42,509 bases of DNA from positions 1 to 42,509 of the forward strand of contig CAMVKK010000003.1 of the NCBI GenBank assembly GCA_947168075.1, written 5' to 3'. The DNA is from an uncultured Alphaproteobacteria bacterium. GTDB taxonomy: Bacteria > Pseudomonadota > Alphaproteobacteria > Rs-D84. The notes beneath the pieces were generated by a model. The model was given only the letters and a program-made list of their open reading frames with translations, was not told where the DNA came from and made no database searches. Below are positions 1 through 42,509 of the stretch, piece after piece. The translations under genes were made by a program, and so were the position numbers. The first letter of the stretch is position 1. The number at the start of each line of letters is the position of its first letter.

Positions 1-1
1 C

Positions 2-658
2 CTATTTTACCGATGTTATCGGCGGGAAACAATCTCCCCCAGATTTTGGACAGCACGCAAATACCAAATTTCCCATATCTTTAAATGTTTCGTCTGTACA
101 ACAACCATACTTATTCGGTTTCGTCCCGTCCCCGCAAAGCCCCGCCGCCAAATTAGCATCATATTCAGCCGCCCATTGTTCATCGGTCTTTTCGGTTGCC
201 ACCGCGGTTGCCGCCCCTGACTTTTCAGTGCAATCCATTTCATATACGCCACGCATAGATGCCAACATATCTGATTTTGAATCGTCTTTTTCCAATTTTT
301 CAATTTCGGAATTCAATTTATCGCAATTAGATTTTTTGTTTGCTAAATATTCGCTTAATGCATCTGGGGTTGTTGTTGATGCGGTTGATTCAACATTTTT
401 CACAATAACAGGAATATTTCGCGCAACCGTTCGCCGACCAATTGATTTAGGTAAACAATTTGCCCGATAATGCACCTGTAATTGCTTTAATTTTTCTGCA
501 TTAACATCATCCAATTTTTCCATTGCGGACAAAGCATCAATATCAGATTTTACTTCGGCACAAGTTCTGCGTTCGGTAATATTCTGCACAGTCGCATCAT
601 CTGCAAATGCAACACCTGTACACAATACGATTCCCGCAAATAATATTGATAATTTCAT
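2..658 (-). CDS. Secreted cysteine-rich hypothetical protein with two internal repeats
   Basis: Complete ORF (218 aa). N-terminal signal peptide MKLSILFAGIVLCTGVAFA, two similar ~43-aa C...C segments, Cys-rich C-terminus (LCGDG...YGCC...FACC...DCFPP). Confidence 0.75.
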   Translation of the reverse strand: MKLSILFAGIVLCTGVAFADDATVQNITERRTCAEVKSDIDALSAMEKLDDVNAEKLKQLQVHYRANCLPKSIGRRTVARNIPVIVKNVESTASTTTPDALSEYLANKKSNCDKLNSEIEKLEKDDSKSDMLASMRGVYEMDCTEKSGAATAVATEKTDEQWAAEYDANLAAGLCGDGTKPNKYGCCTDETFKDMGNLVFACCPKSGGDCFPPITSVK

Positions 659-673
659 ATCCGCCCCCGATGG

Positions 674-1255
674 TTATTCATTAATAATTTTTTCAACCTG
701 CAATATAAAGTCGATTGCCGGGTTAGTTAATTTTTTTGCTTTTTCAAAAATCTCTTCGGCGGCCGCCTGCATATTAAGCCGTTTATAAGTTTCGACAACT
801 TCTATTGTTTCTTCGTGATCAAATTCATCATCTTCGATTGCACGCGCAATATCCAGTTCCTGACGAGCCAACTCGACATACGCATTGGCATTTTCAGGAC
901 ATCCACGTTCAGCCATCGATGCGTATATTTTTGCCCGTTCAATACGATCATCAACATCATCCGATGCCACTGGCAAATGACGTGACAACAACCGTTCTAT
1001 TTCTGCACATACACTTTGTGGTTCAGAAATCGCGACAATTTCAGTTTCTGACGGCGCAACAACAGAACTTTCTGGACATATTGTATTGGTTGGTTTATTA
1101 ATAGCCATTCCGACAAACAGCCCACAAAAAAACAGACCAGCCAACGCAACAATTCCCCAAAAACGTTGCCGGCGATTATGCACAACCACCGCACGCGTCA
1201 TTGCGACTGCCATTTTTGTATTTTGTGTTTTTGTTTTTCTGGTCTGTTTTTTCAT
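674..1255 (-). CDS. Hypothetical single-pass membrane protein, possibly TPR-like
   Basis: 193-aa ORF with a basic N-terminus, one TM helix (FWGIVALAGLFFCGLFVGMAI) and a helical C-terminal region. Confidence 0.65.
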   Translation of the reverse strand: MKKQTRKTKTQNTKMAVAMTRAVVVHNRRQRFWGIVALAGLFFCGLFVGMAINKPTNTICPESSVVAPSETEIVAISEPQSVCAEIERLLSRHLPVASDDVDDRIERAKIYASMAERGCPENANAYVELARQELDIARAIEDDEFDHEETIEVVETYKRLNMQAAAEEIFEKAKKLTNPAIDFILQVEKIINE

Positions 1256-1299
1256 TTTCTCTCTCCTCTTGGGCTCTTTTAACTCTTGTTATATTTTAA

Positions 1300-2010
1300 C
1301 TATTTTACAATACCATTTGCAATGGTAATTTTTTTATCGGCGCGATTTGCCAATCCCATATCGTGTGTCACGAACAGCATCGCCATATTATTTTTTCGTA
1401 CCAAAGCCAACAATTGGTCAAATACCGCCGTTGCATGTGCCGGGTCCAGGCTGCCCGTTGGTTCATCCGCCAATAATATTTCAGGTTCGTTTGCCAATGC
1501 GCGTGCAACCGCTGTGCGTTGCTGTTCCCCGCCGGACATTTCACCAGGTAAATGTTCCGCCCTGTGCGCTACACCCGCCGCACGCAATAATTTCATTGCG
1601 CGTTTTTGAGCAATTTCTTCATCAACACCATTTGCCAGCATTGGCAACACAACATTTTCAACCGCCGTAAAGTCCGACAGTAAATTATGTCGCTGATATA
1701 CAAATCCTATCTTTTTCCGGCGAATAATTGTACGGGAATCTTCACTCATTTTATGAACAGGGGTACCGGCGATAATAATGCTGCCGGATGTAGGTTTATC
1801 CAGCAACCCAACACACTGCAACAGTGTTGATTTACCCGACCCCGATGGACCGACCAGCGCAATAATTTCCCCACGGTGCAAATTGAAGCCGCCACCGCGC
1901 AGAATATGCAACGGCTGACCACCTTCGACAAAAGTTTTTTTAATATCGCGCACCGACATAACAATATCGCCACGATTTACCCGTGATAAAGAATTTAAAA
2001 TACCAGCCAT
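1300..2010 (-). CDS. lolD: Lipoprotein-releasing ABC transporter ATP-binding protein (LolD-like)
   Basis: Walker A GPSGSGKST, signature MSGGEQQRTAVARAL, Walker B EILLADEPTG; adjacent to a LolC/E-like permease. Confidence 0.9.
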   Translation of the reverse strand: MAGILNSLSRVNRGDIVMSVRDIKKTFVEGGQPLHILRGGGFNLHRGEIIALVGPSGSGKSTLLQCVGLLDKPTSGSIIIAGTPVHKMSEDSRTIIRRKKIGFVYQRHNLLSDFTAVENVVLPMLANGVDEEIAQKRAMKLLRAAGVAHRAEHLPGEMSGGEQQRTAVARALANEPEILLADEPTGSLDPAHATAVFDQLLALVRKNNMAMLFVTHDMGLANRADKKITIANGIVK

Positions 2011-2019
2011 ATCTTATCC

Positions 2020-3276
2020 TTATTCATTTCTTAATACATCAACCGGATCTGTATTTGCCGCCTTCCACGCAGGATAAAGTGTTGCAAGAAATGCCAGCGC
2101 AATTGCCAACACGACAATACCTATGACCTGACTTGCAACTAACTTGGACGGTAATTCAGATAAATAATATAATTCCGATGGGAATAAATCGCGTCCCGTT
2201 GCCCACTGAAAGAACTGACGAATTGGCTCAACATAAATAGCGACAATAATCCCCAAAACCATACCAATAAATGCGCCAATAACGCCGATACTGGTTCCGG
2301 ACAAAATAAATATTTTCATCATAGATTTGCGCGACACACCAAACGTGCGCAGGACAGCGATATCTTTATTCTTATCCTTGACCAACATAACCAAGGACGA
2401 CACAATATTAAACGCAGCGACAATTACTATTAACATTAAAATCAAAAACATCACATTTGATTCGACCTGTAACGCACCAACAAATCCACGATTTAAATCG
2501 CGCCAATCCCGCACAACAAACCCATCCGGCAACAGGCGCACCAACGCATCCAAAACCCGGGTTGTATCATCTGGATTTTTAAGGAACAAATCAATATGTG
2601 TAACTGCATCGCCAATATTTAAATATTTCTGTGCCGTTTCCAATGGCATAAAAATATAGCCTGAATCATATTCATACATTCCCATAAAGAACGATGCCAT
2701 AACTGGATACGCCATAATGCGCGGCATTGTACCAAACGGTGTTGGTGTTGCCCCATTTGCCGAAACAAGTGAAATATTATCGCCCATTGTAACATTTAAT
2801 GCACGTGTAAGCGATGAACCCGCAACCAATTCGCCATCGGCAATCGCGTCCAGTGGTTTACCATAAATACGCGTACCCGTTCCAGACTTTGCCGCCAAAT
2901 CAGACATACGAATACCACGAATCATCGCGCCTGTATTATTACCATTTGCAGTTGCCATAACTTGACCTTCGGCAATTGGCACTATGGATGTTGTATGCGA
3001 ACTGACTATTTTATTTTGCGCCATTTTTTCAATAAGGAAATCATAGTCCTTTATTGCCCCGTCTTGGTGATAAACAACAACATGACCATTCATACCAACA
3101 ATACGCGACAAAAGTGTATCATGGAACCCACCCATAACGGACATCACGACAATAAGTGTCGCCACCCCCAGCATAATGCCAATTAACGACACCCATGACA
3201 CCACGGAACCAAATCCGCGCTTTTTCATGGCCAGATATCTAAATGCAACTTTTTTTTCCAGTTTTGAAAACAACAT
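2020..3276 (-). CDS. lolC: Lipoprotein-releasing ABC transporter permease (LolC/LolE family)
   Basis: N-terminal LEKKVAFRYLAMKKRGFGSVVSWVSLIGIMLGVATLIVVMSVM and C-terminal FtsX-like TM segments ending LYPAWKAANTDPVDVLRNE. Confidence 0.9.
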   Translation of the reverse strand: MLFSKLEKKVAFRYLAMKKRGFGSVVSWVSLIGIMLGVATLIVVMSVMGGFHDTLLSRIVGMNGHVVVYHQDGAIKDYDFLIEKMAQNKIVSSHTTSIVPIAEGQVMATANGNNTGAMIRGIRMSDLAAKSGTGTRIYGKPLDAIADGELVAGSSLTRALNVTMGDNISLVSANGATPTPFGTMPRIMAYPVMASFFMGMYEYDSGYIFMPLETAQKYLNIGDAVTHIDLFLKNPDDTTRVLDALVRLLPDGFVVRDWRDLNRGFVGALQVESNVMFLILMLIVIVAAFNIVSSLVMLVKDKNKDIAVLRTFGVSRKSMMKIFILSGTSIGVIGAFIGMVLGIIVAIYVEPIRQFFQWATGRDLFPSELYYLSELPSKLVASQVIGIVVLAIALAFLATLYPAWKAANTDPVDVLRNE

Positions 3277-3288
3277 TATTTTTATCCC

Positions 3289-4650
3289 TTAGTCATTTAA
3301 AAAAGCCCGCAATGCATCACCAACCAGCATTTCACGCGGGGTTGATTCAATCGTTGCCGGATCAACAACAGATATTAACCGCGGCGACATAAACACAACC
3401 AATTCTGCGAACGGGCTTATCAGTGTTTCCGGTGTTGTTACAAACGCATGTGTTGGAATACCGACAATTACATAGTTATCACCAACACTGGACGGAATTG
3501 TGAACGAAGACAATTCGCCATTTGATGTCCGCAAAACAATTTTCGCGTCAATTTTATTCAATCCGCCATAATCGCCGTATGTCGCCGTTGCGCCAATAGT
3601 CAGGTCTGTTTCCAGACGATCTTCCTTGCCACATTGACCAATATCAAACCGCGATTGCCATCCGTTTGGAATAGCAAATGTCCCCTGGGATATAAGGACA
3701 ACATTAGATTGTTGATACAAAAATTCCTGTAAAGTTTTTGTATTGATTTCAGGTCCCACAACAACCGCTCTTCCAACGACACCTGGTATTGACATTTTTA
3801 TATTTTTATCACCAAACGCCGGGAACAGGTTCATCCAAATAATCGGATTGTCCGTACGCGGATAAACACGATATACATCAATATCCCACGCCAACATATA
3901 TTTTTTAGACGAAATATCGGCAATCATACGCGCGACTTCGCGTTCGGTTTGGTAATTACCTTCAAATACAATTGTTTTATCATCCCAATTCACCAGCAAG
4001 TTGCGCATATCCGCCCCGTGCATAGCGTCCAGCAACGCCATTATTATTGTTTCGTTTTTTGGCATTTTGATTAACCATTTTGCACGGTTAGTCAGGTGTA
4101 TTACCCCTTCGGCTTCGTCATAGTAATAATAAACGCGCCCCATTTTTGCCATTAATTCCACCGCATCGCTTAATGTTCCGGTGGATATAGTCCCGGATAT
4201 TTTTTCAATTAATTCGCCATCTTCTTCGACTGAAATATCTGTTCCGTCCAGCAATTTATCCAATGCTTCGCGTACAGTTAATTTCTTGAATTCATAATCA
4301 GAAACCTTTAAATCCGGTAATTTATCGCCGGTATTAAGGCGAACGACCTCTATCTTTTCTTCGGGCACGACTGAAACAACACTTTGGTTGTTCCAATCAA
4401 CACTGCACCGTTTTGGCAGTTCGATTGAAAAGCGCCGCGCAGTATCAGTTGTTAATGCCGCCTTTTTTGGAAAGATGGGAACAGAATTTTCATCAATTAC
4501 CAAATTATTAATAACAGTAACCGTATCATAGTCTGGTTCGGTATCTTGATTCTGATTTTGTGTTTGGCACGCAGTCAGACCGATAATGCCGACACACATA
4601 CATACAATCACCACTTTACGTTTTATTAAATCGATAATATGTTTTTTCAT
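3289..4650 (-). CDS. Lipoprotein secretin-like protein (PilN/BfpB-type type IV pilus outer-membrane component)
   Basis: Lipobox GLTACQ; secretin-like N-domain (LTVREALDKLLDGTDISV) and C-terminal region with PFAELVVFMSPRLISV, resembling the secretin C-terminus; matching pil genes at 22-27 kb. Confidence 0.65.
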   Translation of the reverse strand: MKKHIIDLIKRKVVIVCMCVGIIGLTACQTQNQNQDTEPDYDTVTVINNLVIDENSVPIFPKKAALTTDTARRFSIELPKRCSVDWNNQSVVSVVPEEKIEVVRLNTGDKLPDLKVSDYEFKKLTVREALDKLLDGTDISVEEDGELIEKISGTISTGTLSDAVELMAKMGRVYYYYDEAEGVIHLTNRAKWLIKMPKNETIIMALLDAMHGADMRNLLVNWDDKTIVFEGNYQTEREVARMIADISSKKYMLAWDIDVYRVYPRTDNPIIWMNLFPAFGDKNIKMSIPGVVGRAVVVGPEINTKTLQEFLYQQSNVVLISQGTFAIPNGWQSRFDIGQCGKEDRLETDLTIGATATYGDYGGLNKIDAKIVLRTSNGELSSFTIPSSVGDNYVIVGIPTHAFVTTPETLISPFAELVVFMSPRLISVVDPATIESTPREMLVGDALRAFLND

Positions 4651-4668
4651 CTGTTTCCCTCTTGTTTA

Positions 4669-4995
4669 TCAGATATTCATAAATTTTTCAAATTCCGCCA
4701 ACGACATTTCATAAATCGGTTTTTGGGTCGGAGTGGTCAAATTCTTAACCCGTTCGTATTGAGCATTAAATTGTTCCATTGCGCGTGCGACATCGGCGGG
4801 AATTTTAATCCGCCCGTCCGCACGCAACCGCCGTGCATATTCAACAATATATTCTAAAACATCCGCCGCATACATGCGTCCAGAATAATTTTCAATCGGT
4901 ATGCCGCCTTTTTGGACACAGATTGCGGACATTAGTATTGCGGTCTGATTATAATAATTTGCCAGTTTTATGAACTGTTGAACCGATAATGCCAT
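4669..4995 (-). CDS. Hypothetical protein
   Basis: 108-aa ORF directly upstream of, and co-directional with, the secretin-like gene. Confidence 0.6.
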   Translation of the reverse strand: MALSVQQFIKLANYYNQTAILMSAICVQKGGIPIENYSGRMYAADVLEYIVEYARRLRADGRIKIPADVARAMEQFNAQYERVKNLTTPTQKPIYEMSLAEFEKFMNI

Positions 4996-5070
4996 ATAAA
5001 AATCCTTTTCCTGTTTTTCACATTATAAAAACTATTGCCCCCCGAACGCAATTAAATTATAATAAGAATT

Positions 5071-5451
5071 ATGAGAATGAAAATTATCGGTGTATTATTA
5101 TTACTTGGCGCGTGCGCATCGGTCAACAGTGGCAACATTGATAATGCCACTATTCTTAATTGGGAAAACGAGGCTGTTACCACCGAACAATTCGTCCGTG
5201 ATCACAAGGCGTGCTTGGGATTAAAAGAAAATTCGTACAAACCGCGTTCACGTTTGGCCAAACTTTTGGCGCCGAACCAAAGTGGTATGATGCCGAATTG
5301 GGATGGACTGTGGGTTACATTTCAGTCGAACGAATATCGGGATGTTGGCCAGCGGTCATTGATGTCCGTGCCACGAAATGCGACATCTAAATCTGTTGGC
5401 GCATATCGCAGATGTATGTTCCGGCGCGGATATTTACTGCGTGCGATATAA
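5071..5451 (+). CDS. Hypothetical lipoprotein
   Basis: 126-aa ORF with lipoprotein signal MRMKIIGVLLLLGAC. Confidence 0.65.
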   Translation: MRMKIIGVLLLLGACASVNSGNIDNATILNWENEAVTTEQFVRDHKACLGLKENSYKPRSRLAKLLAPNQSGMMPNWDGLWVTFQSNEYRDVGQRSLMSVPRNATSKSVGAYRRCMFRRGYLLRAI

Positions 5452-5489
5452 TTTTTGTAATACTGTAATTTTATGATATAATTGTTGCC

Positions 5490-6170
5490 ATGAAACGTTC
5501 ATTTTTGTTTTGGGTGTATTTTATTGTTGCCATTATTTTGGGCATATATTTCACGACCCGTATAGTTATGATTAGTATGGGACATGGTAATTTGGCAACA
5601 ATCCATAATATTTCAATTACATCTGATTCATCGGACGGTGATTTATCCGGGGTCCAGACAGCCGCCGCGGCGGGGCTTGGGGCGCCAACGGGTTCACTGG
5701 ATTTAGAAATATTAAATAATCGAATAAGGGCTGTACCAATTGTTCGTAATGCTGCAACACGGCGATTACCAAACGGAACATTGCGTGTCCGGGTCGAATT
5801 GCATCGTGCCGTGGCACAATGGACCGATGGGGTTGCTTTTTATCCACTGGCGGCGGATGGCACAACGGTTGAAACACCGATTGCCACGCGTGATTCAGAT
5901 GCAATTGTATTTCGCGGAACATTGCCCGATGATATTTCTGAAATTACTGCGGCGGCACAACCACTGGCGCAAAAGATTGATTATCTTGAATGGATTGAAA
6001 ACCGCCGTTGGAACATAATAACTGTTGATGGCATGACGGTTATGTTACCCGAAAATAATCCATTGGCATCGCTTCGTGAATTAATATCATTAAATGAAAA
6101 TCAGAATATTTTGGAACGCGACATCAGGGTAATTGACATGCGCGATTCCGCACGAATATTGGTAAAATAG
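5490..6170 (+). CDS. ftsQ: Cell division protein FtsQ-like
   Basis: N-terminal TM, POTRA-like region (LEILNNRIRAVPIVRNAATRRLPNGTLRVRVELHRAVAQW), directly upstream of an FtsA domain. Confidence 0.8.
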   Translation: MKRSFLFWVYFIVAIILGIYFTTRIVMISMGHGNLATIHNISITSDSSDGDLSGVQTAAAAGLGAPTGSLDLEILNNRIRAVPIVRNAATRRLPNGTLRVRVELHRAVAQWTDGVAFYPLAADGTTVETPIATRDSDAIVFRGTLPDDISEITAAAQPLAQKIDYLEWIENRRWNIITVDGMTVMLPENNPLASLRELISLNENQNILERDIRVIDMRDSARILVK

Positions 6171-6173
6171 AAA

Positions 6174-7946
6174 ATGAATCTTAATAATTCTGCTTTTTTA
6201 TGTCTGGACATTGGGTCATCGGCTGTTCATGGCATTGCACATCGTGTGCATGGCGCACGCATTGTAAAATCTGCGATGTTTACGGTGGAATCTTTTGATA
6301 CCGTTTCCGCGATAAAGGCTGTGGTTGACGAATTAGAATCTCAAATCGGCAAACATTTTGATAATGCATATATTACTGGAAATTTTGGTGAATCGTATTA
6401 CGAATTGGCAATAAAAAACCAAGTTTGGTCAAGTGGACATCGCATCACATCCGCCGATATAAGAAATCAGATATCCCAGATTACCCCCCCCGATGAATAT
6501 ATGCCATTGCATATTGTGCCACTGCGATACGACACACCAACGGTTCGTAATTTATTGACCCCAATTGGCCATATTGATATCCAGTTGGCTTCTGCATTTG
6601 GTGCGATATTTTATCCAATCGCAAATATTAACGAAGTAAATACATTTATGCGACGCGCCCATTTACAGACAAACGGATTTTTTGATCCACAATTTGTTCA
6701 AAACGCTGTATTTCGCAAACCCAAAACGGTTACATTATTTATTGATTTTGGTGCTGAATTTACATCTGCGTCCATATGGACGGATCGTGGACCGGTATGG
6801 CACTATAAATTACAAATTGGTGGCACAAATATATCGCAACAAATTGCCGAAGATCAAAATATCAGTTTCGGCGAAGCAGACCGGATAAAACGTGCGGTAT
6901 TTACTATGTTGCCCGGACCGACCGACCGATTTACGCCTGCGGACATTGCGTACGATTTTTCGCGTGCCGATATAAACGATGTCGTTGTAAAATATATGAA
7001 CGATATTATTAATGATATACGCGACAATGCTATGGACGCGATTGAAAAATATAAACCACAAAACATAATTATAACAGGTGGTGCATCGGACGCGAACAGT
7101 GTTGTTGATTTTGTATCAAATGCGTTTGGATTACCGTGCGAAAGTTTTCATGACGATGCATCTGTGCGCGCACTTGGCGAATTTATATGGAACCAAAGTG
7201 CATCTGAACGTGCAAAAATAATTGCACATACAGAACGCAGAAACACTCGCATTGACCGCATATTAAAGATATTCCATCGCAAACCTAAAAAGCGGCGTAC
7301 CTTTGTTCCGATTATGCCCAGTACACTTTGTTTCAATATGAACGATCCAACGACATACACGACATTTGATGCGGCGGGAATAAGCATGATTCATGTTGAT
7401 ATAATGGACGGTCTGTATGTGAACCGGATTGCGGGCAGCAACGAACAAATTCGTCAGATTCGCGAACGAACAACGGCGCATCTGCATGTGCATTTGATGA
7501 CGGAAAGTCCGTCCGTCTGGGCGGCGGACGCGATTGCCGCCGGCGCAGATACAGTTATTGTTTCAACAAATACATCGGGTGTACGCGCGGCGATACGCAC
7601 GATAAAATCATCTGGTCGGCGTGCCGGGGTTGCGCTGAACCCGGACACATCGCCCGACATATTAAAACCTGTTTTGCGGGACCTGGACGAAGTAATGGTG
7701 ATGGCGGTTACCCCCGGTGCCGCTGGTCAAGATTTTTCACCGGCGTGCCTGCATAAAATTTCTGTTTTGGCGGCAACGCGTAAAAAATATGATTTGCATT
7801 TCAAGATTTCTGTGGACGGTGGCATAAATGATAAAACCGCCCCGCTCTGTTGGGCGGCGGGCGCAGATTATTTGGTTTCGGGTTCATACCTGGCGCATGC
7901 ATCTGATTTCCCAATTGCGGTGCAAAGTTTATTAAAAAAACAATAA
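6174..7946 (+). CDS. FtsA cell-division actin homologue fused to ribulose-phosphate 3-epimerase
   Basis: Single 590-aa ORF. N-terminal ~375 aa FtsA-like (LCLDIGSSAVHGIAHRV; IDFGAEFTSASIW; IIITGGASD), then basic/amphipathic NTRIDRILKIFHRKPKKRR, then an Rpe domain (IMPSTLCFN; IHVDIMDG; HVHLM; GVALNPDT; VMAVTPGAAGQDF; SVDGGINDKTA; AGADYLVSGS). Confidence 0.9.
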   Translation: MNLNNSAFLCLDIGSSAVHGIAHRVHGARIVKSAMFTVESFDTVSAIKAVVDELESQIGKHFDNAYITGNFGESYYELAIKNQVWSSGHRITSADIRNQISQITPPDEYMPLHIVPLRYDTPTVRNLLTPIGHIDIQLASAFGAIFYPIANINEVNTFMRRAHLQTNGFFDPQFVQNAVFRKPKTVTLFIDFGAEFTSASIWTDRGPVWHYKLQIGGTNISQQIAEDQNISFGEADRIKRAVFTMLPGPTDRFTPADIAYDFSRADINDVVVKYMNDIINDIRDNAMDAIEKYKPQNIIITGGASDANSVVDFVSNAFGLPCESFHDDASVRALGEFIWNQSASERAKIIAHTERRNTRIDRILKIFHRKPKKRRTFVPIMPSTLCFNMNDPTTYTTFDAAGISMIHVDIMDGLYVNRIAGSNEQIRQIRERTTAHLHVHLMTESPSVWAADAIAAGADTVIVSTNTSGVRAAIRTIKSSGRRAGVALNPDTSPDILKPVLRDLDEVMVMAVTPGAAGQDFSPACLHKISVLAATRKKYDLHFKISVDGGINDKTAPLCWAAGADYLVSGSYLAHASDFPIAVQSLLKKQ

Positions 7947-7977
7947 AAAACACCGGCAAATGCCGGTGTTTATTTTA
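7945..7977. terminator. Bidirectional Rho-independent terminator between convergent genes
   Basis: AAAAAACACCGGC-AAAT-GCCGGTGTTTATTTT between the ends of the ftsA-rpe ORF (+) and tsaE (-). Confidence 0.85.
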
Positions 7978-8401
7978 TAACTATTTTCCGCCCGTCGCCG
8001 TGTTCGGTGATATATAAATGAATCGTGTTTTCGGGCAACATGGCGGACGCAATATCCGGCCACTCTATCAATGTAATGTCGTTCGCGATTGCGTACGGCA
8101 GCCCTATTTCCACCAATTCAGATGCATCGTTTATGCGATATAAATCAAAGTGCGAAATACCATCATAACTTTGCACAATTGTAAAAGTCGGGCTGGGGAC
8201 GACTGTGTCCGCCCCGCGCAGTGTTTGAATTATTGTGCGCGCAATCTCGGACTTTCCCATGCCCAGGTCGCCGTGCAAAGCCACCGTTACCGGCGCCCGC
8301 AGCGTTTTTGCAAATTCGCGTGCAAACGCCCGCGTTTCTTCAACATTTTTTAATACGAACTCTTTATCTGCACTTTGAACTTTGCACTTTGAACTTTCCA
8401 T
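7970..8401 (-). CDS. tsaE: tRNA threonylcarbamoyladenosine biosynthesis ATPase TsaE
   Basis: LHGDLGMGKSEIARTIIQ P-loop, VPSPTFTIVQSY, FDLYRI, LIEWPD motifs. Start placed at MESSKCKVQSAD; the ORF track extends the same frame to 8473. Confidence 0.9.
   Translation of the reverse strand: MESSKCKVQSADKEFVLKNVEETRAFAREFAKTLRAPVTVALHGDLGMGKSEIARTIIQTLRGADTVVPSPTFTIVQSYDGISHFDLYRINDASELVEIGLPYAIANDITLIEWPDIASAMLPENTIHLYITEHGDGRKIVIK
8370..8397. repeat. Heptanucleotide tandem repeat, two perfect 14-mers (GCACTTTGAACTTT x2)
   Basis: Direct reading of + strand: GCACTTT GAACTTT GCACTTT GAACTTT; codes for the extreme N-terminus of TsaE. Confidence 0.95.
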
Positions 8402-8405
8402 AGCC

Positions 8406-10397
8406 CTACTCCAATAATAATAAATCATCTTCCAACTTGTGTATAGTATCGCGCAATTCGGCGGCGTTTTCAAACTCTAAATCTTCGGCAGATTGGCGCA
8501 TCTTTTTTGTTAATTTTTTAATCTCGGCGCGAATGCTTTCCGCGTCCATAACACCACCGGTCTTGGTATAAACAAATTGACGCGCTTTATCGGTCTTTTC
8601 CGCAATATCGCCAACTTCGTCAAATATCGCCTTGGTAATAGTTTGTGGTGTAATGCCGTGTTCGGTATTATATGCCATTTGCTTTTCACGGCGGCGCGCG
8701 GTCTCGTCCAACGCCGCCCGCATTGAATCAGTTATTGTATCGCCATACAAAATCACGCGACCATTTGCGTTTCGCGCCGCGCGACCAATCGTCTGAATCA
8801 GCGAACGCGTTGACCGCAGGAACCCTTCTTTATCCGCATCCATAATCGCGACTAATTCACATTCGGGCACGTCCAGCCCTTCGCGCAATAAATTAATTCC
8901 AACCAGCACATCGTATTTACCCATACGCAAATCACGCAACAAATCAATACGTTCCAGTGTATCAATATCACTGTGCATATATCGCGCCCGCACCCCGTTT
9001 TCGTTCAGGTAATCTGTCAACTGTTCCGCCATTTTTTTGGTCAGTGTCGTCACCAGCGCACGTCCCGATATAGATTTTAATGTATCCAACAAATCATCAA
9101 CCTGGTGCGCGGTGGGGCGGACTTCGCATACCGGGTCCAGCAGCCCTGTCGGACGAATAACCTGTTCCGAAACAATTCCGCCGGACTGTGTCAGTTCCCA
9201 TTCCGCCGGTGTTGCCGACACAAATATTGTTTGCGGACGCAGTTTGTCCCATTCTTCGAATGTCAATGGTCGATTATCGATACACGCCGGCAGACGAAAA
9301 CCATATTGCGACAGTGTTTCTTTACGCGCCCTGTCCCCGCGCGACATAGCACCAATTTGTGGAACAGTTACATGAGATTCATCAATAAACAACACCGCAT
9401 CGCGTGGTAAATATTCAAACAAAGTCGGTGGTGGCATACCCGGTGCGCGTCCAGACAAATACCGCGAATAGTTTTCAACACCGCGACATGTTCCGGTTGA
9501 TTCCATCATTTCAATATCAAAGTTCACGCGTTCGCGCAGACGCTGTTCTTCGATATACTTCATATTATCGTGAAAATATTTCAACCGTTCTTCCAGATCA
9601 TTTTTTATTTCACCAATCGCCTGTAACACGCTTGGCATAGGCGTTGCATAGTGCGTATTCGGATAAACAACAATGCGGTCAAGTTTACCAAGTTTTGCAC
9701 CTGTCAATGTATCAAATTCCCAAATCTCGTCAATTTCATCACCAAAGAAAGATAATTTCCATCCCCTGTCCATCGAATGTGACGGGAATATGTCCAGTGT
9801 ATCGCCACGCACGCGAAAAGTTCCACGGTCGAACGCCAAATCGTTTCGTTTATACTGGATATCAACCAAGGCATGCATAACATCCGATACACCAATTTTA
9901 TCGCCGGTATGTAATGCAAACTTCATTCCGGAATATTGTTCCGGCGACCCAAGTCCATAAATACACGATACAGACGACACAACAATAACATCGCGTTCCT
10001 CTAACATAGCGCGCGTTGCACTGTGCCGCATACGATCCAGTTGGTCGTTTATAGACGCATCTTTATCAATATATGTGTCGGTGGTGGGAACATACGCTTC
10101 GGGCTGGTAATAATCATAATACGACACAAAGTATTCAACATGATTATTGGGAAAGAACGATTTCATTTCGGTATAAAGTTGCGCCGCCAAAATCTTGTTC
10201 GGTGCCATAATTAACGCCGGTCGCCCCAGTTCCGCAATAACATTCGCCATTGTGAAAGTTTTCCCAGACCCCGTCACCCCAAGCAAGACCTGATTTTTTC
10301 GACCATCACGCACCCCCGCAACAAGTTCGTTGATTGCGGTTGGCTGATCCCCCATGGGGGCATAAGAACTTTCAAGATTAAATACTTTTTTCGTCAT
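8406..10397 (-). CDS. uvrB: Excinuclease ABC subunit B
   Basis: [64 protein letters not shown]-terminal UVR motif. Start at MTKKVFNLE preferred over the ORF-track start at 10418. Confidence 0.97.
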
Positions 10398-10466
10398 TTT
10401 TTTATTCACAAAAGACAATATAATCTATTATAATCAAATTACAAGCAGGAAGAGAGAATATTACCC

Positions 10467-12944
10467 ATGGCATTAAAGCCCAGATATAAGCGCAGAATCG
10501 CATGGACACTTATCGGTGCCGTGACGGCGGCTTTTGTTGCACTGATATTTATTCCGCCTGCTATTACCCTTAATTTTATGAAGCCAGAATTAGCAACCGC
10601 TGTATACGAACAAACCGGGGTAACGGCGGAATTTAATGGTGATGTAAATTTCAGTATGCTGGGGCGCACAACAATTGTTGCACGCGATATTACCGTACCA
10701 TTTGGAACAATTCATTCTGCAATGTTTTCTGTTCCGCTTTTAAGTGTGTTTAATAAAAAAGATGCTAAATTAACTGGTCCTATTTCATTATATGGCGCAA
10801 ATTTTACGGTCAAAAATCTTAACGCGATTAATTTCAGAAAGAAAATTATTTTCTATAATTCCATTGTTCGCTTTCACAATCACGATTATGAAATTATTCG
10901 TGGCGATTTAGAAAATGGGCGTTTTACCGGCACCGTACGCACCCACCAACATAAATACGATGTTACATTTGAAAATGATGAATTTGTTATTCGTAATCAA
11001 AACAATCAACTGGAAATCGTTGGTCAATTATATGATGACGGTTCCGCCCGCGGACAAATATCACTGGTAACTGACGATGTGAATAAATGGTTTGAATTTC
11101 CTGAACCAAAAATAAACGAAACAGTCGATTTAACCATGAACTTTGAATGGGATGGAAATGTCGGATTTAATTTTACAGATATAAACGCCAATAATATGTC
11201 GGGAAATATCCGCCTGTATCCCGATGGCCGCCGTGATTTGGACTTAAAGGCCAATGATATGAATTTTGATTTTTCGTTTTTAACCGAACCCAATAAAGTT
11301 TTACGTGGGGTTAATCTTAAACTGGATTTTTATGGCAATATTCGTTTTCTTGACCGAATATTTAGTCATGTAAAAATTGATGCTATTGGTACCGATGAAA
11401 AATTACAGATTGGAACAATAATCGCGGATGATATTGCTTTTAACGGCGGCACAATTGATGCGAATGGCGCACATGATATTATGGTAACAATGCCTATGCA
11501 CGGCAAAAACACAATGTGTTTATTCAGTGGCACCCCAAATGCGTGGCAGTGCAGTGAATATACCCACGGTAATATGTATGGTTCATTATCTGTTAATGGC
11601 GATGAATTTAATATCACGGCAATCGCGCCTATTAAAATGCCGGACATCACGACTGTTCGCAAAAATGCGTTACGGTTTGGAAAACGTGGCATTGTTAATT
11701 TTTCTTTTGATGATGCAGCCGGGACATTAACCATTGACGGCGACAATAAAATGCGTCCTGAATTTACATTTGCGAAAAATAAAAACCTGGATTGGCTTGG
11801 TAAAAAATTACCATTTTTACCAAAATCCATGGCGGACGCAGTTGGTAATTTTGAGTGGGAATCGGGCGCGGTTGTTTTTAAGCCACACGATGGTAAATGG
11901 CAAATGGCGATACAAAACGACTATTTTTATATCTATGGAAATAATTTTAAAACCTGGTTCCCGGACATAGATTTACAATCACTGCGCGACAATATTTACA
12001 CAATATCGGGCGAATATAAAAATGGTATGATATCCGATTTAACAATCAATATTGCGAATCATGTGTTTACTGGTTCTATGGTTGATGATTTAATTACATT
12101 AAAGACCGATGTATTAAATCTTGATTCATTTTTATCATCAGACTATATGGATCATTTTGAACAAAAATCGTTTTTAACAATGCACCCGATAATGCTGCCG
12201 TTTGATGTTGATATAAAATTATCACTGTCGGCGGACAAATTGGTGTTTGATGCCAAAGACTATAATAATTTTGTATATTCATTAAAACCAAATGTCCAAG
12301 TATTTTCAATATCTGATGATTATCGCGGAAATATATTGGCGACAATTGAACGCAATGGCAATGATTACGATATATCGTTACAATTAAATCGCTTTGAAAC
12401 ACATGGAAAAATCCTTAACGAACTTATGCCGCTTAATGTTGCCGATGCATATATTACCGGCAATATAGAAATGAAAACCAATGGTATGATTGCACATGAT
12501 TTGAAATATAATTTAAACGGCACAATGGATTTAACATTTGAACGCGGATACATTTTTGGACTTGGGATTGATGATTTCTTTGCGTCCGCAAACAGCATAA
12601 ATATATTAAATGCCGAAGTTGCACTGGGGACCGCACTGAACGATGGCCAGACCCGATTAAAATCGTTACATATAATCGGCAAATACGACCGTGGTAATTT
12701 TGAAACAACCGAACCATTTACATTATCAATGCCACACGCAGATGCAACTGGCGCAGTGCAAATTAATGACGGAAAAATGTCTGCACAAATCTATCTGGTA
12801 CTGCGCGGAACGGCGCCAGAGCCAGCGCCAATTGATATCGAAATATCACCATCTGGGGAACGCGTGTATTCATTATCAGAAATTATGCAAACATTTGACC
12901 CGGCGTATATGCGTGAATTTGTAAAAACGCATGATAGGTATTAG
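10467..12944 (+). CDS. AsmA-like large envelope protein
   Basis: 825-aa ORF with N-terminal TM, a beta-rich body, and AsmA-like organisation (GVTAEFNGDVNFSMLGRTTIVARDITV; C-terminal repeated short motifs). Confidence 0.65.
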   Translation: MALKPRYKRRIAWTLIGAVTAAFVALIFIPPAITLNFMKPELATAVYEQTGVTAEFNGDVNFSMLGRTTIVARDITVPFGTIHSAMFSVPLLSVFNKKDAKLTGPISLYGANFTVKNLNAINFRKKIIFYNSIVRFHNHDYEIIRGDLENGRFTGTVRTHQHKYDVTFENDEFVIRNQNNQLEIVGQLYDDGSARGQISLVTDDVNKWFEFPEPKINETVDLTMNFEWDGNVGFNFTDINANNMSGNIRLYPDGRRDLDLKANDMNFDFSFLTEPNKVLRGVNLKLDFYGNIRFLDRIFSHVKIDAIGTDEKLQIGTIIADDIAFNGGTIDANGAHDIMVTMPMHGKNTMCLFSGTPNAWQCSEYTHGNMYGSLSVNGDEFNITAIAPIKMPDITTVRKNALRFGKRGIVNFSFDDAAGTLTIDGDNKMRPEFTFAKNKNLDWLGKKLPFLPKSMADAVGNFEWESGAVVFKPHDGKWQMAIQNDYFYIYGNNFKTWFPDIDLQSLRDNIYTISGEYKNGMISDLTINIANHVFTGSMVDDLITLKTDVLNLDSFLSSDYMDHFEQKSFLTMHPIMLPFDVDIKLSLSADKLVFDAKDYNNFVYSLKPNVQVFSISDDYRGNILATIERNGNDYDISLQLNRFETHGKILNELMPLNVADAYITGNIEMKTNGMIAHDLKYNLNGTMDLTFERGYIFGLGIDDFFASANSINILNAEVALGTALNDGQTRLKSLHIIGKYDRGNFETTEPFTLSMPHADATGAVQINDGKMSAQIYLVLRGTAPEPAPIDIEISPSGERVYSLSEIMQTFDPAYMREFVKTHDRY

Positions 12945-12972
12945 TGATTAGTGTTAGTGAATAGTGATTAGT
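12941..12972. repeat. Degenerate heptamer array (TTAGTGA-type), left arm
   Basis: TTAGTGATTAGTGTTAGTGAATAGTGATTAGT; provides the TAG stop of the upstream gene at 12942-12944. Confidence 0.9.
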
Positions 12973-13001
12973 AAAAACACCGGTGTTTGCCGGTGTTTTT
13001 T
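12973..13001. terminator. Rho-independent terminator
   Basis: AAAAACACCGG-TGTTTG-CCGGTGTTTTT hairpin followed by a T-tract. Confidence 0.85.
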
Positions 13002-13010
13002 TATTATCAT

Positions 13011-13042
13011 TAACTAACCACCAATACTAATCACTAACCACT
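13011..13042. repeat. Degenerate heptamer array (ACTAACC-type), right arm, inverted relative to 12941-12972
   Basis: ACTAACC/ACCAAT/ACTAATC/ACTAACC/ACT; the reverse complement resembles the left arm. Confidence 0.85.
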
Positions 13043-13070
13043 AAAAAAGCCGGCATCCGCCGGCTTTTTT
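13043..13070. terminator. Rho-independent terminator (aspS end)
   Basis: AAAAAAGCCGGC-ATCC-GCCGGCTTTTTT immediately next to the aspS stop. Confidence 0.85.
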
Positions 13071-13071
13071 A

Positions 13072-14844
13072 TTAATTTTTATCCCTGATTTTAATATGGA
13101 CATCGCGTAGTTGTTGTTCGGTAACCTCGTTCGGGGAACCCATTAACAAATCTTGACCGCGTTGGTTCGCCGGGAACAAAACTGTTTCACGTAAACTTTC
13201 ACCGGTACCCAATATTTCAGAAATCAATCTGTCGATACCGAACGCGAACCCGCCGTGCGGTGGTGCGCCATATTGGAACGCGGTATACAGCGCGGAAAAG
13301 TTCTTTTCAACCGCTTCTATTGGATAGCCCGCAATATCAAAGCACTTTTTCATAACCTCTGGATTATAATTACGAAGTCCCCCACTGCACATTTCAATAC
13401 CGTTTATAACCATATCGAATTGCGCCGCCTTAATTGAAAACGGATCACGTGTTGTTAAATCTTCGACCGAATCAATAATCGGGTACGAGAACGGGTTATG
13501 CGTGAACTTTGGCGCACCACCACGATCTTCGTCTGGTTCAAAGAACGGGAAATTGTCAACCCAACACAACGCAAAGTCGCGCGGGTTAACCAATCCCAAA
13601 TCTTCGCCCAACTTGTTACGCAGTTTACCGGCGGCCTTGGCTGCGACCTCTTCTTCATCACAGACAAAGAACAACGACGCATTATCGCCCGCGATTTCAT
13701 GCAGTTTTGCAACACGTGCCGCATCCAACTTTTTCGCAACTGGACCTTTGGCTTCGTCCGCAAATACGATGTATCCCAATCCACCAAGTCCCAATTCTTT
13801 GGTTGCATATTCGCCCAATTTATCAAACCACGAACGCGGTTTATCGGCACTGTTTGGTGCCGGAATCGCACGAACAACCGCGCCATTTTCAATTGCGTTT
13901 GCAAATATACCAAATTCAGAACCACGGAATATCTCTGTTACATCACTTATCAAAATCGGGTTGCGCATATCAGGTTTATCTGAACCATATTTTAACATTG
14001 CTTCGTCAAACGAAATATGCGGAATTTCCGGATATACATTTGCGTCCGGCGCAAAAGTTTTTATCATTTCCGGTATAAGCGTTTCACCAACCTTGTGAAT
14101 TTCTGGCAAATCAACAAAGGACATTTCCACATCCAATTGATAGAATTCCAGCAAACGATCTGAACGCAAATCTTCGTCACGGAAACACGGCGCAATTTGG
14201 AAATAGCGATCAAAACCGGACACCTGAATCAATTGCTTGAACATCTGGGGTGCCTGGGGCAATGCATAGAATTTACCGTGATTCAAACGCGATGGCACAA
14301 GGAAGCAACGCGCACCTTCGGGACTGTCCGCGGTAAGCAGTGGTGTTTGAAATTCTGAAAAGCCCATATCCCACATTTTATCACGAATCCATTTTACCAT
14401 TTTATTGCGCATTAAAATATTGTGGTGCAATTTTTCACGGCGCAAATCCAAGAAACGATATTTATAGCGCAATTCCTCACTGGTATCATCATCACCGAAC
14501 ACCTGGAACGGCAGAGTTTCCGCCGCGGTTAAAACCTTCCACGATTGCGCCTGGATTTCGATTTCCCCGGTTGGGATTTTATCATTAATTTGTGATGCGT
14601 CACGCGCCACAACCGTACCAGTAATTTGAATAACGGATTCAGGGCGAACTTTTTCCAACGCCTCGTTACCGCCATCAAACACAATCTGGGTAATACCATA
14701 ATTATCGCGCAAATCGACAAACAACAGCGAACCATGGTCGCGTTTACGATGCACCCAGCCCGACAAAGTTACAGTTTCACCGACATTTTTTGCGGTTAAT
14801 TCCCCGCATGTGTGCGTTCTGTATTTAGATTTCAAAGATAACAT
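13072..14844 (-). CDS. aspS: Aspartyl-tRNA synthetase
   Basis: YRTHTCGELTAKNVGETVTLSGWVHRKRDHGSLLFVDLRDNYG; class II motifs FRDEDLRSDR and GFAFGIDRL. Start at MLSLKSKYRTH preferred to 14946. Confidence 0.97.
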   Translation of the reverse strand: MLSLKSKYRTHTCGELTAKNVGETVTLSGWVHRKRDHGSLLFVDLRDNYGITQIVFDGGNEALEKVRPESVIQITGTVVARDASQINDKIPTGEIEIQAQSWKVLTAAETLPFQVFGDDDTSEELRYKYRFLDLRREKLHHNILMRNKMVKWIRDKMWDMGFSEFQTPLLTADSPEGARCFLVPSRLNHGKFYALPQAPQMFKQLIQVSGFDRYFQIAPCFRDEDLRSDRLLEFYQLDVEMSFVDLPEIHKVGETLIPEMIKTFAPDANVYPEIPHISFDEAMLKYGSDKPDMRNPILISDVTEIFRGSEFGIFANAIENGAVVRAIPAPNSADKPRSWFDKLGEYATKELGLGGLGYIVFADEAKGPVAKKLDAARVAKLHEIAGDNASLFFVCDEEEVAAKAAGKLRNKLGEDLGLVNPRDFALCWVDNFPFFEPDEDRGGAPKFTHNPFSYPIIDSVEDLTTRDPFSIKAAQFDMVINGIEMCSGGLRNYNPEVMKKCFDIAGYPIEAVEKNFSALYTAFQYGAPPHGGFAFGIDRLISEILGTGESLRETVLFPANQRGQDLLMGSPNEVTEQQLRDVHIKIRDKN

Positions 14845-15028
14845 TTTGACCCCTTTTTTAACATCGGGCGCAAAAATCAGATGGATTTTGGCACCCTTTT
14901 TAAGATTCCGCAGGGGCGCAGATTTCTGCGCGGTGCCACCCCGCATTTATTACTTTTAACTGGGTTTTGGAACTCTGTGTTTGTCAGACACTTCACCGCC
15001 CCGCCCCCGAAAAAACTTTTTACTTTTG

Positions 15029-15102
15029 TGGTGCCCTAAGCAAGAATCGGACTTGCGACTCGTCCTTACCAAGGACGTGTTTTACCACTAGACTATTAGG
15101 GC
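15029..15102 (-). tRNA. tRNA-Thr(GGT), CCA encoded
   Basis: Minus strand GCCCTAATAGTCTAGTGGTAAAACACGTCCTTGGTAAGGACGAGTCGCAAGTCCGATTCTTGCTTAGGGCACCA; anticodon loop TTGGTAA, 7-bp acceptor stem. Confidence 0.9.
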
Positions 15103-15146
15103 AACGCCCGCCTATTATAACCACCGATTTTCAAATAATCAAGCGG

Positions 15147-15872
15147 TTAGTGATTTTTAACAAAATGTGCTAAAAACTCTATATTCCCCGACCCACCGGC
15201 AATCGGCGACTGGACGACACCACGACATTCAAACCCGTGTTCACGAAATGCCGCACATACATCTTCGACCGTGGCTGCACGCACAGCTTCATCGCGTATA
15301 ACCCCACGAAACCGCGCAGATAATTCGGCACCACATTCAAATTGTGGCTTAATCAGACACACTACTTCGCGCAACCGCGGCAAAGTCGCCAGTTTATCAA
15401 GTATCTTGGTTACTGAAATAAACGATACATCAATCGTTGCAATATCAACACCCGCAATCAATTTATCGTCTATATGCCGGAAATCGGTCTGTTCATGCAA
15501 TTCTATTTTCGGGTTACCACGCAACGATTGATGCATTTGGTCGGTCCCGGTATCAACCGCGACAATATGCGCGACCCCGCGCCGCAATGCAACATCCGAA
15601 AAGCCACCGGTGGATGAACCAATGTCAATCATATTGCGACCCGTCATATCAATATGGAAAGTATCAATCGCGTGTTCCAACTTTAATCCCCCGCGCGAAA
15701 CATATGGCATAACCGCCCCCCGCACAGAAATTAAATCGGGATTTTCCGCATCGAAACTTGGCTTGGTTATTTGCGCATCACCATAGAACACCGCACCACC
15801 CCGCACAGCATTTGCCGCGCGGTTGCGCGATTCAAACAATCCAAGATTTACCAGCGCAACATCAATCCTCAT
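15147..15872 (-). CDS. tlyA: TlyA-family rRNA methyltransferase / hemolysin A-like protein (S4 + FtsJ-like)
   Basis: MRIDVALVNLGLFESRNRAANAVRGGAVFYGD (S4 domain), MIDIGSSTGGFSDVALRRGVAHIVAVDTGTDQMH, LIKPQFE. Confidence 0.92.
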   Translation of the reverse strand: MRIDVALVNLGLFESRNRAANAVRGGAVFYGDAQITKPSFDAENPDLISVRGAVMPYVSRGGLKLEHAIDTFHIDMTGRNMIDIGSSTGGFSDVALRRGVAHIVAVDTGTDQMHQSLRGNPKIELHEQTDFRHIDDKLIAGVDIATIDVSFISVTKILDKLATLPRLREVVCLIKPQFECGAELSARFRGVIRDEAVRAATVEDVCAAFREHGFECRGVVQSPIAGGSGNIEFLAHFVKNH

Positions 15873-15908
15873 AATTTGATTTTTACACAACTGTTATCCA
15901 AGTCAAAT

Positions 15909-15938
15909 AAAAAACACCGGCATTTGCCGGCATTTTTA
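15909..15938 (-). terminator. Probable terminator of the 15939-16544 gene
   Basis: Minus strand: AATGCCGGCAAATGCCGGTGTTTTTTATTT. Confidence 0.7.
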
Positions 15939-16544
15939 TTATTCTATGCAACAATTAACTTTATTTTTAACCCATTTCCCAAGGCGCTTTACAGCTGATG
16001 TTTCATCTTTTTTTTCGCCGGCATTTACCGGTTTTTTTTCGTCTTTTTTGTCGGCTTCTTTTTTAACTATTACCGCTTCGTAAAATTCTGGAATCTGCTC
16101 ATGAACACCACCCAAATCAATCAGGTGCATATTCAACCCCCAGAACAGTGAATATAAATCGTATGCTTTTGCGAACAGATCTTCGGCGTCCGCCTTGTTC
16201 CCCGCACCTAACGCTTTGGTACCAACCTCCATCAAACGCATAGATGCCGCCAGCAAGTGCTTAGATATACACCAAACTTCGCTGCCATCGGTCCCCGATT
16301 TATCGACAATGCGCGTCATCAATTCTTTACGCATTTCGCGCGTAGTATTTAACAAATCATAAAACCCGGGCTTTTGCGTTTTTGCGCCACTGAAAAAGAA
16401 GTGTTCTTCCAATGATATAAGGTTCATCAAACCAATGGACAAATCCTGGTCCGAAGACAAATCCAGCGGATTCGCTTTTTTTGCAGCGTCCACACGCGCA
16501 ATCATTTCTTCCATGGTTAATTTTTCATTTTTCGCCATATCCAT
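15939..16544 (-). CDS. Hypothetical protein
   Basis: About 200-aa ORF on the coding strand; Lys/Glu-rich low-complexity C-terminus. Confidence 0.65.
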   Translation of the reverse strand: MDMAKNEKLTMEEMIARVDAAKKANPLDLSSDQDLSIGLMNLISLEEHFFFSGAKTQKPGFYDLLNTTREMRKELMTRIVDKSGTDGSEVWCISKHLLAASMRLMEVGTKALGAGNKADAEDLFAKAYDLYSLFWGLNMHLIDLGGVHEQIPEFYEAVIVKKEADKKDEKKPVNAGEKKDETSAVKRLGKWVKNKVNCCIE

Positions 16545-16624
16545 CTTTCCTTTATATGTAAATTGGTATGCTTATGATATTAAACAAACACCTAAAAATC
16601 AATATGTATTTACGCCCAAAAAGA

Positions 16625-16650
16625 ATAAAAACCCCGAATAAATCGGGGTT
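16625..16650 (-). terminator. Terminator downstream of tRNA-Met
   Basis: Minus strand: AACCCCGATTTATTCGGGGTTTTTATTC. Confidence 0.8.
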
Positions 16651-16657
16651 GAATCTT

Positions 16658-16734
16658 TGGTAGCGGGAGAGGGACTTGAACCCCCGACACGTGGATTATG
16701 ATTCCACTGCTCTAACCAGCTGAGCTATCCCGCC
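16658..16734 (-). tRNA. Elongator tRNA-Met(CAT), CCA encoded
   Basis: Minus strand GGCGGGATAGCTCAGCTGGTTAGAGCAGTGGAATCATAATCCACGTGTCGGGGGTTCAAGTCCCTCTCCCGCTACCA; full cloverleaf. Elongator form inferred from G1-C72 pairing; tRNA-Ile2 not formally excluded. Confidence 0.9.
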
Positions 16735-16829
16735 AAGCCAGCGAATTATATCAGACATTTTTGCGATTGCAAGGATATTTGAATAAATCCCTTTGCACAA
16801 AGCCAATAAAAATGATACCATTGATTGTT

Positions 16830-17387
16830 ATGAAAAAGATTACTGTATTTCTAGCATCTTTATTATTTGTATCCGTCGCCAATGCGGCCGCAAACCCATT
16901 TATGGGAGATGCCCAGAATCAGGTTGCTTTTTTCCTGGGCCAGGGATTTGATAACGGTTACATAGTCCCATTGCCATATCATATTGTTCCGTTCTATATT
17001 GTCCAGGGTCAATATTCCCAACCGGCGACTTTTTTCCGCCTGCCGGCGCGTCAGTCGCTTAACATTGCTGAAACAATCGGCCTTGGCAAAAAATACGGAT
17101 GGGATTGGCGAAAATTCACGATTCCAATTGTACTGGCATCGGGTGATGTCGCGCTTTTATATGGCGATAATTGGTATACAGGACTGGGGGCTGGCGTTGG
17201 GTTACAGGCGCAACAAAACGAACGTTTGGGGGCAAAGTTGCTGTTCCAGTTCAAATTGCTTTATGGTTATCGCATAAATGAAAAATGGGCAATCGAACTG
17301 TATGCCCAACATTTTTCAAATGCCAATACAGCCAAAGAAAATCATTCATATGCATTTTACGGAATTGGTGTAACGCGCAATTTTTAA
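16830..17387 (+). CDS. Outer-membrane beta-barrel protein, PagL-like lipid A 3-O-deacylase candidate
   Basis: Signal peptide MKKITVFLASLLFVSVANA; C-terminal ELYAQHFSNANTAKENHSYAFYGIGVTRNF resembles the PagL H-x-S-N segment and ends in Phe. ORF track start 16761; MKKITVF at 16830 preferred. Confidence 0.5.
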   Translation: MKKITVFLASLLFVSVANAAANPFMGDAQNQVAFFLGQGFDNGYIVPLPYHIVPFYIVQGQYSQPATFFRLPARQSLNIAETIGLGKKYGWDWRKFTIPIVLASGDVALLYGDNWYTGLGAGVGLQAQQNERLGAKLLFQFKLLYGYRINEKWAIELYAQHFSNANTAKENHSYAFYGIGVTRNF

Positions 17388-18050
17388 TTACCAATCAATT
17401 GGTTCTTTGCCGTGTTGGGCCAGGTATTCATTAGCGCGCGAAAAATGATGATTTCCAAAAAATCCGTGATATGCCGATAATGGGGACGGATGCACACTTT
17501 TCAAAATCAGATTTTTTGTCGGGTCAACTATTTGTGCCTTGCGTTGCGCATAACTTCCCCACAGCATATATACAATATTATCGCGCTTCGCGCATTCACG
17601 AATAACCGCATCGGTAAACTGTTCCCAGCCCATACCGGCATGCGATGCCGCGCTATGCGCCCGAACGGTCAATGTCGCGTTTAATAACAATACGCCCTGC
17701 TGTGCCCAATGAGTTAAATCACCATGTGTTGATGATGGTCGCCCTAAATCAGATTCAATTTCCTTATATATATTTTGCAGCGATGGCGGAATTGGTGTCG
17801 GCGGCAAAACAGAAAAACAAAGTCCATGCGCCTGGCCGGGTTCATGGTATGGATCTTGGCCAATAATTACAACACGCACTTTATCTAATGGGCACAAATT
17901 GAATGCATTGAAAATATTTTTTGGCTCTGGAAAAATCTGTTTGCCCGATTTGTATTCGCCGCGCACAAAGTCGGTAAGTTTAATAAAATAGTCTTTATCA
18001 AATTCCGAACTTAACGCATTTTTCCAAGATTGTTCTATTTTTACATCCAT
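17388..18050 (-). CDS. ung: Uracil-DNA glycosylase family 1
   Basis: [45 protein letters not shown] motifs. Start at [12 protein letters not shown] track starts at 18059. Confidence 0.97.
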
Positions 18051-18060
18051 ATCCCACACC

Positions 18061-18719
18061 TTATAATTTTATCAGACCAATTTGACATGCTTTCCACAAA
18101 ACAACATCAATATAGCCTATTGGCAAACCCGTCACGCGCGCCAAATGCGCAAACATTTCATCACACGCTTTTTTAATCTCTGGATTTAATTTTCCGTTAT
18201 TAATATCTGAACTTTGAACTCTGCACTCTGAACTCTGGGTCGCGTATGCGACACCTAATCTCTGAATCCAGATGTCATATTTCACAACATTTTCACCCAG
18301 ATTTCGCGCCAGATGATTTGCAGTAATTTTACCAATATGTGGCAGGTTCGAAAGATATTTTATTTTATCATCTAAACTGTCTATGTGGTAATATCCGGCA
18401 CATAGCGCATTTTTATTGTTCCATATTTCACACACCGCACTAATCTTATTTTTATTGTGAAACATCGAAAACAGGTCATCAAAATTTGCACCATGTGTAT
18501 GTAAATATTCTGTGATATTGCCGTGTATTTTCTTTGCCGTCTTTTGTGAAAAACCACCCGCCAAAATCACATATGCACACATGTCGGCAAATTCAGTCGG
18601 CGAAAGTTTACGCGGGTGCGATAAATTTTCCCGAATTTCATCAAAACTTTGGGCGTCGGAATCGGCGCCCAATTTACGGATTTCGTTTTCAAGATTAAAG
18701 AACCAATCTTTATCAAACA

Positions 18720-18720
<1 letters not shown>
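18061..18720 (-). CDS. HhH-GPD superfamily DNA glycosylase / endonuclease III-like protein
   Basis: Helix-hairpin-helix [20 protein letters not shown] followed by [10 protein letters not shown] (catalytic Asp position); no 4Fe-4S cysteine cluster seen. Confidence 0.7.
18209..18236. repeat. Heptanucleotide repeat, 4 units, inside a CDS
   Basis: + strand GAACTTT GAACTCT GCACTCT GAACTCT; minus strand encodes [11 protein letters not shown]. Confidence 0.95.
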
Positions 18721-21494
<2,774 letters not shown>

Positions 21495-21498
<4 letters not shown>

Positions 21499-22064
21499 AG
21501 TTTAAATTGCTCTATTTTGGCGATATTTTGGTAAATCCAAAAAAACGCGCCCAGCATATATCTGATATTCGTATGCAGTTCCATCCGCAATTAAAAAAAT
21601 TGCTGGAACACAGTCCGTGGAATAATCTGACCCAATATATGATGCCAAATCCGACCAAAAGCCCAATTACAACCCGGCATATTGGCGGAATAGACTGGAA
21701 CCCGATTATTACACCAAACCTTAAATTATTAGCGGAACTGGAAATCCAGATGTTACACCCGGAAATTGTTGGCGTTTCGCGGTCTGATATTGATAATCGG
21801 ATTAAAACATTATTTGACGGTCTGCGCTGTCCGCAAAATGAACACGAAATTGGCGACAATACTCCGCGTGATATTGGTCCGATTTATACATTGCTGGACG
21901 ATGACCATTTAATAACTAAAATATCGGTAAACACATCGCACTTACTGGGGACAGACATCTTCTCGGGCGATATTCCAAAAACACCTGATTCAATCTTTAT
22001 GATGGTTGATGTTAATGTCCGTGTTGCCGAAGGTACACTCGAAAACCTGCCGTTTATGGTCTAG
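21495..22064 (+). CDS. RusA-like putative Holliday junction resolvase family protein
   Basis: SDIDNRIKTLFDGLR ... LLDDDHLITKISV acidic-residue arrangement resembles RusA (D-x-D-N ... D-D). 4-nt overlap with the upstream gene. Confidence 0.5.
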
Positions 22065-22098
22065 GGTTATAGGTTGTAGGTTTTGGGTTATAAGTAAA
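22064..22098. repeat. Degenerate heptamer array (RGGTTRT-type), left arm
   Basis: GGGTTAT AGGTTGT AGGTTTT GGGTTAT AAGTAAA, beginning at the last base of the TAG stop. Confidence 0.9.
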
Positions 22099-22123
22099 AA
22101 ACACCGGCGTTTGCCGGTGTTTT
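22095..22123. terminator. Bidirectional terminator between convergent genes
   Basis: AAAAAACACCGGC-GTTT-GCCGGTGTTTT. Confidence 0.85.
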
Positions 22124-22158
22124 ACCAATCACTTACAACCAACAACTAACCACTAACT
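22124..22158. repeat. Degenerate heptamer array (ACYWACA-type), right arm
   Basis: ACCAATC ACTTACA ACCAACA ACTAACC ACTAACT; supplies the stop codon (CTA at 22153) of the minus-strand pilR-like gene. Confidence 0.9.
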
Positions 22159-23226
22159 AAGTGCGGCTGTAATTTGATCCTGCATCTGGAAAGTACCCAA
22201 AACAACCCACGCAATTATCGCGGATACCATCATAATACCAATACCATTTAACACATTGGACAAAGATTCCATTTTCCGCACAGAACTGTCCAGATAATCA
22301 TTTGCAATCGATGTTATATTCTTATCAAAATCGACCATATCAGCATATATCATCAAATCGCCAATTATTTCCTTGTTCGGAAAATCGCGGCCTGTTCGCG
22401 ACAGTGCAACGCCTAAATTATCACCGTTTGCGATATAGTGTAATGTTTCCTCTAATATACTGCGCAAATATTTCGATGCATTGTCCGCCAACATACGAAT
22501 TGCATCAGGCATTGTGATACCCGCACTTATCATCGATGATAAAGACATAAGCCATCCAACAGATATGTGTATTTTATAAATACTCCACGGTGGCAATTTA
22601 TCAAATGCCGCGCGCAAACGACCCGACCAATTATCCAACGACAGCCATATGGTAAAAATTAACCCCAAAAATACGATTGCAAAAATATACCAATATTCGA
22701 CTGTAAAGTCCGACATAGCAATCAATCCACGCGCCGCACCGCGCCAAATAACGTCAGACCCGGCGACCTCTATTAATGGCGGGACAAGGTAAAGACCAAC
22801 CATAACAATAATACCAAATGTCAATAACAATAAAAACAATGGATATGCAACCGCATTACGCACCGCCCGGCGAATACGACCTTCGCCTTCGACTACGCGC
22901 ACAGTATTTTCCAGCGCAATAACCAGATTTGAAATATTACCAGATGTTACCAATAAAGTTTCTTCGTCCGGCAACCATCCGCGTGTTGTATCGGAAAAAC
23001 TTAAACCCCGTTCCAGGTTTTTTTGCCATTGGCGCATAACGATTGCAAATGGTTCATTTGGATTTTTACCATTGTTGGATTCAATCATTTCCAAACGTCC
23101 CAGTGCGTTCATCAATGTAAAATCATTACGCAACAATGATGCTAATTTGCGCAACATCGCAATACGTTTTTCCGTATTAAGACGAAAAATAAGTCGTGCA
23201 TACCACTGATTAAGCCGTTCCATCAA
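22153..23226 (-). CDS. Type II/IV pilus inner-membrane platform protein (PilR/GspF/PilC family)
   Basis: Multi-TM protein with GspF-like repeats (FALVMRQWQKNLERGLSFSDTTRGWLPDEE-type region; AVAYPLFLLLLTFGIIVMVGLYLVPPLIEV); overlaps the ATPase gene by 4 nt. Confidence 0.85.
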   Translation of the reverse strand: MMERLNQWYARLIFRLNTEKRIAMLRKLASLLRNDFTLMNALGRLEMIESNNGKNPNEPFAIVMRQWQKNLERGLSFSDTTRGWLPDEETLLVTSGNISNLVIALENTVRVVEGEGRIRRAVRNAVAYPLFLLLLTFGIIVMVGLYLVPPLIEVAGSDVIWRGAARGLIAMSDFTVEYWYIFAIVFLGLIFTIWLSLDNWSGRLRAAFDKLPPWSIYKIHISVGWLMSLSSMISAGITMPDAIRMLADNASKYLRSILEETLHYIANGDNLGVALSRTGRDFPNKEIIGDLMIYADMVDFDKNITSIANDYLDSSVRKMESLSNVLNGIGIMMVSAIIAWVVLGTFQMQDQITAALS

Positions 23227-24869
23227 TACGCCCCCGGTCTGTCAAGTAACCCAACCCAACGTTCAAGTTCATCAATACTTATCACACCCATTAACATTAA
23301 TTCGGCGGCTGCTTCTTTTAATGTGCGGCCATCCATTTCTTCTAACCAGTATTTAACCGCATCATCTGTTTTACCCGCCAGTGCCAGCGATAAAAATTCA
23401 CTGTTGGTAACAATAACCTCGCCTGCCTTGATACGCCCCATTGTGCCGGTACCGTTACACGCATCGCATCCAGGGCCACGGATAAACACCTGGTTCAACC
23501 CTATTTCACCAAACGCATCCAAAACCCGTTTATATGCTGGATTTTCAGGATGATCCGCCAAGCGTTCGCGACAATGTGGACAAACCTTTTTAAACAGACG
23601 CATAGAAATCAAACCACGCATCAAAGTTTCTTCTTTTAACTTAAACGGTTCGACCCCCATATCCAGCAATCGTGTTAACGCCGCCATTGCCGAATTAGCG
23701 TGCAATGTTGTCCAAACATTATGCCCAGATAACGCACCACGCACAGTTAATTGCGCCGCCGCCAGTGTTCGTATTTCACCAACCATCAATGTATCAGGGT
23801 CGCTTCGCAATGCCGCAGCCAACGCTTCTGTGTATGCTTCGTCACGTTGTTCTTCGTTCATAGCGTTTGTAACAGGCATCTGATGCGCGCCGAAAATTTT
23901 CTGTTCCACGGGATTTTCCACCGTAATCATATTGATTTCATAATTGCGTTCTTTCAGCATCATTGACATATTACGCACCAATGTCGTTGATTTACCGGAA
24001 CTGGTTGGACCCGCAACAATAACCAAACCCGTTGGGAACGAACGCATACGCATCAACAGACGTTGTTCATACGGTCCAAATTCCTGCTCGGTTTTAATGC
24101 CGGCATTTGGGTTATCGTATAACAAACGCATTACAACATAGCGCGATCCAAATGCAATAGGATTAAATTGCATACGAATACTTAAAATACCCTCGGGCAA
24201 ATATAAATCTTTGGTTCCACGCAGTGGTGTCCGACCATCTTTTTGCGCAGACTGATATTCGTTCTGGGCATAGTTCGCATTTGACATATCAGCGGATGCA
24301 AACGCGGCACGAACAAAAGATTCACCCCATGCAGAATTATATTCCAAAACAGGTTGCATACTGCCATCTATACGGAAATAAATTGTTGTTTGGTCTGCAA
24401 CCTCTATATGAACATCAGAAACCTTTTGCGCGGCGGCACGTGCGATAATATCGACAAAATCTTTCTGCATTTGGTTATCATAGTCGCGCGCACCACGAAC
24501 CATTGCACCGCCACCGATACGCCCTTCGTATTCCTTGTATATTCCTGAAACCAAACCCAGATCAGAATAGAACGGTTCACGAACAATATGCGATTTGCGT
24601 TTTAATAAATCGATAAAAGCCAACACACGACCGTCAAAGCGATGCGTCCGCGATACAATGATTTCGCCACCCGAAAAATATGCAATTAAACTTTGCATAT
24701 CCTTGGACAGTTCCATTGCGCCACCCGTTGCGGTCAAAAGCCGATTTCCATTAGAGAAAAGATATTCTATTATTTCTTTGTTTTCGGCATTTTCCAAACC
24801 AACCGGCACCGATGGTTTTTGTTCCATCAATCCTGTATTACTAAAATCGTCATATCTTTCTGTGCTCAT
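23223..24869 (-). CDS. Type IV pilus / type II secretion assembly ATPase (PilQ/GspE family)
   Basis: Walker A VAGPTSSGKSTTLVRNM, Asp box MITVENPVEQKI, Walker B DPDTLMVGEIRTLAAAQLTVRGALSGHNVWTTLHAN, C4 zinc motif CPHC...CDAC. Confidence 0.95.
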   Translation of the reverse strand: MSTERYDDFSNTGLMEQKPSVPVGLENAENKEIIEYLFSNGNRLLTATGGAMELSKDMQSLIAYFSGGEIIVSRTHRFDGRVLAFIDLLKRKSHIVREPFYSDLGLVSGIYKEYEGRIGGGAMVRGARDYDNQMQKDFVDIIARAAAQKVSDVHIEVADQTTIYFRIDGSMQPVLEYNSAWGESFVRAAFASADMSNANYAQNEYQSAQKDGRTPLRGTKDLYLPEGILSIRMQFNPIAFGSRYVVMRLLYDNPNAGIKTEQEFGPYEQRLLMRMRSFPTGLVIVAGPTSSGKSTTLVRNMSMMLKERNYEINMITVENPVEQKIFGAHQMPVTNAMNEEQRDEAYTEALAAALRSDPDTLMVGEIRTLAAAQLTVRGALSGHNVWTTLHANSAMAALTRLLDMGVEPFKLKEETLMRGLISMRLFKKVCPHCRERLADHPENPAYKRVLDAFGEIGLNQVFIRGPGCDACNGTGTMGRIKAGEVIVTNSEFLSLALAGKTDDAVKYWLEEMDGRTLKEAAAELMLMGVISIDELERWVGLLDRPGAY

Positions 24870-24886
24870 AACGATTGCCGCCCATC

Positions 24887-25579
24887 TTATTTAGAATTTG
24901 TGATATTCAGTGTTTGTGTTTCACCATCTTTTGCAAAAACGACCCCGTCATCCAACGATATAGATTTTACTGTCCATCCATCTAAAACTTTACCAACCGA
25001 TATCCGTTTATTTTGTCCAGTTACCAGATCAGCAACAGTTGCCTGTAATTGATTTCCAGCACCAATAACATTTATTAATTTGAAACGTTCACCTATTTTT
25101 GATTCTGTATCTTCGGATATTTTTTTACCTGACGAAGATACTGTTTTTTTAGTTGTCGCGGCTGTATCAGCACCAGATGACTTTTCATCGGTTGCATTTT
25201 CCAGCGCTTCTTTTTCACGCGCCAAACGCGCAGATTCAGCCTCTAACCGCGCCATTTGTGTTTCTAATTCCTGTTGTTGAGCCTCGGCCCGACCAGAAAG
25301 AGTATCTATTTCCATGTGCAATTTGATTTTTTCCGCCGCCAATCTGTCCAGATCCAAATCCAACTGGGCGCGTTCCTTTTCAAGTTGCATCAATACTTTT
25401 TCTTGTTCTAAATCTGTAATTTGTTGGAATAAACTGCCTTCGACCTGATAATTTTCGACCGCATCCGCAGATATTTCTTCGATGTCCACAATTTCTTCTT
25501 CAACTGCGAACGATGATGCCGGCATAAATATACCGAACGCCATTATGCATAATACAAATGTTTTTATTTTATTTAGCAT
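24887..25579 (-). CDS. PilP-like type IV pilus biogenesis protein
   Basis: Signal peptide, long coiled coil, C-terminal small beta domain (RFKLINVIGAGNQLQATVADLVTGQNKRISVGKVLDGWTVKSISLDDGVVFAKDGETQTL) typical of PilP proteins; gene order. Confidence 0.75.
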   Translation of the reverse strand: MLNKIKTFVLCIMAFGIFMPASSFAVEEEIVDIEEISADAVENYQVEGSLFQQITDLEQEKVLMQLEKERAQLDLDLDRLAAEKIKLHMEIDTLSGRAEAQQQELETQMARLEAESARLAREKEALENATDEKSSGADTAATTKKTVSSSGKKISEDTESKIGERFKLINVIGAGNQLQATVADLVTGQNKRISVGKVLDGWTVKSISLDDGVVFAKDGETQTLNITNSK

Positions 25580-26834
25580 AGATTATCACCTCATAGTTCC
25601 ATGTGCGATTGGATGCATTCCAATTACAGTTTGTCATATAAACACCGCCGAAATTATCGAAAATATGCATAAACTGCATCGGTGTCAGTTTAGATGATGC
25701 CGCCACTTCGACAACATCAAAATTTTGAGTTTCAACGCCATTACTTACCGTATCAACAACCGTTTGAACATCAACCGGTGTATCAATCGATTGAAATGCC
25801 GTCATAACATCGCGCACAATATCGTCCGGGGCGCGTTCATCACGACTGGAAAAAGTATTCAATTTTGGCAACTTGGCACGAATAGTCAATGTATCTTCGG
25901 ATAATTCCTGGACAAATGCACCCGGCATCAATTCAGTTGCGATTGCATAAAAATCGCCAATTGTTCCATATGTTCTGCGAACATTGACGGTTGCGTAATT
26001 TTCATCACATTTGGCTGAAACCTGATTCCACCCGGAAATAGGCTGCATCAAAAATCCAATCGCGCGATAGCACATATCAGCACGCGCCGCAACATTTGGT
26101 AATGTATTATACGGTGGTACGATTGGTTTAACTTCTACTACCTTTTTTTCTATTTGGAATTGTTCGTCCAGTTCTTTATTTTTTTCATCAACCAATCGCT
26201 GATATTCTTCGGCTTGTTCTGGATTAATATTTTTCATACTTGGATGATACGAAAAAGATTTAATAACAGGTTCGCGATATATCAACGCAAATATCAAAAT
26301 AAATAAAACAACCAATAATATTGACCAAACGATTGATCTGGTCATACTTATTGACCGCAACATAGCGTGCGAACGACCAGTTATAACATCATTCAAATCA
26401 TGTTCAACCGCACGTGGCATTCCCCACTTTGACGGCGCAATAAACGCACCCCAATCAGGCATCTGTGCCAACCGCGCATATTCGGCACGCGCATCACTTT
26501 CATCTTCGAACACTTTGTCTGTTAATATGATGCCATTACGGACAACAACCATATAAAAGCCGTTTTCCACCGCAAACACTGCCAAGAAAGACGAATGTTC
26601 CGCCAATGCTTCGCATACTTCCGCCGCCGCAGATGGCATACCACTTTTTTGTCCCGTGCGCCGCATCGACACTCCGACCATCTGTTTATATTCGACATAT
26701 AAATTGTAATGGCCATCAATAGATTTTGCCAAATGACGCGCAGCCGCACGCCCAGTAACACCGGGCGCAACCGGTTGCCAAAAAAGCCCAACCGCGTACC
26801 TTCTTCTGTGAACAGATATTGTTTGATTTGCCAA
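25569..26834 (-). CDS. PilO-like (R64-type) pilin accessory protein
   Basis: GLFWQP N-terminal domain, central TM (SIVWSILLVVLFILIFALIY), periplasmic C-terminus; first gene of a contiguous O-P-Q-R-like order with overlapping ends. Confidence 0.7.
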   Translation of the reverse strand: MANQTISVHRRRYAVGLFWQPVAPGVTGRAAARHLAKSIDGHYNLYVEYKQMVGVSMRRTGQKSGMPSAAAEVCEALAEHSSFLAVFAVENGFYMVVVRNGIILTDKVFEDESDARAEYARLAQMPDWGAFIAPSKWGMPRAVEHDLNDVITGRSHAMLRSISMTRSIVWSILLVVLFILIFALIYREPVIKSFSYHPSMKNINPEQAEEYQRLVDEKNKELDEQFQIEKKVVEVKPIVPPYNTLPNVAARADMCYRAIGFLMQPISGWNQVSAKCDENYATVNVRRTYGTIGDFYAIATELMPGAFVQELSEDTLTIRAKLPKLNTFSSRDERAPDDIVRDVMTAFQSIDTPVDVQTVVDTVSNGVETQNFDVVEVAASSKLTPMQFMHIFDNFGGVYMTNCNWNASNRTWNYEVIIYAK

Positions 26835-26895
26835 TTTTTCTCTCTACCTTTGTGCAATTATAACATAAAAAGGTTCCCTTTGGCAAACACAGAAT

Positions 26896-26930
26896 AAAAA
26901 TCCCCGTCATTTTTTTGACGGGGCGTTTTT
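26896..26930 (-). terminator. Terminator of the 26933-27388 gene
   Basis: Minus strand AAAAACGCCCCGTCAAAAAAATGACGGGGATTTTT. Confidence 0.8.
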
Positions 26931-26932
26931 AA

Positions 26933-27388
26933 TTACATTCCACATGGTCCATATACGGTTGTACACTCGCTAACCTCGTACCCGTATGGATAATCATTTT
27001 GTGGTTCGTCCGGCATTACCGACACAGTTGCCGCGCCACCATCACGCGCAGTGCGCACAGACCCCGGATGCGGACAATCATAAACATTGGCAACCAACAC
27101 AAATGCGCGTTCAGGCCCAAAAATAACCCACTTATTCGGACGCGTGCGTTGTGCGACAATCCAATATGCGTTGCCTGGGCGCGCCTGGTCCGCTATGCGG
27201 TTTTCCAGATACCGCCGCGCATCTTCTGCATCGTACACCGACACTTCGGATTCTAACTTATACAAAAAGGTGCAACCAATTGGTTCACCATCCAACTGGG
27301 TAATATGTTCGCTGCCGTGTTCATTTTTAATCATGCCACCACACGCCGCCAGCGCAACCACCGCCAAAAAAGCAAATATTTTTTTCAT
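26933..27388 (-). CDS. Hypothetical lipoprotein
   Basis: Lipobox MKKIFAFLAVVALAACGG. Confidence 0.7.
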   Translation of the reverse strand: MKKIFAFLAVVALAACGGMIKNEHGSEHITQLDGEPIGCTFLYKLESEVSVYDAEDARRYLENRIADQARPGNAYWIVAQRTRPNKWVIFGPERAFVLVANVYDCPHPGSVRTARDGGAATVSVMPDEPQNDYPYGYEVSECTTVYGPCGM

Positions 27389-27402
27389 TTTTCCTCTCTT
27401 TT

Positions 27403-28344
27403 CTATTTTTCAACAATTATATCATAATTTTCCGTATCACTGAACAACTTTTTAAGAACGATGTTATTTAACGCATGACTGCCCTTGTACGATTCTAATT
27501 TTCCACAAATCATACCACCGCTTAACGCCATATCACCAATGGCATCTATGATTTTATGGCGCACAAATTCGTCCCGCCACATTAATTTATTAAGTGTCCC
27601 ATCGCCATTATTATTAAGCGCAATTACATTTGTTTCGTCCGCCCCGCGTCCCATACCGTGCTTTTTAAGATATTCCCATTCTGAATATTTTCCAAATGTC
27701 CGCGCACGCGCAATTTGCTTTATAAAATTATCACGCGACTTTTTTGTTCCGTCAAAACTATAATTATATGTTTGCGCCCCAATAATTTTTTCAGGATAAA
27801 TCAATGTAGCAGTAATTTCCAAACCTCTGCCATCATTTGGCGACAGTTTTACAAACCCATCGCTTTTTCTGTGTGCTAATTTATCCATAATCCATAATTT
27901 TATACGCATTGATAATGGTAATTGACGGCGAACTTCACGCGTATATGCAACAACAGGCTTTTTTACAATTATTTTACAAATTTTGCCGCGCCCGACACCG
28001 GCACTTGCAATTTCTTTGATAAACAATGCCGCACTGCCGTCCATAATTGGTGTTTCCGCCCCATTTATATCAATTATCGCGCTGTCCACACCAGATATAA
28101 ACAGCGCCGCCATCAAATGTTCAATTGTTTGCACATGTGCGCCCGCCGGGTTACCAATTGTTGTATTGCGCATTTTTGTTTCGCCAACATTGTCGTATTT
28201 CGCAGCAATTAATTTTTTTGGGTCAATATCAACGCGGCGGAAAAATATCCCCGGCTTTTTTGAAGGCTTTATAATAATATCCACAGGTAATCCAGAATGA
28301 ATACCTTTGCCTGTTAAACGAATATTTTTCAACAATGTTGTCAT
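27403..28344 (-). CDS. lpxC: UDP-3-O-acyl-N-acetylglucosamine deacetylase
   Basis: LLKNIRLTGKGIHSGLPVDIIIKP, TIEHLMAALFISGVDSAIIDINGAETPIMDGSA, HKIIDAIGDMALSG, KGSHALNN. Start at MTTLLKN; ORF track extends to 28365. Confidence 0.95.
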   Translation of the reverse strand: MTTLLKNIRLTGKGIHSGLPVDIIIKPSKKPGIFFRRVDIDPKKLIAAKYDNVGETKMRNTTIGNPAGAHVQTIEHLMAALFISGVDSAIIDINGAETPIMDGSAALFIKEIASAGVGRGKICKIIVKKPVVAYTREVRRQLPLSMRIKLWIMDKLAHRKSDGFVKLSPNDGRGLEITATLIYPEKIIGAQTYNYSFDGTKKSRDNFIKQIARARTFGKYSEWEYLKKHGMGRGADETNVIALNNNGDGTLNKLMWRDEFVRHKIIDAIGDMALSGGMICGKLESYKGSHALNNIVLKKLFSDTENYDIIVEK

Positions 28345-29246
28345 TTTAATTTTCCCCCAATCCAATCCCAGAAACGATTATCAATATTTACATCCAACCG
28401 CGCATATTTTATTTTATCGCGGTATTGTTCGGGTAACCGCACCCAATCTTTTTCAGTGGTAATTAATTTTGCGTCCTTGCTTTCCGCCAACGCGATTAAT
28501 TTTTCCAAATCTTGGTCTGTATATTGGTAATGATCTGGAAAAGCGCGCGTTGCCACAACACCAGATAAACATCTGAAAAATTTCTTTGGATAACCGATAC
28601 CAGAAAACGCAACCAATTTTTCATTTTCATTATATGGCGATACAGTCTGGGTCTTTGCACAAAATACCGGCACACTGGACGGAACATTAAAATTCTTGCG
28701 CGGGGTTTTTGATTGAATAATTATAATTGCATCCGCACGCGCGGCTTGTTTTTTAGGTTCGCGCAATGGACCCGCCGGCAATAAAAATCCATTTCCATAA
28801 CCAATAGATTCATCAAACACTAATAAAGATATGTCTTTTTTAACCGTTGGATTTTGCAACCCGTCATCCATAACGATTGGCGAATTTTCTTTTTTCTGTC
28901 TGTCCAGTAACATTACATTACTTTTTCTGTCGCCGGTATGAACGATTAAGCCATCACGCGACAACATTGTTGCTTCGTCCCCTATGTTGCCTGTTTCCGC
29001 GCTTTTTTTATACCCGCGCATAACAACAGGCGCATCAAAATATGTTGCAATCGCGCGCACAATTGGTGTTTTACCAACCCCGCCCGCCAATATATTTCCA
29101 ACACAAATAACGGGTCTGTTTGATTTATACTGATTAATTCCACGAAAACTGTACACAATACGGGACGCTAAATAATAAATCCACGACACCGGCAATAAAA
29201 TTATTGCCAACGGCGTTTTATGCATAAACCACCACGGCGTTTTCAT
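28341..29246 (-). CDS. lpxK: Tetraacyldisaccharide 4'-kinase
   Basis: MKTPWWFMHKTPLAIILLPVSWIYYLAS; VGNILAGGVGKTPIVRAIA P-loop; MDDGLQNPTVKKDISLLVFD; ITTEKDWVRLP. Confidence 0.95.
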   Translation of the reverse strand: MKTPWWFMHKTPLAIILLPVSWIYYLASRIVYSFRGINQYKSNRPVICVGNILAGGVGKTPIVRAIATYFDAPVVMRGYKKSAETGNIGDEATMLSRDGLIVHTGDRKSNVMLLDRQKKENSPIVMDDGLQNPTVKKDISLLVFDESIGYGNGFLLPAGPLREPKKQAARADAIIIIQSKTPRKNFNVPSSVPVFCAKTQTVSPYNENEKLVAFSGIGYPKKFFRCLSGVVATRAFPDHYQYTDQDLEKLIALAESKDAKLITTEKDWVRLPEQYRDKIKYARLDVNIDNRFWDWIGGKLK

Positions 29247-29256
29247 TCAATCCCCC

Positions 29257-30048
29257 CTATTTCTTATTTTTGCGCGCGGCGCGTTCTTCGCGCAGTTTGC
29301 GTTTAAATTCACTGGCGGTTAAATCTTGTTCAACCATCATATGATTAAATTCAGCATCCATTTTATGCGTGGTTTCAACCATATAATTTTCTAATGATTT
29401 TCGTATAGATTCAAATTCCGCATCCGTTGCCCGCCGCGGCACAAATACAGGATTTCCAACAACGCAATTTACGCGGGAAAAAGGCTTTACCAGCATATAC
29501 CGGTCCCATCTGTTTACAAATTTTGCACGCGATGCAGAATAGCATACTGGAATAATCGGTGCCCCAGTCATTTTGGCAAAATACATTGCGCCATCTTGAA
29601 CCCGCAGCGAAGGTCCACCCGGCCCGTCGGGCGAAATACACATTGAATACCGCCCGTCCATTAACACGCGCAGCCCGCCGCGCAAAACATCCATACCGCC
29701 ACGCCCAGTTGACCCATATATCGAACGCAGACCGAATAATCGCTGTAACTTTGCCATAATGCGACCATCGTGATGCTTGCTTGCCACCGCATAGGCACGC
29801 ATACGCCCCACTGCGATAATCGGCGACAGCATCATACTGCGCCCGTGCCAGAACACGAATACAGCGGGCCTGCGGCGATACTTTTTAAATGTTTCATAAT
29901 TTGTAATTTTGATGCGTGATGTCAGATATATTAACCAAATTGGTGTTGCAATAATAATCGCAACAATCCATTGAATTATGGCCAGCCCCAGGAAAAAATC
30001 CCAGAACCCTTTCCATGCACGCCTAAAAAGACTTCTTTGTTGTGCCAT
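29257..30048 (-). CDS. DUF374-type lysophospholipid acyltransferase-like protein
   Basis: VFVFWHGRSMMLSPII, VASKHHDGRIMAKLQRLFGLRSIYGSTGRGGMDVLR, MCISPDGPGGPSLRVQDGAMYFAKMTGAPIIPV. Start at MAQQRSLF; ORF track extends to 30117. Confidence 0.85.
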   Translation of the reverse strand: MAQQRSLFRRAWKGFWDFFLGLAIIQWIVAIIIATPIWLIYLTSRIKITNYETFKKYRRRPAVFVFWHGRSMMLSPIIAVGRMRAYAVASKHHDGRIMAKLQRLFGLRSIYGSTGRGGMDVLRGGLRVLMDGRYSMCISPDGPGGPSLRVQDGAMYFAKMTGAPIIPVCYSASRAKFVNRWDRYMLVKPFSRVNCVVGNPVFVPRRATDAEFESIRKSLENYMVETTHKMDAEFNHMMVEQDLTASEFKRKLREERAARKNKK

Positions 30049-30110
30049 ACCCGAATGATAGCAATAAAAAATATAATATGCAAGAAACACACGCAAAACG
30101 CACATTTCAT

Positions 30111-30138
30111 TTGACACCCGGACAAATTAAGATATAAT
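30111..30138 (+). promoter_or_regulatory. Consensus sigma70-type promoter for initiator tRNA
   Basis: TTGACA (30111-30116), 16-nt spacer, TATAAT (30133-30138); tRNA starts at 30151. Confidence 0.85.
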
Positions 30139-30150
30139 AAACAGCACTAT

Positions 30151-30227
<77 letters not shown>

Positions 30228-30230
30228 AGA

Positions 30231-30270
30231 TTTAACAAAAGACACCCCATTGCGGGTGTTTTTTGTTAAA
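30231..30270 (+). terminator. Terminator after tRNA-fMet
   Basis: Long inverted repeat TTTAACAAAAGACACCC-CATTGC-GGGTGTTTTTTGTTAAA with T-tract. Confidence 0.85.
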
Positions 30271-30285
30271 TATGTGTGTTGTGCA

Positions 30286-30391
30286 GGATTTGAACCATCG
30301 AATAAGCGTGGTTCAACCGCCGGCGAGAGCCAGACGGCAGTATGGCTGTGAGCATAGCGAGCGAGCCAAGGTCGCTAAATCCATCCCCCGC
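30286..30391. other. tRNA-fMet-derived sequence fragments
   Basis: GGATTTGAACCA (inverted T-arm, 30286-30297), GTGGTTCAA (30308-30316), AAGGTCG-ct-AAATCCATCCCCCGC (30368-30391), versus tRNA AAGGTCGGTGGTTCAAATCCATCCCCCGC. Confidence 0.75.
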
Positions 30392-30455
30392 CAAAAAAAT
30401 TCCACGATTTTCATCCTATTTTGTGATATAATATTTTCGACAAAAAGGATGAAAT

Positions 30456-30809
30456 ATGAAAAAATTTTTACCATTTTTTCTTTTGTTTTTTTTAACAGGA
30501 TGTGATTCAGATATTGATATTACAAAATACCCAGAAAACATACAAAAATGTTTTAATCATATTTATTACTCAGATAATAACTGTACCAAAAAGCAAAAAA
30601 TTATTATTAAATTTTGTGAATGTTATAATGCAAAATATTCACAAAAAATTCAAAAAGAAGAAGAAATATATTCTAAAACAGTCAATCTGTTTGGATATGA
30701 TAACTTTTTTTCTCAAATAAACAGACTTACCGCTTCTGATAGAATGAATGAAATTTCACAAGAAGTATCTAACGATTGTGCAAAAAGAACAGGTTATACA
30801 TGTAAATAA
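30456..30809 (+). CDS. AT-rich hypothetical lipoprotein
   Basis: MKKFLPFFLLFFLTGCDSD lipobox; markedly more AT-rich codon usage than its neighbours. Confidence 0.65.
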   Translation: MKKFLPFFLLFFLTGCDSDIDITKYPENIQKCFNHIYYSDNNCTKKQKIIIKFCECYNAKYSQKIQKEEEIYSKTVNLFGYDNFFSQINRLTASDRMNEISQEVSNDCAKRTGYTCK

Positions 30810-30825
30810 TATTTTTTCCCTAGGA

Positions 30826-30888
30826 TATGCCCCCTATTGAAAATATTCTTTCCCGGCCCCAGAATTAAGTCATGTTAAGGGGGGCATA
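30826..30888 (+). promoter_or_regulatory. Inverted repeat that can sequester the Shine-Dalgarno of the HTH gene
   Basis: TATGCCCCCT (30826-30835) vs AGGGGGGCATA (30878-30888) immediately upstream of ATG at 30890. Confidence 0.55.
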
Positions 30889-30889
30889 A

Positions 30890-31144
30890 ATGACACATGA
30901 CCAAATATGGACAGCAATAGAAAAGTTCGCAACCGAACACGGTATGTCTTGTTCTGGACTTGCGCGGTTCAGTGGTTTGGACCCAACAACATTTAATCGC
31001 AGTAAACGGTGGTCAAAGTTTGGTCAGCCACGTTGGCCATCGACCGGCAGTATTGCAAAAATACTTGCATCAACCGGTCAAAACATAGGCGATTTTGTAA
31101 AATACATTCACGACGATAAAAAGAACCCGGATAATCAGAGATAA
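30890..31144 (+). CDS. Small HTH protein resembling the DNA-binding domain of phage-type/S24 repressors
   Basis: IWTAIEKFATEHGMSCSGLARFSGLDPTTFNRSKRWSKFGQPRWPSTGSIAKILASTG; no peptidase domain. Confidence 0.75.
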   Translation: MTHDQIWTAIEKFATEHGMSCSGLARFSGLDPTTFNRSKRWSKFGQPRWPSTGSIAKILASTGQNIGDFVKYIHDDKKNPDNQR

Positions 31145-31174
31145 AAAAACCGGCAACTGCCGGTTTTTATTTTG
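31143..31174. terminator. Bidirectional terminator between convergent genes
   Basis: AAAAAAACCGGCAACTGCCGGTTTTTATTTT. Confidence 0.8.
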
Positions 31175-32006
31175 TTTTTTGTGCATCTAATTCTTTTATG
31201 CACTTTGATAAACTTTTTTTCCAATGGTCTATTTCCAGCCCAAATGTTTTTTGAATGTCTGATTTATCAAGAACACTGTAAAATGGCCGCTTCGCGCGCG
31301 TTGGATATTCATCTGAACTTATCGGATTTACTTTACAATTCAAACCTGACATTTCCATAATTTCGGTTGCAAAATCATACCACGAACAAACACCACTGTT
31401 TGTAAAATGATAAATACCACGATTATCCATATTTATTTGTGGTAAAATTTTAACAATAGCCGCCGCTAAATCACCGGCGTATGTCGGCGAACCAATTTGA
31501 TCAGTAACTACATTTATTGATTTTTTTTCAGACCCTAATCTGCGCATCGTCTTTACAAAATTGTTTCCATACGGCGAATAAAGCCACGCAGTACGAATAA
31601 TTGTAGCCACATATGCGTTTTCCAACACAGCCGTTTCGCCCGCCAGTTTTGTTTTACCATATACAGATACCGGGTTTGGCATATCTTTTGGTGTATACGG
31701 TTTGTGTGCCGTACCGTCAAAAACATAATCTGTGGAAATATGAATTATTTTTGCACCACTGCGTGCCAAATTACGCGGACCATCGACATTTATTTTAGTT
31801 GCCATTTCAACATCATCTTCGGCACGGTCAACGGCGGTATATGCCGCACAATTTATAATTGTTTTAATTCTGTTTAATACAACAAAACGCCGCACAGCCA
31901 ATTCATTGGTTATATCTAATTCATTGACATCTGTTTTAATTGCATTTGGTAATAATTTGGATAATTCTGTCCCCAGTTGACCATTAGCGCCCGTGATTAA
32001 TAACAT
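31167..32006 (-). CDS. rfbD: dTDP-4-dehydrorhamnose reductase
   Basis: LLITGANGQLGTELSKLLP, NCAAYTAVDRAEDD, HISTDYVFDGTAHKPYTPKDMPNPVSVYGKTKLAGE, RTAWLYSPYGNNFVKTM. Confidence 0.95.
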   Translation of the reverse strand: MLLITGANGQLGTELSKLLPNAIKTDVNELDITNELAVRRFVVLNRIKTIINCAAYTAVDRAEDDVEMATKINVDGPRNLARSGAKIIHISTDYVFDGTAHKPYTPKDMPNPVSVYGKTKLAGETAVLENAYVATIIRTAWLYSPYGNNFVKTMRRLGSEKKSINVVTDQIGSPTYAGDLAAAIVKILPQINMDNRGIYHFTNSGVCSWYDFATEIMEMSGLNCKVNPISSDEYPTRAKRPFYSVLDKSDIQKTFGLEIDHWKKSLSKCIKELDAQKTK

Positions 32007-32023
32007 TTTTTACCTTTTTTATT

Positions 32024-32584
32024 TTATCTGGTTTTTGGAATTTTATACTGAATATCTCTTAATGTTTTGGCTATTCTGTCTTTTTCAGAAACTATGATTT
32101 TATCCGCCGGTACACGCCAGTCTATATTAATATCCGGATCATCATAACGAATACCAAATTCAGATTCTTTGCAATAAAAATTATCGCATTTATATGCAAA
32201 TACAGCCGTTGGCGATAATACAGAAAACCCATGCAAAAATCCGCGTGGTATAAATAACTGTTTTTTATTTTCACCCGATAATTCAACCGCAATATGTTTT
32301 CCAAATGTCGGCGAATTTTTACGAAAATCAACCGCGACATCCAACACAGTGCCATATAAACAACGAACTAATTTTGCCTGGGCATGGTTACCCAACTGAC
32401 AATGCAAACCGCGCACAACACCGTATGATGAACTGGACTGATTATCTTGGACAAAATTATATTCCATGCCGTGCAGAATAAATTCAGATTTATTATAACT
32501 TTCGAAAAAATACCCACGATCATCTTTGAATACTTTTGGTTCAACAATGATTACACCGGGTAAATCAGTTTTTATAAAATTCAT
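32024..32584 (-). CDS. rfbC: dTDP-4-dehydrorhamnose 3,5-epimerase
   Basis: VIIVEPKVFKDDRGYFFESYNKSEF, FVQDNQSSSSYGVVRGLHCQ, VAVDFRKNSPTFG, LFIPRGFLHGFSVLS. Confidence 0.95.
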   Translation of the reverse strand: MNFIKTDLPGVIIVEPKVFKDDRGYFFESYNKSEFILHGMEYNFVQDNQSSSSYGVVRGLHCQLGNHAQAKLVRCLYGTVLDVAVDFRKNSPTFGKHIAVELSGENKKQLFIPRGFLHGFSVLSPTAVFAYKCDNFYCKESEFGIRYDDPDINIDWRVPADKIIVSEKDRIAKTLRDIQYKIPKTR

Positions 32585-32672
32585 TTTTTACCACCACTGT
32601 TATTACTAATTCAGCAGTATAGTAGTAAAAAAATAGCAAAATACAACACTAAATAATAAAATTGTCAAATTG

Positions 32673-33299
32673 TTATAAAAGGCATTTTTTTAATTCTGAA
32701 TAGTCTTCGGCTTGGTCGATTAATTTATTTTTTATTTCTTCGGCGGCGTGGATTTTCTGCATAGTTAAAACTATATCAGGATGAGATTGCAATTCATTGT
32801 TAATTTTTTCAACCGCCGCATCTATATCAGATTTATCTTTTATAAAAACAGGCATAATTGAATCAGCCGCCGAATATATCGCATTATGCAGTTCTGTTTT
32901 ATTATCATCAATCACAGATAAATATGCGTTTATGTGCATGTTTTCGTGGTTCAGAATAGCATTATACGAACATGTTTTTGGATTATGTCTTATATCAACC
33001 TGGACCAAAAAATCATTATATCCAATAGTTGCATCAACAGATTTAAGCGCGACACAAAAACCATTATCCACGGGATTTATTGTTGTATTAATATCATAAT
33101 TATCAACCATTGTTGCAATAACATTACCGTGTAATAAATCCATTGGCTTTCGTGGTTGAACAACTGTTTTTGTCCAATTGGGTGTATTAATTGTAATTTT
33201 TGGTTTTATTTTGTATGTGGTGCATTCGCCCGCATTGGCGATACTAATAAAACCAAAAATAAATAATAAAACAGATAAAAAACGAATATTTTTAAACAT
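32673..33299 (-). CDS. Secreted protein with HExxH-like motif, possible DUF922-like metalloprotease
   Basis: Signal peptide MFKNIRFLSVLLFIFGFISIANA; NHENMHINAYL (HExMH). Overlaps the virB4 stop by 8 nt. ORF track extends to 33425. Confidence 0.6.
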   Translation of the reverse strand: MFKNIRFLSVLLFIFGFISIANAGECTTYKIKPKITINTPNWTKTVVQPRKPMDLLHGNVIATMVDNYDINTTINPVDNGFCVALKSVDATIGYNDFLVQVDIRHNPKTCSYNAILNHENMHINAYLSVIDDNKTELHNAIYSAADSIMPVFIKDKSDIDAAVEKINNELQSHPDIVLTMQKIHAAEEIKNKLIDQAEDYSELKKCLL

Positions 33300-35712
33300 T
33301 ACCACCGGACTGTTTTTTAAGATATTCAGATACAAAGTTTGTTCCGTACATTTTATATAATTCTTCTGCCAACAGTACAGATGGACGACCCGATTCAAAC
33401 AGTCGCAATAAATTACCCAAACCACCCAATTCTGTATTTAATATGACAGATTCGCCATTGACCGGCCGCGATAACAATACAGCACGTTTAAGGTTTGGAT
33501 AGGCTTTACCCTGGATAAATGCCATTTCCAACGGATTTAAATTCCAATGTGCATAATCCGCCGCGTCCGCCGCCGGATTACGGAAGAATAATACTGTTTG
33601 CGCCTGGCCACGAACAACATCACCGATACCTAACTTGTCTAAAATATTTGCGCGTTGGAACGCAACCATATATGCCTGACGGTTTTTGCGTCCCTCTTGC
33701 AGACCCGCAATAAAATTATCACGGAACATTTTATTTTCTAACATAGGCGCTGTTTCATCAATCATAATAAGCGATGGATTTCCACCGGATACAGTTGTTG
33801 TATTTATACGATGCAAAATGTATGAAATAACTGCGGGCGATAAAACCTCGTCTTGTAAAATTTCTGTAAAATCAAATGTAGTAAGCCGCGCCCCCAGATC
33901 CAGTGTATCTGATTCTTCGTTAAATATATCGCCATACTGCAACGGATCAACCCACTTTTTAAGTGCAGCGCGCATTTGACCAGATGATGAAAAACAACTT
34001 TCCCATAAATTTTTAAGTAATCTGTCTTTGCCAGATAAATAATCAAAATTAACCGATACAGCGCGCGCAATTTCATCGGCAGATTGTGGATCACCTTGGC
34101 CCGATATAATTGCAAACCAACGCCGTAAAAATGCCCTGTTTTCCGCCGTATCCGGCATTTTTAATGGATTAAGCCGTGTTTCAAATGATTTTTCAACGGT
34201 ATTTTCAGCCTTTTCTTTACCCTGCATAGTAATATATTTACCACCCACAGAAAGTGTAAATATTTCCGCCCCTTTGTTCCGGTCAAAGAAAAACGCTTTT
34301 AATTTAGGATGACGCAATGATTGCGCAATAAGAAAACTGAATAATGTTGTTTTACCGCCACCCGTTGGACCAATGGTCAGTGTATGCCCCACCGCCGCGG
34401 GTTTATCAGATACATGGAATTGGAACATATATGGCGTACCCTGGGCAGTTGGGAAAACAACCAATGGTCCCGGACCCCAGTCAGAATTTTCAACACCGCG
34501 TGGGGTACTGGACATAGGAATACAAATCGCCGCAGTTTTTGAAAGTAACTTAAAACTGCGCGGGAAAGTATCAAATCCCGGAATTTGTGCAAACCAAGCA
34601 ACCTTTGACGCAAAAGATTCAACAATTGGCGATACACCAAATGACGCAGCAATTTTCTTGAATTCATCAATATATTTATTAAGTTCATCTATTGTAGCGC
34701 CAAACAAAATAAACAATGGATAGTAATTAACCAAACTTTGATTACCAGAAATATTTTCATCCATTGCGCTTTGGGCTTCGTCAACCTGTTCCAATGCAGA
34801 TGTTTGTTTTTCATCGGCGGTTGCGCGCCGCTGACGCAGTGTTATTTCAACATCGGTATTTCCCATAATATGAAAACCGTTCATACAAATCATTTCTGTT
34901 TGTATTGTCGATATTGAATTAAAGAAATCTTCGTCCAAATAATCCGGCGAAATACGGAAAGATATAGTCGCCGCAAATGTTTGAGAATCGCCACTGGTAT
35001 ATCTTATTAAACCATTATTTTCAAAATACACATTATCAACCGCCACATTTTCAGATACTTTATTATCAGCCACCGCCGGGAACGGTTTTGTTACAGGCGA
35101 TAATATCCGGCCAAAAAACCGCGCCATATTATCAGATGATTTATTCTTTAATAATTTTGGTTTATATGCCGCCAAAATTGATTCGATATAATTACCATAT
35201 TGATTTAATTTATCACGCGCCCCAGAACCCGACACAGACAAAACAATATAATAATTATTTAAAAATATCCGTAACCCTTGGGACCGCCATTTGTTATAAA
35301 TACCCTGCAACACAGGCTGATCAAATTCATAGTCCATATTATCATTTGCCGCATCGCGCACCATATAAAATCGTAATATAACATTTGGATCGCGAATTTG
35401 ATTAAATAACTGTGTCCGTAAATCCAGGAATTTTTCCCGTGTGGCGTTATCCTGCATACTGGTCTGGACCCCTGAAACACGATAAACACGAACCAACGAC
35501 CCATCGGTTAATTCCAAAGAATCATCGTTAAATACACGTTTAAACGGTAAATACTGCGCATAATGTGCATATCCAAAATTCGGAAAAATTCGCCGTGTTA
35601 ATGCCGGTAAAAACATCATAAGAACAATAAATACAAAAATCACCGCCATAACCAGTATTGTCATGGTAATCGAGTATCCACCGCCGGCAAAATAATTCAA
35701 AAATCCATCCAT
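33292..35712 (-). CDS. virB4: Type IV secretion system ATPase VirB4/TraC/TrbE family
   Basis: Walker A TIGPTGGGKTTLFSFLIAQSLRH; Walker B-like SLIMIDETAPML; QEGRKNRQAYMVAFQ; VirB4-like N-terminal domain. Confidence 0.9.
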   Translation of the reverse strand: MDGFLNYFAGGGYSITMTILVMAVIFVFIVLMMFLPALTRRIFPNFGYAHYAQYLPFKRVFNDDSLELTDGSLVRVYRVSGVQTSMQDNATREKFLDLRTQLFNQIRDPNVILRFYMVRDAANDNMDYEFDQPVLQGIYNKWRSQGLRIFLNNYYIVLSVSGSGARDKLNQYGNYIESILAAYKPKLLKNKSSDNMARFFGRILSPVTKPFPAVADNKVSENVAVDNVYFENNGLIRYTSGDSQTFAATISFRISPDYLDEDFFNSISTIQTEMICMNGFHIMGNTDVEITLRQRRATADEKQTSALEQVDEAQSAMDENISGNQSLVNYYPLFILFGATIDELNKYIDEFKKIAASFGVSPIVESFASKVAWFAQIPGFDTFPRSFKLLSKTAAICIPMSSTPRGVENSDWGPGPLVVFPTAQGTPYMFQFHVSDKPAAVGHTLTIGPTGGGKTTLFSFLIAQSLRHPKLKAFFFDRNKGAEIFTLSVGGKYITMQGKEKAENTVEKSFETRLNPLKMPDTAENRAFLRRWFAIISGQGDPQSADEIARAVSVNFDYLSGKDRLLKNLWESCFSSSGQMRAALKKWVDPLQYGDIFNEESDTLDLGARLTTFDFTEILQDEVLSPAVISYILHRINTTTVSGGNPSLIMIDETAPMLENKMFRDNFIAGLQEGRKNRQAYMVAFQRANILDKLGIGDVVRGQAQTVLFFRNPAADAADYAHWNLNPLEMAFIQGKAYPNLKRAVLLSRPVNGESVILNTELGGLGNLLRLFESGRPSVLLAEELYKMYGTNFVSEYLKKQSGGNV

Positions 35713-36009
35713 TTATGCCACCAACCGTCCCGGTATTTTCTGTTTAAACAACTGTATTTTTGCCGCAACAATCTGACCCAGTTGCGGATCACGTTTAGAA
35801 TAAATCGCTAAAATCGAATGAACTATTATTACCGATATTAAAAAATACAGTGGATTTATTGCCATTTTTCCACCACTGGTTATTAAACCAATTACAAAAA
35901 AAACAATAAAAACAAGGAATTGAACAGCAAAATTAATCACAGCAAGATTGTACGGCACATAAAATATGCGCGCAGGATTTGCCAATGCTTTTAATACTTG
36001 CTGTTTCAT
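35713..36009 (-). CDS. virB3: VirB3-like T4SS inner-membrane protein
   Basis: Short two-TM protein (YNLAVINFAVQFLVFIVFFVIGLI; YFLISVIIVHSILAIYSKRDPQLGQIV) immediately upstream of virB4. ORF track extends to 36057. Confidence 0.75.
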   Translation of the reverse strand: MKQQVLKALANPARIFYVPYNLAVINFAVQFLVFIVFFVIGLITSGGKMAINPLYFLISVIIVHSILAIYSKRDPQLGQIVAAKIQLFKQKIPGRLVA

Positions 36010-36038
36010 TTTCTCTCCGGATGATTGAATTATAATAA

Positions 36039-36234
36039 TTTCAACAATTTTTAACAAGCATAAAAAACAAAATATTAAAAATGTTTAAATTGTTGAAAAA
36101 TAATGACTTTTTCAACATGTTAAAAATTACCGTTAATTTTCAACATGTTAACAAAAAAACGCCGGAAATACAGAAAAAAATTGTTAAAAAACTGTTGATA
36201 AAAATATAAAAAATCGTTTTCAACAATTTCAACA
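36039..36234. repeat. AT-rich intergenic cluster of TTTCAACA / TGTTGAAA motifs
   Basis: TTTCAACA-type motifs near 36039, 36091(rc), 36110, 36138, 36218 and 36227, plus TGTTGATAA at 36193; two copies of TTTTCAACATGTTAA spaced 28 bp apart. Confidence 0.8.
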
Positions 36235-36270
36235 GGCACAATAAAAACAACAAAAATTTATAATAAATAT

Positions 36271-36298
36271 TTGATTTTTTGTAAAAAGCGGTTATAAT
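36271..36298 (+). promoter_or_regulatory. Sigma70-type promoter of rpmJ
   Basis: TTGATT (36271-36276), 16-nt spacer, TATAAT (36293-36298). Confidence 0.7.
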
Positions 36299-36321
36299 CG
36301 CCCTGCAAAAAGGATTTAGAC

Positions 36322-36456
36322 ATGAAATTTTTAAGTTCGTTAAAGGCTTGGAAAAAACGCGGCAATATTAAACAAATTCGCCGTGGTAAACAGGTTATCT
36401 TGATTGATCCAGATAATCCGAAATTGAAAGCAAAGCAAGGCTTTAAGAAAAAATAA
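36322..36456 (+). CDS. rpmJ: 50S ribosomal protein L36 (short ORF absent from the supplied ORF track)
   Basis: 44 aa: MKFLSSLKAWKKRGNIKQIRRGKQVILIDPDNPKLKAKQGFKKK; matches the L36 pattern MKVxSSLKxxKxR...IxRRxGxVyVIxxxNPrfKArQG; AAAAAGGA upstream. Confidence 0.9.
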   Translation: MKFLSSLKAWKKRGNIKQIRRGKQVILIDPDNPKLKAKQGFKKK

Positions 36457-36464
36457 ATCCATAT

Positions 36465-36490
36465 CGCGCACTTTGCGCGGGGAATTTTTT
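36465..36490 (+). terminator. rpmJ terminator 1
   Basis: CGCGCA-CTT-TGCGCG followed by GGGAATTTTTT. Confidence 0.65.
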
Positions 36491-36493
36491 GGT

Positions 36494-36529
36494 ATTCCGT
36501 GGGGCAATTGTTCCGCGGAATATTTTTTT
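36494..36529 (+). terminator. rpmJ terminator 2
   Basis: ATTCCGTGG-GGCAATTGTT-CCGCGGAAT followed by ATTTTTTT. Confidence 0.8.
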
Positions 36530-36534
36530 ATACA

Positions 36535-37215
36535 TTAAAATAATGAAAAATCGTTTATAAAAGCTTCGCGTATAACTTGGTCTATTTCCAGTGTACCCAA
36601 ACCGGCGGCACGCAAATATTCAATTTGAACCTGTTTTGGTGAATAAATAGATGCACTGTGATCGGCATTTGTCGGAACTGATGAAATTCGTTGTGCCGGT
36701 AAAAATTCTATTTTGGCATCCCGCGCCGCCACCGCATTAAAATTAATGTCTGAATTACAGTCTGAACAATTTTTATCAATAATCGCGACACCCGATAATT
36801 TTGAAATACTGTTTTTATTCGCAATTAATTTATTTTCTAAAAAAATCCCAGTGTTTGCCGACAAATGATGCGCCGTGCAATCGTATGTTAAATTATCATA
36901 ATTATCCAATAAAATATGACCATAAAAATCAGAATTTTTCCCGGTGTTTTTTATAAAAATATTAAAAAAAGCCGGCTTTTTATTTTTTATATTTACAGAT
37001 AAACAAACTTTCTGATTTGGCACATTTATATCAATATTTAACCGGTGTTTGCCGGCAATTTCGCCAACATATATAATATGTACTGGTAAATCATAATTTT
37101 TATCAATCGCGCCATTTGGCAAAGTTGATAAATCTGCACAATATTCACCATTGCGGTAAACAATTGTTTCCGCAGGAAATGGTTTTATGTTGAAATCGTC
37201 CCATATGTATGACAT
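36535..37215 (-). CDS. Short SufD/SufB-family protein
   Basis: C-terminal IEFLPAQRISSVPTNADHSASIYSPKQVQIEYLRAAGLGTLEIDQVIREAFI matches the SufB/SufD C-terminus (SHGAT...YLRSRGL). Start at MSYIWDDF; ORF track extends to 37335 into ychF. Confidence 0.7.
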   Translation of the reverse strand: MSYIWDDFNIKPFPAETIVYRNGEYCADLSTLPNGAIDKNYDLPVHIIYVGEIAGKHRLNIDINVPNQKVCLSVNIKNKKPAFFNIFIKNTGKNSDFYGHILLDNYDNLTYDCTAHHLSANTGIFLENKLIANKNSISKLSGVAIIDKNCSDCNSDINFNAVAARDAKIEFLPAQRISSVPTNADHSASIYSPKQVQIEYLRAAGLGTLEIDQVIREAFINDFSLF

Positions 37216-37242
37216 ATTACTGGCATTATAAAGGATTTTTAA

Positions 37243-38325
37243 ATGGGATTCAATTGTGGAATTGTCGGGTTGCCAAATGTTGGTAAATCTACACTGTTTA
37301 ATGCGTTGACACAAAGTGCCGCCGCGGACGCGCAAAATTATCCGTTTTGCACTATTGAACCAAATACAGGGCGTGTTGTTGTTCCGGATGAAACATTTCT
37401 GGCGTTGGCGGTAAGTGTGAATTCTGCTAAAATTGTACCGACCCAGTTGGAAATAGTCGATATTGCCGGGTTGGTCAAGGGTGCGTCAAATGGCGAAGGT
37501 TTGGGTAATAAATTCCTGGGCAATATTTTATCAACGGATGCTATTATTCATGTTGTTCGGTGTTTTGAAAATGATGATATTGTTCATGTTAATGGCAAAA
37601 TTGACCCATTGTCCGATATTGATACAATTGAAACAGAATTGGCATTGGCGGATCTTGAAAGTCTGGACCAGCAAATAAAAAAATTGGAAAAGAAAGTACA
37701 TGGGTTGGATAAAAATGCCGTAAAATTACTGGCGGATGCAAATATTATTAAATCTGGCCTGGAATCGGGGGTACCGGCACGTAAATCGGGGGTGGATACA
37801 TCACCGTTTAATTTACTTACTGCAAAGCCTGTTATTTATGTATGTAATGTTGACGAAGATTCCGCCGCAACTGGCAATAAATATTCCGATATGGTGAAAA
37901 ATAAATTTGGTGGGTCGGATTCACCGGTATTAATAATTTCATCAAAAATAGAAATGGAAATAGCACAAATTGTTGACCCGGCTGAACGTAAAATGTTTTT
38001 AACCGAACTGGGGTTAAACGAATCTGGGCTGGATCAGGTTATAAAGACTGGTTATAAAACACTGGGGTTGCAAACTTTTTATACCATTGGACCAAAAGAA
38101 TCGCATGCATGGACAATAACACGCGGTATGACCGCACCCCAAGCCGCCGGCAAGATTCATACAGATTTTGAAAAGGGTTTTATTCGTGCTGAAATCATAT
38201 CACCATCTGACTGGTTAGAACTGGGCGGTGAATTAGCGGTCAAAGAAGCCGGCAAAATGCGTACTGTTGGCCGTGATTATGTTATGCAGGATGGCGATAT
38301 TTGCCATTTCTTATTTAATAATTAA
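37243..38325 (+). CDS. ychF: Ribosome-binding ATPase YchF/OLA1
   Basis: FNCGIVGLPNVGKSTLFNALT, YPFCTIEPNTG, DIAGLVKGASNGEGLGNKFL, C-terminal TGS domain (GKIHTDFEKGFIRAE, GRDYVMQDGDICHFLFN). Confidence 0.97.
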   Translation: MGFNCGIVGLPNVGKSTLFNALTQSAAADAQNYPFCTIEPNTGRVVVPDETFLALAVSVNSAKIVPTQLEIVDIAGLVKGASNGEGLGNKFLGNILSTDAIIHVVRCFENDDIVHVNGKIDPLSDIDTIETELALADLESLDQQIKKLEKKVHGLDKNAVKLLADANIIKSGLESGVPARKSGVDTSPFNLLTAKPVIYVCNVDEDSAATGNKYSDMVKNKFGGSDSPVLIISSKIEMEIAQIVDPAERKMFLTELGLNESGLDQVIKTGYKTLGLQTFYTIGPKESHAWTITRGMTAPQAAGKIHTDFEKGFIRAEIISPSDWLELGGELAVKEAGKMRTVGRDYVMQDGDICHFLFNN

Positions 38326-38350
38326 TATTAAATAAAATGTTTTAACTATT

Positions 38351-38382
38351 AAAAAAACACCGGCATTTACCGGTGTTTTTTT
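38351..38382. terminator. Bidirectional terminator between convergent genes
   Basis: AAAAAAACACCGGCATTTACCGGTGTTTTTTTA. Confidence 0.85.
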
Positions 38383-38395
38383 ATATAACAAACAA

Positions 38396-40036
38396 CTAAT
38401 CCCCTATTAATAATTCCAGCTTTTTATTTGCGGCAGCGATATCGGAATCTATCTTTTCAATTTGTGTTTTTGCGCCGGCATCCCCAGATAACATTAATTG
38501 AACAAGTTCTTTTTTATCGGCCTGTAATTTTTCAATATATTTATGTAATTTTAATGACACGATATATTTTTCCGCCGATTTTACATCCAGCGCCAAATCC
38601 CCCGATACAGCCGCATCAAAATTAATATTTAAACTGGACAAAAATTCACCATATCTTTCCACTAATTCAGGGTAAGTATTCACAATATATATCAATGTTT
38701 TCCCGGTAATTTCATCCACAGACGGTAAATTAATTTGTTTTAAATCATCTTTTTTCTTTTGTGAATTAATCCATTTCCAATTACGCCAAGTATCATGTTT
38801 TCTAGAATTTATAGTTGTTTCTATGGTATGTCTGAAATCAATATCAGTAATTTTTTCAATCTGACTATTTAAAAATTTTTCTGCTTGTGATTGTCCACCC
38901 GGTGTCGATATTAAATAACTCTTATTCGTTGTATCCCATAAAAAGTCAACCAATCCAACCGATGAATCTATGATTTTCTTCATCGCGCTTTCGCCGCCGG
39001 TTTTTAACACTTCGTCCGGGTCTTTACCACCGGTAACAAATGCAAAACGAACATCGGAATTATCACGCAAAAACGGCAGGATAATACCACACGCCCTTAC
39101 CGCCGCTTTTTGTCCCGCATTGTCGCCATCAAAACAAAATATTATATTACGATTTGATTTACAAAGTATCGCGATATGGTCTTCGGTTAATGCTGTGCCA
39201 AGTGGTGCAACCGTTTCCGGAAAACCATGACATTGCATTTGAATTGCGTCTATTTGCCCCTCGACTACAATACTTCTGTTTGCGCGATGAATTGCTTCGC
39301 GGGCAAAATTAAACCCGAATATAGTTTGTCGTTTATGAAATAATTCTGTATCGGTTGTATTTATGTATTTTGGTTCCGACCCGTCCAATGAACGCCCCGA
39401 AAAAGCAACAATTTGTCCATGTGTATTAAATATTGGAAACATTAATTTATCACGAAAAAAATCATACAGCCCGTAATCACCGTGCCGAACAAGCCCGGTT
39501 GCAATCAACGCATCTTGCTTTATATTTGTAAATGTTCCGGAAATAATACTGTTTTTTGGCGCGTATCCAATACGATATTTTTTTATCATATCATCTGAAA
39601 AGCCGCGCTTTTTAATATATTCCAACGCATGCGCACCCGCGGGTTCAAATAATTTTTGTTGATAAATAGTTGCTGCGCGGTCTGTTATTTGAATATAAGA
39701 TTCTTCGCGCGCAACCGCCGCCGGATCACGCGGTTTATATTCCGGCATTTTTAATCCAGCCATATCAGCCAATTCTTTGATTGCGGTTTTGAAATCAACA
39801 TTTTCAGATTTCATCGTGAACGAGATAATATCACCATGTTCACCGCATCCAAAACAGTGGTAAAAACCTTTGTCTTCCGATACAGAAAAAGATGGTGTTT
39901 TTTCATTATGAAACGGGCAACATCCCCAATAATTTTGACCTTTTTTAACAAGCGGTACACGCCGCGAAATAACATCGACTATTGATAATCTTTGTCTTAA
40001 TTCATCGGTAAAATTGTTATTGTATGTCTTGCTCAT
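38396..40036 (-). CDS. dnaG: DNA primase
   Basis: Zinc motif CPFHNEKTPSFSVSEDKGFYHCFGCGEHGDIISF; Toprim VVEGQIDAIQMQCHGF and FCFDGDNAGQKAA. Confidence 0.97.
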   Translation of the reverse strand: MSKTYNNNFTDELRQRLSIVDVISRRVPLVKKGQNYWGCCPFHNEKTPSFSVSEDKGFYHCFGCGEHGDIISFTMKSENVDFKTAIKELADMAGLKMPEYKPRDPAAVAREESYIQITDRAATIYQQKLFEPAGAHALEYIKKRGFSDDMIKKYRIGYAPKNSIISGTFTNIKQDALIATGLVRHGDYGLYDFFRDKLMFPIFNTHGQIVAFSGRSLDGSEPKYINTTDTELFHKRQTIFGFNFAREAIHRANRSIVVEGQIDAIQMQCHGFPETVAPLGTALTEDHIAILCKSNRNIIFCFDGDNAGQKAAVRACGIILPFLRDNSDVRFAFVTGGKDPDEVLKTGGESAMKKIIDSSVGLVDFLWDTTNKSYLISTPGGQSQAEKFLNSQIEKITDIDFRHTIETTINSRKHDTWRNWKWINSQKKKDDLKQINLPSVDEITGKTLIYIVNTYPELVERYGEFLSSLNINFDAAVSGDLALDVKSAEKYIVSLKLHKYIEKLQADKKELVQLMLSGDAGAKTQIEKIDSDIAAANKKLELLIGD

Positions 40037-42312
40037 TTCTTACGATGAAAAAACTTCTTTGTGCTTGGTTTCTTGTTATTTATTAAATCAATAGCAGTTT
40101 CCAAATCTGGTTTTTCTTTAACAGAAACATTTACACGATTTGATGAAATATATGCACCATATCGCCCAGTTGGATAATAATAAATTTCTGCATCTGTTGC
40201 CGGGTTTTTACCCAATTTTTCAGGTTCAACTTTTTTCACTTCGCCCGACAATAATTCGCGCGCGATTTCAAGTGTTATTGTTTCGGCGTTGTATTTTTTT
40301 GCAGATACATTTTTTTTACCATCGGTTACATACGGCCCAAATTTTCCAATTTTAAACGATATACCATCGCCCAAATCAACAGGTGTTGATTGTGGTTTTT
40401 TATTTTCAATTTCATTATTATCTGCACTCTGGACTCTGGACTCTGAACTTTCTTCATTAAGTTTTTTAGTATAATTACATTTTGGATAATTTTCACAACC
40501 AATAAACGCACCAAATTTGGATAACTTTATCCCAAGTTTTCCGCCACACAGCGGGCATTTATCATTACCATCAATAAACAAATGTTTACGCATAAATGTA
40601 TTTATTTGATTGATTATATCTGTTGTTGTAATAGTACGCGCGCCATCAATCATAGATTTTGTCGGTTTCCAGAAATCATTTAATGCATCCAGTTTTTTTG
40701 TTTTTCCATTTGATACATCGTCCAGAGTATCTTCGGTCTTGGCGGTAAAATTAACATCAACTAATTCGGTAAAATATTTATCCAAATATGATGCAATAAC
40801 CCATCCACCCGGCGTAGCATGAAAACGATGTTGTTTATCTTGTTCGACATAGTTTCTGTCCACAATAGTCGACATAATGGTCGCATATGTTGATGGGCGC
40901 CCTATTCCCAATTCTTCCAATTTTTTCACCAGGGACGCTTCGGTATATCGTGCCGGTGGCTGGGTAAAGTGCTGTTCCGGTAATAAAGAATTTATATTAA
41001 CAGAATCACCAATATTCATCGGTGGTAATTTAGTTTCACTTTCGTCATCGTCATCATCACGCGTTTCAATATACATACGCATAAAACCATCAAATGTGCG
41101 TGTTGTTCCAACCGCATGGAAAGTCGCCACTTTATTATCTGTTTCAATATCAGCAGATACAGAATCAAATTCAGCGTTTGTCATTTGACACGCAATAGTG
41201 CGTTTCCAAATTAAATCATATAATTTTGCTTCGTCGCCGGAAATATTTTTAACATCACCATCAAAATGTGTTGGACGAATTGCTTCGTGTGCTTCCTGGG
41301 CATTTTTAGATTTGGTAACATAAACATTTGGTGTTTTTGGAACAAATTTATCACCATAATTTTCGGCGATATATGCACGAATTTCCCGCACAGCGTCATC
41401 AGATAAATTTGTTGCATCCGTACGCATATATGTAATTAAACCGGCTTCGTACAACTTTTGTGCAGTCGTCATAGTGCGTTTTGATGAAAAGAATAACTTA
41501 CGCGCGGCTTCTTGTTGTAATGTGCTTGTTGTAAATGGTGCAGATGCACGCCGGGTAACTTTTTTACGTTCGATATTTACAACATGTGCATTTATTACAG
41601 GTTTGCCAATTTTTGACACAATATCATCAACCATTGATTTATTTTCAATGGTCATCTTTTCAATTTTTTTACCATTAAAATTAATCAACGATGATTTAAA
41701 AGATTGTTTATTTGTTTCGCATTCCGCATCCAGCGACCAATATTCAACAGGCTTGAAATCTTCTATTTCACGTTCACGGTCAACAACCAATTTAACCGCG
41801 ACACTTTGCACACGTCCCGCCGATTTACCCAAATTGCGGCGCCATAATAACGGTGAAATACCGAATCCTATAAGGTAATCCAACGCACGCCGCACCATAT
41901 ACGCATCAACCAGGTTATCATCAATTTCGCGCGGATTTTCGATTGCCGCCAATACGGCTTTTTTGGTAATTTCATGGAAAGCGACACGATACACTTTTTT
42001 ACCATCCAATAATTTTTTAGATTTTAAAATATCCAAAATATGCCACGCAATTGCTTCACCTTCGCGGTCAGGATCGGATGCAAGATATACTGCATCGGCT
42101 TTTTTAAGTTCATCTGTAATAAGTTTTAATTGTTTTTCTTTGCCCGGCATAATTTGCCAACGCATTTTAAAATCGTGTTCTGTATCAACACTGCCATTTT
42201 CAGGAACTAAATCACGCACATGACCAACAGATGCAATAACACGCCACCCCGCCCCAAGGTATTTTTCAATTGTCTTTGCTTTTGATGGTGATTCAACGAT
42301 TAAGAGATTCAT
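40033..42312 (-). CDS. topA: DNA topoisomerase I
   Basis: LLIVESPSKAKTIEKYLG, ASDPDREGEAIAWHI, GLITYMRTDATNLS, C4 zinc finger CPLCGGKLGIKLSKFGAFIGCENYPKC; 4-nt overlap with dnaG. Confidence 0.97.
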   Translation of the reverse strand: MNLLIVESPSKAKTIEKYLGAGWRVIASVGHVRDLVPENGSVDTEHDFKMRWQIMPGKEKQLKLITDELKKADAVYLASDPDREGEAIAWHILDILKSKKLLDGKKVYRVAFHEITKKAVLAAIENPREIDDNLVDAYMVRRALDYLIGFGISPLLWRRNLGKSAGRVQSVAVKLVVDREREIEDFKPVEYWSLDAECETNKQSFKSSLINFNGKKIEKMTIENKSMVDDIVSKIGKPVINAHVVNIERKKVTRRASAPFTTSTLQQEAARKLFFSSKRTMTTAQKLYEAGLITYMRTDATNLSDDAVREIRAYIAENYGDKFVPKTPNVYVTKSKNAQEAHEAIRPTHFDGDVKNISGDEAKLYDLIWKRTIACQMTNAEFDSVSADIETDNKVATFHAVGTTRTFDGFMRMYIETRDDDDDESETKLPPMNIGDSVNINSLLPEQHFTQPPARYTEASLVKKLEELGIGRPSTYATIMSTIVDRNYVEQDKQHRFHATPGGWVIASYLDKYFTELVDVNFTAKTEDTLDDVSNGKTKKLDALNDFWKPTKSMIDGARTITTTDIINQINTFMRKHLFIDGNDKCPLCGGKLGIKLSKFGAFIGCENYPKCNYTKKLNEESSESRVQSADNNEIENKKPQSTPVDLGDGISFKIGKFGPYVTDGKKNVSAKKYNAETITLEIARELLSGEVKKVEPEKLGKNPATDAEIYYYPTGRYGAYISSNRVNVSVKEKPDLETAIDLINNKKPSTKKFFHRKK
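40424..40451. repeat. Heptanucleotide repeat, 4 units, inside topA
   Basis: + strand GCACTCT GGACTCT GGACTCT GAACTTT; minus strand encodes ESSESRVQSAD. Confidence 0.95.
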
Positions 42313-42315
42313 TTT

Positions 42316-42509
42316 TTAACTTCCCTTTGCTGATAATTGTTGGTCTTTGTGTATATGCGCGTTTTGTGTCAGGCCAAATCCGAACATCAGTGATAAAAGG
42401 CTGCTGCCACCAAAAGACATCAATGGCAACGGCACACCAACTGTCGGCATAAGCCCCAATACCATAGAGATATTTATAAAATAATAAATGAAAAAGTTCA
42501 ACATAAAAC
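42316..42509 (-). CDS. rodA: RodA/FtsW-family peptidoglycan polymerase, C-terminal part (truncated by window edge)
   Basis: GLMPTVGVPLPLMSFGGSSLLSLMFGFGLTQNAHIH is the conserved SEDS C-terminal signature; frame open to the right edge. Confidence 0.85.
   Translation of the reverse strand, partial: FMLNFFIYYFINISMVLGLMPTVGVPLPLMSFGGSSLLSLMFGFGLTQNAHIHKDQQLSAKGS

Follow-up and report, generated by a model that had tools for sequence, protein, structure and literature searches.

A ribulose-phosphate 3-epimerase fused to a divergent FtsA throughout an alphaproteobacterial family that lacks FtsZ

The window analyzed here, a stretch of 42,509 nucleotides, belongs to Candidatus Enterousia (order Rs-D84, family Rs-D84, Alphaproteobacteria), and loci homologous to the gene described below are found in Candidatus Enterousia and in uncultured Alphaproteobacteria from the guts of ruminants, horses, birds, and other animals. 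All of the genomes used are metagenome assemblies, that of the window being 82% complete, and statements about copy number rest on searches across the family. Enterousia, placed in the same order and family in earlier work, has genomes of about 0.7-1.1 Mb; that work gives Rpe, RodA, MreB, and MrdA for them and leaves FtsA, FtsZ, and cell division unmentioned (PMC12306168). As an aside on the content of this very small genome, the window also encodes a type IV transporter ATPase of the VirB4/CagE type (33292-35712; PF03135, E=2e-12).

On the forward strand, ftsQ (5490-6170, 226 amino acids; PF03799, E=5e-10) directly precedes, and by its spacing shares an operon with, a gene at 6174-7946 that runs from an ATG start to its stop in a single frame of 590 amino acids. 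As the first-pass annotation had proposed, this one uninterrupted frame joins the cell division protein FtsA to a ribulose-phosphate 3-epimerase (Rpe), and the next gene downstream is tsaE (PF02367). The product is made up of a domain with the actin-like ATPase fold of FtsA (residues 1-342, 6174-7199), a basic helix with a linker (residues 343-377, 7200-7304), and the TIM barrel of Rpe (residues 378-590, 7305-7943), all on the forward strand. In an AlphaFold model of the whole protein (pLDDT 90.1, pTM 0.62) each domain is well predicted and the placement of the domains relative to each other is not.

Two trivial explanations of such a gene, a sequencing artefact that removed a stop or shifted the frame at the junction and the production of two separate proteins by internal initiation at the ATG at 7314, had been raised at the outset as threats to the fusion. 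The first is excluded by the 117 independent, nonredundant homologous fusions in which the frame is likewise open. The second has in its favor that codon 381 is indeed ATG in the window, but in the alignment used for all motif counts (118 rows, comprising the 117 fusions and one stand-alone rpe frame) that codon is ATG in only 66 rows and TTA, CTG, or others elsewhere, and a Shine-Dalgarno-like match lies before the internal ATG in 22 of 66 cases, whereas the true start has one in 113 of 114. Together, artefact and internal start are extremely improbable accounts of the locus.

The N-terminal half is a divergent FtsA, for which matches of the single sequence are weak and the evidence at the level of the family is clear. 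Taken alone, the sequence stays below the cut-offs of both curated models (26.4 bits versus 31.8 for PF14450; 55.7 versus 175.9 for TIGR01174); the FtsA proteins of FtsZ-bearing relatives in family f6 of the order also fall below the TIGR01174 cut-off. A profile of 46 homologues matches solved FtsA in the PDB at E=1e-16 over residues 9-340, HHalign aligns the half to FtsA of order relatives with 99.9% probability (E=5e-36), and the best 19 PDB fold matches found by Foldseek with the AlphaFold model are all FtsA (TMt up to 0.75), followed by Rpe. These approaches thus agree on the identity first assigned from sequence motifs. PilM and EutJ, considered as other identities for this half, were rejected as weaker than FtsA in profile and fold searches, PilM reaching a TMt of 0.55, clearly below FtsA. 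The nucleotide-binding motifs are kept in 113-117 of the 118 rows: phosphate-1, D12-I13-G14 (6207-6215; D12 in 113 and G14 in 117), phosphate-2, D191-F-G193 (6744-6752; D191 in 113 and G193 in 116), and the adenosine motif, G302-G303 (7077-7082; 117 and 113, respectively). Polymerization and a septal localization are putative for this half of the protein.

Between the two domains, the AlphaFold model shows a helix (residues 343-367) followed by a short, low-confidence, disordered stretch (residues 368-374). This region evolves much faster than both domains and has no conserved sequence, while staying basic throughout the alignment (median net charge +10, minimum +4). Of the basic amphipathic stretch originally described here, the basic character therefore stands, whereas the amphipathic moment is only moderate, reaching p<=0.05 against shuffled sequences in only 24% of cases. 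From its charge and modeled structure, the stretch is likely the membrane-targeting helix that formerly ended FtsA and is now internal, by which the fusion presumably binds the membrane.

The C-terminal half is a complete Rpe, and the metal ligands noted on first reading are retained. PF00834 matches residues 392-573 (E=5e-44, 150.5 bits versus a cut-off of 21.1) and the NCBIfam model NF004076 is passed (173 bits versus 165); the equivalog TIGR01163 is not reached (155.5 bits versus 212.6), and the model for D-allulose-6-phosphate epimerase scores lower, at 136 bits. Foldseek superimposes the half on the Rpe structure 2fli with a TMt of 0.93 and an rmsd of 1.3. The four ligands are conserved in 117-118 of the 118 rows, namely H407 and D409 in IHVDIMDG (7392-7400; 118 and 117 rows), H440 in HVHLM (7491-7493; 118 rows), and D548, which is also the putative acid, in SVDGGI (7815-7817; 118 rows). 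Along with the complete barrel and these ligands, the fusion shares the substrate serine and the phosphate loop with known Rpe. Judged from these sequence features, the half most likely still catalyzes the epimerization of ribulose 5-phosphate and xylulose 5-phosphate. It differs from stand-alone Rpe in being carried on a division protein, in its own long stem (1.31) from the Rpe of the order, and in a conserved STNTSG loop (residues 464-469, 7563-7580) at the place where Rpe usually has an HxE-type loop. The fused Rpe domains are monophyletic (support 100/100).

A single PF00834 match is present in the genome of the window, as in most of its relatives, so that the fused domain is usually, and not always, the sole Rpe of the cell. 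An extra stand-alone Rpe-like gene, encoding 223-228 amino acids, is found in at least six Enterousia genomes (L184, L185, and L186 in G175, G144, and G151, and others in G135, G147, and G177). These genes form a separate clade, joined by the second copy of G045 (L189), and were possibly acquired horizontally or encode another sugar-phosphate epimerase.

The fusion is a property of the family as a whole. It is present at full length in 34 of 35 sampled Enterousia genomes, missing from one that is 70% complete, and outside Enterousia a search with the alignment as query covered 28 genomes of the family, from 13 further genera, and found both halves in one frame in 26, the two exceptions being one gene split at contig ends and one genome without the fusion. 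Even in genus g22, where the FtsA half is very divergent, the halves are still fused. A search for Rpe in 202 genomes of the order returned long frames (about 577-655 amino acids) throughout family Rs-D84; in most of the other families, rpe stands alone in a short frame. Purifying selection on both halves is strong: over 105 pairs of close relatives, not independent of each other, the median dN/dS is about 0.08 (FtsA part) and 0.07 (Rpe part).

The surroundings of the gene point to its origin. The fusion lies directly behind ftsQ in 112 of 114 homologous loci, and the succession of ftsQ and ftsA, known from the ftsQ-ftsA-ftsZ segment of the dcw cluster, is shared with the order; what differs is that rpe takes the place of the downstream ftsZ in the order and is fused with ftsA in the family. 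Separate ftsA and rpe frames in relatives had been put forward as a finding that would speak against a genuine fusion. Such frames, overlapping or close to each other, are confined to other families of the order and so show where the fusion came from rather than refuting it. In families f3 and f6 the stop and start codons share the A of TAATG, just behind an AAGGAG, and in f2 the two genes overlap by 17 nucleotides. Family f4 has an ABC transporter gene (PF00664/PF00005, membrane and ATPase domains, about 590-600 amino acids) between ftsA and rpe (loci L126, L128, L130, L131, L132, L136, and L138), from which it follows that an ftsQ-ftsA-x-rpe neighborhood is old in the order. A tree of MreB and SEDS proteins groups family Rs-D84 with f3 and f6, weakly (82/55). 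A single fusion event from a translationally coupled pair fits all of the data on origin; because the TAATG overlap shifts the frame, fusion required both loss of the stop and an indel. An apparent second fusion in G048 (L137, 874 amino acids) was discarded as a spurious Arg/His-rich frame in GC-rich DNA that runs into a normal rpe.

The ancestral adjacency and overlap of the two genes, the fast-evolving linker without conserved sequence, and the reduced size of these genomes (0.6-1.1 Mb) would all be expected if the boundary had simply been lost by chance during genome reduction, leaving two independent domains joined by a functionless tether. Such a neutral operon fusion is nonetheless rather unlikely, as a single intact frame has been retained across 13 genera and re-splitting was not observed in 184 genomes of the family. 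Moreover, a linked and conserved FtsA despite the loss of FtsZ, described next, suggests a function for the FtsA half, although coupling of the two halves is not thereby proven.

Nearly all bacteria divide with the tubulin FtsZ, which the actin-like FtsA normally anchors. The first-pass annotation had remarked that ftsZ is missing next door; this is correct and understates the case, as FtsZ is absent from the whole of family Rs-D84, in all 184 genomes searched. No match to PF00091 above the cut-off was found in 156 Enterousia genomes, of which 103 are >=90% complete and <=5% contaminated, the single-contig genome G060 being also negative; four fragments matched at E 0.01-0.14, far below the cut-off. 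The same search likewise found none in the 28 genomes sampled from 13 further genera of the family, but it recovered FtsZ from 17 of 18 genomes in other families of the order and from 6 of 6 in other orders of the class. The family retains MreB, FtsK, FtsQ, several transpeptidases (class B PBPs), and two SEDS proteins, the number expected if RodA and FtsW are both present. With these kept and FtsZ gone, its members are walled bacteria that have most of a divisome and no FtsZ. Elsewhere in the order, a 93%-complete genome of family f5 (G038; L199, L217, and L226) is without FtsZ, FtsA, and Rpe and keeps MreB, two SEDS proteins, transpeptidases, and FtsK; it is a possible second loss of FtsZ, its placement in the tree being unsure on a long branch.

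Loss of FtsZ raises the question of what the FtsA half now does, as the FtsA trait of binding the FtsZ C-terminus finds no partner in a family in which no FtsZ was found. One answer is that this half has left division altogether and serves to anchor the enzyme at the membrane or to regulate it, its usual partner being gone, its sequence divergent, and the position equivalent to R300 of E. coli FtsA, which we take to be an FtsZ-contact residue, highly variable among the fusions of the 118-row alignment. That position is uninformative, because FtsZ-bearing relatives in the order do not conserve it either, and it was dropped as evidence. Since the complete FtsA fold and its ATP-binding motifs are still there, under purifying selection, and the gene still lies directly behind ftsQ, we regard an exit from division as quite improbable. 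A different reading takes the Rpe half as a mainly structural oligomerizer that clusters FtsA into higher-order assemblies replacing the FtsZ scaffold. Rpe enzymes form multimers, the closest solved structures (2fli, 1rpx, 7b1w, and 1tqj) were crystallized with many chains per entry, and absence of FtsZ and presence of the fusion coincide in the same family. The essentially invariant catalytic ligands, which a purely structural role does not require, make this unlikely.

With FtsA (TIGR01174/PF14450; 1e4f/4a2a, 7q6f, and 3wqt) the fusion shares the fold over residues 9-340, the ATP motifs, the place after ftsQ, and a basic helix after the fold, but it falls under the curated cut-offs, is joined to an enzyme, has its helix inside the protein rather than at the C terminus, and belongs to a family without FtsZ. 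Being so divergent, the FtsA half may possibly have a changed role. Other bacteria that divide without FtsZ (Chlamydia, Planctomycetes, and Wolbachia supergroup J) have likewise lost ftsZ and kept wall genes with MreB or FtsK. These lineages generally lack ftsA too (PMC10591338 Table 2), the loss of ftsZ, ftsB, and ftsA in them having few exceptions for ftsA (PMC12283558), whereas family Rs-D84 keeps ftsA in every genus sampled. No prior report of an FtsA-Rpe fusion or of FtsZ loss in this family was found in the open-licence literature of PubMed Central.

The gene probably encodes a genuine bifunctional membrane fusion protein, an FtsA in a wall-building divisome without FtsZ that carries what is usually the only Rpe of the cell. 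A translationally coupled ftsA-rpe pair with the TAATG overlap would have become one frame in a single event, no later than the base of family Rs-D84, the same family from which ftsZ is gone. FtsA of E. coli is tethered to the membrane through its helix, assembles into filaments, and has been proposed to activate FtsW and septal synthases (PMC10591338, PMC7613929, PMC11323482). The FtsA half of the fusion most likely still serves division correspondingly, as a membrane-attached polymer that organizes or activates FtsQ, the FtsW/FtsI-type pair of SEDS protein and PBP, and FtsK without FtsZ, and the Rpe half a working enzyme that would thereby be held at the membrane. The role in division, the catalysis, and any benefit of joining the halves are putative elements of this bifunctional reading. 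The anchoring of the epimerase at the divisome and the coupling of pentose phosphate flux to division that the first-pass annotation had suggested are likewise conjectural. A bolder version, offered tentatively and as possible rather than probable, has this walled family dividing by means of an FtsA polymer as the divisome scaffold, with the fused Rpe adding metabolic or oligomerizing input.

FtsA has been seen as the membrane anchor of FtsZ, and most lineages described to date without FtsZ have lost FtsA as well. A family with FtsA still in place, complete with ATP site and ftsQ neighbor, but without FtsZ makes it testable whether FtsA alone can organize or activate septal wall synthesis, and the fusion of this protein to a usually single-copy enzyme of central metabolism offers a handle on whether there is a physical link between metabolism and division.
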